A stretch of DNA of 64,000 bases from an uncultured Litoreibacter sp. (GTDB lineage: Bacteria > Pseudomonadota > Alphaproteobacteria > Rhodobacterales > Rhodobacteraceae). Made by a program: the position numbers and the translations under genes. The stretch lies in the NCBI RefSeq assembly GCF_947501785.1, contig NZ_CANMXB010000001.1, positions 2,794,501-2,858,500 of the forward strand, written 5' to 3'. Positions 1 through 64,000 of the stretch are shown here, piece by piece. Under the pieces are notes generated by a model, which did no database searches, was not told the DNA's origin, and saw nothing but the letters and a program-made list of their open reading frames with translations. The stretch's first letter is position 1, and each line of letters starts with the position of its first letter.

Positions 1-218
1 ACGCTGATCCGGCGGAATATGACGGCGTGCCGACCTGCGGCGCGGAGAACTTTCAGAATCTGCTGGGCCGGAACGAGTCGGTGCTTTCGAGCGTAACTTT
101 GCCAAGAGCCACCCGCATTTTGCGGCCCGGCGACGCCATAAGTTTCGACTTTAGCCCGGATCGGCTGACCATCGATATTGATGAGTTCGGACGGGTCAGC
201 AGCGTGACCTGCCGCTAG
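1..218 (+). CDS. I78-family peptidase inhibitor, C-terminal part (partial)
   Basis: The frame is open from the window edge, so the gene starts upstream. The visible part has the layout of the small periplasmic inhibitor I78 (elastase-inhibitor-like) family: a Cys-Gly-Ala near the start (CGAENFQNLLG), a central RILRPGDAISFDF strand, then RLTIDIDEFGRV and a closing Cys (VTCR), the two cysteines being placed where the family has its disulfide. Family members are short and often lipoproteins; the signal region lies outside the window. The stop codon overlaps the convergent cytochrome gene by 4 bases. Inhibition of a specific protease is inferred from the family only. Confidence 0.7.
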   Translation, partial: ADPAEYDGVPTCGAENFQNLLGRNESVLSSVTLPRATRILRPGDAISFDFSPDRLTIDIDEFGRVSSVTCR

Positions 219-661
219 TTAAGCTTGATCCGGTAGTCCGCGTGGCAAGCTGAGCAGGTTTTGCCAAGCGCGGCGAACGCTTGCCTGAACTCAGCCTCCG
301 ATTGAACTTCGGTGAGACCCTGTGCCGCCAGCTCCATGTCCCGTGCCTTTTCCAAGAATCCGGGCCAATCAGTCCAGATCGTATCCTTCGCCTCTGTCTT
401 CGGGTCGGTCGCCTCTGGCTCGAACAAGGCCTCAATCTGGCGCGCATGCTCCAGAATGCGCGTGCTTCGGTCCAGGACAAACTGATCATCATATGGTGCT
501 TGGCCCTTGAGGATGTCACCAAGGTCCTCCATGTCGTCGGCCACCAAACCCATGACGTGCATACGGGCAAGAACCTGGGGGTCTTTGACCCCGCTATGCG
601 CAAAGGCTGCAGATACGGTGACAAGCACAAGCGCGGCGATTTGGGTTATGCGATTTTTCAT
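215..661 (-). CDS. Cytochrome c' (class II c-type cytochrome)
   Basis: A 148-residue exported haem protein. Residues 1-21 form a signal peptide (MKNRITQIAALVLVTVSAAFA). The mature part is predicted helical, and the single haem-binding motif CSACH (Cys136, Cys139, His140) sits 13 residues from the C-terminus, the position typical of four-helix-bundle cytochromes c'. The family acts in the periplasm in electron transfer or NO binding; which applies here cannot be seen. I chose the ATG at 661 because it gives the signal peptide directly; the frame stays open upstream to 778 but adds sequence unlike a signal peptide. Confidence 0.8.
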   Translation of the reverse strand: MKNRITQIAALVLVTVSAAFAHSGVKDPQVLARMHVMGLVADDMEDLGDILKGQAPYDDQFVLDRSTRILEHARQIEALFEPEATDPKTEAKDTIWTDWPGFLEKARDMELAAQGLTEVQSEAEFRQAFAALGKTCSACHADYRIKLN

Positions 662-762
662 GCCCCAAACCTGTGCTTTCCGCCCAACACGGTCAATGGA
701 GAACATGCGCCAAATCCAACGGATCACTTGGACGTGACAAGGGTTCGGTCTAGGGTCCACCC

Positions 763-1491
763 GTGGCAAAGGCAGCAAAAAAGAAGAAACCTAACCGGTC
801 GATTTTTTGGTGGATCGGGGTCGTTCCTCACCTCATTTTCAAGTGGGGCGGACGTGCACTTTTGGGTGTCATCGCGGCGGTTTTTCTGCTGATTGGGCTG
901 TACGCGTTTGTGAACCCACCGACGACAATTTACATATTGCAAGAAAGCGCGCGCCTTGACGGGATACGTCGGGAGTGGCGCGATTTCGAGGATATTTCGC
1001 CCCATATGCCCCGTGCTATCGTGGCCGCGGAAGATGCCAATTTTTGCAAACACTGGGGCTTTGACATGCAGGCGATCCGCGATGCGCTTGAAGACGGCGG
1101 CGGCCGCGGTGCGTCGACGGTTTCGCAGCAGACCGTCAAGAATACGTTCCTGTGGCATGGTAGAAATTACGTCCGCAAAGCTATGGAAGCAGCGCTAACG
1201 CCGGTGGTGGAAGCGATTTGGACCAAAAGGCGTATCCTCGAGGTTTATATGAACATTGCTGAATTTGACGAAGGCGTTTTCGGCGTCGCTGCGGCAGCCC
1301 CATGGTACTTTGGTGTCGACGCCAAAGATCTCAGTGCGCGTCAGGCTGCGGCTTTGGCGGCGGTACTGCCGAATCCCAAAGGAAGGTCTGCAAAACGCCC
1401 GACAGCGTTCCTCAAAAAGCGCGCCCGGCAGATTAACTCAGGCGCAGAGACGATCCGCCTAGATGGCCGCAGTGCATGTTTCGAAGGTTGA
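763..1491 (+). CDS. mtgA: Monofunctional biosynthetic peptidoglycan transglycosylase
   Basis: A 242-residue family GT51 enzyme that polymerises lipid II into glycan strands at the outer face of the inner membrane. A Lys-rich N-terminus is followed by one membrane segment at about residues 30-48. The GT51 signatures are present: the catalytic Glu90 in AAEDANFCKHWGFD, GASTVSQQTVKN, and the RRILEVYMNIAEF region. There is no transpeptidase domain, which separates it from class A PBPs. The start is GTG (763). It is followed 59 bases later by a GST-queG-SDR unit on the same strand. Length is normal for MtgA. Confidence 0.92.
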   Translation: MAKAAKKKKPNRSIFWWIGVVPHLIFKWGGRALLGVIAAVFLLIGLYAFVNPPTTIYILQESARLDGIRREWRDFEDISPHMPRAIVAAEDANFCKHWGFDMQAIRDALEDGGGRGASTVSQQTVKNTFLWHGRNYVRKAMEAALTPVVEAIWTKRRILEVYMNIAEFDEGVFGVAAAAPWYFGVDAKDLSARQAAALAAVLPNPKGRSAKRPTAFLKKRARQINSGAETIRLDGRSACFEG

Positions 1492-1550
1492 AAAACCCCT
1501 GCAAGATTGCGATGACAGATAAACGCCTCTGATCTGACCGGATTTTTTCA

Positions 1551-2216
1551 ATGAACCGCTTGTTCCACGTGCCTTTGTCCCCGTTCTGCCGGAAAGTTCG
1601 CTTGGTGCTCGCCGAAAAGAAGGTCGAGGTCGAGCTGGTCGAGGAACGTTACTGGGAAGAGTCGGTTGAGTTCATGCGCCGAAACCCTGCCGGCAAAGTG
1701 CCCGTCCTAAAGATCGACAGCCAAACGCTGAGCGACAGTCAGGCAATTTGCGAATATCTTGAAGAGGTTCTGCCGGACCCGCCCCTGCTGCCCAAAAAGC
1801 CGGAAGATCGGGCTGAGGTGCGCCGCCTTGTGTTTTGGTTCGACGACAAGTTTCATCATGAAGTGACGTCTAAGCTGCTTTATGAGCGGGTTAACAAGAA
1901 GATCATGGGGCAAGGCTATCCCGAAAGTCGCAATGTGAAACTGGGCGCCCAAAAGATCAAATACCACATCGATTACATGGGGTGGCTGCTGGACCAACGC
2001 CGTTGGTTGGCTGGCGATCAGATGAGCCTTGCGGACTTTACCGCTGCAGCCCATTTCAGCTGTCTGGATTACATTCGGGACATCGATTGGAACCGGAATG
2101 CCAATGTCAAAGATTGGTACGCCAAGATCAAGTCGCGCCCTGCCTTCCGGTCGCTCCTTGCAGATCAGGTTTCAGGGTTCCCGCAGCCGCCGCATTACTC
2201 GGATCTTGATTTTTGA
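1551..2216 (+). CDS. Glutathione S-transferase family protein
   Basis: A 221-residue soluble protein with a thioredoxin-like N-terminal domain (about 1-80; the SPFCRKVRL segment holds the usual catalytic-site Ser/Cys region, and the [12 protein letters not shown] segment is the glutathione-contact strand-helix) and an all-helical C-terminal domain (about 90-220) with a [10 protein letters not shown] helix. The substrate is not evident. Its stop overlaps the start of queG by 4 bases (TTGA), implying translational coupling. It is the first of three GST-like genes in the window, the others being at 42,740 and 44,047. Confidence 0.85.
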
Positions 2217-3241
2217 GCCTCAAAGCACGGCTGAAGGATCAGGCGCTTTCGGAGGGGTTTGCGTCCTTTGGGGTCTGCAGGCCTGACGCAATTCCCGAAA
2301 CAGTCGGGCGGCTGCAATCGTTTCTTGATGCTGGCCGTCACGGCCAGATGGGCTGGATGGAAGAACGCAAGACCTGGCGGGGCAATCCAACGGCGCTTTG
2401 GCCCGAGGCGAAATCGGTTGTGATGTTGGCAGAGCCATACACGCCCGATCATGATCCGATGGACAATCTGGCCCATCCGGCACGGGGCAACATCTCTGTC
2501 TACGCGCGAAATCGCGACTACCACGATCTGGTCAAAAAGCGGCTGAAACGGGTTGGCAGATGGCTGATTGATCAGGCCGACGGCGCCGAAATTAAGGTGT
2601 TTGTCGATACCGCTCCGGTCATGGAAAAGCCGCTGGCTGCGGCGGCTGGTCTGGGGTGGCAAGGCAAACACACCAACCTGTTGTCGCGCGATCTCGGAAA
2701 CTGGTTTTTCCTGGGCGCAATTTTTACAACAGTTGATCTTGAGCCGGACGAGGCCGCGCAGGAAAACTGCGGCAGCTGCCGTGCTTGCCTTGATGTTTGC
2801 CCGACAGATGCGTTTCCTGCACCGTTCCAGCTGGATGCGCGCCGCTGCATTTCCTACCTCACGATCGAGCATCACGGGCCGGTGGATCACGACCTGCGCG
2901 AAAAGCTGGGAAACCGGATTTACGGTTGCGACGATTGTTTGGCGGTTTGCCCGTGGAACAAGTTTGCCCAAGACGCGCAGGAGGTGCGATACGCCGCGCG
3001 GGAGGATTTGGTTCTGCCAGACCTGGCAGACCTGGTTGCGCTGGATGACACTGCGTTCCGGACGCGGTTCAGAGGATCGCCTATCAAGCGCATAGGTCGC
3101 AACCGGTTCGTGCGGAATGTGCTCTATGCCATCGGAAATTCTGGCTCCGTTGATCTATTGCCTGATGCTCAAGCTCTGACGCAGGATCAGGACGACACTG
3201 TAGCCGACGCAGCGCGCTGGGCAGTTGAGAGGTTGCGATGA
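2213..3241 (+). CDS. queG: Epoxyqueuosine reductase
   Basis: Catalyses the last step of queuosine synthesis, reducing epoxyqueuosine to queuosine in the wobble position of tRNAs with GUN anticodons, using cobalamin and two 4Fe-4S clusters. Both ferredoxin motifs are intact: [12 protein letters not shown] (Cys186, 189, 192, 196) and [10 protein letters not shown] (Cys239, 242, 246). The length (342 residues) fits the family. The start is a TTG that overlaps the GST stop, and the gene ends in an ATGA overlap with the following SDR gene, so the three genes are one transcription unit. Confidence 0.94.
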
Positions 3242-4119
3242 CAGATCATCTTTTCAGTTTTGGTCACGGATATTCTGCCAAAGCGCTGACGCGCCTGCTG
3301 CTCCCGCAGGGGGGGTGGCGCATCACTGGTACGACCAGAACAGAAGAAAAGGCCGGTGCCTTGCGCCTGTCAGGTGTTAGCCCCGTGATTTGGCCTGGTG
3401 GCGAAGCCGAGGTTCAGCTTGATGATGTGACGCACCTTCTGATCTCTGCTGGACCAAATGAGGACGGTGACCCGGTTCTTGCCAAAATGGCTGGTGCCAT
3501 AGCGCGCCAGGCCCCACGGCTAAAATGGGTGGGCTATCTGTCGACAACCGGCGTCTATGGGGATCACCAAGGCGGGTGGGTCGATGAAAGCACGCCGCTT
3601 TCACCCAGCACAGAACGGGGACAGCTGAGGGTCCAGGCGGAAGCCGCGTGGCAATTGCTGGCGTCCGAGGCAGGCTTTCCGCTGCACATATTCCGGCTTG
3701 CTGGTATCTACGGCCCAGGCCGCGGCCCCTTTTCCAAGGTCAGAAATGGAACTGCCCGCCGCATCATCAAGGAAGGGCAGGTTTTTAGCCGCATTCATGT
3801 TGAAGACATTGCCCAGGTTCTTGCCGCATCCATCACGTCTCCGCGGGCCGGGGCTATCTACAACCTGTGTGACGACGACCCTGCGCCACCCGAAGATGTC
3901 ATTCAATACGCGGCTGAGCTGCTCGACTTGCCCGTGCCACCTGCAGTGGACTTTGAGACAGCAGACATGACGCCAATGGCGCGCAGCTTTTATGCCGAGT
4001 CAAAGAAAGTTCGAAATGACTTGATAAAGTCAGAGCTTGGTATTCGTCTGATTTACCCTGATTACCGGGCGGGTCTTCAGGCATTGTTGGCGTCGGAGGG
4101 GCGTTCACAAACGCGTTAG
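3238..4119 (+). CDS. SDR-family NAD(P)-dependent epimerase/dehydratase-like protein
   Basis: A 293-residue Rossmann protein of the extended SDR/NAD-dependent epimerase group (YeeZ-like). The N-terminal nucleotide motif is atypical ([10 protein letters not shown] in place of GxxGxxG), as is usual for this subgroup. [10 protein letters not shown] segment supplies the catalytic-type Ser/Thr and Tyr, and [13 protein letters not shown] matches the epimerase substrate loop. It overlaps queG by ATGA. The substrate is unknown. Confidence 0.8.
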
Positions 4120-4201
4120 CGCTGCGAGGCGCTCATTTCAAAGATTCCCGAACGCGGCGATTTGCGGTATACAGGCCAAAAATCAGGGACGGTTGTTTGG
4201 T

Positions 4202-4702
4202 ATGAATTCGGTCATTTTTCGTGGGGTTGTGCTGGCCGCGCTTCTATTCTTGTCAGCCTGCGGGCAGAATAAATTCATTAAATACAATGGCCCCGAGGTG
4301 ACCCGGGTTGTCGTCTTCAAGTCGGAACGGATCATGCATCTGTTCCACGGAAAACGCATCCTTAAGACTTACAATGTTGATTTGGGGTTTGGCGCGGTTG
4401 GAGACAAACAATTCGAAGGTGACGGCCGGACCCCGGAAGGGCGATACTTCATCGACCGGCGCAACCCGAACAGCTCTTTCTACCTTTCGATTGGCATCAA
4501 CTACCCCAATGCGCGTGACATTGCGGAAGCCAAAGCATTGGGTAAGCCGCCGGGTGGTGACATCTTCTTTCATGGGCAGCCCAACCTTGTGGGGCCGAGG
4601 GGGCCTGACTGGACCGCCGGATGCATCGCGGTGTCAAATCGCGAGATGCGTCAGATTTACGCGATGGTCAAAAACGGGACGACAGTCGACATCTTTCCGT
4701 AG
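4202..4702 (+). CDS. L,D-transpeptidase family lipoprotein
   Basis: A 166-residue YkuD-type L,D-transpeptidase. The N-terminus ends in a lipobox (LFLSACGQ), so it is probably a lipid-anchored periplasmic protein. The catalytic domain has His124 in FFHGQPN and the active-site Cys141 in TAGCIAVS. The family crosslinks peptidoglycan stem peptides 3-3 or attaches proteins to the wall. I chose ATG 4202 because AGGGACGG lies about 10 bases upstream; a TTG at 4193 is in frame but has no such spacing. It is close to a second L,D-transpeptidase at 5,380. Confidence 0.85.
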   Translation: MNSVIFRGVVLAALLFLSACGQNKFIKYNGPEVTRVVVFKSERIMHLFHGKRILKTYNVDLGFGAVGDKQFEGDGRTPEGRYFIDRRNPNSSFYLSIGINYPNARDIAEAKALGKPPGGDIFFHGQPNLVGPRGPDWTAGCIAVSNREMRQIYAMVKNGTTVDIFP

Positions 4703-4714
4703 CGGGACAACGTG

Positions 4715-5224
4715 TTAGCTACCGGTAACGAGTGTCCACCAGATCTTGCCATTCTTTTCCTGAAACCATGACAGGCCGAGGTTCCGCGCGCGGGGCGACA
4801 AAATGACATCGCGGGTGTCAGGAAGGTCCATCCATGCGGCAAGTGTCGCTGTCTCGTCTTCATAGGTTTCAGAGATATTTTCGCCGATCAGCTGGCCGGG
4901 GTAGCCTGCGCGTGCAACGCGGTCCAACGGCGATGACCCGTCAGAACCGAAATGCCAAGGCCGGTTCTGAACCGACATGTCGCGCGCATGTGTTGCGGCT
5001 GCGGCATTCAGTTGGCTGTTAAGCTCCAGCGGCGATTGCCCGGCACCGGCGCGCAGCGCATTGACTGAATCCAAGACGCGGAACTGGATCTTTGCCGTGT
5101 CGGACGCCTTAATTCTGTAGATTTTCGGCAGAGGGCGGCCATCGGCCCCGATTGACGGCCCGGTGGGTTCGCAGGCTGCCAGTGCAAACAACGATGCAAC
5201 GAGTAGAAGAACAATACGTGCCAT
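4715..5224 (-). CDS. CAP-domain (SCP-like) lipoprotein
   Basis: 169 residues with a lipoprotein signal (LFALAACEP). A CAP/SCP domain covers about residues 45-165: NALRAGAGQSPLELNSQLNA, the ATHARDM helix with its His, HFGSDGSSPLDR, and the GENI segment followed by a W-containing helix (LAAWMDL). Bacterial CAP proteins are exported and mostly of unknown biochemical role. It lies between two L,D-transpeptidase genes, convergent with the first and divergent from the second, which hints at an envelope role. Confidence 0.8.
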   Translation of the reverse strand: MARIVLLLVASLFALAACEPTGPSIGADGRPLPKIYRIKASDTAKIQFRVLDSVNALRAGAGQSPLELNSQLNAAAATHARDMSVQNRPWHFGSDGSSPLDRVARAGYPGQLIGENISETYEDETATLAAWMDLPDTRDVILSPRARNLGLSWFQEKNGKIWWTLVTGS

Positions 5225-5379
5225 TTGTAGCCACCCCTAAGTTTCCGATTCTCCTTAGACCGTTCCGCCGAGGGGCGCAAACGGGCCGGTAAAAATTGGC
5301 CGATCACAAGATTGTTTGATTTGCGACTGCGGCTAAAACGCCATAAAAGAGCGGTGATCTCATTTGTGGGGCTATTACT

Positions 5380-5964
5380 ATGAGCAAGAAATCGAATTCG
5401 TCGTTTGACCGTCGTGGCTTTCTGATTGGCGCCGCCGCTGCCGGGTTGGCGTCCCCTGCGATCTCGCAGACCCTGCCTGTCATAGAGGAACCTGTGGAAG
5501 TTGCCCGGCGCAACATCTCAAGTTTCCGCTCTTTGGAGTGGCAGCCCTACTTCAACACATTGAACAAGGGCGCGATCCTCGTGGATATCTCGAGCCGCGC
5601 GCTGCACATGTGGACCGAAGACGGTGGCTACAAACTCTACCCTTCCAGCGTTCCGCTGTCCGAAGATCTAACGCGCCGCGGAAGAACATCTGTCGTGCGG
5701 AAAGTGAATGGCCCGACCTGGAGCCCGACCCCCGCCATGAAAAAGCGGAACCCGGAATGGCCCGACTTCGTTCCGGCCGGGCCGGACAACCCGTTGGGCA
5801 CCCACGCGCTCTATCTGACCTGGACCTACTATCGGATCCACGGGACGCATGACACGCGCAAAATTGGCCGCAAATCGTCAAATGGCTGTATTGGGCTCTA
5901 CAACGAGCACATTGCCGAGGTATTTGGTAAGGCCAGAATCGGTACACAAGTGTTGCTTATTTGA
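5380..5964 (+). CDS. L,D-transpeptidase with Tat-type signal
   Basis: 194 residues. The N-terminus carries a twin-arginine signal (FDRRGFLIGAAAAGLASPA) with an AxS-type cleavage region near residue 29. The YkuD domain occupies the rest, with His154 in IHGTHD and active-site Cys170 in SSNGCIGLYN. The length and the motif spacing match the short alphaproteobacterial ErfK/YbiS/YnhG group, which makes 3-3 crosslinks in periplasmic peptidoglycan. Export by Tat is inferred from the RR motif. Confidence 0.87.
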   Translation: MSKKSNSSFDRRGFLIGAAAAGLASPAISQTLPVIEEPVEVARRNISSFRSLEWQPYFNTLNKGAILVDISSRALHMWTEDGGYKLYPSSVPLSEDLTRRGRTSVVRKVNGPTWSPTPAMKKRNPEWPDFVPAGPDNPLGTHALYLTWTYYRIHGTHDTRKIGRKSSNGCIGLYNEHIAEVFGKARIGTQVLLI

Positions 5965-6117
5965 CGACAAACGAGCCGCCGGACCCTTGTGTCTATGGCG
6001 CTGCCATTGTCAAAAAAGGACTGACCTGATTAAACAAGATGACGAGATACAGTCTTGGGTGCCTGTGTATGGATCGGATAGTCTTGATCCAGCAGGCGTA
6101 TCTTAAAGGAACTTGAA

Positions 6118-6294
6118 ATGAAAAAAATCGCACTTGCAACCGCATTCTCCCTGGCAGCTTCCACCGCATTTGCGGGCGGCCTGTCCGACCCGATCATCGA
6201 AGATCCGATCGAAGTTGAAACGTCTTCTTCGGCTGGTGGCATCCTCGTCCCACTGCTGTTCCTCGTGATCGCAGCTGCAGCAGCTTCCAGCTAA
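6118..6294 (+). CDS. Small exported peptide (58 residues), unknown function
   Basis: ATG at 6118 preceded by AAAGGAAC. The product begins with a typical signal peptide (MKKIALATAFSLAASTAFA, cleavage after residue 19), then a short acidic stretch (DPIIEDPIEVE), a Ser/Gly linker, and a C-terminal hydrophobic stretch (about residues 41-57, VPLLFLVIAAAAAS) that could form a second membrane segment. It is directly followed by a strong terminator, so it is probably a monocistronic, well-expressed gene. I do not recognise a named family. Confidence 0.7.
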   Translation: MKKIALATAFSLAASTAFAGGLSDPIIEDPIEVETSSSAGGILVPLLFLVIAAAAASS

Positions 6295-6318
6295 GCGACG
6301 CCAGACCACAGAATAAAG

Positions 6319-6350
6319 AAAAGGCGGTGAGTTTCTCACCGCCTTTTTCT
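6319..6350 (+). terminator. Rho-independent terminator
   Basis: A 13-bp perfect stem (AAAAGGCGGTGAG / CTCACCGCCTTTT) with a three-base loop and a T-run, 25 bases after the small exported-peptide gene. The A-rich left side lets it also work for rlmN from the opposite strand. Confidence 0.9.
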
Positions 6351-6393
6351 TAACTCTCGCCATATTCCGATGGCATGGCCCTGCTAATATTTC

Positions 6394-7587
6394 CTAGGCC
6401 GAGCCGTTGCCAATGCCCGCTTCCGCTTCGATCTGTTTGCGCGACTTTCTCGCCCGCTCCGTTGCGGACTTAAGTTGGCCGCACGCGGCCATGATGTCCT
6501 CGCCCCGCGGTTTGCGGATTGGGGAGGCATAACCGGCGTCGTGTACGATATCGGCAAAGGCTTTGATGCGCTTCCAATCTGATCGCGTGTAGGGCGCTCC
6601 GGGCCATTCGTTGAACGGGATCAGGTTGATCTTGGCAGGTATGCCCTTGATCAGCGAGACCAAGCGCCGCGCGTCTTCATCGCTGTCGTTTACACCTTTC
6701 AACATCACATATTCGAACGTGATCCGTTCGCTATTGGACACTTTTGGGTATTCTTTCAGCGCTTCGAGAAGTTCTTCAATGTTCCAGCGTTTGTTGATTG
6801 GGACCAGCTTGTCGCGCACGTCGTCCGTTGTGGCGTGGAAGGAAACCGCCAAAAGGCAGCCAATTTCTTGTGCAGTTCGCGCGATTTCAGGCACGACGCC
6901 CGACGTCGACAAGGTGATGCGGCGGCGGCTCAGGCAGATGCCTTCCGGGTCCATCGCAATTTTCATGGCGTCGCGCACGTTTTCAAAATTGTAGAGCGGC
7001 TCGCCCATGCCCATCAAAACAATGTTGGACAGTAAGCGCGGCTTGTCTTCGGGGCCTTGGCCGGGTTCCGGCCACTCTCCCAGATCATCACGCGCCAGCA
7101 TCACCTGACCTATGATCTCTCCTGCTGTCAGGTTGCGGACGAGTTTCTGAGTGCCGGTATGGCAAAAGGAACATGTCAGGGTGCAGCCGACCTGACTGGA
7201 GACACACAGCGTCCCACGTCCTTCCTCAGGGATGTACACGACCTCCACCTCATGGCCGCCAGCAATCCGCACCAGATACTTGCGGGTGCCATCTTCGCTG
7301 AGTTCGCGGGTAACGACTTCAGGTAACGCAATCACGAAATTTTCTGCCAAAGTCGCCCGGTAATCCTTGGAGAGATTGGTCATCTCCTCGAAATCGCGAA
7401 CACCTTTCTGATAGAGCCATTGCCACAACTGGTTGGCGCGCATCTTGACCTGCTTTTCTGGCGTGCCGGCAGCCAGCAGCGCCTCGCGCAATTGCTCCCG
7501 GGTCAGCCCGATCAGGTTCGCGGGCCCATCCGGCAGTTTTCGCGGGAACGTCAGAACGTCTTGGGTAATCGGTGCAGAGGCGGTCAT
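6394..7587 (-). CDS. rlmN: Dual-specificity 23S rRNA/tRNA adenine-C2 methyltransferase
   Basis: A 397-residue radical-SAM enzyme that methylates C2 of A2503 in 23S rRNA and of A37 in tRNA. The radical-SAM cluster motif is [11 protein letters not shown]; the [13 protein letters not shown]-binding strand, the [12 protein letters not shown] segment and the C-terminal CGQL cysteine (the methyl-carrying Cys of the mechanism) are all present. Length is normal. It is transcribed alone, convergent with the preceding peptide gene and sharing its terminator. Confidence 0.96.
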
Positions 7588-7668
7588 GGCGGGGTCCAGT
7601 CTGTGATGGCTGGCATATAGGGGGGAATCGGCCTGAGGAACACCCCGTCCGCTGGGGAAGACCAGCGG

Positions 7669-8280
7669 TTAGTGCAGCGGCACACCTATTTCGAGATGGC
7701 TTGCCGGTGCCGGTGCCAGCATCGAACAGGCCAACTTGGCCTCTTCCGAAGACAGAACAGGGCGCGGGGGAGGTCCATCAGATGCGCCAAGATCCAGCAC
7801 CAAGCTTCCTGTGAAGACCATCTGCGGTCGGCGGAATCCGAGCATCACATACGTAATACCCCGCAAGCCCTGCATTTGATCGACACCTGCGAGATGGGTC
7901 AGATCGCCAGCCCGCGCCACAACTTCGCGGGCGCCGAACATCAAGTCGAACATCGGGTGCCGCATGGCAATACGTTGGTTGGGGGCAAGGAAAAGGTCGC
8001 TGACTGGCCTTTCATGTCCGATGCAGTCGGCGCGCAGTCGGATCGGGGCTTGGTCCTCATTCTGGGTCAGATCGACATCGCGAAAGGCGATGCAACGCAC
8101 CTGCTGGTACCCATGGTCCTTGGTCAGGACCCGGTCACCGCCTTTCAACTCCTCCACAGAAATCTGTCCGTTGGGTGTCATAACTGACGTACCGACGGTC
8201 AAACCAGCCTCCGACAGGCGAAACACCGGGCGGGTGCCGGATCGGTAATTCGGCTGAGGAATTTGCGTGTCGTTGTTCAT
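7669..8280 (-). CDS. Hint-domain protein
   Basis: 203 residues from the ATG at 8280. The core (about 25-165) is a Hint (hedgehog/intein) fold of the type common as single proteins or C-terminal domains in Rhodobacteraceae: the block-A-like GTSVMTPNGQISVEELKGGDRVLTKDHGYQQV and the APNQRIAMRHP strand with the His typical of block B. There is no obvious extein or transport partner, and the usual N-terminal splice Cys/Ser is not clear (Gly-Thr at that site). Autoprocessing is therefore uncertain. A longer start at 8334 is open, but lacks a ribosome site. Confidence 0.72.
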   Translation of the reverse strand: MNNDTQIPQPNYRSGTRPVFRLSEAGLTVGTSVMTPNGQISVEELKGGDRVLTKDHGYQQVRCIAFRDVDLTQNEDQAPIRLRADCIGHERPVSDLFLAPNQRIAMRHPMFDLMFGAREVVARAGDLTHLAGVDQMQGLRGITYVMLGFRRPQMVFTGSLVLDLGASDGPPPRPVLSSEEAKLACSMLAPAPASHLEIGVPLH

Positions 8281-8373
8281 TGGGGCCTGCCTGTTTCCCC
8301 CGGGTTTATCCCGGATGTGTTGATGAATCGTCAAAGGGCCTGGCAGCTGCCCTTTGACGTTTGTAGTGCAATA

Positions 8374-8904
8374 TTAGCTGGTGCAGCGCTTTTCAGCGTC
8401 TTCCAAAGCGGCGGTGAAGCCACGCAAGGAGAACTTGTCGCGCGTTTGAGTGCCGCGTGTTGATCGCGCGGACATGGTTGCATCCGCCCCGCGTTTCATG
8501 GCGGTGATGATCTTGTTGTCGTCATCGGAAGACGCGGCCCAAGCTGTTTCACCGGTAGTAAACAGCTCATATTTGTTGCCGCTGATATCAAGCGTCACCG
8601 TAGAGCCGTCGGCAAACGGGTACCCACCGGTGAAGGAGACCTCGCCCAGCTTGCCCGCACCCGGCCAATAGCTGACAAACATCAAAATGTCGCCACGGTT
8701 CACCGCGACCACCCGGCCGTCTTTGGTGTTCACCGTTTCCTTGGGGCTGCTGACGACCCAGCATTGGGTCGGGTTATCTTCGACAAACACGCTCCAGTCT
8801 GTGACGGCGTTCACGCGATTGGTGGATTGTTCCTGTGCAAATGCCGCACCCGTGGTGAGCATTACCGACGCGGAGATAGCCGCGCTTTTCAACAATGTCT
8901 TCAT
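8374..8904 (-). CDS. Invasion-associated locus B (IalB) family protein
   Basis: 176 residues with a clear signal peptide (cleavage after AAFAQ at about residue 23). The remainder matches the IalB family: an early WSVF strand, CWVVSSPKE, a basic-hydrophobic RGDILMFVSYWPG segment, GGYPFADGSTVTLDI, and a final Cys (EKRCTS) that could pair with the first Cys. The family is periplasmic; in non-pathogenic Rhodobacteraceae its role is unknown. Confidence 0.82.
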   Translation of the reverse strand: MKTLLKSAAISASVMLTTGAAFAQEQSTNRVNAVTDWSVFVEDNPTQCWVVSSPKETVNTKDGRVVAVNRGDILMFVSYWPGAGKLGEVSFTGGYPFADGSTVTLDISGNKYELFTTGETAWAASSDDDNKIITAMKRGADATMSARSTRGTQTRDKFSLRGFTAALEDAEKRCTS

Positions 8905-9070
8905 TCTTTTACAGCTCCAGCTGTGTCTGCCTCTGGCTCGCCGGTTGGGCCTTTTTGGCCTCGTATCATCCGGGCTGAGCGACTACTCTCAACGATGGAC
9001 AAAGTTTAACCTGAAATCCAGCCTTTGGGGAAGGCCCATTGGCGGATTTTCGCCCTTACAGGAGGCCCAT

Positions 9071-10066
9071 ATGACACAGGCTGTGAACATGGTCGAAATA
9101 TGGCGTGGCCCAGTGCTTGAGTCGCAACATATGGGCCATGCGGTGGTTTGCGACACCTCTGGTGCTGTGGTCGACATGTGGGGCGATCCCGAACTTGTGA
9201 TGTTGCCGCGGTCATCGTCGAAGATGCTGCAAGCCTTACCGCTGATTGAAAGCGGTGCAGCGGATGCATTTGGGCTGGGGACAGAGCAACTTGCCTTGGC
9301 CTGTGCGTCACATAATGGCGCGGCGATCCATACTGATCTGGTGAAAACATGGCTGGGCGAGTTGGGGCTGGATGACGATGCGTTTCGCTGCGGCCCACAG
9401 GAGCCATCCGACCTGCCGGCGCGAAATGGACTGATCACTGCCGGTGAAGCGCCTTGCCGATGCCACAACAATTGCTCCGGCAAGCACAGCGGTTTCTTGA
9501 CCCTTGGGCAGCATTTGGGAGCTGGGCCAGAATATGTTGAGATCGACCACCCCGTGCAGTGCGCCGTATTGGAAGCCTATGAAGATATGACCGGTATCAC
9601 GTCGCCCGGCTTTGGCGTTGACGGCTGTTCCGCCCCCAACCACGCCACGACATTGACGGGTCTTGCGAGGGCCATGGCGCGGATGGCCAAGGGCGACGAT
9701 GGCACTGCACGTGGCAAAGCCGCGGCCAGGCTAGTTGATGCGATGCGGGCGCATCCCGACTTGGTGGCAGGCGAAGGGCGTGCTTGCACCGAACTGATGC
9801 GCGCGATGGATCACAAAGTGGCGATTAAGACCGGCGCCGAGGCGGTGTTTGTGGCCATTCTGCCAGAGCGAGAACTGGGAATTGCAGTCAAAATCGTAGA
9901 TGGCGGCACCCGGGCGGCAGAATGTGCGATTGCGGGCTTGTTGGTGAAGTACGGGGTGCTGGATGCAGCGCATCCGGCGGCTGTTAAGCGACTGACGGGT
10001 CCCATTACCAACTGGGACGGCAAAGAAACGGGTAAGATGCAACTTAGCTCGCGGTTTTTGTCCTAG
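9071..10066 (+). CDS. L-asparaginase II-type (thermolabile, PF06089) protein
   Basis: 331 residues. It has the family's NNCSGKHSGFL, EIDHPVQ and GVDGCSAPN motifs and the C-terminal GTEAVF-like segment (TGAEAVF). These enzymes hydrolyse asparagine to aspartate and ammonia and are unrelated to the AnsA/AnsB fold. AGGAGG ends 6 bases before the ATG at 9071, which decides the start although the frame is open from 8,687. The 3' end overlaps the convergent histidine kinase by 23 bases. Confidence 0.9.
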   Translation: MTQAVNMVEIWRGPVLESQHMGHAVVCDTSGAVVDMWGDPELVMLPRSSSKMLQALPLIESGAADAFGLGTEQLALACASHNGAAIHTDLVKTWLGELGLDDDAFRCGPQEPSDLPARNGLITAGEAPCRCHNNCSGKHSGFLTLGQHLGAGPEYVEIDHPVQCAVLEAYEDMTGITSPGFGVDGCSAPNHATTLTGLARAMARMAKGDDGTARGKAAARLVDAMRAHPDLVAGEGRACTELMRAMDHKVAIKTGAEAVFVAILPERELGIAVKIVDGGTRAAECAIAGLLVKYGVLDAAHPAAVKRLTGPITNWDGKETGKMQLSSRFLS

Positions 10067-12182
10067 ATTGGCCAAGGCTGGCGGCGACGGCTGTGACATG
10101 GCCGCAAAGCAATTCCTTCTTCAAAGGTTTGGTCATGTAGTGATCGATGCCGCTGTCGCGGATTCGGGTCTCGTCCCCGGCAAGGGCATGCGCTGTCATA
10201 GCGACGATCGGTGTGCGCGGTGCTCCGCTGTCCAGTTCCAGCTTTCGGATCCTGCGGGCAACTTCCATTCCGTCCATGTGTGGCATTGAGATGTCCAGGA
10301 AAATGAGGTCGGGGGCAGCGCTCTCGTAGGATTCGAGCGCCTGCAGACCATCACCAACCATGTCGAGGTCGATTTTCAAACCGTCAAGCATCTTGGTCAG
10401 CACCAGTTGGTTTGTCGTGTTGTCTTCGGCCGCGAGCACCCGGATCGTGTGATCAACCGTCTCATCCGTGCAGCTTGGCACCCTGTCACAGATCGCGGCA
10501 TCCAACGCGCTTCTCAGGTCAGAGCGGATAAATGGCTTGGGCAAATCTGCCTTGTCATCTGGCGTGGTCGCAACTGTAATCAGCGGGATCTGTCGATCTG
10601 ATTTGGCCAGAATTGCTGCGGCCGCTTCCACCCGGCCTATGGCACAAAATGCGATCTGCGGGCGACGGCGCTTCAGCGCGAGGTCGAATTCTGATGCGGT
10701 CATTGCAGTCCAGACTTCCGCACCCATTGACCTCAGCTGCTGCTCGACAAGGTGGTGATCCATTCGGTTGCCAATCCAAATCAGGACGGGGCAGGCGGGG
10801 TTCAGCTGTGGCACGGCCGAATTGTCTGGAACTGCGCCGACAGGCTTCAGGTTCAGCTCGAAGCTGAAGCAAGACCCTTCACCTTCAATACTGTCAACAC
10901 ACAGCTTGCCGCCCATTACGCTGATCAGCTTTTTGGTGATTGCTAGCCCAAGGCCTGTCCCCTCATATTGGCGGTTGGCGTCATCTTCGATTTGATTGAA
11001 TTCCCCGAAAATGTGGTCGCGCTTGTCCTCCGGAATGCCGATGCCGCTGTCTTCTACCGAAATGTTCAGAGCAACGCCTTCCTCGGAATCCGAGTGTTGG
11101 CCGCTAATACGCAGCACCACATATCCGGCTTTGGTGAATTTTATGGCATTGCCGACAAGGTTGATGATGATTTGCCTCAGGCGGCCGCCATCCCCCATGA
11201 ACGAGCTTGGCAGCGCCTCATCATAATCCAAATGCAACGTGATGGGCTTTTCCTGACGCGAGGGGGCGACCAGCGTCACGATGTCCTGCGTCATCGCCTC
11301 AAGGTCGAACGGCGCTCGTCTGAGTTCGACCTTGTCCGCTTCCAGCTTCGAATAGTCGAGAATGTTATTGATGATCTCAAGCAGGGCGTCGCCCGAATTG
11401 CGGATGGTCTCCGTATAGAGCCGGGCTTCGTCATCTTGTTCCCGCCCAAGCAGGAGGTCGGCCATGCCTACGACGCCGTTCATGGGGGTTCGCAGCTCAT
11501 GGCTCATCTTGGCGAGGAATGTAGATTTCGCGCGGTCGGCGGCCTGTGCCTTGTCTCGGGCCAGACGCAGCTCTTCTTCGCGTGCGATCGTGTCGGTGAT
11601 GTTGAGTGCGAGGGACACTATGCCACCATCCGATGTCCGCCGGTCGATCATTTTTACATACATGCCGTTCCAGAATCGCAAAGTTGTCGGCGCGATGTCG
11701 TCAGTGTCCCAGCGGTCCAGCATGAAGTCATACCATGCGTCTTCGTCTTCGCCTTGAAGGTCAACCAGGCCTTCGTCCAGGCAAATGTCGAGTATCGCTT
11801 GATAGCTGTCGCCCGGCGCAACGCCTGACGTTTCTTCGAAAACGCGCAGATATGGGCCGTTCGCCGCGATCAAACGAAAATCCGGTCCAAACAACGCAAA
11901 CCCGTCGGGAATGGTTTCCAAGGCGGCCCAAAGAAGGCGTTCCGCCGCGACAACACGGGTTTCCGCGCGGTGCAGGTCCTCGCTGACGCGGCTGTTTTCG
12001 CCTTTCAGGTTAGACACAACCTTACGCTGGTCAATAATCTGTCCGGACAGGGAAAGTGCGTGATCAGAAAGCTGGCGGTTGGCGGCGCCCAGCTCCGCCT
12101 GCTTTTGTTCAAGCAGCCGTTCTGCCGCCAGCCTGCGGCGACGTTCCTGCGCCAGATCCTGTTGCAGCTCAATAAGGTCCAT
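10044..12182 (-). CDS. Hybrid sensor histidine kinase/response regulator
   Basis: 712 residues, with no membrane segment visible, so probably cytosolic. Order: coiled coil (1-85); PAS domain (about 85-200, ETIPDGFALFGPDFRLIAAN); HisKA with phospho-His228 in KMSHELRTPMNG; HATPase with N-box NLVGNAIKFT and G-boxes DSGIGIP and GTGLGL; a degenerate receiver-like segment (about 466-560) without an Asp site; and a true receiver (580-700) with acidic AAEDN and phospho-Asp630 in LIFLDISMPHMDG. There is no adjacent regulator; its output partner is unknown. Confidence 0.93.
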   Translation of the reverse strand: MDLIELQQDLAQERRRRLAAERLLEQKQAELGAANRQLSDHALSLSGQIIDQRKVVSNLKGENSRVSEDLHRAETRVVAAERLLWAALETIPDGFALFGPDFRLIAANGPYLRVFEETSGVAPGDSYQAILDICLDEGLVDLQGEDEDAWYDFMLDRWDTDDIAPTTLRFWNGMYVKMIDRRTSDGGIVSLALNITDTIAREEELRLARDKAQAADRAKSTFLAKMSHELRTPMNGVVGMADLLLGREQDDEARLYTETIRNSGDALLEIINNILDYSKLEADKVELRRAPFDLEAMTQDIVTLVAPSRQEKPITLHLDYDEALPSSFMGDGGRLRQIIINLVGNAIKFTKAGYVVLRISGQHSDSEEGVALNISVEDSGIGIPEDKRDHIFGEFNQIEDDANRQYEGTGLGLAITKKLISVMGGKLCVDSIEGEGSCFSFELNLKPVGAVPDNSAVPQLNPACPVLIWIGNRMDHHLVEQQLRSMGAEVWTAMTASEFDLALKRRRPQIAFCAIGRVEAAAAILAKSDRQIPLITVATTPDDKADLPKPFIRSDLRSALDAAICDRVPSCTDETVDHTIRVLAAEDNTTNQLVLTKMLDGLKIDLDMVGDGLQALESYESAAPDLIFLDISMPHMDGMEVARRIRKLELDSGAPRTPIVAMTAHALAGDETRIRDSGIDHYMTKPLKKELLCGHVTAVAASLGQSRTKTAS

Positions 12183-12330
12183 GGGGCCATTCGTCGGAGA
12201 TTCTTAATCCGTCGCCAAAATGGATGACGAAGGTGAACGGGCGATTAATGTTGAAATCGCGAAGGGCCGCGGTTGCCAGACTCAGGCTGACCGTGCCAAC
12301 CTGAACCCATACAGAAGAAGGATTTTTGAG

Positions 12331-15300
12331 ATGTTTCGCCGTTCCGGGATCGTGTTTTTAGTGTCGCTTCTGATAGGCCAAATGGCCTTCGCGGATGGGC
12401 TGATCCCCGACCGGAGACTGTCATTGACCCGAAATGTGGATTTCTACGGCGGCGATCTGACAAACATCTTCGATACGACCCTAGGGGCCTGCCAGCGGGC
12501 CTGTTTGGCAGACGACAATTGCAAGGCGTTCACCTTCAACGAGAAGTCGAATGCCTGTTTCCCCAAGTCAAATGTCGAACGGACGGAACCTTATGAAGGG
12601 GCGATTTCCGCTCGCGTACTCGAAGCGTCATCCGAGGCAGTGGCGCGCGCTGATGCGCGTGGTGCAGATTTGGCATTCCTGCCGGAACGCGATCTGATCG
12701 CTGCAGTTGAGCAGGCGCTGAAATTGTCGGACCTCTATGTCGCAAATGAATACACGACCCAGCAATACATTGATGCCGCCTTGCGGGACCGAAATGCCGG
12801 CAAACCGGAAGTGGCGCTGAAGTTCATGGGGGCCGCGCTAACGTTGTCGGACGGCGCCGATCTTTGGGACCAATACGCCCGCGACGCGTATTCCGTGGCT
12901 CGTGAAAACAGCCAAAAAAGGCGGCAGTTTGGCCAAACCGGGTATCTTGCCTCCGTTAACTCCTACCTGAGATCGGAGAATTCAGCACAGCAGGTGAATG
13001 CGCTTGCCTTGATTGCGCGCGGCCTGGAAGCCACTGGCCGCGGCAAGGAGGCGATCAAACCGTTGCGGCTGGCGCAAGACATCTCGCCGCGCGATGACAT
13101 TGGCAAAGCGTTGGACCGCGTGATCCGTCTGTTTGGGTTCAGCCTTGCCGAAACGCAGGTGGAAAGCGACGCGTTGGAACCCCGCATTTGCGCCAACTTC
13201 TCGGAAGAGCTGGACAAGACGGTGGAATACGCTGACTACGTCAAATCCCAAGTGCCCGGGGTCAGCATCGAGGCCTCGGGCCGGGCGCTTTGCATCGCCG
13301 GGTTGCAGCACGGGGAGCGGTACAGCTTCACCTTCCGCCAAGGGTTGCCTGCGGCCTCCGGCGAAGCGCTGCAGAAGTCGATTGAAATCACGCAATACGT
13401 GCGCGACCGCAAGCCGGACGTGCGGTTTCCCGGGCGGGCGTATGTTCTGCCTGCGGCCGGTGAGATGGCGCTTCCAGTTGTCGCCATCAACGCGCCTGAA
13501 CTGGAGCTGACACTTTACCGCGTGAGCGACCGCAACATCCTGCGTACCATGCAGGAAGGTTACTTCGGCCGCCCGCTAAGCGAGTACCAGCGCAATGAGT
13601 TCCGGCGCGAGGTCGGGTCCGAGATTTGGACCGGGACCGGTGCGGTCGAAACTGAGTTGAACCAAGATGTCACGACACGGCTGCCCGTTGGCGAAATTGT
13701 TGGTGATCTGCTGCCGGGGGTCTACGCACTTCAGGCCAAGGTGCCCGGGGTCGATGAATACGACACTCCGCCCGCCACCCAATGGTTTGTGATCAGCGAT
13801 CTTGGGGTGACCACCATGTCGGGCGTCGACGGCCTGCACGTGTTTGTGCGCGGTCTGTCCGATGCAGGCGCGAAGGCCGGAACCGAGGTCAGCCTGCTGT
13901 CACGATCCAACGCCGTGTTGGGAAGCGTGACCACGGATGCAGGCGGGTATGCGCGTTTCGACGCAGGGTTGTCGCGCGGCACCGGAGGGCAAAGACCCGG
14001 ACTTCTGACGGTCCAGAATGGCGACGATTTTTCGTTCCTCAGTCTGACCGACCCCGAATTCGATTTGTCCGATCGCGGCGTTGAAGGCCGCCCTGCTGCG
14101 CCGCCAATTGATGTTTTCATGACAACTGAGCGAGGCGCTTACCGAGCAGGCGAAACGATCCACGCCCTGGCCTTGGCGCGCGACGGGACGGCGGATGCGA
14201 TTGAGGGCATGGCGCTTACGGCGATCCTGACGCGGCCTGACGGTGTTGAATACAGCCGTACGACATTGGACGATCAAGGCGCGGGCGGGCGCGTTTTCGC
14301 GATGCCGCTGTCGGGGTCGGTGCCGCGCGGCACGTGGACAATCGGCATGTTCGCCGATGTGGACGCCGCCCCACTTGCCGAGGCCAGGGTGCTCGTCGAA
14401 GACTTCCTGCCGGAACGAATTGACGTTGAACTGAGTATGCCGGACGGCCCGATTTCGTTGGAAAATGGCCTACCCCAGCTTGGTGTTCAGGCGGACTACC
14501 TCTTTGGCGCGCCGGGGTCTAATCTGGCGATCGACGGCGATGTGATCCTACGTGCGGCTAGCGCTGTTGACGGATTCGACGGCTACAAATTTGGACGCCA
14601 CGATCAGCGCTTGCAGGCGCGCCGCGGCTTTCTGGAGGGTGGCGTCAGAACGAATGACGCAGGTGCAGCCAGTCTTGAGATCGAATTGCCAGAGCTCGAA
14701 GAGGTCATGCAGCCGTTAGAGGCGCGCATTGTGACCCGCGTCCGTGAGGGCTCCAACCGCCCGGTTGAGCGGGTGCTGACCAAGCAGGTTCTGGCGGACA
14801 CGCCGCTGATTGGGATCAAGCCGCTTGCTGACGGGGTGATACCAGAGGACACGGAAGCTAGCTTCAATCTGGTGGCGGTCGGCCCGGACCTGACGCGCCA
14901 ATCCATGCAAGTGCGCTGGACCGTCAACCGCGTCAGTACCCGGTATCAATGGTATTCCAGCTACGGAAGTTGGTACTGGGATCCGATTACGACCCGCAAG
15001 CGCATCGCCACTGGCGAGGCAACGCTATCGCCTGACCAAATCACGACGGTCAGTACACCGGTCGAGTGGGGCGAATACGAGATCAAGGTGGAACGGATAG
15101 ACGGGCCATATGTGGCCAGCTCCGTCTCATTCTCAGCTGGGTGGTACGGCGCTGCGGATGCAAGCGCTACGCCTGACGTGTTGGAAGCCTCGTTGGACAA
15201 AGACAGCTACCGCAGCGGGGAAACGGCGACCTTCCGCATTGTGCCACGTAGCCCTGGAACCGCATTGGTGACGGTCATGTCGAACCGTTTGGTGGACATG

Positions 15301-17766
15301 AAAACCGTGGAAGTGACCGAGGGCGAAAACCTAATCGAGCTGCCTGTGACTGACGATTGGGGTGCTGGCGTCTATGTCGCGGCTCAGGTGGTGCAACCGT
15401 TGACGTCGCAGGCAGATCAAACGCCAACCCGTGCGCTCGGCCTATCTTATGCACCGGTTGACCCGGCTGATGCCAAGCTGACCGCCAGTTTCGACATGGC
15501 GGACGAGGCCGCGCCACGCGGTCCGATGCGGGTCGCGCTGAAAGTGGATGGCATTACTGAGGGAGAAACGGCCTACGCAATGATCAGCGCGGTCGATCTT
15601 GGCATATTGAACCTGACGGGATTCGAGCCGCCGTCCGCTACGGGTCACTATTTCGGGCAACGCAAGCTCGGGATGGGGCTGCGTGACATCTATGGCCGCC
15701 TCATTGACGGCCAAACAGGTGCGCTGGGCACGGTACGCTCCGGCGGTGACGCGCAGGCCGGATTGTCCTCCCAAGCGCCTCCTCCGACGGAAGAATTGGT
15801 GGCCTATGTCTCTGGTCCCGTGACGGTGGGCACCGATGGCGTCGCGCGGGCGGAGTTCGATCTGCCGGAATTTAACGGCACCGTGCGGCTGAGCGCGGTT
15901 GTCTGGTCTGACAGCGCGGTTGGGGAGGCAACCAAAGACATTCTGGTGCGCGACCCTGTCGTGGTCACGGCCACTCTGCCGCGGTTCCTGGCTCCGGGTG
16001 ATGCCAGCCAACTGTTGTTGGAAATCGTTCACGCGACCGGCGCAACGGGAGAGATGCCCGTGACAGTGACCGCATCTGGGATTGACCTTGGAGCAGCGCC
16101 GACAGCGGTCACACTCGGCGACAAACAAAAGCAGGTCTTTGCGGTCCCAATTGAAGCGCAGCGGACTGGTATCGCCACCGTGTCCATCACCTTGGTGACG
16201 CCGGACGACAATGTGCTACGTAAGAACCTTATCCTGCCAATCATGCGCAATGATCCGGTTATTCAGCGTCGCGCCCAATTTGACTTGGCCGCTGGGGGCA
16301 CCTTCACTCTGGACCAGAACGCCTTTGCGGGCTTCCTGCCCGGCACGGCGCGGGCGACCGTGGCTGCGGGACCGCTGGCCCGTTTCGACGCGCCGGGTCT
16401 GTTGGACGCGCTTGATCGCTACCCCTATGGCTGCACGGAACAGACCACATCGCGGGCGCTGCCGCTGCTGTATCTCGATCAGGTGGCGCATGCGATGAAC
16501 CTTGATGCGCGGGACAATATTGCGGAGCGGATCAAGCAGGCGGTCGACCGGGTCTTGACCAACCAGTCTTCCAACGGGGCGTTCGGCCTGTGGAGGGCTC
16601 AGCGCGGGGACATGTGGCTTGACGCCTACGTGACCGATTTCCTCAGCCGCGCAAATGCGCAAGGCCATGACGTCCCCCAAATCGCGTTTCGCCAGGCCTT
16701 GGATAACCTACGCAATCAGGTGAATAGCGCGCCGGATTTCGAGGATGGCGGCGAAGGGCTTGCCTACGGTCTGTTGGTATTGGCCCGCGAAGGTGCCGCG
16801 GCAATCGGCGATCTTCGCTACTACGCCGATGTGAAGGCCGATAGTTTTGGGTCCCCGATGGCCCTTGCTCAAATCGGTGCGGCTTTGGCGGCATATGGCG
16901 ATCCAACCAGGGCGGACGCGATGTTCCGCCTGGCGGACGCACGGTTGCAGCAAGCGCGCCCCGAAGGGCAACGCTGGCGTGACGACTACGGCACCAACCT
17001 GCGCGACGCGGCGGCTGTGCTGACATTGGCGGTTGAAGCAGGGTCAAACGCGGTGAATGTCGACCGGATATCTGCACAGGTTGCGCCACGCATTGGTGAC
17101 GTGTCTGGCCGCTCAACGCAGGAATCCGTGTGGTCGTTGCTTGCCGCGAACGCCTTGCTTGCTCGCTCCGACAACACGCTCACGCTGAACGGGTCACCGG
17201 TGCAAGGACCGCTGGTGCAGGTTCTGGAACAAGATGCGCTGACGCCGGTTGCGATCGGCAACACCGGCGCCTCCAACACTGTCGTGACCATGACCACCTT
17301 CGGCGTGGCGTCTGAGCCGGAACCGCAAGGCGGAAACGGGTATCGGATCGACCGTGAGTATTACACCTTGGAAGGTGAAGCGACGTCCCCGGAGGAAGTC
17401 GCATCGGGCGAAAGGCTGGTCGCCGTTTTGACAGTTCAGCCGTTCAACAATGGTGAGGGGCGGTTGATGGTGAACGACCCGCTGCCCGCTGGCTTCGAGA
17501 TCGACAACCCCAACCTGTTGCAAAGCGGGGACGTGAGGTCGCTGAATTGGCTGAACATTAGCAATCGCATACGCAACACCGAGTTCCGGCAGGACCGGTT
17601 CCTGACGGCGGTCGACCATGGCGGCAAAGACGCGTTCCAGCTGGCCTATATCGTGCGCGCCATTGCGCCGGGCAGCTATCACCACCCTGCGGCCAGCGTC
17701 GAAGACATGTACCGCCCCGAATTCCGCGCGCGGACCGCAACTGGACGTGTGGTCGTCACCAAGTGA
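12331..17766 (+). CDS. Alpha-2-macroglobulin family protein with N-terminal PAN/Apple domain
   Basis: 1,811 residues. The ATG at 12331 follows AGAAGAAGGA and gives a signal peptide (cleavage near AFADG, residue 22) without a lipobox. A PAN/Apple-like module (about 28-95) with Cys pairs (GACQRACLADDNCKAFTF) comes first, then MG domains, and a TED domain with an intact thioester motif GCTEQ (Cys1368, Gln1371). Bacterial A2Ms trap proteases in the periplasm through the thioester. It overlaps pbpC by 4 bases (GTGA), the classic A2M-PBP1C pairing thought to guard the wall after damage. Confidence 0.93.
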   Translation: MFRRSGIVFLVSLLIGQMAFADGLIPDRRLSLTRNVDFYGGDLTNIFDTTLGACQRACLADDNCKAFTFNEKSNACFPKSNVERTEPYEGAISARVLEASSEAVARADARGADLAFLPERDLIAAVEQALKLSDLYVANEYTTQQYIDAALRDRNAGKPEVALKFMGAALTLSDGADLWDQYARDAYSVARENSQKRRQFGQTGYLASVNSYLRSENSAQQVNALALIARGLEATGRGKEAIKPLRLAQDISPRDDIGKALDRVIRLFGFSLAETQVESDALEPRICANFSEELDKTVEYADYVKSQVPGVSIEASGRALCIAGLQHGERYSFTFRQGLPAASGEALQKSIEITQYVRDRKPDVRFPGRAYVLPAAGEMALPVVAINAPELELTLYRVSDRNILRTMQEGYFGRPLSEYQRNEFRREVGSEIWTGTGAVETELNQDVTTRLPVGEIVGDLLPGVYALQAKVPGVDEYDTPPATQWFVISDLGVTTMSGVDGLHVFVRGLSDAGAKAGTEVSLLSRSNAVLGSVTTDAGGYARFDAGLSRGTGGQRPGLLTVQNGDDFSFLSLTDPEFDLSDRGVEGRPAAPPIDVFMTTERGAYRAGETIHALALARDGTADAIEGMALTAILTRPDGVEYSRTTLDDQGAGGRVFAMPLSGSVPRGTWTIGMFADVDAAPLAEARVLVEDFLPERIDVELSMPDGPISLENGLPQLGVQADYLFGAPGSNLAIDGDVILRAASAVDGFDGYKFGRHDQRLQARRGFLEGGVRTNDAGAASLEIELPELEEVMQPLEARIVTRVREGSNRPVERVLTKQVLADTPLIGIKPLADGVIPEDTEASFNLVAVGPDLTRQSMQVRWTVNRVSTRYQWYSSYGSWYWDPITTRKRIATGEATLSPDQITTVSTPVEWGEYEIKVERIDGPYVASSVSFSAGWYGAADASATPDVLEASLDKDSYRSGETATFRIVPRSPGTALVTVMSNRLVDMKTVEVTEGENLIELPVTDDWGAGVYVAAQVVQPLTSQADQTPTRALGLSYAPVDPADAKLTASFDMADEAAPRGPMRVALKVDGITEGETAYAMISAVDLGILNLTGFEPPSATGHYFGQRKLGMGLRDIYGRLIDGQTGALGTVRSGGDAQAGLSSQAPPPTEELVAYVSGPVTVGTDGVARAEFDLPEFNGTVRLSAVVWSDSAVGEATKDILVRDPVVVTATLPRFLAPGDASQLLLEIVHATGATGEMPVTVTASGIDLGAAPTAVTLGDKQKQVFAVPIEAQRTGIATVSITLVTPDDNVLRKNLILPIMRNDPVIQRRAQFDLAAGGTFTLDQNAFAGFLPGTARATVAAGPLARFDAPGLLDALDRYPYGCTEQTTSRALPLLYLDQVAHAMNLDARDNIAERIKQAVDRVLTNQSSNGAFGLWRAQRGDMWLDAYVTDFLSRANAQGHDVPQIAFRQALDNLRNQVNSAPDFEDGGEGLAYGLLVLAREGAAAIGDLRYYADVKADSFGSPMALAQIGAALAAYGDPTRADAMFRLADARLQQARPEGQRWRDDYGTNLRDAAAVLTLAVEAGSNAVNVDRISAQVAPRIGDVSGRSTQESVWSLLAANALLARSDNTLTLNGSPVQGPLVQVLEQDALTPVAIGNTGASNTVVTMTTFGVASEPEPQGGNGYRIDREYYTLEGEATSPEEVASGERLVAVLTVQPFNNGEGRLMVNDPLPAGFEIDNPNLLQSGDVRSLNWLNISNRIRNTEFRQDRFLTAVDHGGKDAFQLAYIVRAIAPGSYHHPAASVEDMYRPEFRARTATGRVVVTK

Positions 17767-19796
17767 GATGGCACCGCGCCATAATCGGAACTGCGGTGTT
17801 GCTGGTGTTGGCAGCGGCGGGACGTGACCAGTTCGATGACTGGGTCGATGCGACCGTTATCCCACCTTTGGTGATCGAGACGGGAACCGAGGTTCTGGAC
17901 CGCGACGGAGACCTGTTGCGGGCCTACCAAGTGGATAACGGACGTTGGCGCTTGCATGCAGATGTGGCCTCGGTCGATGCGGGTTATCTGGCGATGTTGG
18001 TGGCCTATGAGGACAAGCGATTCTATCGGCACAAAGGCGTAGACTTGATTGCGCTGGGCCGCGCCGTTGGGCAGGCGGTTCGGTATCAGCGGATGGTTTC
18101 CGGAGCATCCACATTGACCATGCAAACCGCGCGGCTGTTGGAAGAAAGCGGCACGGGCCGATGGGAGGGCAAGCTGCGTCAGGCACGGCTGGCTCTTGCG
18201 TTGGAACGGCGGCTGTCGAAACAGGAGATCCTCAACCTCTATCTGCAACGCGCCCCATTTGGCGGGAACCTCGAAGGGGTGCGTGCGGCGTCATTGGCCT
18301 ATTTCGGCAAGGAACCCCGCAGACTGACCCCGGCACAATCCGCACTGTTGGTGGCCTTGCCGCAATCGCCTGAATCGCGCCGCCCTGACCGGCGCCCAGA
18401 AGCGGCCCACGCAGCCCGCGATCGTGTTTTGGAGCGGATGCGAAACGCGGGCGTCATCGACCTCGAAACCGCCGAAACGGCGCTGACGGAAGCGCCGACA
18501 CGAACGCGCAGGCCATTTCCGCTTCAAGCGCCGCATTTGGCGGACCGGCTGATCGCTGATGGGGCCGCAACACGGGTAGAGACAACGCTAGACGGGCCAC
18601 TTCAACGCAGTCTTGAGCGACTGGCCAAGCAAACCGTGCGGCCACTTGATCCACACCTGTCGGTTGCGATTGTAGTGGCGGACCACCAAACGGGCGAGGT
18701 GCTTGCCTCGATCGGATCGCCGGATTTTCGTAACGAAACACGCGAAGGGTTCGTTGACATGACGCGCGCGCTGCGCTCGCCGGGTTCGACCTTGAAGCCG
18801 CTGATCTATGGGCTTGGGTTTGAGCGCGGGATGATCCACCCAGAGACCATTATCAATGACCGCCCGCAGGGCTTTGGCAATTATGCACCGCAGAATTTCG
18901 ACGGCGAGTTCCGGGGCCAGATACGTGTGCGCGAAGCGCTCCAACTATCGCTGAACCTGCCTGTAATTGGCGTTCTGGATGCCATTGGGCCATCCAATTT
19001 CTCTGCCGCGCTCCGCAAAAGCGGGGCGGCGGTCGAAACCCCCGGCGATCAGCCAGGTCTCGCGGTCGGGTTGGGCGGCCTGGGTATCAACCTGTATGAC
19101 GTCGTGCAGCTATATGCCGGGCTAGCGCGCGGCGGGCAAAGCCTGGACCTAATAGAGGTGGCTTCTGACCCGCAAAGCTCGGCCCGCCTCATGAGCAAAC
19201 GCGCGGCGTGGTACGTAACCGACATCCTGTCGGGTATCGCGCCGCCCGCGAATGCCCGCGGCCAGGAAATCGCTTACAAAACGGGTACGTCCTACGGTCA
19301 CCGCGACACGCTGGCGATCGGCTATGACGGCAAGCATGTTGTGGGGGTCTGGATGGGGCGGCCCGATGGCACGCCCGTCCCCGGGGCGTTTGGCGCGGAA
19401 CTTGCAGCGCCCGTGCTGTTTCAGGTTTTCGAGCGGTTGAAGAGCCAACCCGACCCTTTGCCCGCCGCGCCGCCTGACGCGCTGTTGATCAGCAATGCAG
19501 AATTGCCAAAGCCGCTGCGCATGTTCAAAGGCACGGGCGAGGTTCTGGCTGACCCAAACCGGCCGCAAATCGCCTTTCCACCAGATGGTGCGCGGATCGC
19601 GGCAGGCGGGGGTGGGCTTTACGTTCAGATCAGGAACGGCGCACCGCCGTTCAGTTGGCTGGCCAATGGCAAACCTGTTGCGGTCAAAAGTTGGGACCGC
19701 CAAATGGAGATAGCCGAGACGGGGCGCGGCTATCTGACTGTGACGGTTGTGGACGCCAAGGGGCGGTCTACCAAGACGGATGTGTTTGTTGACTAG
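17763..19796 (+). CDS. pbpC: Penicillin-binding protein 1C
   Basis: 677 residues. One N-terminal membrane segment; GT51 domain (AYEDKRFYRHKGVD, GASTLTMQTARLL, about 70-240); transpeptidase domain with SxxK at Ser342 (STLK), SLN in LQLSLNLPV, and KTGTSYG; and a C-terminal BiPBP_C domain (from about 590). It polymerises glycan and has the full set of transpeptidase residues. The GTG start overlaps the A2M stop, so the two proteins are translationally coupled. The 3' end overlaps the convergent thiolase by 4 bases. Confidence 0.94.
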   Translation: MRWHRAIIGTAVLLVLAAAGRDQFDDWVDATVIPPLVIETGTEVLDRDGDLLRAYQVDNGRWRLHADVASVDAGYLAMLVAYEDKRFYRHKGVDLIALGRAVGQAVRYQRMVSGASTLTMQTARLLEESGTGRWEGKLRQARLALALERRLSKQEILNLYLQRAPFGGNLEGVRAASLAYFGKEPRRLTPAQSALLVALPQSPESRRPDRRPEAAHAARDRVLERMRNAGVIDLETAETALTEAPTRTRRPFPLQAPHLADRLIADGAATRVETTLDGPLQRSLERLAKQTVRPLDPHLSVAIVVADHQTGEVLASIGSPDFRNETREGFVDMTRALRSPGSTLKPLIYGLGFERGMIHPETIINDRPQGFGNYAPQNFDGEFRGQIRVREALQLSLNLPVIGVLDAIGPSNFSAALRKSGAAVETPGDQPGLAVGLGGLGINLYDVVQLYAGLARGGQSLDLIEVASDPQSSARLMSKRAAWYVTDILSGIAPPANARGQEIAYKTGTSYGHRDTLAIGYDGKHVVGVWMGRPDGTPVPGAFGAELAAPVLFQVFERLKSQPDPLPAAPPDALLISNAELPKPLRMFKGTGEVLADPNRPQIAFPPDGARIAAGGGGLYVQIRNGAPPFSWLANGKPVAVKSWDRQMEIAETGRGYLTVTVVDAKGRSTKTDVFVD

Positions 19797-20968
19797 ATCC
19801 GCTCAATGGCTAGGGCGATACCTTGACCGCCGCCAATGCACATGGTGATGAGCGCCTTGCGACCGCCGATGCGTTCTAGCTCATACATCGCTTTCACGGT
19901 GATAATCGCGCCGGTCGCGCCAACCGGGTGACCCAACGCAATCGCGCCGCCATTCGGGTTCACCTTTGCGGGATCAAGGTCCAACCCTTTGTTCACGGCG
20001 AGCGCTTGCGCAGCGAAGGCTTCATTCGATTCAATCACGTCGAAGTCGGTGGCCTTGAGTCCCGTCTTGGCGAGCAGGTTTTCCACAGCGGGGACAGGCC
20101 CAATGCCCATCACCTCAGGCCGCACGCCGGCATGGGCGTAGCCGATAACGCGGGCGCGGGGGATCAGACCGGCCTTCTCCGCCGCCTCGGCGCGCGCGAA
20201 GACCAACGCGGCGGCCCCGTCATTGATGCCGGACGCGTTGCCAGCGGTCACTGTGCCGTCTTTCTGGAACACCGCGCGAAGCCCGCCCAAGGTTTCCAAG
20301 GTGGAGGCCTTGGGATGCTCGTCGATATCAAAATTCACCATGTCGCGCTTCACCCGCACTTCGACTGGGGTGATCTGGTCCTTGAAGTGACCCGCCTCAA
20401 TCGCCGCGGCCGCGCGGTTCTGGCTTTCCAACGCAAACGCGTCTTGTGCGTCGCGACTGATGTCGTGTTCCTTGGCGACATTCTCGGCTGTGACGCCCAT
20501 GTGACCCGTCCCGAACGGGCAATTCAGCGCGCCCAACATCATGTCCTGAGCGCCCGCGTCCCCCATCTTCTGGCCCCAACGCGTTTGCGGCAGGATGTAG
20601 GGTGACCGACTCATGTTTTCTGCCCCCCCGGCAAGCCCGTAATCGGCGTCACCCAACATCAGCGATTGCACGACCGATACGATTGCTTGCACGCCGGACC
20701 CGCAAAGGCGGTTTACGTTCATCGCCGGAACAGTGTCGGGCACGCCGGCCTGCATCGCAGCTACGCGAGACAGGTACATGTCGCGGGGTTCGGTGTTGAT
20801 GACATGGCCAAAAGCAACATGGCCGATCTGATCCGGAGCGACGCCCGCGCGCTCCAACGCGGCCTTGCTGACGGTGGTGCCCAAATCAATTGGGGAGGTC
20901 CCGGCCAGCGCGCCGCCGAATGTACCAATCGCGGTGCGCGCACCGCCGAGGATTACGATATCGGTCAT
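19793..20968 (-). CDS. Acetyl-CoA acyltransferase (thiolase, BktB/PhaA-like)
   Basis: 391 residues, a standard thiolase. Nucleophile Cys in NRLCGSGVQA (about residue 89), His in NPNGGAIALGHPVGATG, and the second Cys in MCIGGGQG near the C-terminus. Members condense or cleave beta-ketoacyl-CoAs in polyhydroxyalkanoate synthesis or beta-oxidation; the sequence alone does not tell which, though PVPAVENLLAKTG and ESNEAFAAQ are as in biosynthetic thiolases. No phaB or fad neighbour is present, so it stands alone. Confidence 0.9.
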   Translation of the reverse strand: MTDIVILGGARTAIGTFGGALAGTSPIDLGTTVSKAALERAGVAPDQIGHVAFGHVINTEPRDMYLSRVAAMQAGVPDTVPAMNVNRLCGSGVQAIVSVVQSLMLGDADYGLAGGAENMSRSPYILPQTRWGQKMGDAGAQDMMLGALNCPFGTGHMGVTAENVAKEHDISRDAQDAFALESQNRAAAAIEAGHFKDQITPVEVRVKRDMVNFDIDEHPKASTLETLGGLRAVFQKDGTVTAGNASGINDGAAALVFARAEAAEKAGLIPRARVIGYAHAGVRPEVMGIGPVPAVENLLAKTGLKATDFDVIESNEAFAAQALAVNKGLDLDPAKVNPNGGAIALGHPVGATGAIITVKAMYELERIGGRKALITMCIGGGQGIALAIERI

Positions 20969-21128
20969 GAGGTCATCCTTTCAAAATTTGCGCCAGTGTA
21001 GCGCAATCGGCCAACGGTGTAACAGTGACGCGGCGTGACGCTGGTCTGCGCGCCACAGAGTTTTGCGCATCTGAATACTTGCGCGTTGAGTGTTGCCCGC
21101 TGGCAGGTGGCATGCTTTGGTTCGCGCC

Positions 21129-22691
21129 ATGATGGACTTGAAAGATTTCGAACCGTTCTCCCCTGCTGAACAAAAAATGATTGACGAAGCCGGGCTGCCG
21201 AACCGTACGGTGCTGGCGGATGGGACCCTGCCAAGCGAAAGCTCTGATGCGGTGCAAGTGCGGGCTGATTTGGTCCGGTTCCTGCTGATTTCGATGCCGC
21301 TGCACGACAAGGGCATTCGGTTGCGCGGGGCGTGGGTGACGGGGTCTCTGGATTTGCAGGGCTGTGACTGCAACCGCGACGTGTCGCTGTCGGCCTGCCA
21401 CCTTGTGGAGCCGATGAATCTCACGAATGCCCGGCTGCGGGGCTTGCATATCTCTGGGTGCCGGATTGGCGGAGTATCGGCGGACAACGCTACCTTTTCG
21501 GGGTCGATCTATTTCCGCGCAGGAACGCATATTGAAGGCGAGATCAGCTTGTCCGGGGCCACTGTCAATGGCGATCTGCAACTGTGCGATGCGGTGATCG
21601 AAAGCTCGGCGCAGGACGCGATATTCGCGCCTTCTTTACGGGTGCGGGGATCGGTGTTTTTGGGAAACTACCCATATGCCGATGGCGAGACGTCGCTGGT
21701 GACCACGGGGCAGATATTTCTGTCGTCGGCGAGGGTGGAACATGACTTCTTCCTGACCAACACGGCCATCACGCTGAACGATAGCGCCTTGAACGGCGCG
21801 GTGTTCGGCGCGACAGAGGAGCACGGCTCCAACATCGCGATCAGCCTTGCAAGGGCGCGGATTGGTGGAATTTTGTATCTGCAGGACAACCAAATCTCGC
21901 GTGGGATATTCAACCTTGCAGGCGGCCACGCGGAACGCCTGAAAGATGAACCCGTCGGCCCCGGTGCGGCCTATCCGATCCGGTTGGATGGCTTCACCTA
22001 TAGCGATTTTTCGCGCCATGCGCAGACCAATGTGAAGGCGCGGCTTGAATGGTTGGCAAGACGGCCTCAGGACACGCCCTTTACCGCGCAACCCTATGAG
22101 CAGTTGGCAAATGTGATGGCGCGCATGGGGCATCGCAATGACGCGCGGACTGTGTTGATGCGTAAGGAGAGGCTGCTGAAGGCGGAGAACCGGCGGCTGT
22201 CAGCGGAACGCGGCGGCTTTGCGGTTTGGCGTGCGCTGTCATGGGTGAACGATCTGCTGCTGCGATACACAATCGGCTATGGGTTCCGACCCGCACGCGC
22301 TGTTGTTATCGCAATTGCGTTGATACTCGGGCTTGGATGGTTCTTTGAACGCACATGGGACGCGGGCGATATGACGCCGAATGCTGCGCCTGTGCTGGTG
22401 TCGGCTGGGTGGATTTCAGCCACCGAAACGCATCCCAAAAATCCGGGCGCATTTTGGTCGTCGGTTGGCCAGGCCGGCCAGGATTGGGAGACGTTCAACG
22501 GCTACGCATACGCAGCTGATCTGGTCGTCCCGATTGTGTCATTGGGTCAGGAAACGGCCTGGGCACCGTCGACGTCACGATCCGACTGGGGGCGCGCCGG
22601 ATGGTGGATGCGGTGGTTTGCCAAAGCCATTGGCTGGATTGTGACGGCCCTTGGTGCAGGGGCCATCACAGGTGTTATTCGCAAGGAGTGA
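21129..22691 (+). CDS. Membrane protein with beta-helix-like repeats, unknown function
   Basis: About 520 residues from ATG 21129 (a second ATG follows at once). The N-terminal 300 residues are a series of short strands with repeating LRG/LxI/GxI/LxL patterns (LRGAWVTGSLDLQGCDC, ARLRGLHISGCRIGGV, GATVNGDLQLCDAVIE), like pentapeptide or bactofilin-type beta-helices. A helical linker rich in Arg/Glu follows (MGHRNDARTVLMRKERLLK), then a membrane segment (ARAVVIAIALILGLGWFFE) and a second near the C-terminus (AIGWIVTALGAGAITGVI). I do not recognise a named family; scaffold or sensor roles are guesses. Confidence 0.75.
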   Translation: MMDLKDFEPFSPAEQKMIDEAGLPNRTVLADGTLPSESSDAVQVRADLVRFLLISMPLHDKGIRLRGAWVTGSLDLQGCDCNRDVSLSACHLVEPMNLTNARLRGLHISGCRIGGVSADNATFSGSIYFRAGTHIEGEISLSGATVNGDLQLCDAVIESSAQDAIFAPSLRVRGSVFLGNYPYADGETSLVTTGQIFLSSARVEHDFFLTNTAITLNDSALNGAVFGATEEHGSNIAISLARARIGGILYLQDNQISRGIFNLAGGHAERLKDEPVGPGAAYPIRLDGFTYSDFSRHAQTNVKARLEWLARRPQDTPFTAQPYEQLANVMARMGHRNDARTVLMRKERLLKAENRRLSAERGGFAVWRALSWVNDLLLRYTIGYGFRPARAVVIAIALILGLGWFFERTWDAGDMTPNAAPVLVSAGWISATETHPKNPGAFWSSVGQAGQDWETFNGYAYAADLVVPIVSLGQETAWAPSTSRSDWGRAGWWMRWFAKAIGWIVTALGAGAITGVIRKE

Positions 22692-22742
22692 CCGCCGGAA
22701 ACTGGACGCCTCCGGCGGGAGTATTTTTACCAAAACGAAGCC
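22692..22742 (+). terminator. Terminator-like hairpin within a dispersed intergenic repeat
   Basis: CCGCCGGA (22692-22699) pairs with TCCGGCGG (22711-22718) across an 11-base loop, directly after the stop of the membrane-protein gene, followed by GAGTATTTTTA. The 36 bases from 22707 recur at 36103-36138 with only two differences, so the terminator is part of a repeated intergenic sequence. It sits between convergent genes (serA ends at 22743). Confidence 0.6.
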
Positions 22743-24338
22743 TTAGGCCACGTCGAATTGCAGAGTTTTGACCTGCTGGAACATCCCCGTGTTTTCGAGC
22801 TGTTTCAGGATTGGCGAGGGCACGGGGGCGTCTACGTAGAGAAGCGCAATCGCCTCTTTCCCGGCACCGGCGCGGCCCAAGGTGAAGTTCGCGATGTTGA
22901 CGCCATTTTCGCCCATGGTCTGACCCAAGGTGCCGATGATGCCGGGGACATCCTCGTTGGTTGTGTACAGCATGTGCTGTCCGATCTCGGCGTCGATATT
23001 GATGCCTTTGATCTGGATAAATCGTGGCTTACCGTCCGAGAAGACCGTGCCCGCAATGGAGCGTTCACGCTGGTCGGTGACCACGTTGATCTTGATGTAG
23101 CCGTCGAAGACACCCGACTTGTCCTGCGTCGTGGTGCTGATCTTCACGCCGCGTTCTTTGGCGATGACAGGCGCGCTGACCATGTTCACGTCAGGGTTGG
23201 TGGCCTTCATGATACCGGCGACACCGGCGCAATTGAGGGCCTCCAGATTCATCGCGGAAACCGAGCCGTTATAGGTGATCTGAATTTCCTTCAGCACCTC
23301 GTCGGTCATCTGACCGATGAACGATCCAAGGTGTTCGGCCAGCTTCACCCATGGCCCCATGACCTTGGCTTCTTCGGCGGTCACGGACGGCATGTTGAGC
23401 GCGTTCGATACCGCACCGGTCAGCAAGTAATCAGACATCTGCTCGGCCACTTGCAGCGCCACGTTTTCCTGCGCCTCGGTCGTTGCGGCGCCGAGGTGCG
23501 GGGTGACTACGACGTTGGGAAGATTGAACAAAGGGCTTTCAGTTGCGGGTTCCACGGCGAAGACATCGAAGGCCGCGCCTGCGACTTTTCCGGCTTTCAG
23601 GGCGTTGGCCAAAGCCTCTTCATCCACAAGACCGCCACGGGCGCAGTTCACGATGCGGACGCCGGTTTTCATCTTGGTAATAGCTTCTGCAGAGATCATA
23701 CCACGGGTCTTGTCGGTGGCGGGCACGTGCATGGTGATGAAGTCGGCGCGGGCGTAAAGCTCGTCCAATTCCACCTTGGTCACGTTCAGCTTTTCGGCGC
23801 GTTCCTCGGACAGGAACGGGTCATAGGCAATGACCTTCATCTTCAGCCCAACGCCGCGTTCGCAGACGATGCCGCCGATGTTGCCGGCGCCAATAACGCC
23901 AAGGGTTTTGCCGGTCAGTTCGACCCCCATGAACTTGGACTTTTCCCATTTGCCGGCATGGGTTGAGGCAGACGCCTCGGGGATTTGACGGGCGACGGCG
24001 AACATCATTGCGATGGCATGCTCAGCCGTGGTGATCATGTTGCCGAAGGGGGTGTTCATCACGATGATACCCTTCTTGGAAGCCGCTGGAATATCTACGT
24101 TATCCACGCCAATCCCTGCGCGACCGATGACCTTGAGATTGTCTGCGGCGGCGATAAGTTTCTCGGTCGCTTTGGACGCGGACCGGATGGCGAGGCCGTC
24201 ATATTGCGGGATCAGTTCCAGCAATTTGGCTTTGTCTTTGCCAAGGTCGGGCATGAAATCCACGTCGATGCCGCGTTCGCGGAAAATCTGGACGGCGGTT
24301 TCAGACAGCTTGTCGGATACGAGTACTTTGGGGGCCAT
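22743..24338 (-). CDS. serA: D-3-phosphoglycerate dehydrogenase
   Basis: 531 residues, the long SerA type: substrate domain, NAD-binding domain with the GAGNIGG fingerprint, catalytic Arg/Glu/His region (NCARGG, VTPHLGAATTEAQ), an intervening ASB-type domain (about 325-455), and a C-terminal ACT domain (about 457-531, NEDVPGIIGTLGQTMGENGVN) that usually binds serine. It oxidises 3-phosphoglycerate, opening serine synthesis. The start at 24338 is set by AAGGAG upstream. It lies 82 bases behind serC on the same strand, with a phased repeat between them. Confidence 0.96.
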   Translation of the reverse strand: MAPKVLVSDKLSETAVQIFRERGIDVDFMPDLGKDKAKLLELIPQYDGLAIRSASKATEKLIAAADNLKVIGRAGIGVDNVDIPAASKKGIIVMNTPFGNMITTAEHAIAMMFAVARQIPEASASTHAGKWEKSKFMGVELTGKTLGVIGAGNIGGIVCERGVGLKMKVIAYDPFLSEERAEKLNVTKVELDELYARADFITMHVPATDKTRGMISAEAITKMKTGVRIVNCARGGLVDEEALANALKAGKVAGAAFDVFAVEPATESPLFNLPNVVVTPHLGAATTEAQENVALQVAEQMSDYLLTGAVSNALNMPSVTAEEAKVMGPWVKLAEHLGSFIGQMTDEVLKEIQITYNGSVSAMNLEALNCAGVAGIMKATNPDVNMVSAPVIAKERGVKISTTTQDKSGVFDGYIKINVVTDQRERSIAGTVFSDGKPRFIQIKGINIDAEIGQHMLYTTNEDVPGIIGTLGQTMGENGVNIANFTLGRAGAGKEAIALLYVDAPVPSPILKQLENTGMFQQVKTLQFDVA

Positions 24339-24367
24339 TGTGGCGCTCCTTGAGATTGGAAATTTCG

Positions 24368-24400
24368 CGTACACAGGGCGTACACAGTCCGTACACACCC
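24368..24400. repeat. Three 11-base-phased direct repeats between serC and serA
   Basis: The octamer CGTACACA occurs at 24368, 24379 and 24390, exactly 11 bases apart, i.e. on nearly the same face of the helix. It lies 30-62 bases upstream of the serA ATG. The layout is that of an operator for a cooperatively binding protein, but no known site matches it to my knowledge. Confidence 0.6.
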
Positions 24401-24420
24401 CGTCGTGACAGGTTTGAAGA

Positions 24421-25575
24421 TCAGGCGGCTTGGCTTTGGGCTGCGATTTCAAGCTCGACTGCATGTTCGATCCAGGGCATCAGCGCCTCGATATCCGCAG
24501 TTTCGACCGTCGCACCGCACCAGATCCTGAGACCAGCGGGGGCATCGCGGTAGGCACCGATATCAAAAGCAACGCCCGCCTCGTCCAGCCGTTTGGCAAC
24601 CGCTTTGGCAAAAGCTGCGCTATCAGTAATCCGCGCGTCGGTGAATTTCAGGCAGACAGACGTGTTCGACCGCGTCGCCGGATCAACTGCAAGATTGGCG
24701 AGCCAGTCGGTCTGATCGGCAAAGTCGTTCACCGCTTTCGCATTCGCATCAGCGCGGGCGATGAGGCCCTTCAAGCCACCGACCGATTTGGCCCAGTTCA
24801 GCGCGAAGATATAATCCTCGACACAGAGCATCGACGGCGTGTTGATCGTGGCCCCGGTAAAGATGCCGTCGATCAATTTACCACCCTTCGTCAGGCGGAA
24901 GATTTTGGGCAGCGGCCATGCGGGGGTGTAGCTTTCCAGGCGCGCGACGGCGCGCGGGCTGAGGATCAGCACGCCATGTGCGGCCTCCCCGCCCAGCACT
25001 TTCTGCCAGCTGAATGTGGTGACGTCCAAACGGTCCCATGGCAGGTCCATCGCGAAGGCGGCGGAGGTGGCGTCACAGAGCGTCAATCCGTCACGGTCGG
25101 CGGGGATCAAGTCCTTGGATGGCACTCGCACACCAGAGGTGGTGCCGTTCCAGGTGAAGCAGACGTCTTTGTCGAAATCGACGGTGGCAAGGTCGACGAT
25201 CTCGCCGTATTCGGCAGTTTTCACTTCGGCGTCCAGTTTCAGCTGTTTGACCACATCGGTGACCCAGCCAGAGCCGAAGCTTTCCCATGCCAGCATTTCC
25301 ACCGGGCGTTCGCCCAGCAGGTTCCACATCGCCATTTCGTAGGCACCAGTGTCGGATGCGGGCACGATGCCGATCAGGTAGTCGTCGGGGACTTGCAGGA
25401 TCTCGCGGGTCAGGTCGATCGCTTCTTTCAGCTTCGCCTTGCCGGGGGCCGCGCGGTGCGAACGGCCAAGGGGCGCGTCTGCAAGTTTGTTCAATTCGAA
25501 TGTGGGGGGTTTGGCACAGGGGCCAGACGAAAAACGCGGATTAGCCGGCCGCGTGACCGGAGCAGTAGTAGCCAT
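24421..25575 (-). CDS. serC: Phosphoserine aminotransferase
   Basis: 384 residues of the alphaproteobacterial SerC type. PLP enzyme that makes phosphoserine from 3-phosphohydroxypyruvate and glutamate. Seen: N-terminal [33 protein letters not shown], and the [15 protein letters not shown] segment that carries the PLP lysine. ATG 25575 follows GAGGATA and is chosen over longer open frames. The gene is divergent from serB (158 bases) and followed by serA, so all three serine enzymes are together. Confidence 0.95.
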
Positions 25576-25732
25576 TGATGGTATCCTCACAGATATATGC
25601 CCTTCGTTGGGGAAGGGTGTCCCACCTGTGGGGATACTCGGCGGTTTCGGGTTCCACAACAGCAAATCGGGGGCTATAGCGGCAACCGACCGACTTTTTG
25701 CGACATCTCTGTACACGATTGGAAACTTAACC

Positions 25733-26608
25733 ATGTTTGTGGCCTCGCTGTTAACCAACCCTGAGACGCCAGTGCTGGAGCCCGCGCTGATCGAGTCGCT
25801 GCGCAACGCGTGGGGCGGCGGTGATGCGGTTTGGCTGATGCCGGACGTGGCGGCGGAGTTTGGGTTGGCGAGTGTTCCGGACAATTTAGACAGCGTGTGG
25901 GCGGACCTGCAGGAGTTGAAAGTAGATGTGTTGGTGCATCCTTCGACGGGCCGCAAGAAGCGGCTTCTGCTGGCGGATATGGACAGCACGATGATCCAGC
26001 AGGAATGCATTGACGAATTGGCTGATTATGCCGGCGTTGGTGCGCAGGTCGCGGGGATTACTGCCCGCGCGATGAACGGCGAGATAGAATTTGAAGGGGC
26101 TTTGCGGGAACGCGTTGGGTTGCTGAAAGGGCTAGATCAGGCTGTGTTAGAGTCGGTATTGGCTGAACGCATCACCTACATGCCCGGTGGCAAAACACTG
26201 CTGGCAACGATGAAAGCGTCGGGCGGCTATGCAGCATTGGTTTCAGGCGGGTTCACCGCGTTTACGGGCCCCGTTGCGGAGCATCTTGGGTTTGATGAGC
26301 ATCGCTCTAACCAATTTGTGATCACAGGCGAAGCTTTAACCGGCGACGTGATCCCGCCCATATTTGGCAAGGAAGCCAAGGTGGAGGCGCTGGACGACCT
26401 GACCGCCAAGCTGGGCCTGACCGATGACGAGGTGCTCGCTGTGGGTGACGGCGCCAATGATCTGGGCATGCTGACCCGCGCGGGAATGGGTGTGGCGCTG
26501 CATGCGAAGCCTTCTGTGCAGGCGCAGGCTGATTTTCGTGTTAACCATGGCGACCTGACCGCTTTGCTGTTCCTGCAAGGCTATAGCGCGGAGGAGTTTG
26601 TGTCGTGA
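25733..26608 (+). CDS. serB: Phosphoserine phosphatase
   Basis: 291 residues. HAD-family hydrolase that releases serine from phosphoserine. The N-terminal ~70 residues form a small regulatory-type domain; the catalytic motif DMDST has Asp82 and Asp84; SGGFTAFT (motif II) and [10 protein letters not shown] (motif IV) follow. The ATG at 25733 is chosen because upstream codons of the open frame lie across the serC promoter region. It ends in a GTGA overlap with a methyltransferase gene. Confidence 0.94.
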
Positions 26609-27228
26609 CCAAGCCGGATTTGGATGGCGCGTATGCGCTTGAGACGCCTGAAGACTCGCTGAAGCTGTATTCGGACTGGGCGGAAACCTACGATGACAGT
26701 TTCGCGGCAGCGTCCGGTTATCAATTGCCGGAGGCTGTGGCGGAGACGTTCGCGCGCGCGGATGGCAAAGGCCCCGTGTTGGATGTGGGCGCTGGGACCG
26801 GCTTGGTGGGCGTCGCGCTGAACGCGCTGGGGGTCGCGCCGATTGACGGCACCGACATTTCATCTGCCATGCTGGCGGAGGCTGCGATGAAGGACTGTTA
26901 TGAGAACCTGTTTGAAGGCGATCTGACAGGAGTCTTGGACGTAGAAGACGGGACCTATCAAGGCGTCGTCAGCGCCGGCACGTTCACCCACGGCCATGTC
27001 GGGCCGGAGGCGTTTGACGAGTTGCTGCGGGTATCAGCACCGGGCGCGTTGTTCGCCCTGACCATCAATGCAGAACATTTCGAGGCGCGCGGCTTTGCGA
27101 CCAAGTTCGATGCCTTGTCCAATCAGGTACAGGGTCTATTCCTGCATGAAACGATCATTTATGACGGCACTCGCGATGATGGCCATGCTGAAGACAAAGC
27201 CGTGATCGCGGTGTTCAAGAAGGCTTAG
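26605..27228 (+). CDS. Class I SAM-dependent methyltransferase
   Basis: 207 residues from a GTG that overlaps the serB stop. A Rossmann methyltransferase: motif I VLDVGAGTGLVGVAL, motif II acidic GTDISSAML, and the GVVSAGTFTHGHVG strand-loop. The N-terminal YSDWAETYDDSF is typical of small-molecule methyltransferases of the UbiE/Methyltransf_11 group. The substrate is unknown; coupling to serB suggests co-expression, not a proven link to one-carbon metabolism. Confidence 0.85.
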   Translation: MTKPDLDGAYALETPEDSLKLYSDWAETYDDSFAAASGYQLPEAVAETFARADGKGPVLDVGAGTGLVGVALNALGVAPIDGTDISSAMLAEAAMKDCYENLFEGDLTGVLDVEDGTYQGVVSAGTFTHGHVGPEAFDELLRVSAPGALFALTINAEHFEARGFATKFDALSNQVQGLFLHETIIYDGTRDDGHAEDKAVIAVFKKA

Positions 27229-28007
27229 CGGCCCTTCCAAACGGGGTCGCGCTTCTCGGCGAAGGCCTTGGCGCCTTCAAGCTGATCCTCGCTGGAATAG
27301 AGCGTATCAACAGTCTTGAACTTGCGCCCGGTGATCTGGTCCATCGTGTCCTGAAAATTGTGGTCCTCGGCGTGGCGCACGATTTCCTTGATCGCGGCAT
27401 AAACCAGCGGCGGGCCGGAGGCGAGCAGACGCGCCATCTCCCACGCGCGGTCGAGCAGCTGTGCTTGAGGGACGATCTCGTTAACCAGGCCCCATTTATG
27501 CGCCTCCTCCACGTCGAACCAACGGCCGGTGAAAAGCAGCTCCATCGCGATGTGATGCGGGATGCGTTTGGGCAGCTTGATCGACGCGGCGTCAGCGACT
27601 GTGCCTGACTTGATTTCGGGCAAGGCAAAGCTGGCGTGGTCGGCGGCCAGAATGATATCGGCGCTGAGCGCCAGTTCCAGCCCGCCGCCACATGCGATGC
27701 CGTTGACAGCGGCGATGACCGGCTTGTTCAGGTTTGGCAGCTCTTGCAGCCCGCCGAATCCGCCAACCCCGTAGTCCCCATCGACCGCATCGCCGTCGGC
27801 GGCGGCCTTAAGGTCCCAACCGGGGCAGAAAAACTTGTCCCCGCCGCCGGTGATGATGGCGACGCGCAGGTCGGGGTCGTCGCGGAAATCGGCGAACACG
27901 TCACCCATGATTTTGGAGGTCGCCAGATCGATTGCATTGGCCTTGGGGCGGTCCAGCGTGACCAGCAGAACGGGGCCATCCCGGTGGGTTTGAATGGGGT
28001 TGGTCAT
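27225..28007 (-). CDS. caiD: Enoyl-CoA hydratase, crotonobetainyl/carnitinyl-CoA hydratase-like
   Basis: 260 residues of the crotonase family. Oxyanion-hole segments are GGDKFFCPGWDLKAA and NGIACGGGLELALSADI, and the catalytic-type Glu lies in ALPEIKSG. The segment FCPGWDLKA and the overall pattern resemble carnitinyl-CoA dehydratase. It overlaps the ligase gene that precedes it on the minus strand by 4 bases. With the ligase and the acyl-CoA dehydrogenase it makes a set able to activate, oxidise and hydrate a branched or trimethylammonium acyl chain. The exact substrate is inferred. Confidence 0.78.
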   Translation of the reverse strand: MTNPIQTHRDGPVLLVTLDRPKANAIDLATSKIMGDVFADFRDDPDLRVAIITGGGDKFFCPGWDLKAAADGDAVDGDYGVGGFGGLQELPNLNKPVIAAVNGIACGGGLELALSADIILAADHASFALPEIKSGTVADAASIKLPKRIPHHIAMELLFTGRWFDVEEAHKWGLVNEIVPQAQLLDRAWEMARLLASGPPLVYAAIKEIVRHAEDHNFQDTMDQITGRKFKTVDTLYSSEDQLEGAKAFAEKRDPVWKGR

Positions 28008-30025
28008 GGGGCTTTCCTAATCAGGGCATCCGCAGCAATGGCGTCGGTTGGGGTGCAGAGGAGCGGGTTCACCTCAATCTCAGCCAAGGTGTCGGCATGG
28101 TCGGTCACATAAGCCTGCACCGCGTTGATTGCGTCAAGCAACGCTTTACGGTCGATCGGCGGTTTGCCACGGTAACCCGACAGCAATGGCGCAATGCGCA
28201 AGGTGTCGAGCGCCGCCGCAATATCATCATCGCTGGCGGGGATGAGCAGGGAGGCGGTGTCGTCCCAAAGCTCCGCCAAAGTGCCCCCCGCGCCGATCGT
28301 TAGCAGGAAGCCATGGGCGGGGTCGCGCACGACGCCGATAAGCAGTTCCGCAACCACATCGGTCACCATCTCTTCGATCAGGACTGCGCCCTCTGCCAGT
28401 CTTGGCAATGCGTCGGCAATGTCCTGTACGGATTGCAGGTCAAGCGCGATGCCCGCCGCCCCGGTTTTGTGGGCGAGCCCTTGCACCTTGGCGACGACCG
28501 GAAAGCGCAAATCTGTCACGTTGGACAGGTCGGTGCGGTCGCGCAGCAAAGTGCCACCTGGGATTGCGAGGCCATAGGACCAGAGCGCCCGTTTGCCGTC
28601 GGCTTCGCTGAGCAAAACCGCGTCACGGTCCGGGCCAGGCTGAAGCAACGCTGCGGCAGACGGTGCCTTGCGCTGTGCGTCCGCCATGGCCTGCAAAGCC
28701 GCAGGCAAACCGTTCATCGGCACAACGCCGCCCGCGCTTAGTCTGTGGGCGACCTCTTCCGGCATCAGTTCTGGCAGGGAGGCCACCATCGCAATGTTGG
28801 CCCCGGTATCCGCCTTGACGCGCAGCGCGGCGTTGATGGCGCAATCCCAATCCGCTGAGTCACATCGGTCGGCGCGTGGGAAATCCACAACAATCATTGT
28901 CAGCGCCAGAGCGGGGTCAACGATTGCCGACCAGGCGGCCGTCATCGCGTCCTCGTCGCGCCAGATATAGGTGTGGTAATCGAGCGGGTTGGCCAACGCC
29001 ACTTTAGGCCCAAGTGCGGCGCGCAGGTCCGTTTTCTGTCGGTCGTTTAGTGGCGGGAAGCGAACCGCCTTTGCCTTTCCGATATCGGCGGCAAGCGAGG
29101 CTTCCCCGCCCGAACAGCTGATTGACGCTATGTTGCGGGACGCCAATGGGCCGGTCATGTGCAACAGCTTCAATGTCTCAAGAAAGCTGGAAAGGTCCGG
29201 ACTGCGCACGATACCCAGCCGATCCAAAAAGGCCTGCGCGCCGCTGTCTTGCCCCGCCAGGGACGCGGTGTGGGACACGGTGGCGGTGCGGGCTTGTTCG
29301 GACGCGCCGACCTTCAGGGCGACCACAGGTTTTTTCGCTGCATGGGCCTTTGCGGCAAACCGCTCCCACGCGGGCAGGTCGGAAAACCCTTCAATGTGCA
29401 GGCCAATAGCGGTGACGCGCGGATCGTCCAAAAGCGCTTCCGCAATATGGGCTTGGCTAAGCTGCGCTTGGTTGCCACACGTCACCATGTACCCAATGGG
29501 AAGACCGCGCATCTGCATCGTGAGATTGATCGATATGTTGGACGACTGCGTCAGGATGGCGACGCCGCTGTCCACCGGAACCAGACCGTGCTGATCCGGC
29601 CATATCGCGACACGATCAAGCGCATTAATGAAGCCGTAACAATTGGGCCCCAGGATCGGCATATCACCGGCGGCGCGCAACAATCGCTGTTGTGCGTCTG
29701 CGCCGCTGGCGTCTTCGGCGGTTGCCTCCGCAAATCCTGAAGCAAAGCAGACGGCACCCCCTGTGCCCTTCTTTCGCAATCGTTCGACGGCTCCGACCGT
29801 TGCTTCACGATTGATACCGACAAAGGCGGCATCTGGTGCTTCGGGCAACAAATGCGCGCCTGTCCAAGCCTTAACCCCAGCCACCTCGGGTTTGCTGGGG
29901 TGGATTGCGTAGAGTGTGCCGACATAGCCAAACTTCTGCGCTTGATGCAGAACGGCTTCACCCCATGCCCCGCCGCCAATGACCGCGATGGATTTTGGGT
30001 TGAACAAGCGGAGCAGCGGCTGCAT
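28004..30025 (-). CDS. ADP-forming acetate--CoA ligase family protein (fused alpha-beta)
   Basis: 673 residues: CoA-binding Rossmann domain (about 7-100, IAVIGGGAWGEAVL), two succinyl-CoA-ligase-like domains with the phospho-His segment TVSHTASLAG (about 245-255), and a C-terminal ATP-grasp domain (about 470-670, FPVVAKVQGLAHKTGAAGI). It makes an acyl-CoA with ATP to ADP + Pi. In this cluster it stands where a CaiC-type AMP-forming ligase or CaiB transferase would be expected. It overlaps the hydratase by ATGA. Confidence 0.88.
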   Translation of the reverse strand: MQPLLRLFNPKSIAVIGGGAWGEAVLHQAQKFGYVGTLYAIHPSKPEVAGVKAWTGAHLLPEAPDAAFVGINREATVGAVERLRKKGTGGAVCFASGFAEATAEDASGADAQQRLLRAAGDMPILGPNCYGFINALDRVAIWPDQHGLVPVDSGVAILTQSSNISINLTMQMRGLPIGYMVTCGNQAQLSQAHIAEALLDDPRVTAIGLHIEGFSDLPAWERFAAKAHAAKKPVVALKVGASEQARTATVSHTASLAGQDSGAQAFLDRLGIVRSPDLSSFLETLKLLHMTGPLASRNIASISCSGGEASLAADIGKAKAVRFPPLNDRQKTDLRAALGPKVALANPLDYHTYIWRDEDAMTAAWSAIVDPALALTMIVVDFPRADRCDSADWDCAINAALRVKADTGANIAMVASLPELMPEEVAHRLSAGGVVPMNGLPAALQAMADAQRKAPSAAALLQPGPDRDAVLLSEADGKRALWSYGLAIPGGTLLRDRTDLSNVTDLRFPVVAKVQGLAHKTGAAGIALDLQSVQDIADALPRLAEGAVLIEEMVTDVVAELLIGVVRDPAHGFLLTIGAGGTLAELWDDTASLLIPASDDDIAAALDTLRIAPLLSGYRGKPPIDRKALLDAINAVQAYVTDHADTLAEIEVNPLLCTPTDAIAADALIRKAP

Positions 30026-30034
30026 CAGCGCGGC

Positions 30035-30233
30035 CCTTCGGGGAGGATATTTTTAAACATGGAACGTAACAAAATATTAGGGTCAGCGCGCTTTTTTCGG
30101 AGGGCGGTACAGGCGGGGACGCCAATGGCCGCAACGTGGAAAGGCGCCCTGTTTGAGTGGATCACACAGGGCGCTGGACCGTGTACTGAAGGCTCAGTCT
30201 GTCTTTCCATGTTTAAAATATCCTCGCCGAAGG
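30035..30233. repeat. Inverted 29-30-bp repeat pair flanking 140 bp
   Basis: The sequence at 30035-30064 (starts CCTTCGGGGAGGATATTTTT, ends AAACATGGAA) returns inverted at 30205-30233 with one substitution and one missing T. The 140 bases between hold a second perfect 9-bp hairpin (30144-30152 with 30166-30174, GCGCCCTGT / ACAGGGCGC) and no credible gene. It fills most of the gap between the ligase start and the dehydrogenase stop. Confidence 0.75.
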
Positions 30234-30269
30234 CATGTCGAAACGGGGGCCATTAGCCTTAACGCTGGC

Positions 30270-31430
30270 TTAAGCGCCGAGTGGACGCAAGAGGTCCCGG
30301 GCGATGATGTGGCGCTGAATTTCTGAAGTGCCGTCCCAGATGCGTTCAACCCGGGCATCGCGCCAGAATCGTTCCAGCGGATAGTCATCCATCAAACCCA
30401 TGCCGCCGTGAATTTGGATCGCGGCGTCGGTGACGCGGGCCAGCATTTCCGTGGCATAGAGTTTGGCCGAGGCGATTTCGCGGTTTGACGACATGGATTT
30501 GTCCAGCCGGTCTGCGGCTGCCAACGTTAGCAGGTCAGCGGCATCAATTTCGGTGATCATATCGGCGATTTGGAATCCGACACCCTGGAACTTGCCGATA
30601 GGTTGGCCGAATTGTTCCCGCTCGGCGGCGTAGTTCAGCGCGTAGTCGAAGACCCGGCGCGCGCGCCCTACGGACATGGCGGCGACGGTGATACGGGTGG
30701 CGTAGAGCCATTCATTCATCACGGCGAAACCGCCATCAACCTGCCCCAAAACCTGCGCGTCGGGCAGGCGGCAGTCGTCGAATTCCAGGATCATGTTCTT
30801 GTAGCCGCGATGCGACACCGATTTGTATCCGTCGCGGATGGTGAAGCCGGGTGTGCCGCGATCCACGAGGAACGTGGTGATGCGTTTTTTGGGGCCGCGC
30901 GGGGTGTCGTCCTCGCCGGTCGCGATAAAGACGATGATGAAATCAGCGTGTTCAGCACCGGAGATGAAGTGTTTGGTGCCGTTCACCACCCAATCGCCCC
31001 CGTCGCGCACTGCGTTGCATTTCATGCCGCGCACATCGGAGCCCGCGCCGGGTTCGGTCATCGCGAGCGCGTCCATTTTTTCGCCGCGCACTGCAGGCAT
31101 AAGGTAGCGCTCTCTTTGATCCCCCTCGCACGCCATCAAGATGTTCTGAGGTCTACCGAAAAAATGGTTCAACGCCATCGACCCGCGTCCAAGCTCGCGT
31201 TCGACCAATGCGAAATCCAAATGGGACAGGCCCGCGCAACCGACTTCCTCTGGGAAGTTGCAGGCGTAAAAGCCCAGATCGAGGGTCTTTTGCTTGATGT
31301 CTTGCGCGATTTCGGCGGGGACCTCGCCTGTGCGTTCGACCAGATCCTCGTGCGGATAGATCTCTTTTTCGACAAAGCTGCGCACGGTGGAGACGATCAT
31401 CTCCTGCTCTTCGTTCAGGCCGTATTGCAT
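30270..31430 (-). CDS. Acyl-CoA dehydrogenase, crotonobetainyl-CoA reductase-like
   Basis: 386 residues, a full FAD acyl-CoA dehydrogenase: N-terminal helical domain, middle beta domain (ALAMTEPGAGSDVRGM, VNGTKHFISGA), and C-terminal helical domain with REQFGQPIGKFQ, QIHGGMGLMDDYPLERFWRDAR and a closing IWDGTSEIQRHIIAR. The motif RTVRSFVEKEIYP-like N-terminus and genomic place beside a CaiD-like hydratase point to carnitine-type substrates. It is 13 bases downstream of the class II aldolase gene on the same strand, so they are co-transcribed. Confidence 0.85.
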   Translation of the reverse strand: MQYGLNEEQEMIVSTVRSFVEKEIYPHEDLVERTGEVPAEIAQDIKQKTLDLGFYACNFPEEVGCAGLSHLDFALVERELGRGSMALNHFFGRPQNILMACEGDQRERYLMPAVRGEKMDALAMTEPGAGSDVRGMKCNAVRDGGDWVVNGTKHFISGAEHADFIIVFIATGEDDTPRGPKKRITTFLVDRGTPGFTIRDGYKSVSHRGYKNMILEFDDCRLPDAQVLGQVDGGFAVMNEWLYATRITVAAMSVGRARRVFDYALNYAAEREQFGQPIGKFQGVGFQIADMITEIDAADLLTLAAADRLDKSMSSNREIASAKLYATEMLARVTDAAIQIHGGMGLMDDYPLERFWRDARVERIWDGTSEIQRHIIARDLLRPLGA

Positions 31431-31442
31431 GTCTGTGGGGTC

Positions 31443-32192
31443 CTACTCAGCGTAGTTAGAGCCTTCTTCATCCAGCAGTGCCTTCAGCTCTGCCAGATGC
31501 CGGATATCTTGTTCAGGGTAGTTTTCGATCTCGTCGGCTGTCTTGGCGGCAATCTCGTCGGGCAGGATCGACAGCGGCTGGCCGGTTTGCAGCGCGCGAA
31601 TATAGACCTCGCAGGCGCGTTCGAAGAAATACATGCGGTTGAAGGTTTCCGCGACGGTGTCCCCAATGACCATAATGCCGTGGTTGCCCATAATCATGAC
31701 CTTCTTCTTGGGGTCATCAAACAGCTGCGCGCAGCGTTCGCCTTCCTCCTCAAACGCCAGCCCGCCGTAATTGTCGTCAACCACCTGGCGGTCGTAGAAC
31801 ATGGCGGCGTTTTGCTCCAGCGGGGGGAGGATCTTGTCCTTCATACAGGCCAGCACCGTGGCGTGCACGGAATGCACATGCATGGCGCAGCGCGCATGTG
31901 GGCAGTGGCGATGTAGCCCACCATGCAGGCCCCAAGCGGTCGGATCGGGGGCGTTTGGGCCTTCCAGAGTTGCGGGGTCGTTGGCGTCGATGACCAGCAT
32001 GTCGGACGCCTTGATGCGGCTGAAATGCATCTGGTTGGGGTTCATCAGGAACTTGGTGCCGTCGTCATTGATGGCGAGGGAAAAGTGGTTGGACACGCCT
32101 TCATGCATGTTCAGCTTCACGGTCCAGCGGAAGGCGGCGGCCAGATCGACGCGCTCCTGCCAGTGTTCGATATTGTTGCGTGTGCCGTCCAT
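31443..32192 (-). CDS. Class II aldolase/adducin family protein
   Basis: 249 residues from the ATG at 32192, which follows GGGAGG; the open frame to 32276 adds a low-complexity Ala/Ser stretch and is not used. Metal-site histidines appear in HCPHARCAMHVHSVH and a third in the GNHGIMVIG segment, where adducin-type domains have a His. The family holds aldolases and many uncharacterised enzymes. Its place before the acyl-CoA dehydrogenase suggests a linked pathway, but the reaction is unknown. Confidence 0.82.
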   Translation of the reverse strand: MDGTRNNIEHWQERVDLAAAFRWTVKLNMHEGVSNHFSLAINDDGTKFLMNPNQMHFSRIKASDMLVIDANDPATLEGPNAPDPTAWGLHGGLHRHCPHARCAMHVHSVHATVLACMKDKILPPLEQNAAMFYDRQVVDDNYGGLAFEEEGERCAQLFDDPKKKVMIMGNHGIMVIGDTVAETFNRMYFFERACEVYIRALQTGQPLSILPDEIAAKTADEIENYPEQDIRHLAELKALLDEEGSNYAE

Positions 32193-32288
32193 GAGAGCCT
32201 CCCGTTTGGGGTACGTAATCACGCCGGTCGCGGCCGCGCTAGCATTTTTGCGACTTGCGCTTGCCGGATTAGTCATGACAATTGGTAC

Positions 32289-34091
32289 ATGGAACAGACC
32301 TCATTAAAAACTTGGGCGGAATGTGCGGCGCGGCTGGTGGCTGTGGCGGCAGGACGCGAAGCGGCGGACACGGTTATTCGTGGTGGCATTTGGGTGAATG
32401 TGCACACCCGTGAGACGCTGGAAGGCCATGATCTGGCGATTGCCGACGGGCGGTTCGCCTATTGTGGGCCAGACGCCTCTCATTGCATTGGACCTGATAC
32501 CGAGATCGTTGAGGCGCAGGGGCGCTACATGATCCCCGGGCTTTGCGACGGGCATATGCATATTGAAAGCGGGATGCTGACGCCTGCCGAATTTGCCGCC
32601 GCGGTGATCCCGCATGGCACGACGACAATGTTCACCGACCCGCATGAGATTGCGAATGTTTTGGGCCTGCCCGGTGTACGGCTGATGCATGATGAGGGTC
32701 TAATCCAGCCCATTTCTATCTTTACTCAGATGCCAAGCTGCGCGCCGTCCGCCCCGGGGTTGGAGACGACCGGCTATGAGATTGGGCCGGATGACGTGGC
32801 GGAGGCCATGTCCTGGCCGGGGATCATAGGCTTGGGGGAGATGATGAATTTCCCCGGAGTTGTGAACGGCAGCCAGCAGATGCTGGCGGAGATTGCGCAG
32901 ACGCAGAAGGCGGGCAAGACGGTGGGTGGGCATTATGCCTCGCCCGATCTTGGCCCAAACTTTCATGCCTATGCGGCAGGTGGGCCGGCGGATGATCACG
33001 AAGGCACATGCGAGGCGGACGCGATTGCGCGGGTGCGGCAGGGGATGCGGTCGATGATGCGCCTAGGCTCCGCCTGGTATGATGTGGAAACGCAGATCAC
33101 TGCGGTGACCAAAAAGGGGTTGGACCCACGCGGTTTCATCCTGTGCACGGATGACTGCCATTCCGGCACGTTGGTCAATGACGGGCATATGAACCGGGTG
33201 GTGCGCCACGCGATTGCGTGCGGATGTGACCCGGTGATTGCGCTGCAGATGGCCACAATCAATACGGCGACGCATTTCGGGTTGGAGCGGGAGCTGGGGT
33301 CCATTGCCCCGGGCCGCCGCGCGGATGTGATTCTAACGTCTGACCTTGAGACACTGCCGATTGAATGGGTGATGGCGCAGGGCAAGGTGGTGGCCGAGGG
33401 CGGTACGATCACGACGGAATGCCCGCATTTGGATTGGCCCACTGACGCCCGGCAGACAGTGAGACTGGGCAAGGCACTAGATGCGGCAGACTTTGAGATA
33501 CATGCCCCAATACAGGCTGAACAACTGACCGCCAATGTGATTGGCGTGGTCGAAAATCAAGCGCCTACAAAAGCGTTGAAGCGTGAAGTTCAGGTGGAAC
33601 TGGGACTAATCTCAGCACAAGGTGGCATCGCGCAAATTGCGCTTGTCGAACGGCATCGCGCCACAGGCGACGTGGTCAACGCGTTGGTCGAGGGCTTCGG
33701 CTATACAGGCGAGATGGCCATGGCCTCCACCGTGGCGCATGACAGTCACCATATGATCGTGATCGGAACGTCGCGCGAGATGATGGCCAAGGCGGCCAAC
33801 CGTTTGGGCGAGGTCGGCGGCGGCGTCACCGTCTGGAAGGATGACGCGGAACTGGCACTGGTGGAACTGCCGATTGCGGGCCTGATGAGCGACAGCCCTG
33901 CCAAAGACGTGGCCGCGAAGGCCGACCAAATGGTCGCGGCCATGCAGGCCTGCGGCTGCACATTGAACAACGCCTATATGCAGCACTCGCTGCTGGCATT
34001 GGTTGTCATCCCGGAGTTACGGATCTCTGATCTGGGTCTGGTGGATGTGACCAAATTTGAAATGACAGAACTGTTTGAGGACACTGAATGA
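32289..34091 (+). CDS. ade: Adenine deaminase
   Basis: 600 residues of the AdeC/YicP metal-dependent amidohydrolase type. Deaminates adenine to hypoxanthine. The metal-binding DGHMHIESGMLTPAEF, TTTMFTDPHEIANVLG, the HYASPDLG and CTDDCHS segments, and the C-terminal AdeC domain (GGGVTVW) are present. The ATG at 32289 is weakly supplied with a ribosome site. The stop overlaps the ATG of the AMP nucleosidase gene, linking production and use of adenine. Confidence 0.92.
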   Translation: MEQTSLKTWAECAARLVAVAAGREAADTVIRGGIWVNVHTRETLEGHDLAIADGRFAYCGPDASHCIGPDTEIVEAQGRYMIPGLCDGHMHIESGMLTPAEFAAAVIPHGTTTMFTDPHEIANVLGLPGVRLMHDEGLIQPISIFTQMPSCAPSAPGLETTGYEIGPDDVAEAMSWPGIIGLGEMMNFPGVVNGSQQMLAEIAQTQKAGKTVGGHYASPDLGPNFHAYAAGGPADDHEGTCEADAIARVRQGMRSMMRLGSAWYDVETQITAVTKKGLDPRGFILCTDDCHSGTLVNDGHMNRVVRHAIACGCDPVIALQMATINTATHFGLERELGSIAPGRRADVILTSDLETLPIEWVMAQGKVVAEGGTITTECPHLDWPTDARQTVRLGKALDAADFEIHAPIQAEQLTANVIGVVENQAPTKALKREVQVELGLISAQGGIAQIALVERHRATGDVVNALVEGFGYTGEMAMASTVAHDSHHMIVIGTSREMMAKAANRLGEVGGGVTVWKDDAELALVELPIAGLMSDSPAKDVAAKADQMVAAMQACGCTLNNAYMQHSLLALVVIPELRISDLGLVDVTKFEMTELFEDTE

Positions 34092-35572
34092 TTAAATCTG
34101 ACGCCGACCTGCCCGTAGAAACCGTCGAAACACCCGCTGCGGAATTCTTTTCCGACCCTGAAAAGGCGGTCGACCGGCTTTGCGAGTTGTATATGTCGGC
34201 GACAGGGTTCCTGACGGCCAAGTTTGGGGCTGCACTTGCCGGCGCTACGCCTACCGCACGCTACCGTGCTTTCTATCCGGAAATCCGGCTGACCACGACG
34301 ACCTTTGCGCAGGTTGATAGCAGGCTGAGTTTTGGGCATGTCGCGTCTCCGGGAACTTATTCTGCAACCATCACCCGACCCGATCTTTACCGCAGCTATC
34401 TCAAGCAGCAGATCCGGCTGTTGATCGAGCACCATGGGGTTGAAGTGAAGATTGGCGCATCCGATACGCCTATGCCGGTGCATTTTGCCGCCGCTGCCGA
34501 CCCCGATCTGACCGTGCCGCAAGACGGCGCTATGTCGTTCACGTTGCGTGACGTGTTTGACGTGCCGGACCTGTCCACGACCAATGATGACATCGTGAAT
34601 GGGCACAGCATGACCCACCCCGATGGCAGCAACCATTTGTCGGGGTTCACGGCGCAGCGGATCGACTATTCGCTGGCGCGGCTGGCGCATTACACGGCGA
34701 CCGACCCGGAGCATTTTCAGAACCATGTGCTGTTCACCAACTACCAGTTCTACGTTGAGGAATTCGAGGGCTACGCGCGCCAGATGCTTGCTGATCCGGA
34801 CAGTGGCTACACGGCCTTTGTGAGCACCGGTAACCACGTGCTGACCGACCATGACGGTCCAATTCCCGTGACCGAAAAGATGCCGCAGATGCCAACCTAT
34901 CACTTGAAGAAAGCCGATGGGTCCGGGATCACGCTAGTCAACATTGGCGTTGGTCCATCCAACGCCAAAACGGCCACCGACCATATTGCGGTGTTGCGGC
35001 CGCACGCGTGGTTGATGGTGGGGCACTGCGCGGGGTTGCGGAACTCGCAATCGCTTGGTGATTTTGTCCTCGCCCATGCCTATCTGCGCGAAGACCATGT
35101 GCTGGATGACGACCTGCCCGTTTGGGTGCCCATCCCCGCGCTGGCCGAGGTGCAGATTGCTTTGGAGGACGCGGTTGAGGAAGTGACCGAGCTGGAAGGC
35201 TACGACCTGAAGCGGATCATGCGGACGGGTACTGTCGCGACCATTGATAACCGCAACTGGGAATTACGCGACCAGTCGGGGCCGGTGCACCGGTTGAGCC
35301 AGTCCCGCGCCATTGCGCTTGACATGGAGAGCGCCACGATCGCGGCCAATGGATTCCGGTTCCGCGTGCCCTACGGGACATTGTTGTGCGTCTCCGACAA
35401 GCCGCTGCATGGCGAATTGAAGCTGCCGGGCATGGCCTCAGAATTCTACAAAACGCAGGTTGCGCGACACCTCTTGATCGGAATTAGGGCTATGGAACGG
35501 CTGTCAGAGATGCCGTTGGAGCGGCTACATTCGCGGAAATTGCGCAGTTTTGAGGAAACAGCCTTCCTCTAA
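34088..35572 (+). CDS. amn: AMP nucleosidase
   Basis: 494 residues. Hydrolyses AMP to adenine and ribose 5-phosphate. It has the N-terminal Amn domain (FFSDPEKAVDRLCELY, YRAFYPEIRLTT) and a C-terminal nucleoside-phosphorylase fold with IGVGPSNAKTATDHIAVLRPHAWLMVGHCAGLR and the MESATIAANGFRFRVPYGT segment. ATGA overlap with ade: AMP goes to adenine here and to hypoxanthine with the upstream enzyme. Confidence 0.95.
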   Translation: MIKSDADLPVETVETPAAEFFSDPEKAVDRLCELYMSATGFLTAKFGAALAGATPTARYRAFYPEIRLTTTTFAQVDSRLSFGHVASPGTYSATITRPDLYRSYLKQQIRLLIEHHGVEVKIGASDTPMPVHFAAAADPDLTVPQDGAMSFTLRDVFDVPDLSTTNDDIVNGHSMTHPDGSNHLSGFTAQRIDYSLARLAHYTATDPEHFQNHVLFTNYQFYVEEFEGYARQMLADPDSGYTAFVSTGNHVLTDHDGPIPVTEKMPQMPTYHLKKADGSGITLVNIGVGPSNAKTATDHIAVLRPHAWLMVGHCAGLRNSQSLGDFVLAHAYLREDHVLDDDLPVWVPIPALAEVQIALEDAVEEVTELEGYDLKRIMRTGTVATIDNRNWELRDQSGPVHRLSQSRAIALDMESATIAANGFRFRVPYGTLLCVSDKPLHGELKLPGMASEFYKTQVARHLLIGIRAMERLSEMPLERLHSRKLRSFEETAFL

Positions 35573-35708
35573 CCCTCCGAAATGGCAGAAAAACGCAGAA
35601 AAATAGGGCTTTTGGCACACTAATCGTTGTGGTCCGCCTCTATATTCAGTTAGATTCGCCCAATAAGCCCCCACCGATTGGGGATAAGATTTAAGAGGGA
35701 GACAGCTC

Positions 35709-35999
35709 ATGGCGTCGAAACCAATGACCAAAACACAACTGGTCGCAGCACTGGCTGAAGAAGCAGGCACCGACAAAAAAGGCGCAACTGCGGCTTTGGA
35801 AGGTATCATCAACATCATCACTCGCGAAGTGTCCGGCGGCGGCGCCGTGACTTTGCCAGGCGTCGGCAAAATCTACTGCCGCGAGCGTCCAGCACGCATG
35901 GTCCGCAACCCCGCCACGGGCGAGCAGATCCACAAAGACGCGGACAAAGTGGTCAAGATGACCATCGCGAAAGCACTGAAGGACAGCGTGAACGGCTAA
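35709..35999 (+). CDS. hup: HU-family nucleoid DNA-binding protein
   Basis: 96 residues. Small basic dimeric protein that bends DNA. It matches HU: MTKTQLVAALAEEAG helix, EVSGGGAVTLPGVGKI beta strands, the arm with ARMVRNPATGE, and a C-terminal KAL helix. AAGAGGGAGA lies before the ATG. A good terminator follows at 36028, so it is a single-gene unit. I cannot tell HupA from HupB or an IHF-like variant by name. Confidence 0.93.
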   Translation: MASKPMTKTQLVAALAEEAGTDKKGATAALEGIINIITREVSGGGAVTLPGVGKIYCRERPARMVRNPATGEQIHKDADKVVKMTIAKALKDSVNG

Positions 36000-36027
36000 T
36001 CGCCTTCTCGCAATCTTAGAGAATTTG

Positions 36028-36056
36028 GGGTCGCCTTCGGGCGGCCCTTTTCTTTT
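36028..36056 (+). terminator. Rho-independent terminator of the HU gene
   Basis: GGGTCGCC (36028-36035) and GGCGGCCC (36040-36047) form an 8-bp stem with one G-T wobble and a TTCG loop, followed by TTTTCTTTT. Confidence 0.88.
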
Positions 36057-36102
36057 GCGATGTTTGGCCTGATTGTGCGCCTGCCGGCGCGCCTGATCTT
36101 TG

Positions 36103-36138
36103 CGCCTCCGGCGGGAGTATTTTCGCCAAAACGAAGCC
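36103..36138. repeat. Second copy of the 36-base intergenic repeat
   Basis: 34 of 36 bases equal those at 22707-22742. Here it lies between the HU terminator and the DMT transporter start, in the same orientation; the upstream hairpin arm is only partly kept (GCCGG at 36083 with CCGGC at 36108). Confidence 0.65.
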
Positions 36139-36149
36139 AGGAGCGGTGC

Positions 36150-37019
36150 GTGGATTTCAAAGCGATTGTGATGGGGCTGGCCTTCGCGTTGATCTGGTCG
36201 AGCGCATTTACTTCGGCGCGATTTATCGTCACTCAAGCGCCGCCGCTGACGGTGTCAGCACTGCGGTTTTTAATTGCCGGGGTGATCGCGGTTTGCATCG
36301 CCTGGGCGCTGGGCCAGAACTGGCGCCTGACCAAGGGGCAGTGGCGGGCGGTGGTGATCTTTGGGATCTGCCAGAACGCGATTTATCTGGGGCTGAACTT
36401 TGTAGCGATGCAGACGGTTCAAGCGTCTTTGGCGGCGATCATCGCGTCTTCGATGCCGCTGTTGGTCGGGCTGATTGGATGGGTGGTTTTGCGCGATCGG
36501 TTGCCGTTGCTGGGCGTCGTCGGTTTGATTGTGGGTTTCGCCGGTGTCGCGCTGATTATGGGCGCGCGCTTGCAAGGCGGGATTGATCTGGTTGGGGTCA
36601 GTCTTTGCGTGATCGCGGCACTGGCCTTGGCCGTGGCGACGTTGGCCATGCGGGGGGCGTCATCCGGGGGGAACCTGATGATGGTTGTTGGCTTGCAGAT
36701 GTTGGTGGGTGCCGCCGTTTTGGGTGTTGTGGCGTTTGTCTTCGAGGACATGCGGATTGACTGGAATGTGCCGCTGGGGCTGGCCTTTGCCTACACGGCA
36801 ATTGTTCCGGGGATTATCGCGACATTTATCTGGTTCGTTCTGGTTGCCAGAATTGGGGCGGTGAAGGCGGCGACGTTTCACTTTTTGAACCCGTTTTTCG
36901 GGGTCGCAATTGCGGCCGTTCTGCTGGGAGAAAGCCTGGGGTTTTGGGACCTGATCGGGGTCGCGGTCATCACCGCCGGCATTTTGGCGGTTCAGCTTTC
37001 CAAGCAGGCTACCCGATAG
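36150..37019 (+). CDS. DMT-family (EamA) transporter
   Basis: 289 residues with ten hydrophobic segments and the two EamA repeats (about 5-140 and 150-285), as in drug/metabolite exporters such as RhaT/YdcZ relatives. The [10 protein letters not shown] motif follows the first helix. I took GTG 36150 (CAGGAG upstream) because the open frame before it reads across an intergenic repeat. The substrate is unknown. The 3' end overlaps the convergent aroC by 11 bases. Confidence 0.85.
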
Positions 37020-38103
37020 CGCCCTGATTGCCGCCATTCTGACCACGATGCAGCAGGATGTGGTCAAGGATCACGCAGGCCATCATCGCCTCCCCCACGG
37101 GAACGGCGCGGATGCCGACGCAGGGGTCGTGGCGGCCTTTGGTGATGATCTCGGTGTCTTCGCCGGATTTGGTCACGGTCCTGCGGGTCGTCAGGATTGA
37201 ACTTGTCGGCTTCACCGCAAAACGCACCACCAAATCCTGACCGGTGGATATGCCGCCCAAGATGCCGCCTGCGTGGTTTGAGCTGTAAACCGGGCCGTCT
37301 GGCCCCATGCTGATTTCATCCGCGTTCTCTTCTCCGGTGAGCATCGCGGCCTGCATTCCTGCGCCGATTTCCACGCCTTTGACGGCGTTGATCGACATCA
37401 TGGCAGCGGCGAGGTCGGTGTCGATCTTGGCATAAACCGGCGCGCCGAGACCTGCGGGTGCACCGGAGGCGACGACCTCGATCATCGCACCCACTGAGCT
37501 GCCGGATTTGCGCAGCCCGTCGAGATAGTCCGCCCATGTGGCTGCCGCATCGGCGTCAGGCACCCAGAACGGGTTCTGGTCGATTTGGGAAAGGTCGCGC
37601 TTGTCGGTCTTATATTCGCCCATTTGCACCATGTATCCGGTTATCTTGATTCCGGGTGCGAGCATCTTGATGGCTTCACGGGCAACGCCGCCAGCGGCAA
37701 CACGGGCTGCCGTTTCGCGGGCCGAGGACCTGCCGCCGCCGCGATAGTCGCGGATGCCGTATTTCTGCCAATAGGTGATATCGGCATGGCCGGGGCGGAA
37801 TTTTTCGGCGATGTCGCCGTAATCCTTCGAACGCTGATCGGTGTTTTCGATCATCAGCTGGATGGGCGTGCCGGTGGTTTTGCCTTCGAACACGCCGGAT
37901 AATATTTTCACCTCGTCGGCTTCGCGCCGTTGGGTGGTGTATTTGTTTTGTCCGGGTTTGCGCTTATCGAGCCAGACTTGGATCATCTCTGGCGTCAGCG
38001 GCACGTTTGGCGGGCAGCCGTCAACCGTGGCACCCAAGGCGGGTCCGTGGCTTTCGCCCCAGGTGGTCACGCGGAAAAGATGGCCAAAGCTGTTGATCGA
38101 CAT
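37009..38103 (-). CDS. aroC: Chorismate synthase
   Basis: 364 residues. FMN-dependent enzyme making chorismate from EPSP at the end of the shikimate pathway. It has [17 protein letters not shown], the Arg-rich [22 protein letters not shown], and the C-terminal [17 protein letters not shown]. Length and motifs are complete. It stands alone on the minus strand, with no other aro gene nearby. Confidence 0.96.
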
Positions 38104-38156
38104 GTGGGTGCTCCTGATTAGGAAACCAGATAAACGGCACCCGCCGAAAAGCCAAG

Positions 38157-38339
38157 CTACGCCTTCAGGCGGTCACGCCTGCGTCGGGCCAATGATGTTA
38201 TGGAAGTCACGGTGCGGTCGATGATGATGACCAGAAGGGCGGTCAACCAGATGGGCAGGTTATGCTCCGTCGCGACACCGAAAGCGAAATAAACGAGCCA
38301 CACAAAGAGCAGCTCAAGACACACGATAATTATAGACAA
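38157..38339 (-). CDS. Small membrane protein (60 residues), unknown
   Basis: Two hydrophobic stretches (about 2-24 and 28-42) and a basic end ([12 protein letters not shown]). The start is a TTG with a purine-rich stretch just before it and an AGGAGG some 17 bases away, too far for a normal site, so another start (GTG at residue 6) is possible. I do not recognise it. It may be real because the hydrophobic pattern and basic tail suit a membrane peptide, but it could be chance. Confidence 0.4.
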
Positions 38340-38373
38340 TCCCCCAAGGGCGCCTCCTTTCTCCTAAATTTCT

Positions 38374-38396
38374 TGATGTGAATACACGTTACATCA
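38374..38396. promoter_or_regulatory. Operator-like inverted repeat
   Basis: TGATGT (38374-38379) and ACATCA (38391-38396) are separated by 11 bases. The site lies upstream of both the small membrane ORF (minus) and the VOC gene (plus). Confidence 0.35.
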
Positions 38397-38502
38397 TTTT
38401 GACGCAAAAAGCGAGCGGTATCTGGCGCTTCTTGTGACGGACTTCCGGTTCGCTTAGCCTGTGCGGGTCGCAATGCTCGGAGTTGGGAAAGGAATTGGTG
38501 GA

Positions 38503-38919
38503 ATGATTGCCTATGTCACGGTTGGTGCTGACGACATCGCACGCGCAAAACGGTTCTATTCGGCGTTTCTGCCAGCCCTTGGCTATGGGGTGAAAGAAGG
38601 GCCCGAGGGCCTAAGCTACGCGCTGCCAATAGAGCCTAATCAACGTCCGATGCTGCCGGATTTTTATGTGAAACCGACCTTTGATGGCGGGCCTGCCTCT
38701 GCCGGGAATGGGGCAATGGTGGCTTTTGAGGTGAGCAGTCAGGCCAAAGTGCGTGATCTGCATGCCGCCGCGCTTGCTGGTGGTGGCGCCGATGAGGGCC
38801 AGCCCGGGTTTCGTGACGCCTATGGCGCGCATTTCTACGTTGGATATGTGCGCGACCCCCAAGGCAACAAGATTGCCCTGTTCTGTGACAATGCGAACGA
38901 ACCGGGGCGAGACGACTAA
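38503..38919 (+). CDS. VOC-family (glyoxalase/dioxygenase-fold) protein
   Basis: 138 residues of one VOC unit with the two beta-alpha-beta-beta-beta modules: MIAYVTVGADDIARAKRFY and GFRDAYGAHFYVGYVRDPQGNKIALF. The family covers glyoxalases, dioxygenases and resistance proteins; the metal residues are not complete enough to name a reaction. ATG 38503 follows a GGTGGA. A two-way terminator follows at 38953. Confidence 0.8.
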   Translation: MIAYVTVGADDIARAKRFYSAFLPALGYGVKEGPEGLSYALPIEPNQRPMLPDFYVKPTFDGGPASAGNGAMVAFEVSSQAKVRDLHAAALAGGGADEGQPGFRDAYGAHFYVGYVRDPQGNKIALFCDNANEPGRDD

Positions 38920-38952
38920 GCGGGATTTCAGCAGGCAGAACGGCGCAACAAA

Positions 38953-38978
38953 AAAGGCGCGCCCGAAGGCACGCCTTT
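38953..38978. terminator. Bidirectional terminator between VOC gene and petC
   Basis: AAAGGCGCGCC and GGCACGCCTTT form an 11-bp stem with one mismatch/wobble and a CGAA loop. On the minus strand the stem is followed by a T-run (TTTTTTG), suiting the end of petABC; on the plus strand it closes the VOC gene. Confidence 0.8.
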
Positions 38979-38998
38979 AGAAGATCTTGTGGGGACGC

Positions 38999-39805
38999 TT
39001 ACTCTTTACGTTTGGCGGCGGCCCAGAGCTTTTTGTTGGTCAGGTACAGCAGCACAGACAGCACCGTTAGGAAGAACACAGCGACGAAGCCGGTTTGCTT
39101 GCGCGCGATCAGCTTGGGCTCTGCGGTCCACATCAGGAAGGCGGAGACGTCTTCGGAGATGTGCGACAGGTCCGTGTCGTGGCCGTCGTCAAATTCGACG
39201 TCATCACCGTAGAGCGGCGGCGCCATGGAAATCCAGCCACCCGGGAAGGCGGTGTTTTCATAGAGCGTTACGCCCGCCTCTTCCTTCTCTTCGCCGGTAT
39301 AGCCGGTCAGCAGAGAGTAGATGTATTCCGGACCACCAATGCCGTTGACGAATTGGCTGATCCCGGTGCCGTAGGGGCCGTGGAAGCCCGCACGAGCCTT
39401 GGCCATCAGCGACAAGTCAGGCGCGCCTGCAGAATTCACGGCGGGGAAGTTGTCGGTGGGCTTCAAGGCCCGAAGCTCTTCCAGATCGGGATCATAGAGG
39501 TGCTGGTTGGCGGGTTCGTCCGCGATAAACAACTCGGCGACATACGCCTTCATCTGATCCTCGGGCAGGTGTGGCCCGCCTTCGTCGGACAAGGTCCGCA
39601 GGGGCACAAACTTCAACCCGTGACAGCCGGAACAGACCTGTGTGTAGACCTTCAAGCCGCGCTGCAGCTGGTTTTGATCATAGGTTCCGAACGGGCCTTC
39701 AAAGCTGAAGTCCTTGTCCTTGATTTTACCTTCGCCACCCGCCGCGATCGCGGCGGAGGTGAGACCGGCAATTGCCAGCGTTGCGAGTGAGAGTTTCTTG
39801 AGCAT
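38999..39805 (-). CDS. petC: Cytochrome c1 of the bc1 complex
   Basis: 268 residues from ATG 39805. Signal peptide (cleavage near AAIAAGG, residue 21), haem motif CSGCH in [16 protein letters not shown], methionine ligand region in the second half (SMAPPLY), and a C-terminal membrane anchor ([17 protein letters not shown]). It carries electrons from the Rieske centre to soluble cytochrome c. Last gene of petABC. Confidence 0.95.
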
Positions 39806-39818
39806 TGGGTTCTTCCTC

Positions 39819-41153
39819 TTACTCAGCGGGCTGCGAAGCAGCGTCTTTTTTGGCAGGGTAATGCGCATCGAAGTCTTCCTCGATGGTCGCAGGCCGCGGC
39901 AACGGCTTCTCAATCACCCCGAGTAACGGCAGAATGATCAGGAAGTAGGCGAACCAATACGCCGACGCGATCAAAGAGATCGTCGCGTATGGCTCTTCCG
40001 CAGGCTGGGCCCCGACCCACATCAACACCATGAAGTCGATCACCAGCAGCGCGAACCACCATTTGAACATCGGGCGGTACCGGCCGGAGCGGACCGAAGA
40101 CGTGTCCAGCCACGGGGCCAGCGCCATCACCGCGATCGCGCCGAACATGGCGGCAACCCCGAAGAACTTGGCGTCAACGATGCCAGCGGTCAGGAAGGTT
40201 GTCAGCTGCACAACCCAGACCTCAGCGGTGAAGGCCCGCAGGATCGCGTAGAACGGCAGGAAGTACCATTCCGGCACGATGTGGGCCGGCGTCGCCAGGG
40301 CGTTCGCTTCGATATAGTTGTCGGGGTGGCCAAGGTAGTTTGGCATGAAGCCTACGATGGCCCAGAACACCACCATGATCACGGCCAGCGCAAACAGGTC
40401 CTTGATCACGAAGTACGGCCAGAACGGCAGCGTGTCTTTCTTGGCCTCTTCCTTGGACGTCCGGCGCACCTCAATCCCGGTCGGGTTGTTGTTGCCGGTG
40501 GTGTGGAACGCCCAGATGTGGACGATGACCAGACCGGCAATCACGAAGGGCAGCAGGTAGTGCAGCGAGAAGAAGCGATTCAACGTGGCGTTGTCCACCG
40601 CGGGCCCACCTAGGAGCCACGTTTGCAGCATCTCACCAACGCCCGGGATCGCACCGAACAGGCCGGTGATAACGGTCGCGCCCCAGAAGGACATCTGACC
40701 CCATGGCAGCACGTAGCCCATAAAGGCGGTGCCCATCATGGCGAGGTAGATGATCATGCCGATGATCCACGTGATTTCGCGTGGGGCCTTGTAGGAGCCG
40801 TAATAGAGACCACGGAAAATGTGCATGTAGACCGCAATGAAGAACAGCGATGCGCCGTTCTGGTGCAGGTAGCGCAGCATGTAGCCGCCGTTGACATTGC
40901 GCATGATGTGCTCGACCGACGCAAAGGCGTTGTCGACATGCGGCGTGTAATGCATCGCCAGCACAATGCCGGTGATGATTTGCAGCGCCAGACAGAAGGT
41001 CAGCACAATGCCCCAGATCCACATCCAGTTCAGGTTCTTGGGCGTGGGGATCATCAGCGTGTCATACAGCAGGCCAATGACGGGCAAACGGGAGTTCACC
41101 CATTTTTCGCCGCGGGTTTTTGGTTCGTAATGGTCGTGTGGGATACCAGCCAT
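39819..41153 (-). CDS. petB: Cytochrome b of the bc1 complex
   Basis: 444 residues, eight membrane helices. Haem-binding His pairs lie in helices B and D ([26 protein letters not shown] segment; [23 protein letters not shown]). The PEWY motif of the quinol-oxidation site reads [12 protein letters not shown]. It is 14 bases from petA and 13 from petC. Confidence 0.97.
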
Positions 41154-41167
41154 GTTCGTGTTCTCCC

Positions 41168-41731
41168 TTAACCGAGCTTGATGACAGTGTCAGATGTGAA
41201 GACCGCAGTCGGAACCGGCAGGTTCGTCGGCGCTGGACCTTTGCGGATGCGGCCTGCGGTGTCGTAGTGCGACCCGTGGCACGGGCAGAACCAGCCGCCA
41301 AAATCGCCTGCGTCTCCCAGAGGCACGCAGCCGAGGTGGGTGCACACACCCATCATGACCAGCCATTCACCGGCTTCGTCCAGCGTGCGGTTCGCATCGG
41401 CGGCGTCCGCCTCGGACCCAAGATTGTCGTTCTGCGCGACGGGGTCGGGCAGGTCGGACAGCGCGACGGCGCGGGCCTCTTCAATTTCTTCGGCGGAACG
41501 GCGGCGGATGAAGACCGGCTTGCCCAGCCATTTGACCGTTATCTGCGTGCCGGGCTCAACATCCGCGACATCAACATCGATGGAGGCAAGGGCCTGCACA
41601 TCGGCAGATGGGTTCATCTGATTCACCAGCGGCCATACTGCGGCACCTGCTGTGACCGCGCCTGCGGCCCCCGTTGCGTAGTAAAGAAAGTCGCGGCGTG
41701 TGTTGCCGCTATGATCGTCTGCTTGGGACAC
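41168..41731 (-). CDS. petA: Rieske iron-sulfur subunit of the bc1 complex
   Basis: 187 residues. A Tat-type N-terminus ([15 protein letters not shown]) with a single membrane anchor, then the Rieske 2Fe-2S domain with CTHLGCVP and CPCHGSHYD (Cys-His pairs). It takes electrons from ubiquinol and passes them to cytochrome c1. First gene of the operon. Confidence 0.97.
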
Positions 41732-41868
41732 GGAAACTTCTCCATTGTCTGCCTGGCGCGCCGGGCATATTCCTGTAACGCCCAGCCATGTGGCGGACGC
41801 CCTCGCGCGGTTGTTACAGTCAAGCTAGGGGAGTCGTCCAGAGTGGAAACCATAAGAAGGCAAGCCAA

Positions 41869-42318
41869 TTGTCGCACCAGGTCCAAATTGCGGCTTTTCA
41901 GCCAGATTTAGCGCCCAATTTGGGGTCATTGGTACGCCTTGGCGTGTGTTTTGGCGCCCCGTTGCACGTGATCGAACCCTGTGGCTTCCCGTTTTCGATG
42001 AAGTTGCTGCGCACGCGGGCACTGGATTACGGCGAAAAGGCCGATGTCAGACATCATGATGATTGGGACATGTTTCAACAGAAGCGGTCAGGTAGGCTGA
42101 TTTTGCTGAGCACCAAAGGCCGGACCGACTTGTGGGATTTCAACTTTGCGCCGGAGGACTGTTTGTTGCTGGGCCGCGAAAGCGCCGGCGTGCCCGACAC
42201 GGTCGCGGCCTGCGCAGATCATGTCATCCGCATCGCCATGCCTGGCGACGGTCGCAGCCTGAATGTCGCGATTGCCGCCGGGATCGCGCTGGGCGAGGCA
42301 ACGCGACAGCTGCACTAA
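41869..42318 (+). CDS. trmL: tRNA (cytidine/uridine-34-2'-O)-methyltransferase
   Basis: 149-residue SPOUT methyltransferase of the TrmL type acting on the wobble base of tRNA-Leu. N-terminal QPDLAPNLGSLVRLG, knot motifs LLGRESAGVPD and IAMPGDGRSLNVAIAAGIAL. The start is a TTG at 41869 with AAGAAGG 9 bases upstream; the frame is open further up but without a site. The 3' end overlaps the GNAT gene by 4 bases (convergent). Confidence 0.92.
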   Translation: MSHQVQIAAFQPDLAPNLGSLVRLGVCFGAPLHVIEPCGFPFSMKLLRTRALDYGEKADVRHHDDWDMFQQKRSGRLILLSTKGRTDLWDFNFAPEDCLLLGRESAGVPDTVAACADHVIRIAMPGDGRSLNVAIAAGIALGEATRQLH

Positions 42319-42740
42319 AGCGTAAGGGACATGTCACGATGTGGAATGCCGGCGTCGTCATATTCAGGGCCAAAGACCTCAAACCCGAGTTTTTCGTAAA
42401 AGCCGATGGCATGGGTTTGGGACCCAAGGACTGCCGTGTCAAATCTGCCGTCGGCCTTGAGGTCATCAAGGATATAGCGCATCAATTTAGACCCTGTTCC
42501 GGCTGAGCGCGCCTCTTTCAGCACCGCGACGCGTTGTATTTTGGCGGCCCCGTCCAGCGGCAAAACGCGCGCGGTCGCCACCGGTTTTCCATCCATATGC
42601 AGCAGGTAATGCAGGCAATCGGGGTCTTTGCCGTCCACCTCTTCCTGTTCCGGCACGTTTTGGCCTTCGATGAAGACGACCCGCCTGATCGCAAGGCAGG
42701 TACTGAGATCAGAAGTGTCTGGAAGTCGTATGATCTGCAT
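42315..42740 (-). CDS. GNAT-family N-acetyltransferase
   Basis: 141 residues. The acetyl-CoA loop (VAVLKEARSAGTGSKLMRYIL, Q/RxxGxG/A type) and the C-terminal YEKLGFEVFGPEYDDAGIPHRDM are like ElaA/PhnO-type GNATs. The substrate is unknown. Its ATG overlaps the GST stop by one base (TAATG), so it is translated with the preceding gene. Confidence 0.85.
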   Translation of the reverse strand: MQIIRLPDTSDLSTCLAIRRVVFIEGQNVPEQEEVDGKDPDCLHYLLHMDGKPVATARVLPLDGAAKIQRVAVLKEARSAGTGSKLMRYILDDLKADGRFDTAVLGSQTHAIGFYEKLGFEVFGPEYDDAGIPHRDMSLTL

Positions 42741-43336
42741 TAGGCGTGGGGCTCAGTCGCCACCATGGCGTCGCGGGTGGAGATGGTTTCAAACCACGCG
42801 CTGAGCCTGGGCCTGCCGTCTCGCCAATTGCGGTCGGCATGGCGGAAATCGAGGTAACCCAGCGCGCAGCCCAAGGCGATATGGCCCATGTCAAACCCGC
42901 CGCTGACGCCATTGGCCTCAAGATGGTCCAATGCGCGGGTGACCTTGGCCCATTGCGCTTCGATCATGGCGGGGGAGCGTTCGCCTTCGGGGCGCGCACG
43001 GTGCTCGTACACCATCAAGACCGCCGCATCCATGATGCCATCGGACAGGGCCTCCAGCGCCAGGACTTCATAAAGCTTGCCGCTTGGATAGAATTTCCCG
43101 CTATCTTGGTCGTCCAGATAGCGGCAGATGACGCGGCTGTCGAAAAGCGCAGCACCGTCATTCAGCGTCAGGGTTGGGATTTTGCCAAGCGGGTTGTGGT
43201 CGGTCGGCATCTTTTCCGAATTGACCGGAGAGCCGACGGAATGCGCGATTTCGATCTGGTCAATCTGCCCGGTTTCACGTGCCAGAACCTGCACCTTGCG
43301 GCAAAAGGGAGAGGCGGGATTGTCGTATAGAATCAT
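42740..43336 (-). CDS. Glutathione S-transferase family protein
   Basis: 198 residues. Thioredoxin-like N-terminal half (ILYDNPASPFCRKVQVLAR, SRVICRYLDDQ) and helical C-terminal half. Second GST of the window; it is followed by the GNAT gene and preceded by the PaiB-like gene (25 bases). The start at 43336 follows AGGACAG. Confidence 0.85.
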   Translation of the reverse strand: MILYDNPASPFCRKVQVLARETGQIDQIEIAHSVGSPVNSEKMPTDHNPLGKIPTLTLNDGAALFDSRVICRYLDDQDSGKFYPSGKLYEVLALEALSDGIMDAAVLMVYEHRARPEGERSPAMIEAQWAKVTRALDHLEANGVSGGFDMGHIALGCALGYLDFRHADRNWRDGRPRLSAWFETISTRDAMVATEPHA

Positions 43337-43361
43337 GATCTGTCCTGACTGTCTTTCGTGT

Positions 43362-43979
43362 CTATTTCGCGCCACGCATCAGCGCGGCGAGTGTCGCAAT
43401 TTCTTGCCCCTGCCCGTAGGCCGCGACGCCCTGCGCGGCTTTGACCCGCACTTCGTCGGGCTTATTCTGGCCAAGCTTCCATGTCCCTTCGATCTTGGTC
43501 ACCTCCATCCGGTAGGGCAAGATCATCCGCATCATTTTTTCCATCACACCGTCGGTCAATTTGGACGTAGTCCAAGGCCTTTTTGGCAATAATAGGGTCT
43601 CAAAATGCTCGGACAACCTGTCCAGCACCGCGTGCATATCTTCCGTGGGCATCGGGTACAAAACGCCGGTGATCCTGACCGAAACGTAGTTCCACGTCGG
43701 GACCTGATCCGGGGTCTCGTACCAATCCGGAGAGATGTAGCTGTCCGGCCCGAGCGCGGTGATGACGCAAGGCAGCGGGTTCTTGCATAGCCGCGCAATG
43801 GGGTTCGAGCGCACGAGGTGCAGCTCTGCCGATGTGCCGTCTGGATCCAGCAGGAAAGGGATGTGGGATGTGTGCGGCCCGTCTTCGCCGTTGATGGCGA
43901 GCGTCCCGAACGCCCGCTCGCGCGCAAAATCAATGTTGCGCTGCGGGTCTTCGGTACGGAAAGTGGGGTTGGGGTGCAT
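43362..43979 (-). CDS. FMN-binding negative transcriptional regulator, PaiB family
   Basis: 205 residues. Split-barrel FMN-binding fold: AFGTLAINGEDGPHTSHIPFLLD, HLVRSNPIAR, DQVPTWNYVSVRITG, and a C-terminal LTDGVMEKMMRMI. The family is described in Bacillus as PaiB, a repressor of sporulation genes; here it is more probably a flavin-binding protein of unknown role. The ATG at 43979 starts at the conserved MHPNPTF. It has a 67-base gap to the GST gene upstream. Confidence 0.87.
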   Translation of the reverse strand: MHPNPTFRTEDPQRNIDFARERAFGTLAINGEDGPHTSHIPFLLDPDGTSAELHLVRSNPIARLCKNPLPCVITALGPDSYISPDWYETPDQVPTWNYVSVRITGVLYPMPTEDMHAVLDRLSEHFETLLLPKRPWTTSKLTDGVMEKMMRMILPYRMEVTKIEGTWKLGQNKPDEVRVKAAQGVAAYGQGQEIATLAALMRGAK

Positions 43980-44046
43980 CTTCTCGGGTCCTTTGCCCGG
44001 GACCCTAGCGGCGTGCGCAGCGCCGTCCAAGTGCGGGATTGTACCC

Positions 44047-44670
44047 TTACGCGAAGACGGTGACCGGGTCCCCGGCCTGCCATTTCGGATATTTGCCCAT
44101 GATATGCGCGAAACGGTCGCTTTCGGTGAAGGCGTCAAGCCAGTGGCGCAGGTTGTGCCAGTCCTGTGCGTCGAACCACGCACGGTCGGTGTTGGCGAAT
44201 TGGCGCACAAAAGTAGCGGTTGCCATGTCAGGCAAGGTCGGATGGTCGCCATAGAGGTAGGGCTTTTTGCCGAGCTGTGCGTCCAGCTTGCGCAGAAAGA
44301 CGGAAGCGTTTTGGCGTTCTAGTTCAGGGTCGCTTTGGTGGCGGTTTTGGTATTTGTAGCGATCAAGCGCGGTCTTGAACGGGCTGTCGCATTCCGCGAT
44401 CAGCGCGCGGCCTTCCGGCGGGAAATTTAGCCAGCCTTCTGGGTCGTTTTGTGCAAGCGCCCAGTCCATGATGTCTAGGCTTTCCTCGATCACGGTATCC
44501 TTCGCTACGATCACGGGGACGGTGCCTTTGGGGGAGGCCTCAAGAAACTCAGGGGCTTTGTCGCGAAGCAGGATTTCCCGCAATTCAGTCTCTATCCCCG
44601 CAGAAACAAGCGCCAATCGCGCCCGCATCGCATAGGGGCAGCGGCGGAAACTGTACAGGATCGGCCTCAT
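44047..44670 (-). CDS. Glutathione S-transferase family protein
   Basis: 207 residues; N-terminal ILYSFRRCPYAMRARLAL (a CPYA glutaredoxin-type active Cys, as in Omega/beta-like or GrxB-like GSTs), then VPVIVAKDTVIEESLDIMDW, then the helical domain. The Cys suggests thiol transfer. It overlaps the end of mtaB by ATGA. Confidence 0.86.
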   Translation of the reverse strand: MRPILYSFRRCPYAMRARLALVSAGIETELREILLRDKAPEFLEASPKGTVPVIVAKDTVIEESLDIMDWALAQNDPEGWLNFPPEGRALIAECDSPFKTALDRYKYQNRHQSDPELERQNASVFLRKLDAQLGKKPYLYGDHPTLPDMATATFVRQFANTDRAWFDAQDWHNLRHWLDAFTESDRFAHIMGKYPKWQAGDPVTVFA

Positions 44671-45923
44671 GCGACCAGCTGCGTTCCGGCCACGTCCTTG
44701 ATCTTTGTGATCACAATTTGACCTTCGGGTTGATCGTTATCGAACACGACCTCCGCAAACTGCGCAGTGCGGCCCATGCGCGGGTTTTCCATTAGCACGT
44801 GGTGAGTTTGACCAATCTGCGCGTTGACGTGGCGGCTGACCTGTTCGGCACCCGCCCGGCGCAGGCGCGCCGCGCGGTCTTTGATCGCCTTGCCGTTGAC
44901 CTGAGGCATCTTTGCCGCGGGCGTGCCGGGGCGCGGTGAATAAGGAAAGACATGCAGCCAAGTCAAATCGCAGTCAGCGACCAACTTGAGGGAATTGGCG
45001 AACATCTCCTCCGTCTCGGTTGGGAAGCCCGCGATTATGTCGGCACCGAAGGTCATGTCAGGGCGCAGCTTTTTGGCGTCCTCGCAGAACTTGATCGCGT
45101 CGTCTCGCAAATGGCGTCGTTTCATGCGCTTGAGGATCATGTTGTCGCCGGCCTGCAGAGACAGGTGCATGTGGGGCATCAGGCGCGGTTCAGACGCTAT
45201 GGCCTGCATCAGGGCCTCGTCCACCTCGATCGAATCGATGGAAGAGATGCGGAGGCGGGGCAAGTCGGGGACCAGTTTTAGGATGCGCATGACCAGATCG
45301 CCCAGCTTTGGCTCGGACGGCAAGTCCGCGCCCCAGCTGGTGAGATCCACACCGGTGAGCACAACTTCGTTGAAGCCGCGATCTACGAGACGTTTGATCT
45401 GGTCGACGATAACGCCTGCAGGCACAGACCGCGAATTGCCGCGGCCATAGGGGATGATGCAGAAGGTGCAGCGGTGGTCGCAGCCGTTTTGCACCTGCAC
45501 GTAGGCGCGCGACCGGGTTCCGAAGCCGTCAATCAGGTGGGATGCGGTTTCCGTCACGGACATGATGTCGTCCACGACCACTTTTTCGGTCTCTCCGATG
45601 AAGCCACCAAAATTGGCCCATGTCTGGGCCTGCATCTTTTCAGTGTTGCCGATGACGTGGTCGACCTCGGACATGGCGGCGAAGGTTTCGGGTTCGATCT
45701 GCGCGGCGCAGCCGGTGACGATCATGCGCGCGTTGGGGTTGTCGCGGCGCAGTTTGCGGATTTCCTGGCGCGCCTTGCGCACAGCTTCGGCGGTGACGGC
45801 GCAGGTGTTGACGATCACCGCATCCTCGACCCCTGCGGCCGAGGTCAGTTCCTTCATCGCTTGCGTTTCGTAGCTGTTGAGGCGGCAGCCGAGAGTGGCA
45901 AATATCGGCGGTTTGGAAGTCAT
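44667..45923 (-). CDS. mtaB: tRNA t6A37 methylthiotransferase
   Basis: 418 residues. Adds a methylthio group to t6A37 of tRNAs that read ANN codons. Seen: N-terminal UPF0004 domain with three Cys (GCRLNSYET, VNTCAVT, VTGCAAQ), radical-SAM motif CDHRCTFCIIPYGRGNSRS, and a C-terminal TRAM-like part. It is coupled to dapF (stop/start overlap) and to the GST gene. Confidence 0.93.
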   Translation of the reverse strand: MTSKPPIFATLGCRLNSYETQAMKELTSAAGVEDAVIVNTCAVTAEAVRKARQEIRKLRRDNPNARMIVTGCAAQIEPETFAAMSEVDHVIGNTEKMQAQTWANFGGFIGETEKVVVDDIMSVTETASHLIDGFGTRSRAYVQVQNGCDHRCTFCIIPYGRGNSRSVPAGVIVDQIKRLVDRGFNEVVLTGVDLTSWGADLPSEPKLGDLVMRILKLVPDLPRLRISSIDSIEVDEALMQAIASEPRLMPHMHLSLQAGDNMILKRMKRRHLRDDAIKFCEDAKKLRPDMTFGADIIAGFPTETEEMFANSLKLVADCDLTWLHVFPYSPRPGTPAAKMPQVNGKAIKDRAARLRRAGAEQVSRHVNAQIGQTHHVLMENPRMGRTAQFAEVVFDNDQPEGQIVITKIKDVAGTQLVA

Positions 45924-46759
45924 CAGATGTTGGCCAAAAATGTGGGTGTCAAATGTCCGGAAAACACATGGGCCGTTGGTCCGGTCATCCAGACACCGTC
46001 TTCGCGCCAGTCTATGTCAATCCGCCCACCATCAAGATCAATGGCCACTTGTCGCCCAGTTAGACCCTTTCTGGCGGCCGCAACGGCGGTCGCGCAAGAA
46101 GAGGACCCGGATGCCAAAGTTACCCCGACGCCCCGTTCCCAAACGCGCATCCGCAGGTGATTTTCACCGATAAGGGACGCGAATTGCACATTCGTGCGTT
46201 CGGGGAAAAGCTCGTGGTGTTCGAAAAGCGGTCCAAGCGCCTCCAGATCAACCGTCTCAGCGTCATCTACAAAGAACGTGCAATGCGGGTTGCCCATGCC
46301 GGTCGCGGTTGGCGCGCCGTCAATTGGCAGCGCCAACGTGTCCATTTCCTGCGCCAGTGGCACATCGGCCCAGTCCAGCATCGGCTGCCCCATATTGACG
46401 CCGACCAGCCCATCCGCCACCTGCACAGCGCTCAGAACGCCGCGTTCCGTTTTCAGCGTGAGCGCGTCGCGTCCAAGGCGCGTCATTTCATATTGGGCAA
46501 TGCAGCGTGTGGCGTTGCCGCAGGCCCCGGAAACGGAGCCATCTGCGTTAAAGAAGGTCAGCGCAATGTCGGCATCTTTCGGTGCGGTCAAAACGGCGAG
46601 CTGGTCGAATCCCACGCCACGGTGCCGATCGCCCAATGCGCGGGCCAAGGCCGCGTCAACCACAGCGTCGCCATCCCGTTGGTCGATAACCACGAAATCA
46701 TTGCCGAGCCCATGCATCTTCATGAATGGCAGGCCTTTTGATGCAGTGTCATGTTGCAT
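45923..46759 (-). CDS. dapF: Diaminopimelate epimerase
   Basis: 278 residues. Interconverts LL- and meso-diaminopimelate for lysine and peptidoglycan synthesis. The two catalytic Cys are in GACGNATRC and [14 protein letters not shown]-terminal [13 protein letters not shown] is clear. I used the ATG at 46759; the ATG at 46789 and an internal one at 46723 are also possible because none has a good ribosome site. The promoter region lies toward tRNA-Lys. Confidence 0.95.
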
Positions 46760-46816
46760 GAAGCGCCATATAGTCGCGTTCCGGGGCATTTGAAAGCGAA
46801 TGCACGGATTTTGGGG

Positions 46817-46844
46817 TTGACCGCCTGCGCGGGCGTTCTTAGAA
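46817..46844 (+). promoter_or_regulatory. Promoter of tRNA-Lys
   Basis: TTGACC (46817-46822) and TTAGAA (46839-46844) with a 16-base spacer, ending 11 bases before the mature tRNA. Confidence 0.5.
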
Positions 46845-46855
46845 GCACCCCTCGT

Positions 46856-46931
46856 GGGCCCTTAGCTCAGTTGGTAGAGCAACTGACTTTTAATCAGTAG
46901 GTCGATGGTTCGAACCCATCAGGGCTCACCA
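46856..46931 (+). tRNA. tRNA-Lys (anticodon TTT)
   Basis: 76 bases with all four arms; acceptor stem GGGCCCT/AGGGCTC, anticodon stem ACTGA/TCAGT, loop CTTTTAA giving TTT at 46889-46891, T arm with GGTTCGAACCC, and an encoded CCA. Confidence 0.97.
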
Positions 46932-47050
46932 CTTTTTCTTCGAAAAGAATGTGATGACTGGTGCCGACCCCGCGGGGGAGCGGCGCTTTGTCGTGGGGTT
47001 GCAAAGCTGTTAGGATTGGTGCGCAGCAATCTGAGCAGGAGCAATACATC

Positions 47051-47230
47051 ATGATGCAATCACTGGGCGGCCTTATCGTTTTCGGCCTTGCCATCTGGGC
47101 CATCGTTTCCATCATCAATTCCTCCGTCGAAACGGGGACGAAGGTGCTGTGGATCCTTCTGGTTCTGTTTCTTCCGATCATTGGGTTCATCATTTGGTTT
47201 TTTGCCGGCCCGCGCCCCGGCAAGGCCTAA
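47051..47230 (+). CDS. PLDc_N-domain small membrane protein
   Basis: 59 residues with two membrane helices (about 5-24 and 31-52), joined by a short polar loop with TGTKVLWILLVLFLPIIGF, the PLDc_N (phospholipase D-nuclease N-terminal) pattern, and a short basic tail. Function of such stand-alone pieces is unknown. AGGAG lies 9 bases upstream of the ATG. Overlaps the convergent PhyR-like gene by 4 bases. Confidence 0.75.
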   Translation: MMQSLGGLIVFGLAIWAIVSIINSSVETGTKVLWILLVLFLPIIGFIIWFFAGPRPGKA

Positions 47231-48003
47231 AGCCCGCTCAGTAGGAAAGATTGCGTTACCGCGCTGCGGACCTGATCCTGCAGGTAAGGGGTCGTAATGA
47301 TAAAAACCGGCTCCTGGGTGGTGCCGGTTAGAAGCCGCTCTGGGTAGGGGGTGACAAAGACCGCGTCGGTGCGGGGGTTTTGGGCGGTGATCCTGCGCGC
47401 AGCCTCTAACCCCGATGACTTGTCGGCCAGCAATAGGCTTGCGATTATCAGTTCTGGCGGCGAATTTCCTGCCAGTTCCACGGCCTCTGCGGCGGTGCGG
47501 GCGACGCCCACAACTTGGCATCCCATGTCCGATAGGCAGGCCGACATATCCATGGCCACCATTGGATCATCCTCCACAATCAGCACGCGCGTGCCGCTTT
47601 TGTAAGGCGCCTCCGCGAGGGCAACTTCGAAAAGCTGTTCGGCCTGGGCCTCGTCGAGATTCAGGATTTTGGCAATTTCCGCAAAGGAAAACTCTTCGAT
47701 TGCCCGCAGCAACAGCGTCTCGCGCGAGTTTCTGGTCAGTCGCCCCATCCGCCGACGCGCTTCCCTCTGGCTGAGGGAATGCGCGCGCAGCTCAGACCAC
47801 GCATTGTGAAGTTCAGTGAACATCAGGATGCGAACTGCCCTGGCTGAAAGAGGAAGCGGCATTGTGCGTGCGCTGCGCCGGGCTTTGGCGGCAAGCGTGT
47901 CTCCGGTGGTCTGGCATCCGGTCAAAGCGCGGCCATAGCGTCGAAGGTAAGGCATCGCCGCGTCCAAGATGTCTCCCGCTGCGCAACGCTTACCGTTGGC
48001 CAT
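47227..48003 (-). CDS. PhyR-like protein with degenerate receiver domain
   Basis: 258 residues: sigma-like N-terminal part (about 10-130, with NSRETLLLRAIEEFSFAEIAKIL like PhyR) and a receiver (137-258). PhyR normally binds NepR when phosphorylated, freeing EcfG for the general stress response. Here the receiver has Glu144-Asp145-Asp146 but the phosphoacceptor position is Ser189 (LIIASLLLADKSSG; PhyR has ADI), and the conserved Lys is Thr238 (IITTPY, PhyR has ITKPF). So it cannot be phosphorylated in the usual way. No nepR or ecfG gene is adjacent. Confidence 0.85.
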   Translation of the reverse strand: MANGKRCAAGDILDAAMPYLRRYGRALTGCQTTGDTLAAKARRSARTMPLPLSARAVRILMFTELHNAWSELRAHSLSQREARRRMGRLTRNSRETLLLRAIEEFSFAEIAKILNLDEAQAEQLFEVALAEAPYKSGTRVLIVEDDPMVAMDMSACLSDMGCQVVGVARTAAEAVELAGNSPPELIIASLLLADKSSGLEAARRITAQNPRTDAVFVTPYPERLLTGTTQEPVFIITTPYLQDQVRSAVTQSFLLSGL

Positions 48004-48096
48004 GAAACGTGCCTCAAATTCGATTCATTTAGGGAATGCGAAAAGGACTACGCCCGAGTTATGAAGATTTCGGTAAGATTTGGCGCTTTGTCGCAG

Positions 48097-49161
48097 TTAT
48101 CGAACTGTGTCGCCCGGCGCAAAAACCGGCGAAATTTCTAGGCGCCGCTCGACAATTGGCGCTGATTTGTCGAGCGCCGAGGCGATGATTTCGGCGGCTT
48201 TCCTGCCAATTTCGACGCGGCAGCTGTCCATCGTGGCCAAACGGCGGGGCAGCCCGTCAATCAGTTCAACGCCATTAAACCCCGCCATGCCGATGTCGCC
48301 TGGCACATCATAGCCTTCTTCAAGGCAGTATAGCAGCCCACCTGCGCCAATCATGTCATTGGAATAATACAGGAAATCCAAATCCTTTGTGCGCGACAAG
48401 ATGGATTGCGTCATCTCACGGCCCTTGGCCAAAGCGGATCCGCCGGAATAGTATTCCTCATCCGCTAGCGATAGCCCGGCGTCCCGCAATACGGCGCTAA
48501 ACCCCTCGAACCGCTTACGCGCACGGTGGTCGAGCGGCATCTTAGTGCCAAGAAAACCGATTTTGCGGTAACCGCGTTTCAGGATTTCCGTGGCGGTTTC
48601 GCGCCCCGCGCGCTCGTGGGAAATCCCGACGCAGGCATCGACGGCCGGCCCGTCGACATCCATGATTTCAACGATTGGAATATTTGCGGCTTCCATCATC
48701 TTCCTGGCGGCATCGGTGTGTTCAAGCCCCGCAACGATCAGGCCGGTAGGGCGCCAGGACAGCATCTCGAAAATGACGCGCTCTTCCTTGTCCGGCTCAT
48801 AATCCGTAACGCCGACAACAGGTTGCAACGGCGTGCCGTCCAGCACATCCGAGATACCCATCATCACCTCCGGGAACACCATGTTGGACAGCGACGGGAT
48901 GATGACGCCCACCAGATTGACGTTGTTGGACGCCAATGCGCCGGCGATTTTGTTGGGGACGTAGCCCAGTTCCCGCGCGGTCGCGAGCACTTTTTCTCGT
49001 GTTTTCTCAGACACTTCGCCGCGATTTCGCAAAACACGGCTCACGGTCATTTCGCTGACGCCGGAGGCCTCCGACACGTCACGTAGGGTGAGGTTCGGGC
49101 GGTAATCCGGGTCAGAACGGCTGGTCAAATCGGGACGCCTTTGTAACAGGTAGATGTCCAT
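48097..49161 (-). CDS. LacI/GntR-type transcriptional regulator
   Basis: 354 residues. DNA-binding HTH and hinge (LTLRDVSEASGVSEMTVSRVLRN, GYVPNKIAGAL), then a periplasmic-binding-like sensor domain, like the GntR (gluconate) branch. The ligand is unknown since no sugar operon is nearby. ATG 49161 is chosen over TTG 49173. A palindrome of the LacI type lies 48 bases upstream. Confidence 0.88.
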   Translation of the reverse strand: MDIYLLQRRPDLTSRSDPDYRPNLTLRDVSEASGVSEMTVSRVLRNRGEVSEKTREKVLATARELGYVPNKIAGALASNNVNLVGVIIPSLSNMVFPEVMMGISDVLDGTPLQPVVGVTDYEPDKEERVIFEMLSWRPTGLIVAGLEHTDAARKMMEAANIPIVEIMDVDGPAVDACVGISHERAGRETATEILKRGYRKIGFLGTKMPLDHRARKRFEGFSAVLRDAGLSLADEEYYSGGSALAKGREMTQSILSRTKDLDFLYYSNDMIGAGGLLYCLEEGYDVPGDIGMAGFNGVELIDGLPRRLATMDSCRVEIGRKAAEIIASALDKSAPIVERRLEISPVFAPGDTVR

Positions 49162-49208
49162 TGATAACGTCAAAACAGGGGCTTGTCCAAAGCCGATTGG
49201 TTGGGTAC

Positions 49209-49220
49209 GTTAGCGGTAAC
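49209..49220. promoter_or_regulatory. LacI/GntR-type operator
   Basis: GTTAGCGGTAAC: perfect GTTA/TAAC arms and a GC centre, resembling the GntR-type consensus (GTTACCGGTAAC). It lies upstream of the regulator gene and between possible -35 and -10 elements of the opposite strand. Confidence 0.5.
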
Positions 49221-49229
49221 AAAGATAGG

Positions 49230-49303
49230 TTCTCTCAATTTCCGAATTGAGCGCAACCACTGGAAAGGGGACGCGTTGGGCCAAATTCGCGTTCCCTTTT
49301 TTG
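49230..49303 (+). ncRNA. Candidate small RNA
   Basis: Downstream of a possible promoter (TTGGTT at 49197, AAAGAT at 49221) are a hairpin CTCAATT/AATTGAG and then the strong terminator at 49264. No ORF or ribosome site accounts for them. The operator at 49209 falls in the promoter spacer, so it may be controlled by the divergent LacI protein. Expression is unproven. Confidence 0.35.
49264..49303 (+). terminator. Rho-independent terminator
   Basis: AAAGGGGACGCG and CGCGTTCCCTTT make a 12-bp stem (one G-T wobble), loop of 12, then more Ts. No upstream gene is on this strand, which suggests an RNA gene. Confidence 0.75.
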
Positions 49304-49343
49304 TTGCCTAACCCAATGGAATTCAGCAAAACGGCACGGGCGC

Positions 49344-49420
49344 GGCCCCGTGGCTCAACTGGATAGAGCAGCCCCCTCCTAAGGGGCAGGTTGCAGGTTC
49401 GAATCCTGCCGGGGTCACCA
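49344..49420 (+). tRNA. tRNA-Arg (anticodon CCT)
   Basis: 77 bases with normal arms: acceptor GGCCCCG/CGGGGTC, anticodon stem GCCCC/GGGGC, loop CTCCTAA giving CCT at 49378-49380, T arm with GGTTCGAATCC, and an encoded CCA. Its 3' end is the left edge of the accessory element. Confidence 0.96.
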
Positions 49421-49468
49421 AAACTGCCAATAAATACAGGGTATTGCGCCCTCTACGTATGTCTGCTT

Positions 49469-49540
49469 TGCAAGATCATGCAGGATTTTGCAGCTTCTGT
49501 ACGAGAACATGTAAAGAACATCGGTACAAAACCCGTACAG
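49469..49540. repeat. Repeat cluster upstream of the RepC-like gene
   Basis: TGCA recurs every 10 bases at 49469, 49479 and 49489 (TGCAAGATCA, TGCAGGATTT, TGCAGCTTCT). AGAACAT occurs at 49504 and 49515, 11 bases apart, and CTGTAC/GTACAG (49497 and 49535) form an inverted pair around them. The arrangement looks iteron-like. The surrounding 300 bases (49421-49722) have no confident gene. Confidence 0.5.
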
Positions 49541-49726
49541 GCCGATCCGCCGGGCAAGGGATTTTGGAGTCCCAATAAATGGAAAAATCCCGGCTCGGCG
49601 GCAACCGAAACCGGGATCAAATCTAAAGCAAAAGCGTCCAGCTTTCTCTGTGAGGTTACCTTAAACACCGCCTCGGAAGCAACCATCATTCAAAGCAACA
49701 CGTTGCAGTGGGGTGGTGCATCATGA
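49478..49726 (+). CDS. Doubtful small ORF before the RepC-like gene
   Basis: 82 codons from an ATG that lies inside the repeat cluster, ending in an ATGA overlap with the RepC-like start. The product is polar and unlike any family I know. The overlap favours it; the position over repeats and the lack of a ribosome site speak against it. Confidence 0.25.
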   Translation: MQDFAASVREHVKNIGTKPVQADPPGKGFWSPNKWKNPGSAATETGIKSKAKASSFLCEVTLNTASEATIIQSNTLQWGGAS

Positions 49727-50811
49727 GTGTACGGCTGACTCACAGCGGCTTGCCCGCCGATATCGCACCTTTCCAATTGAAACAGCTTCTCAAACGGGCC
49801 AGGGTCTCGCTTGGTCTCTCCAAAGGCGCAGTGGATTACCTGACGTTTGCTATTGATAACTGCCAGCGGTCAGATTTCCTCAACGGCAGGATTTGCGCGA
49901 TCTGGCATTCTCTGGAGCGGCTTACTCAGATCTTTGGGTTGTCGAAGCGACAGATTAGCCGGATCGAGGCTGAGCTTGTTAGTGCGGGTTTGATCCGCCG
50001 CACCTACCCTGAGCGCAAGAGCCGATCTGGCGAGCGAATTGATGGTGTCATCAAACGCGCGGCGGGTATCAACCTCGCCCCACTGATCGAACAGGCGGGG
50101 TATGTTCGTTCGCTGGTCAGTCGCCGGATGCAGTCCGACGAAGACCACAAACGCCTGCGTGAGCAAATTCAAGGCCTGTTCCGACAAATCAGAGAGCTGG
50201 GCAACGCTAATGCTGACGAGGCCGCGACCACCATCCTGCCCCGTCGTCGGCCAACAGAACTCACCGACATTACCAAAATGCAAGAGGTTGCCGCAGCGCT
50301 TGAGGCTGTGCTTTCCGATTTTTCTTCGGATTGCAGTCAGCCAGAGATGGCCGTCGGGTCAGACGAAACTGTCCGACTCAATACGAACAAAGAAAAGAAA
50401 ACCAAAACTCGTATGGCTGAGAGACCGATTGACGAGCGCCGCTTGAACACCAGCCCAACTCACGCACGACTGCTGGCCGGACCACAGTTAGCCGAGTATA
50501 TTGATCTGTATGCCTGCGGTGGTCCGCCCGACTGGCAAGCGATCACAAGGGCTGCGCATGATCGAGCTTACGAGCTGGGTGTCTCTCGGCGATTGTGGCG
50601 AGCGAGGTGCACGCAGATTGGAGAAATGCGGACTGCACTTTGCTTGATCGTGGCGGATCGAAATTCACGAAGGACCGACGCGTTTGGCGTAGAAAACGCA
50701 GCGGCAGCTTTCGCTGGCATGACGCAAAAAGAAAATGGGCGGCTAGCCGTTCTGGACAGGTTGATCGGAGAGCTGACAAGCGCGTTGATCCGATCAGGCG
50801 GCAATCCATGA
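49723..50811 (+). CDS. RepC-like replication initiator (winged-helix)
   Basis: 362 residues. The N-terminal ~150 residues match the helix-turn-helix head of plasmid RepC proteins: SKGAVDYLTFAIDNCQRSDF, IWHSLERLTQIFGLSKRQ, ISRIEAELVSAGLIRRT, then GINLAPLIEQAGY (GxxLxPL signature). A variable linker and a helical C-terminal part follow (about 230-360). In repABC plasmids RepC starts replication at its own gene; here RepA and RepB are absent. Start is ATG 49723. Alternative: a regulator of the element built on the same fold. Confidence 0.72.
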   Translation: MSVRLTHSGLPADIAPFQLKQLLKRARVSLGLSKGAVDYLTFAIDNCQRSDFLNGRICAIWHSLERLTQIFGLSKRQISRIEAELVSAGLIRRTYPERKSRSGERIDGVIKRAAGINLAPLIEQAGYVRSLVSRRMQSDEDHKRLREQIQGLFRQIRELGNANADEAATTILPRRRPTELTDITKMQEVAAALEAVLSDFSSDCSQPEMAVGSDETVRLNTNKEKKTKTRMAERPIDERRLNTSPTHARLLAGPQLAEYIDLYACGGPPDWQAITRAAHDRAYELGVSRRLWRARCTQIGEMRTALCLIVADRNSRRTDAFGVENAAAAFAGMTQKENGRLAVLDRLIGELTSALIRSGGNP

Positions 50812-50842
50812 ATTGCCTTCGTCTGCCCCAAAAGAAGAATGA

Positions 50843-50880
50843 GCAAGGTTACGCGTGTGGCTACGCCAAACGCACCTTGC
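50843..50880. other. Candidate origin of transfer (oriT)
   Basis: GCAAGGT (50843-50849) and ACCTTGC (50874-50880) form a 7-bp inverted repeat, with an inner GCGT/ACGC pair (50853-50856, 50870-50873). It lies in the 135-base gap between the RepC-like stop and the mobC ATG, where oriT sites of mobC-mobA elements usually are. The nick site cannot be placed. Confidence 0.4.
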
Positions 50881-50946
50881 GAGGGAATGGACAGGCCCTT
50901 TCCCCTCGACCCCAAACCCACGCGCAGAGCGGGACAGGTGGTTGGC

Positions 50947-51303
50947 ATGAGCAAGAGTAAGTGGGAGCCGCATGCGGTTCGTAAGCTGGTCCTGCGGGTA
51001 CGCTGCTCGGAAGAAGAACGTGCGACGTGGTTGAGGAAAGCTCAGGCTCAGGAGCGGTCTCTCTCCGACTACGCTCGTCATGTCCTCTCTGCTGAACCGA
51101 TGCAGCGGCGGGCGCGGCCACCGGCGGTCGATACAATGTTGCTGGCAGCGGTCGGGCGTGCGGGCAACAATCTCAACCAAATCGCACGCGCCATGCACAC
51201 GGACCGCAAGGCTGGGCGACGTATCGATTTGATCGCCGTCTACACTTTGTTGATGGCATTGGACCGCGAGCTTGCTGAGATTGTCGCGGAGCATTCCCGA
51301 TGA
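50947..51303 (+). CDS. mobC: Mobilization relaxosome protein MobC
   Basis: 118 residues from ATG 50947 (a longer frame opens at 50839 but crosses the candidate oriT). A ribbon-helix-helix-like N-terminal half (KLVLRVRCSEEERATW) and the MobC signature GRAGNNLNQIARAMHTD (about 75-90). MobC helps the relaxase melt oriT. It overlaps mobA by ATGA (51300). Confidence 0.85.
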   Translation: MSKSKWEPHAVRKLVLRVRCSEEERATWLRKAQAQERSLSDYARHVLSAEPMQRRARPPAVDTMLLAAVGRAGNNLNQIARAMHTDRKAGRRIDLIAVYTLLMALDRELAEIVAEHSR

Positions 51304-53000
51304 TGGTTCGCTTTTTCACGCATGGGGACGGTTCAGGACGGGTAGCTGTCGAGTACCTCCTGGCCAAGGAGGTGGCCGCCTATACGGAAGACCGGAAGCG
51401 CATCCATGGCAAGACCGTCCTACGAGATGTGGCCCCAGAAGTACTGTCCGGCGATCCCGATCTGACATGTCACCTGATCGACAGCAACACCCGCAAATGG
51501 CGCTACACATCAGGCGTCGTGGCGTTCCATGCCGAGGACGATCTCTCAGAGGTGGAGCAAACCAATGTAATGCGGGATTTTGAGAAAGCCGCGTTTGCCG
51601 GGCTCGAAGCAGACCAAACGAACATCCTCTGGGTTCGTCACCAGCACATGGGCAATGTTGAATTGCACTTTCTGATCCCGCGCGTCGAACTCTATGCCGG
51701 TCGGTCGTTCAATCCCGCACCCCCAGGGTCGGAACGCTTCTTCAACGCCTTTCGCGATTATTGGAATGCCCGCGAAGGCTGGGTTAGTCCTGAAGAGCAG
51801 GAGCGAAAACGCATGGTCAAACCTGCTTTCGATCTTGGCGACCGACAGAGCATCAAAGAAACCATCCAGACCCTGATGCTTCAGAAGATCGAGGCTGGCG
51901 AAGTCCGAAACCACGCAGACGTTCGCGCTGTTCTGAGCGAACTGGATGGTCTCGAATTCAAACCGTTGACCGAGAAGCAGCTTGAGAAGCGCCGCAAGAC
52001 CGATGCCGAAGAAGCGAAAGGCGGCAAGCCCCGCCGCCGTGACACTCGGATCACGATGCGGGTTGCCGGAACCTCGGACAGCCGAAACACTTTCAGACTA
52101 GAGGATCGTATTTTCCATGAAACCTGGACCGCAGATGAATACCTTGCTGCAAAGCCTGCAAGCGAAGGTGGAGACGCAAAGCCACGCCACCGAAGAGCAA
52201 ACCCAGCAGATGTTGAACGACTTCGAGCGGCGTTTGTCACAAGCGTTGAACGCCGCGCTGCGAAAAATCGATCACGATATGCGCACCCTCGAAAGGCTGA
52301 GCAGCTCACTCAACGACCGGACGATCCACGAGATCGAGGCGCAGGCCAGCAAGATTCGGGACGCGACAGCAGCTTTGGAAGAGAGTCGGAAGGAATGGCG
52401 CACGGTGACCTGGAAGACGATGCTGCCAACCTATCTGGCCGGGGTCTTTCTGACCTCCTGGGTGCTCTTGATGGCCGTGCAGCTGACCTTTCCAGAGCAA
52501 CCGCCAACAATCGAAACACCGGGGCTGGCAACCTTCGGTTTGGAAGGGACGCGCGTGACCCGTGGCCTTGGCGGCTTGGGCCAAGTGGTCAACCTTCCGC
52601 GCGGCGTATCCGTAACCAATTGTCCGGTGCCCAATCTCGGCGGTGGCGAAGTCTGCGTCGAAACGGCCAAAACGAGGTAAACCATGTCACACCATCAATT
52701 GACGCCCTTCGAAACGGCATTGTTGCGCGCTGTCGAGGATTTGAACGCAACCTTCGAAGCTGGGTTGAAGAGCGCGGGTGCTTCGCCGGACGAGTTCGGG
52801 AGTTTACGGCGCGAGTTCGAACGGTTCACAGAGGGCTTGGAGAGGCGTTTGAGCGACTTGGAAGACAGACTGCAAGGGTTGTAGGTAGAACTAAGTCATT
52901 TTTAAATAGACAAAATTTACCGTCGAACGAACCCAGAAACGAGTCGGCTCAGCCAAAGAAAAGTACGCAACCACTTTTGCCTTCAGGTCCTAAGCCCTAA
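51300..53000 (+). CDS. mobA: Relaxase/mobilization nuclease MobA
   Basis: 566 residues. The N-terminal relaxase domain (about 1-240) starts MVRFFTHGDGSGRVAVEYLL and has the His cluster RHQHMGNVELHF (His114, His116, Glu121, His123), a PF03432-type metal motif close to the HEN variant of the MOB-P/ColE1 group. The nucleophile Tyr is not certain (Tyr19 in VEYLL is a candidate). The C-terminal half, rich in Arg, Gly and Asp, overlaps two other genes in another frame. It nicks oriT and leads the strand in transfer; transport needs a type IV system from elsewhere. Confidence 0.88.
   Translation: MMVRFFTHGDGSGRVAVEYLLAKEVAAYTEDRKRIHGKTVLRDVAPEVLSGDPDLTCHLIDSNTRKWRYTSGVVAFHAEDDLSEVEQTNVMRDFEKAAFAGLEADQTNILWVRHQHMGNVELHFLIPRVELYAGRSFNPAPPGSERFFNAFRDYWNAREGWVSPEEQERKRMVKPAFDLGDRQSIKETIQTLMLQKIEAGEVRNHADVRAVLSELDGLEFKPLTEKQLEKRRKTDAEEAKGGKPRRRDTRITMRVAGTSDSRNTFRLEDRIFHETWTADEYLAAKPASEGGDAKPRHRRANPADVERLRAAFVTSVERRAAKNRSRYAHPRKAEQLTQRPDDPRDRGAGQQDSGRDSSFGRESEGMAHGDLEDDAANLSGRGLSDLLGALDGRAADLSRATANNRNTGAGNLRFGRDARDPWPWRLGPSGQPSARRIRNQLSGAQSRRWRSLRRNGQNEVNHVTPSIDALRNGIVARCRGFERNLRSWVEERGCFAGRVREFTARVRTVHRGLGEAFERLGRQTARVVGRTKSFLNRQNLPSNEPRNESAQPKKSTQPLLPSGPKP
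52135..52680 (+). CDS. MobB/MbeB-like membrane protein nested in mobA
   Basis: 181 residues from ATG 52135 (an ATG six codons earlier, 52117, is possible). It lies wholly inside mobA in frame +1. The start MNTLLQSLQAKVETQ and the Gln/Glu-rich coiled coil (about 7-95 of the longer form) look like MbeB/MobB of ColE1-type plasmids. One membrane helix follows (about 103-125, LPTYLAGVFLTSWVLLMAV), then a 60-residue tail with two Cys. MbeB-type proteins anchor or aid the relaxosome. That this reading frame is used is inferred from the protein-like composition and from the ColE1 order. Confidence 0.72.
   Translation: MNTLLQSLQAKVETQSHATEEQTQQMLNDFERRLSQALNAALRKIDHDMRTLERLSSSLNDRTIHEIEAQASKIRDATAALEESRKEWRTVTWKTMLPTYLAGVFLTSWVLLMAVQLTFPEQPPTIETPGLATFGLEGTRVTRGLGGLGQVVNLPRGVSVTNCPVPNLGGGEVCVETAKTR
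52684..52884 (+). CDS. MobD/MbeD-like small protein nested in mobA
   Basis: 66 residues, in the same frame as the mobB-like gene and 3 bases after it; still inside mobA. It is all-helical: TPFETALLRAVEDL at the front, then a charged C-terminal coiled coil (LERRLSDLEDRLQGL). This pattern is that of MbeD/MobD, which accompanies MbeB in ColE1-type mobilization. The role in transfer is inferred. Confidence 0.68.
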   Translation: MSHHQLTPFETALLRAVEDLNATFEAGLKSAGASPDEFGSLRREFERFTEGLERRLSDLEDRLQGL

Positions 53001-53262
53001 CCGTTCGATGGTTGCAGTCACGCTGAAATCTGAAGTTATATTTCTACATGATTAAGACCGCCTACTATCGTAAATCTGCCTCTTCGACAGCGTAGTACGT
53101 TGGGTTTGCTGGCTGCTATGAGATTGCCAAAGCTGCTTAAAATGCCTAGTGATCCCTATGTGATTGCAAAATACGGATAGCATTTGTGCCGCAATTACCT
53201 CATCCATTGCTGATCACTCATCAGGGGAAGCGAGGATCAAAACGCAAAGGAGACAATCGGAC

Positions 53263-54414
53263 ATGGAAGATACCTCCGCGCATCGCGTTGTCGAAGAAGT
53301 GCTGGAAGATGATGGGATCCCTTCCGGAGTAGAGAAAGAACTGGAAGACGACGGTAGCATCGGTATCGTACGTCCTTTCGACCCAGAAAAAATCAAGATC
53401 GCACGTGAGACAAAGACGGTTAGCCTCTTGGATACTCGTATAACTCACGGAGAAATTGATCTTTTCCCCGACTTTCAGCGTAATTCAGGACTGTGGACAT
53501 CGCGTCAAAAAAGCAGACTCATCGAGTCTTTGCTGCTGCGGATTCCACTTCCAGCATTCTATGTTGCTTGTGACCAGGACGAAAACTGGGCCGTTGTAGA
53601 TGGTCTTCAGCGGCTATCCACCATCCACACGTTTATCCACGGCCAATTCCAACTGACGGGCCTAGAGTACCTAGTCCAATTTGATAAATCAAAATTTGAT
53701 GACCTTCCGCGAAGTATGCAGAGAAGGATCGAGGAAACTGAGCTGGTCTTGAATGTTATCCAACCAGGAACACCCGAAGAAGTAATGTTCAACATTTTCA
53801 GCAGAATCAATACTGGAGGGATGACGCTGAATGGCCAAGAGATCAGACATGCGCTAAATAAGGGGCCTGCAAGAGCCTACTTGATGAACCTTGCAAACTC
53901 CAACGAGTTTCTTGCAGCAACAGAAAGCAGCATTTCGACAAAAAGAATGTTGGACCGTGAATGCGTTTTGCGCTTCCTAGCATTTTGGCTCCGGCATTGG
54001 GAACAGTATCAGAACAACGATTTGGATGGGTTTCTAAATACTACGATGAAAGCCCTCAACCGCATGGAAAATGCTGACTTGGGTGCTGCGTCAGATGCGT
54101 TCAGGCGATCCATGGTCTTAGCAAAGAACGTGTTTGGTGATGATGCCTTTCGGAAGCGGTATAGCATTGAAGATCCTCGTAAACCGATAAGTAAGCCACT
54201 ATTTGAGATTTGGAGCGTCTGCTTGGCAAAGCTGACCCAAGAACAAGGGGAGGTACTCCTCTCTCGCCGCAATGCAGTGCAAACTGCATTTTCCGAATTG
54301 CTTCGCGATGATCGTGAGTTTGAAGCTGCTATAACGAACTCAACAAATGTCCCTGCGCGAGTACATAAACGCTTTCAAGCCATCGAAGATCTTATTGCGC
54401 GAGTGCTGGAATGA
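53263..54414 (+). CDS. DUF262 (ParB/GmrSD-N-like) protein
   Basis: 383 residues from the ATG after AAGGAG. The DUF262 domain covers about 40-250: LFPDFQRNSGLW and VVDGLQRLSTIHTF carry the FQR and DGLQR motifs that in GmrS-type proteins bind and split nucleotides, and FNIFSRINTGGMTLNGQEIRHAL. The HNH (DUF1524) nuclease tail of full GmrSD proteins is absent; an alpha-helical C-terminal part follows. It is the first gene of a three-gene operon (ATGA overlap with the next). The 262 bases before it (53001-53262) hold no gene. Confidence 0.85.
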   Translation: MEDTSAHRVVEEVLEDDGIPSGVEKELEDDGSIGIVRPFDPEKIKIARETKTVSLLDTRITHGEIDLFPDFQRNSGLWTSRQKSRLIESLLLRIPLPAFYVACDQDENWAVVDGLQRLSTIHTFIHGQFQLTGLEYLVQFDKSKFDDLPRSMQRRIEETELVLNVIQPGTPEEVMFNIFSRINTGGMTLNGQEIRHALNKGPARAYLMNLANSNEFLAATESSISTKRMLDRECVLRFLAFWLRHWEQYQNNDLDGFLNTTMKALNRMENADLGAASDAFRRSMVLAKNVFGDDAFRKRYSIEDPRKPISKPLFEIWSVCLAKLTQEQGEVLLSRRNAVQTAFSELLRDDREFEAAITNSTNVPARVHKRFQAIEDLIARVLE

Positions 54415-55631
54415 TGACTTCTTTATCGTCGATGCATCTTAAGAACTTCAAGTGCTTTCGAGATGCAGAAATTGACATATCAGGGCTTACTATTTTGACC
54501 GGCGTGAATGGTATGGGCAAGAGCAGCCTCATTCAGGCTTTACTACTTTTGCGTCAGTCGTTTGGACTTCAAAATCGAATGAACCGGCGCTTAAAGCTAA
54601 ACGGCGAACTGATCGAACTTGGTACTGGCTCAGACGTCTTTTTTGATTTGGCTGACGACGACTTTTTGACCGTTGGGTATGAGTTTGGAGAATCTGGAGG
54701 CCTCAGTTTTCGGTCAGAGTATCGCTATGAATATGATCGAAGTAGTCAAACGCTCAAACCAGCATCGACAAAAGAAGCATTTAACAATCGCGTTGACGAA
54801 TATTGGGACGATTCCAGTAACTCTTGGATCGAAATTGACCGTCAGAACGATGGGCAAAAAAGAAGCTTTCGACCACCACCCATCTATTCCACGTCTGCCT
54901 TCCAGTATTTGTCGGCAGAAAGGCTGGGGCCAAGGAAGATGCTTGCAGCCTCTGAAGAGCACTCGCAGGCAAACCAGATTGGGTCACAAGGTGAATATGT
55001 TCTTGGGCTACTTTCTGAGGGAAGGGTTTCGTCGCTAAAAGAAGATGATCCACGCCTACATAGTGATTCAAGTTCTGTTTCGCTAAAGAGCCAAGTCGAG
55101 GCTTGGATGCATGAAATCAGCCCCGGAACTAGGTTAGAAATCAACAAATACAGCGACATAGATGCCTTCACTTCAAGATATTCGTTTGAGCGAAAGGGGG
55201 ATGTGCCCTCAAAGCCGTTTCGAGCCACCAATGTTGGCTTTGGAATATCATATGTTCTGCCAGTGATCGTGTCCCTGCTAAGTTCTAGACGTGATGGAAT
55301 TACCATCATCGAGAATCCAGAAGCGCATTTGCATCCTAGAGGTCAGACAAGACTAGGACTTTTGGCGGCACTGACGTCTCGTGCCGGAGTTCAAGTTATT
55401 ATCGAGACACATAGCGACCATTTTCTTGATGGTGTTCGATTGGCGGTGAAGGAGAACCTTTGCGAGCCAGATGACATTGCCATACATTTCTTTACCCGGT
55501 TTGGGCCCGAGGCCGCAGTCATCAGTCCTGATGTACTGGAAGATGGTAGGCTATCCGAGTGGCCGGAAGGGTTTTTCGACCAGAGAGACGACAATCTTGC
55601 CAGATTACTTTCCCCTGTAAAGGCTTCATAA
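54411..55631 (+). CDS. DUF3696-type AAA/SMC-like ATPase
   Basis: 406 residues. Walker A GVNGMGKSS (residues 31-39), Walker B with IIENPEAHLHP, and a His-loop IETHSDHFLDG; the DUF3696 ending is WPEGFFDQRDDNLARLL. The N-terminal LKNFKCFRDAEIDISGLTILTG is typical for ABC/OLD-like ATPases. Such ATPases are frequent sensors in anti-phage systems. It overlaps the DUF262 gene by ATGA, and the third gene starts 2 bases after its stop. Confidence 0.88.
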   Translation: MMTSLSSMHLKNFKCFRDAEIDISGLTILTGVNGMGKSSLIQALLLLRQSFGLQNRMNRRLKLNGELIELGTGSDVFFDLADDDFLTVGYEFGESGGLSFRSEYRYEYDRSSQTLKPASTKEAFNNRVDEYWDDSSNSWIEIDRQNDGQKRSFRPPPIYSTSAFQYLSAERLGPRKMLAASEEHSQANQIGSQGEYVLGLLSEGRVSSLKEDDPRLHSDSSSVSLKSQVEAWMHEISPGTRLEINKYSDIDAFTSRYSFERKGDVPSKPFRATNVGFGISYVLPVIVSLLSSRRDGITIIENPEAHLHPRGQTRLGLLAALTSRAGVQVIIETHSDHFLDGVRLAVKENLCEPDDIAIHFFTRFGPEAAVISPDVLEDGRLSEWPEGFFDQRDDNLARLLSPVKAS

Positions 55632-55633
55632 AG

Positions 55634-56557
55634 TTGCGAGAGTTGGCGTTCAACGATGCGTGTGGAGAGAAGCCGTTCGCGACCGCTGAAAACGCTTGCA
55701 GTTCTCTGTCGGTCATCAGTCAAGGTATTGCTGAACTCGTAAGTGCAGGCGTTGCTAGAAAAGTGCTGCGATTGGCAAAACCAGTGAATGAAGTTTCATT
55801 GTCAGATGGGCTAAGCCTTTTCGATGTCATGCTAACTCTGACCAGCCGCCCTCTTACCAAAGATCAAGGCATATTTCTGCAGAGCATTGCTCAGAAAGTA
55901 CCGCTGGAAGATGATCTAGACGATGATAGTTTCGAAAGGGTCGCCACTTGGTCGCTCTGCGACTTTCCTGACTGTCTTGCATTATTGTTATGTACAGCAT
56001 CAGACAGGATAGCGGTGTCAGCTTCGGACGACACCGTTTGGCACAAGCCCTTCATTGAAGTGAGTTATACGAAAGATGGTGTAACCGACGTCACGGTCGG
56101 CCGGATAGGAAACATCTTTTCTCACGACATCGAGGAGTTGAAGCAAAGCATTCTGCATGATGGTTTAGGTGAGAAAACACCAAACGAAATTTGGGAAACA
56201 AAAAATCAGGTTTTTCCCAACCTTAGGTTCGTTCCCTCAGTTGAGCAAAACCTTAAGGCTCTTGGCCTTGTGCAATTTCAGCAGGCAGTGCGAAAATTGA
56301 TCCAGTTGCAAACCTCGGCGGAAAATTGGTTGGAAAGGCCCGTTTACACCATAGATGTACGACCTGAATCTGAGGCTACGATGAATAAGTTTGGGAATTT
56401 GAGAAAATTTCGCGATGGGTCAGGAAACATCCATGTTTATGAGCTTCATTCAACGGTTGCCGATGGTTTTCGTGCTCATTTTAGAGAAGTTACAGAACAG
56501 AACGTTCTCGAAATCGGTTATATCGGCCCACACCTGAAAGTCGCCAAAAAGAATTAA
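55634..56557 (+). CDS. Unknown third protein of the DUF262-ATPase operon
   Basis: 307 residues from a TTG (55634; TAAAGG upstream). I do not recognise the family. The N-terminal ~110 residues are helical; from 120 on it has mixed strands (FIEVSYTKDGVTDVTVGRIG). The C-terminal 60 residues (KFGNLRKFRDGSGNIHVYELHSTVADGF... ending in GPHLKVAKKN) form a small beta-rich part vaguely like RelE/HigB-type folds, but without clear catalytic residues. Tight spacing makes it a partner, possibly the effector, of the two upstream genes. Confidence 0.7.
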   Translation: MRELAFNDACGEKPFATAENACSSLSVISQGIAELVSAGVARKVLRLAKPVNEVSLSDGLSLFDVMLTLTSRPLTKDQGIFLQSIAQKVPLEDDLDDDSFERVATWSLCDFPDCLALLLCTASDRIAVSASDDTVWHKPFIEVSYTKDGVTDVTVGRIGNIFSHDIEELKQSILHDGLGEKTPNEIWETKNQVFPNLRFVPSVEQNLKALGLVQFQQAVRKLIQLQTSAENWLERPVYTIDVRPESEATMNKFGNLRKFRDGSGNIHVYELHSTVADGFRAHFREVTEQNVLEIGYIGPHLKVAKKN

Positions 56558-56590
56558 GAACTGCGGGGTTACGCGGATGTCCAGGCCGTC

Positions 56591-56818
56591 TTACTTTCTC
56601 ATGATCTCTGGAAACCGCTTTGAATCGATCCATTGCTTTCCATCTTTTGGCGCACCCCAAGGGTTGCCAAATGCTTTTTCCGCAGGTGGGTCGTCCAAGT
56701 GCAGGTCGAGCGAATTCACCGCTCGTCGGGCACGTTTGTGGGACGCTTTCTTGAACAGCTTATCGCTGTCGTTCATGGTCATCCCGCAAATAGAGGTCTT
56801 CCGGTAGGATCGGGACAT
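56591..56818 (-). CDS. Small basic protein of phage/plasmid type
   Basis: 75 residues beginning MSRSYRKT, a start shared by a family of small phage and plasmid proteins, with a basic KKASHKRARRAVN helix and an acidic-Pro tail. AAGGAG lies 7 bases before the ATG, inside the end of the phosphoesterase gene, so they are co-translated. Function unknown. Confidence 0.72.
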   Translation of the reverse strand: MSRSYRKTSICGMTMNDSDKLFKKASHKRARRAVNSLDLHLDDPPAEKAFGNPWGAPKDGKQWIDSKRFPEIMRK

Positions 56819-56819
56819 C

Positions 56820-57386
56820 TCATATCTCCTTGGCGTTATGCTCGACGTCTTGCCAGTGCTTGTTCACAGGCAGAGTCTTGGCTCGCCGCGCTATGTCCTC
56901 GAAACGCACGGGCATGAAGTCCCAGACATCTACACCGGAGTTTACGCTGTTGCGCGACCCTTTCCAGTTGTTGTGGACGTGGCCGAATATCTGGAGCGCA
57001 TCACGACGGGCGTGGTTCCATGTGATCATCGGATAGTGGCAGAGCGTGTGTGCTTGCCGCTGAGGTCCATCCCGGACCTCCGCCAGATGTGAGACGCTGG
57101 TCCAAGGCAGTGCCTGCGTCGGCTCCAGGTCATGGTTGCCGACAATCAGGTGCTTTTCGACACCAGGCAGCTTTCTGAACAGCTTGGTCAGCCACTCATT
57201 GTCTTTGGCTTTTGGCCCATGAGCAAAATCTCCAATGATCCACAGCGCATCCTTTGGCCCAACCATGGCCCAGAGGTTCTGCATCAGAACCGCGTCCATG
57301 TGATTTGCCGACCGGAATGGACGGTTGCAGAACTTGATGACGTTCTCATGCCCGAAATGCGGGTCTGCGGTGTACCAGTTGGTCAT
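56820..57386 (-). CDS. Calcineurin-like metallophosphoesterase
   Basis: 188 residues. All metal motifs are present: TADPHFGHENVI (D-x-H), IGDFAHG (GD), VGNHD (GNH), HYPM and GHVHNNW. This short type is typical of phages and plasmids and may act on nucleic acid ends or nucleotides; the substrate is unknown. It is followed after one base by the small basic protein gene. Confidence 0.88.
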   Translation of the reverse strand: MTNWYTADPHFGHENVIKFCNRPFRSANHMDAVLMQNLWAMVGPKDALWIIGDFAHGPKAKDNEWLTKLFRKLPGVEKHLIVGNHDLEPTQALPWTSVSHLAEVRDGPQRQAHTLCHYPMITWNHARRDALQIFGHVHNNWKGSRNSVNSGVDVWDFMPVRFEDIARRAKTLPVNKHWQDVEHNAKEI

Positions 57387-57568
57387 GTCTTTTCTCCGGC
57401 GTGCCCGATGGCGGCGGCGTCAGAGGCAGTGCAAAGATGGATGGATCATCAGAGGCGAACGGCTCATAGCCGCCCGCCAATATGCGGGCGCTAGTCTTGG
57501 GTGATATGTTTGCGCTTGTTGATCATGCGCGTCTCATAGCGGTTTCTTCTGCATCTGGCTATCCATGA

Positions 57569-58426
57569 TCACAGGTCCATGTCCGAGGCTTCGACTTCCT
57601 CGCCGGTCAGGGCTTCGACGATCTGTCGATCAAGCTCTGCCATGTGCTGACGGCCGAGTTCATAATCGACCAGTGAGAAGCCGATCAGGGTACTGCCGGG
57701 CTCTCCACGATAGGTGACCGTGAAGGTGGCTAGACAGCCTGTTTTGATCTCATCGTCGCGCGGATAGGCAAAGCGGTAGGACACATCATTGCGATAATGG
57801 CGGGAGTTGCCGCATAGCTCGTAAGTCGTCCGGATTGTGCGCTCTCGCCCCAATTCGGTGCGGGTTTCCTCATGGATCAGTTCCCTAATCGCATCCAGGT
57901 TTTCAATGAAGCCTTCGGTGCTCCAGGCATAGGTCAGCGTCATGGTGCGCCCATCGATCTCGACACGGGACGGAGGACCATACAGCCCCTCGACCTGCGC
58001 CTTCAGTTCCAGCGGTTCGGGTAGTTCGTCGCTTGGCTGACGCATAGAGCGGTGGATCGCCATCGGTCGTTGTTCCATCACATCGGACGATAGCGTGGCT
58101 GTCACCTGATCTTGGTCCGCACCAGCGAGCCTGCCATTTACGCCAACATCGCCAATGCGCGTGAATTGTTGATAGGTGAACTCAAACACGTTGCCGTCTG
58201 GGGATTGTACCCGCAGAACTTCGCTCTCGCTTGTTGGAGCAGCATCGCTGCGTTCTGCGTAGACGGCCAGAACATCGCCTAGGGGATCGCCGGGTTGCAG
58301 TCCGAGGATTTCGTATGGGTAGGGACGAGCCTCTGGTGCAGGGAGTGGCGTGAGCTCATCCTCCGCGAAAGCCGGGAGCGCCATAGAGGCCGCAGCCAAA
58401 CCAAATGTCAGCGATGTACGGATCAT
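57569..58426 (-). CDS. Exported protein of unknown function
   Basis: 285 residues. Signal peptide with cleavage near AFAED (residue 22). The rest has alternating strands, e.g. ILGLQPGDPLGDVLAVYAE and FEFTYQQFTRIG, and two Cys (LCGNSRHYRN, TGCLATF) that could form a disulfide. I do not recognise a family. Its ATG overlaps the ParA-like stop, so it is made with that protein. The 182 bases after it have no gene. Confidence 0.75.
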   Translation of the reverse strand: MIRTSLTFGLAAASMALPAFAEDELTPLPAPEARPYPYEILGLQPGDPLGDVLAVYAERSDAAPTSESEVLRVQSPDGNVFEFTYQQFTRIGDVGVNGRLAGADQDQVTATLSSDVMEQRPMAIHRSMRQPSDELPEPLELKAQVEGLYGPPSRVEIDGRTMTLTYAWSTEGFIENLDAIRELIHEETRTELGRERTIRTTYELCGNSRHYRNDVSYRFAYPRDDEIKTGCLATFTVTYRGEPGSTLIGFSLVDYELGRQHMAELDRQIVEALTGEEVEASDMDL

Positions 58427-59190
58427 GCGACGGCCTTTCTTTTGAATGCATAGGGGGACTGGTCGCCGGTGAAGGGCTCCAAACGCTGACCGTCTAGCGC
58501 CCATTCGACCTCATGGGTCAGGCGCTGCACAGCATTCCAGGCCGCAAGGGCATCGCGATACCGGGCGAAACCGGGCCTGTCGGGCTTGCAGGCCAGTGTT
58601 GAGACGAAAAGTGCGATATCGCCATTGAGGATCTGATCGGAGATTGCTTCGGCCCAGGGTAGCTCCGAGTGGAACACCGCGTGATAGCTGAAGGCTGTTC
58701 GGGTTTCGACTACTTCACCGGCACCGTTTCTACATCCAGTGATCAGGCACATCAGGTCTTCGGGCGTTCCGAGATATTGGTCGATGCCTTCAACAATGCA
58801 CTTGGCCTCAAACGGGCTGATAGCAGGGGCAATGATAAGATCAGCCAACCCAAGCGCCGCAAGTTGCGGTTCATCCAGCCTGGCCTTTGTATCGATCAGA
58901 AGAAGATCAATGCCACGGGCGTTAGCCGCTGCCGCACTGTCTTCGACTTCATCGCGTGTTCTGCATTCGATCAGCTCCAGTTGCGGTGGGCGGACTTTGC
59001 AGGCCGCCATTTGCGCTATCCAGTTCTGCAATGTTGAGGGTTGGCTACCTTTGGGGTTTGTCCCCGCCTGATCGGTGCAATCCATCACCGCGACCCGCTT
59101 GCCTTGAGCGAGAAGGCCAGACGCAAGCGCCATCGTTGCAATGGTGCGGCCAGAGCCGCCCTTGTTGGCAAACATTGCAATGCTCTTCAT
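58423..59190 (-). CDS. ParA/MinD-like P-loop ATPase with altered Walker A
   Basis: 255 residues. Deviant Walker motif KGGSGRT: the signature Lys10 is kept but the P-loop Lys is Arg15. Walker B-like IDLLLIDTKARLDEP and a LIIAPAISPFEAK strand follow, as in VirC1/ParA. The C-terminal part is helical. ParA-type proteins handle plasmid or relaxosome positioning, but the Arg makes ATP hydrolysis uncertain. Start ATG 59190 follows GAGG. It is divergent from the XRE gene. Confidence 0.82.
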   Translation of the reverse strand: MKSIAMFANKGGSGRTIATMALASGLLAQGKRVAVMDCTDQAGTNPKGSQPSTLQNWIAQMAACKVRPPQLELIECRTRDEVEDSAAAANARGIDLLLIDTKARLDEPQLAALGLADLIIAPAISPFEAKCIVEGIDQYLGTPEDLMCLITGCRNGAGEVVETRTAFSYHAVFHSELPWAEAISDQILNGDIALFVSTLACKPDRPGFARYRDALAAWNAVQRLTHEVEWALDGQRLEPFTGDQSPYAFKRKAVA

Positions 59191-59211
59191 CGGAACCTCA
59201 ATTCGCAAAAT

Positions 59212-59242
59212 ACATAATATAGTTGATAACATTAAAGTATGT
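59212..59242. promoter_or_regulatory. Operator-like inverted repeat between parA-like and XRE genes
   Basis: ACATA (59212-59216) and TATGT (59238-59242) within an A/T-rich 60-base divergent region, flanked by AAAT and ATTT. Suited to the divergent XRE protein. Confidence 0.35.
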
Positions 59243-59262
59243 AATTTCCAATGGTCTGGCGC

Positions 59263-59472
59263 ATGGATATGCGCAAACTAGTTGGAAATAATTTTGCACG
59301 CCTGCGGCGCGAGAAGGGCCTAACGCAGGAGCAAGTTGAAGAGCGTTCAGGCTTTAGTCAGCAGTACTTGAGTGGCCTTGAGCGCGGTCGGCGAAACCCA
59401 ACAGTGATAACCCTCTACGAACTGGCCCAAGCGCTCGATGTATCGCATGTAGAGTTGGTGGAACCCAACTGA
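59263..59472 (+). CDS. XRE-family HTH transcriptional regulator
   Basis: 69 residues from ATG 59263 (ATGs at 59251 and 59269 are alternatives). It is one HTH_3 domain: NNFARLRREKGLTQEQVEERSGFSQQYLSGLERGRRNP then TLYELAQALDVS. Such solitary repressors control their own and the neighbouring promoter, here the divergent ParA-like operon. It is convergent with hsdR, so a restriction-controller role is possible but less likely. Confidence 0.85.
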   Translation: MDMRKLVGNNFARLRREKGLTQEQVEERSGFSQQYLSGLERGRRNPTVITLYELAQALDVSHVELVEPN

Positions 59473-59507
59473 GAGACCGTTGGAACGCTGCCGAAGCTGT
59501 TCACATG

Positions 59508-62393
59508 CTAGGTGAATTTAAGATCCCCTAGTCCTTCATCGAAGGTCTCAACAAAACTGGCAATTCGCGAAATTACCCGTTCGGCTGCCTGCTTACGTTG
59601 CAGAATACCAGGCGTCTCCAGCATTACGGCGACAATCTCGTCCGTTAATGGTGACTTGCCGGAAAACTGATAGCTCTCCAGTAGGGATGCAAAGCCCTCA
59701 GGTTTCAGGTTCTCCTCAGTGCAAATCTTGGAGAATTCAGAAGCGCGTTTTTTGCTCCAGAAGTCCTCGAATATGTCGTGGGTCTCTTCAGGACTGCTCA
59801 CCATAGGAAGGTAGGCTGTGATGAACTCCTCAATGAGCTCGCGCTTGCTTCGAAGCTTGGGTTCGGAGCCCAACAAATCGAGAATCGTCTTGGTTTTGTT
59901 TGCCGCATCTAGCGGATCTTCCGCTTCTCGCTGTTCCGCTATCACTGAGGCAAGCAATGCCAGGATGTAGGCGACGTTGATGTTGTCGCGTCGAATGAGC
60001 TCAAGTTCGAAATCGACTTCGTCTAATATTGAGGCACGTGTGTCGTCATCACGGTCTGATTTTAGACGGTCATGGATATCTAGATATTTGCTTTTGAAAT
60101 CTTCAAAACGTTGGGCGTCGATGGACAGATCATCATCACTAAACTCGGCGAAGCTGGTCAGCACGTTTCGAATGCGGATCAGCTCTCGGAACGCCCGTAC
60201 AAAAGCCATGAGGTCCTCTTCAGATACCAGCTTGTCGACGGCGGATGGTGTTGCAGCGATCTTTAGCAGCTCCATGACCCCTTCGTTAAAGCGGGTTACG
60301 TAGTCTTGATACGGCTCAATTAGGATGGTCTCGTCGGCGTCTTTGTTCGAGAAAAGTTTGATTGCCTCGTCAACTTTGGTTTTGAGGTTGCGGAAGCAGA
60401 CGATATTTCCTTGTGATTTTTTCTGGCCAAGAATGCGGTTTGTACGTGAGAATGCCTGTATAAGCCCATGATATCGAAGGTTCTTGTCAACATATAGCGT
60501 GTTACAGGTTTTTGCGTCGAAGCCGGTGAGGAACATATTGACTACCAGCAAGATGTCGATGCCTTGGCCATCGATGAAGTCCTTACGATCCCGCCACTTC
60601 ATTCGTTTCGCGAGCGCCTTGTAATAGACGTAGAAGGCTTTGCCATCTTTGACGCTGTTATTCGTACCGAACATTGCGTTGTAGTCGCCGACATACCCAG
60701 CCAGCTTGTCGCGGCTATGCTTGGTGGTCTCGCTGATCGGCCCGCCAGTAACGTCTGGCTCCCCGATCAGTCCGTTGGCATCTTCGTCCTCTTCATTTGC
60801 AGCGAAGGTAAAGATGGTCGCTACTTTCAGGTCGTGCTTCCCTTCGGCCTTCTTTCGCTGAAAAGCATCATAAGTCTTGGTCAAAGCATCAACTGATCCT
60901 GCACACATAATTGCCGAGAAATCCCGGTTGTGAGTTTTGCGGTGGTGGTTTTCGATCACCCAATCAACGACACCTTCAATCCGTCTCTCGTCCTCAAAAA
61001 ACTCTTTCAGGTCGAGGCCTGTGACCTCTTCGTCACTGATCAGAGAGCCGTCTTTTCGGTGCAGTTTTCCCCAATACTCAACAGCAAACCGAAGCACGTT
61101 CTCGTCACGGATGGCATCAGTGATAACGTAGCGGTGCAAGCACTCGTCGAAAAGGACAGCGGTCGTGCGCTTTCCAATGGCGTTTTCTTTGAGGATCGGA
61201 GTACCGGTAAAGCCAAACATCTGGGCCCTTGAGAAGAAGGCCACGATGTTCTTGTGGGTATCGCCGAACTGGCTACGGTGGCATTCGTCGAAGACGAACA
61301 CGATGCGCTCATCTTTCAGTGCTTCCATCGTCGTAGCGTGTTTGTCACGTGTGATTGCCGTGTTCAGTTTCTGTATGGTGGTGACGACTAACTTGGTATC
61401 CGGGTCGGCAAGTTGGTCGACGAGAGCACTCGTGTTGTCCGTGCCGTCGACTGAACCTGGAGAGAAGAAGTTGAACTCTTTCGTTGTTTGATAATCAAGG
61501 TCGGCTCGGTCTACGACAAACACCACTTTCGCGACCTTTGGATTTTCGACAATAACCTGACTGGCCTTGAAGCTGGTCAGGGTCTTGCCCGAGCCCGTGG
61601 TGTGCCAGATGTAGCCGTTCTTGCGGCCCTTCATCACGCGATCCAGGATGCATTCAACTGCATAGTACTGGTAGGGGCGAAGCACCATCAATGCCTTATC
61701 ACTTTCGTGCAATACCACGTACTTTGCGACCATCTTTGAAACGAAACATTTCTCCAGGAAGGCGTCGGCAAAGGCTTCCAGTTTTGTGATCGGATTGTTG
61801 GCCTTATCCGCCCAGAAGAACGTTTGTTTGAAATCTTGGTGCCGGTTGTTGGCATAGTATTTCGTGTTCACGCCGTTCGAGATGACGAAGAGCTGGACAT
61901 ACTGGAACAGCGCATTGCCTGCACCAAAGCTGTGGCGGTGATAGCGGTTGATCTGGTTGAAGGCCTCTTTCAACTCGATCCCGCGCCGCTTCAGCTCAAT
62001 TTGGATGAGTGGAAGCCCGTTCACCAGCAGCGTCACGTCATAGCGGGTCTTGTATTGGCCTTCTTGCGTGATCTGGTGAGTGACCTGATAGCGATTTCGG
62101 CACCATTCGCGTCCATTGAAGAACTGCACATAGGCCGTCGTGCCGTCGTCGCGCTGCAAAGTCATGCGGTCGCGCAGCGTCTTGGCTTTCTCAAAGGTCG
62201 AACCTTTGCCCAGGTAGTTGAGGATGGTGCGAAACTCCCCGTCCGAGAATTGCAGCCCGTTATGCGCCTCAAGTTGCGCGCGCAGGTTAGCCTCCAGCGC
62301 CGCATTGTCTGGGATGGCGACCGAGGTCCAGCCCAGATCGTTCAGACGCTGGATTAAGGCATTTTCAAGCTGGGCTTCGGACTGAGTATTCAT
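59508..62393 (-). CDS. hsdR: Type I restriction enzyme, R subunit
   Basis: 961 residues. N-terminal nuclease with RYDVTLLVNGLPLIQIELK (PD-(D/E)xK), two RecA-like helicase domains with TGSGKT and DECHRSQFGD, SAT-like FTGTPI, and a helical C-terminal part. It cuts unmethylated DNA after ATP-driven translocation. It is 9 bases behind hsdS on the same strand, giving order hsdM-hsdS-hsdR. Confidence 0.95.
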   Translation of the reverse strand: MNTQSEAQLENALIQRLNDLGWTSVAIPDNAALEANLRAQLEAHNGLQFSDGEFRTILNYLGKGSTFEKAKTLRDRMTLQRDDGTTAYVQFFNGREWCRNRYQVTHQITQEGQYKTRYDVTLLVNGLPLIQIELKRRGIELKEAFNQINRYHRHSFGAGNALFQYVQLFVISNGVNTKYYANNRHQDFKQTFFWADKANNPITKLEAFADAFLEKCFVSKMVAKYVVLHESDKALMVLRPYQYYAVECILDRVMKGRKNGYIWHTTGSGKTLTSFKASQVIVENPKVAKVVFVVDRADLDYQTTKEFNFFSPGSVDGTDNTSALVDQLADPDTKLVVTTIQKLNTAITRDKHATTMEALKDERIVFVFDECHRSQFGDTHKNIVAFFSRAQMFGFTGTPILKENAIGKRTTAVLFDECLHRYVITDAIRDENVLRFAVEYWGKLHRKDGSLISDEEVTGLDLKEFFEDERRIEGVVDWVIENHHRKTHNRDFSAIMCAGSVDALTKTYDAFQRKKAEGKHDLKVATIFTFAANEEDEDANGLIGEPDVTGGPISETTKHSRDKLAGYVGDYNAMFGTNNSVKDGKAFYVYYKALAKRMKWRDRKDFIDGQGIDILLVVNMFLTGFDAKTCNTLYVDKNLRYHGLIQAFSRTNRILGQKKSQGNIVCFRNLKTKVDEAIKLFSNKDADETILIEPYQDYVTRFNEGVMELLKIAATPSAVDKLVSEEDLMAFVRAFRELIRIRNVLTSFAEFSDDDLSIDAQRFEDFKSKYLDIHDRLKSDRDDDTRASILDEVDFELELIRRDNINVAYILALLASVIAEQREAEDPLDAANKTKTILDLLGSEPKLRSKRELIEEFITAYLPMVSSPEETHDIFEDFWSKKRASEFSKICTEENLKPEGFASLLESYQFSGKSPLTDEIVAVMLETPGILQRKQAAERVISRIASFVETFDEGLGDLKFT

Positions 62394-62402
62394 AGGTAAA
62401 CC

Positions 62403-63578
62403 TTAGACAAACAGCTTTTGTAGAAGGCCCTTTTTGAAGGCCTCCATCTCGGAAATCTTCTGTGACAGAGTGTTGATTTTGGCGTCGGCCGCCAAGAGTG
62501 TGGCAGCAATCTTGCGCTGTTCGTCGGGGTGGGGAACCATAACCTTGATTTCGCCAAAGAGCGGAAATTTCAGGTTCCAAGTATCCTTGGTCAATCCCTG
62601 AGAGTACTTTCTGAACTGGTTCACGAGGGGCGGAAACTTGAAGTAGTATGCCCAGAACTTTGGTATCTGCCCGCAACTGGGCGTAACCACCGTATATGCT
62701 GGGCTCACAATGCCATCATATTCTGAAAGACCATTCGCCCCTTGCCACATACGCATGGAATTGTAGGCAATGTCACCGGGGCGTACGCATTTATAGTTGG
62801 AGCGATCAATACTCGCCTCTTGAGCGCGTGCAACATCCGATGCTCTGCGAACACCATTGTGCATCGTGACGGACAAAAGTTCTGCCGTAGGATTCCCTCG
62901 CTCAGAACGTTCGCTGAACATTTTGCCAAGTCGCCGCTCCTCCCAATCCGGGAAGGCATTGCCGTCTTCGCGGGTAAAGCGCAGCTCACGCGAAAACAGC
63001 TGCTGCATCAGCCAACGCTTATAGTCCTCCAGCGCAATTTTCTTGTCGATCAGAAGGGTGATCTTGCATGAGGTAGCGTCGAATACTGCTGCGATCTTTT
63101 CCTGTTCGGGTTGATCCGGCAATGCGAGCGGGATCTTGGCAAAGTCCTGATAATAAAGGCGCAAGCGGTCGTTGGTCAGCCCGTGTGAGTAGGCCCACAG
63201 TTGGTGCAGCATGTGTTGGTTTTGAAACCAGTAGTCGAAGAACTTCGAGGATACTCCTGGCTCGGGTGACAGCACCACATAGGCAGGACTAACCATGCAT
63301 TCCTCAGCCGCGAGGCCGGCTGCGCCCTGCCACATCCGCATCATGTTGTAGACCAGATCGCCAGGTTGGGCGCGCAGATTACTTTCGTCTGCTGCGTCGG
63401 CACCCATATGGCGATCAAGGCTATCTCGACGGACAAGCCCACGGTCCTGGGTCACAGAGTAGATCGGCAGTCCCGCTTCGCCCTTGGTTTTACTGTTGCG
63501 AAAGGCATCACCAGCTCGTGCAGGCTTCCATGGGCTTTTGAACTCTGGAAAACGCAGTTCCGGCACAAAGTTGTTCAT
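62403..63578 (-). CDS. hsdS: Type I restriction enzyme, S subunit
   Basis: 391 residues. Two target-recognition domains (about 25-180 and 210-370) each followed by a coiled-coil region; QEKIAAVFDATSCKITLLIDKKIALEDYKR is the central conserved region and EQRKIAATLLAADAKINTLSQKISEMEAFKKGLLQKLFV the distal one. It sets the DNA target. ATG 63578 overlaps the hsdM stop. The recognition site cannot be read from sequence. Confidence 0.94.
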   Translation of the reverse strand: MNNFVPELRFPEFKSPWKPARAGDAFRNSKTKGEAGLPIYSVTQDRGLVRRDSLDRHMGADAADESNLRAQPGDLVYNMMRMWQGAAGLAAEECMVSPAYVVLSPEPGVSSKFFDYWFQNQHMLHQLWAYSHGLTNDRLRLYYQDFAKIPLALPDQPEQEKIAAVFDATSCKITLLIDKKIALEDYKRWLMQQLFSRELRFTREDGNAFPDWEERRLGKMFSERSERGNPTAELLSVTMHNGVRRASDVARAQEASIDRSNYKCVRPGDIAYNSMRMWQGANGLSEYDGIVSPAYTVVTPSCGQIPKFWAYYFKFPPLVNQFRKYSQGLTKDTWNLKFPLFGEIKVMVPHPDEQRKIAATLLAADAKINTLSQKISEMEAFKKGLLQKLFV

Positions 63579-64000
63579 AGGGGTGCTTCCAGGCCAAGTT
63601 CGGCACAAAACCCACGCAGTTCCTCATCGACATCACGCATGTCCAGATTGATTTGTTCGATGCACCTCGTCACCTTCTCAAGATCGACGGGCGATTCCGG
63701 CACGAAGGTGTCGACATAACGGGGGATATTGAGGTTGAAATCGTTCTCTTCGATCTCTGCCAGCAAAGCACGGTGTGAAAACCGCTCTTCCTCCGCTCGT
63801 GTACGATACGCCTGAACAATACGTTCAACGTCGCCTTGGCCCAGCGTGTTTTGGTTTTTACCTCGTTCAAAACAAGTCGAGGCGTCCACGAAGAACACGT
63901 CTTCAGTCTCTTTGCACTTCTTCAGAACCAATATGCAGGTCGGTATGGCCGTGCCGTAGAAGATGTTCTCCGGAAGGCCGATTACCGAGTCCAACCAGTT
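63575..64000 (-). CDS. hsdM: Type I restriction enzyme, M subunit (partial, 3' end)
   Basis: The C-terminal 141 residues of HsdM; the gene begins past the window. The visible GLPENIFYGTAIPTCILVLKK is the conserved strand after motif IV, followed by the helical tail that binds HsdS. It methylates adenine in the target. Confidence 0.92.
   Translation of the reverse strand, partial: NWLDSVIGLPENIFYGTAIPTCILVLKKCKETEDVFFVDASTCFERGKNQNTLGQGDVERIVQAYRTRAEEERFSHRALLAEIEENDFNLNIPRYVDTFVPESPVDLEKVTRCIEQINLDMRDVDEELRGFCAELGLEAPL

Follow-up and report, generated by a model that had tools for sequence, protein, structure and literature searches.

A complete Menshen operon carried by an integrative mobilizable element, with a predicted RelE/YoeB-fold domain in NsnC

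The Menshen system (NsnA-NsnB-NsnC) was reportedly described by Millman et al. 2022, and Li et al. 2025 (NAR gkaf357) are said to have treated its domain polymorphism; the latter study may already contain much of the picture of NsnC tails given below. According to an extract of a 2023 review (PMC10952713), the mechanism of Menshen was left open, and loss of its DUF262 gene abolished resistance. The locus ptuXYZ (Gerdes 2025, PMC11980606) was put forward as a new, potential defence locus. It encodes an HNH-less DUF262 protein and an ATPase resembling PtuA, together with a third protein of PIN-like/YoeB-like type; the main text of that paper mentions neither Menshen nor NsnC nor DUF3696.

An operon at 53263-56557 of the window (the whole stretch of 64,000 nucleotides analysed, from an uncultured Litoreibacter sp.) was compared with these systems. 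Judged by sequence, it is a complete Menshen (NsnA-NsnB-NsnC) system with a predicted role in phage defence. As a find it is ordinary, being one more copy of an already described system, and the RelE-type toxin fold predicted in NsnC gives a useful mechanistic lead for Menshen.

Operon layout and conservation of the gene set

The operon consists of three genes, as follows.

53263-54414, + strand: nsnA, 383 aa; PADLOC NsnA, Pfam PF03235
54411-55631, + strand: nsnB, 406 aa; PADLOC NsnB; PF13304, PF13175 and PF12476
55634-56557, + strand: nsnC, 307 aa, TTG start; PADLOC NsnC

The nsnA and nsnB genes overlap at ATGA, and the TTG start of nsnC lies 2 bases past the TAA of nsnB; an initial annotation of this DNA had given the same coordinates and spacing correctly. 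The PADLOC Menshen models covered nearly the full length of all three proteins, with NsnA matched over residues 12-382 (E 5.7e-144), NsnB at E 6.4e-112, and NsnC, encoded directly after nsnB, over residues 1-306 (PDLC03912, E 2.2e-45). The suspicion of Menshen in the initial annotation was thus borne out; its wording of a candidate anti-phage system was right as to the kind of system but too weak, since Menshen had already been described.

NsnA is a DUF262 protein (GmrSD_N, ParB/Srx-like NTPase; PF03235, E 9e-21) with FQR at residues 71-73 and DGLQR at residues 113-117, and F71, Q72, R73, D113, G114, Q116 and R117 were invariant in an alignment of 17 NsnA proteins. Both motifs had been pointed out initially, as had the missing HNH tail, and indeed no match to DUF1524/HNH, the domain by which GmrSD/BrxU type IV restriction was judged, was found in NsnA (Pfam, E<=1). 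NsnB, initially taken for an OLD/SMC-like ATPase, proved to be an OLD/ABC-type ATPase with AAA_21/AAA_15 matches (PF13304, PF13175) and a C-terminal DUF3696 (PF12476, E 3.3e-13). It carries the motifs GVNGMGKSS, ENPEAHLHP and ETHSDH, with K37 as its Walker A residue, and its ATPase motifs were conserved in 15 aligned proteins. PtuA models matched it over short stretches (PADLOC, E 4.7e-12), and it also matched PtuA chains of known structure (E 0.00056). TOPRIM, by which an OLD/Gabija/PARIS-type nuclease was judged, had no match in NsnA, NsnB or NsnC (Pfam, E<=1).

A scan with NsnB, limited to one genome per species, yielded 278 relatives, and the best 80 by NsnB similarity were kept, so that the sample favours close relatives. 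NsnA adjoined NsnB upstream in 77/80 of these loci, which argues for adjacency beyond chance and is the opposite of what the initial annotation had named as grounds for rejection, namely that homologues of the genes would rarely be neighbours. NsnA was missing at L050, L057 and L058; the contig of L057 begins just upstream, and L050 and L058 have >1.6 kb of upstream DNA. An ORF stood at the NsnC place in 77 of the best 80 of 278 loci as well, being absent at L031, L037 and L050, where 3075 bases (L031) or about 240-250 bases (L037 and L050) were left downstream. Single-sequence search recognised NsnC in 46/80 loci. A set of 85 third-gene proteins (A1) was then composed of the 77 locus ORFs, the window NsnC and 7 homologues, with seven ORF starts moved or replaced by hand (L007, L008, L044, L055, L070, L078 and L080). 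Among the PADLOC NsnC models, PDLC03879 matched 75 of the 85 proteins and another model matched 70. From the ORF at the NsnC place and these matches, the third gene, whose place in the system had been called unclear, is a system member.

Mobile element and genomic setting

The operon lies within an integrative mobilizable element of 18.2 kb inserted in tRNA-Arg(CCT), which extends from window position 49374 to position 3679 of L082 (genome C1 2843874-2862078). The features of the element and its setting are listed below.

49374-49416, + strand: attL, 43-bp repeat, 3' part of tRNA-Arg(CCT) 49344-49420
49708-50811, + strand: RepC-like replication protein (PF03428, E 2.1e-17)
50839-51303, + strand: NikA/MobC-like mobilization protein (PF21983, E 3.2e-10; PF05713, E 2e-6)
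51300-53000, + strand: relaxase-like protein (PF03432, E 2.5e-4, below the curated cut-off)
56820-57386, - strand: calcineurin-like metallophosphoesterase (PF00149, E 1.1e-4)
58423-59232, - strand: ParA/VirC1-like ATPase (PF13614, PF07015)
59508-63608, - strand: type I restriction HsdR (59508-62393) and HsdS (62403-63608)
L082 2528-3601: tyrosine integrase (PF00589, E 2.5e-7), with the repeat copy just after it

The second copy of the 43-bp repeat is exact (L082 3637-3679) and lies 18,162 bp further on. A HsdM-like frame, read by eye, follows HsdS beyond the window. The GC content was 46.9% in the operon, 53.9% in the remainder of the element and 59.2% in window positions 1-49373. The initial annotation had placed the operon in an AT-richer stretch of a mobile element near a type I restriction system, and all three points agree with the GC values, with the repeats at the tRNA-Arg gene, the integrase, MobC and the relaxase-like gene, and with HsdR and HsdS, respectively. 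The type I restriction genes also fit a metagenome survey, an extract of which states that restriction-modification genes prefer the neighbourhood of Menshen outside defence islands (PMC10924106). A 75-aa frame (56591-56818) follows the metallophosphoesterase gene, and this pair (56591-57386, - strand) adjoins the operon on the opposite strand.

In 4/20 other genomes of the genus (G002, G006, G016 and G018) the site looks empty, matches to the tRNA flank and to the flank on the right lying within about 40 bases of one another; in G017 the two are separated by different DNA of about 19 kb. NsnC of the window kind was found in 1/61 genomes searched, namely the source genome. The empty sites and this distribution indicate that the operon is a mobile passenger. 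In G016 a distant Menshen-like trio was observed (L088 2-3172), whose NsnC-like third protein begins with MRIYLNELS, ends with YLGPKLTKA and has no Pfam match.

The RepC, ParA-like and relaxase-like genes of this mobilizable element would suit an operon that chiefly stabilises its element in an addiction-like manner, with phage defence secondary, but such an operon is highly improbable here, since no antitoxin-like gene was seen beside nsnC among the listed frames (not family-scanned) and the three genes correspond to an anti-phage system that already has a name.

NsnC fold and proposed mechanism

NsnC is laid out as an N-terminal domain (residues 1-193) followed by a C-terminal domain (residues about 195-302) with a predicted RelE/YoeB fold.

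56216-56539, + strand: part of nsnC encoding residues 195-302 (predicted RelE/YoeB-fold domain), in which E245, H272, R280, G298 and H300 are conserved

A caveat on the TTG start of nsnC is a database protein (P0001, 180 aa) that begins only at an internal codon; the TTG was apparently overlooked in automated gene prediction, with loss of most of the N-terminal domain. The initial annotation had found no known family for this protein, which holds for Pfam (0 families at E<=1) but not for the PADLOC NsnC match and the predicted fold. No NCBIfam match near the cut-off was obtained either, and without a Pfam match the protein is not filed under any named RelE/YoeB/HigB/ParE family. Comparison of the predicted structure assigned the C-terminal domain to the BECR/RelE fold. 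In the ranking of matches, the YoeB, RelE and YafQ rows stood above the ParE rows and the top row was titled YoeB/ParE. None of the PDB matches by Foldseek reached E<=0.001 (the best stood at 0.046), and Txp40 tied at rank 2. The C-terminal domain is described here, as a prediction, as a RelE/YoeB-fold domain.

Of the five NsnC positions with the best conservation, four are inside the toxin-fold domain, and E245, H272, R280 and H/K300 were conserved in a count on 54 sequences not chosen by tail, among which L025 ends early. The NsnC model was built from an alignment of 55 sequences (A2) chosen by eye on their tails, so that conservation within A2 is partly circular. Equivalence of residues between NsnC and YoeB was taken from strand order, and E245 falls within 231-262, maybe outside the 82 aligned residues.

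In a rough sort by tail motif, the 85 third-gene proteins fell into 60 with RIHF/IGYIGxH (the window NsnC among them), 5 with RIHF only, 4 with YoeB, 7 with YHGY and 9 others, some of the last being short frames. Within this last group, L057 and L066 resemble the YHGY proteins, and L036 and L059 are apparently unrelated neighbours. The Pfam YoeB toxin was matched in the tail of 4/85 proteins; alignment of the NsnC tail with the YoeB tails by hhalign gave a probability of 0.1, a weak test with only 4 sequences on the YoeB side. At L032, L069, L072, L076, L079, L080 and L081, a YHGY-type tail, possibly another effector fold, replaces the RelE-type end at the NsnC place. Two third-gene proteins of A1 matched the PADLOC CARF_DUF2103 model (best E 3.7e-13).

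YoeB and RelE cleave mRNA on the ribosome, and ParE proteins have the RelE/YoeB fold without RNase activity. Since neither an HNH domain in NsnA nor a TOPRIM domain in NsnB was found, the effector is most likely NsnC. The locus is probably best read as a complete Menshen system carried as cargo of the element, with NsnC as a putative RNA-cleaving effector; gene set, order, spacing, motif conservation and element boundaries are observed, and the NsnC part proceeds from a predicted fold. NsnA (DUF262, ParB/Srx-like, without a nuclease tail) would bind phage DNA or another infection cue together with NTP, and NsnB (OLD-family ABC ATPase) would relay the signal, keeping NsnC silent via the N-terminal domain of NsnC. 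Upon infection, the RelE/YoeB-fold domain would be released and would cleave RNA, the most probable target being ribosome-bound mRNA; translation would thereby stop and the phage would not spread. As no antitoxin-like neighbour was seen, regulation would fall to NsnA, NsnB and the N-terminal domain of NsnC.

In another reading, DNA nuclease activity of NsnA/NsnB would be the Menshen effector, as in type IV restriction, and NsnC a structural or targeting subunit. This reading is in line with GmrSD, BrxU and SspE, DUF262 proteins that act in DNA cleavage, and with the suggestion in PMC10952713 of an associated OLD nuclease under the control of the DUF262 protein of Menshen. It is unlikely in view of the above Pfam results for NsnA and NsnB, the concentration of conserved positions in the toxin-fold domain and the YoeB matches in third-gene proteins. 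It is also quite unlikely that the C-terminal domain poisons gyrase in the manner of ParE or puts the RelE/ParE fold to some use other than RNase activity: the top row of the ranking bears both the YoeB and the ParE name, but the YoeB, RelE and YafQ rows outrank the ParE rows, and NsnC shows conservation of E, H, R and H/K, whereas ParE toxins are without the typical RNase catalytic residues according to PMC11980606.

A more tentative proposal can be added. Among close relatives of Menshen, the C-terminal domain of the most frequent NsnC class (60/85, rough sort) could perhaps be an undescribed RelE-fold RNase family with an E, H, R, H/K signature and no antitoxin, which the sensor-ATPase pair NsnA-NsnB would hold silent and set free; with YoeB or other tails elsewhere, NsnC would be an exchangeable effector slot. 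If so, Menshen and ptuXYZ would become one system.

Comparison with described systems

NsnC differs from YoeB/RelE type II toxins in that its toxin-fold domain is fused behind a 193-residue domain, with no antitoxin-like neighbour seen and no sequence-family match. The molecule cA4 is a CRISPR signal. According to its entry title, Cami1 (PDB 8phb/8phj) binds cA4, whereas Menshen has NsnA and NsnB instead. With Menshen itself the operon agrees in its three genes, their order and their nearly gapless spacing, and nothing excludes membership; a TOPRIM/OLD nuclease domain is tied to a Menshen component in the extract of PMC10952713, whereas none was found here at E<=1.

The likeness to ptuXYZ consists of a DUF262 protein without DUF1524, a PtuA-like ATPase and a two-domain third protein with a RelE/YoeB (BECR)-fold tail; the N-terminal domain of PtuZ is called PIN-like in PMC11980606. 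The PtuZ tail is recognisably YoeB-related, whereas the window tail has neither a Pfam match nor, by the hhalign value given above, a YoeB sequence relation, which is found instead in the four Menshen loci with YoeB tails. At L038, the ptuXYZ architecture occurs in genes that score as NsnA, NsnB and NsnC in PADLOC. Since this locus has both, ptuXYZ, known here from its description, and Menshen look like one system, and two names are thereby joined for seemingly one architecture.
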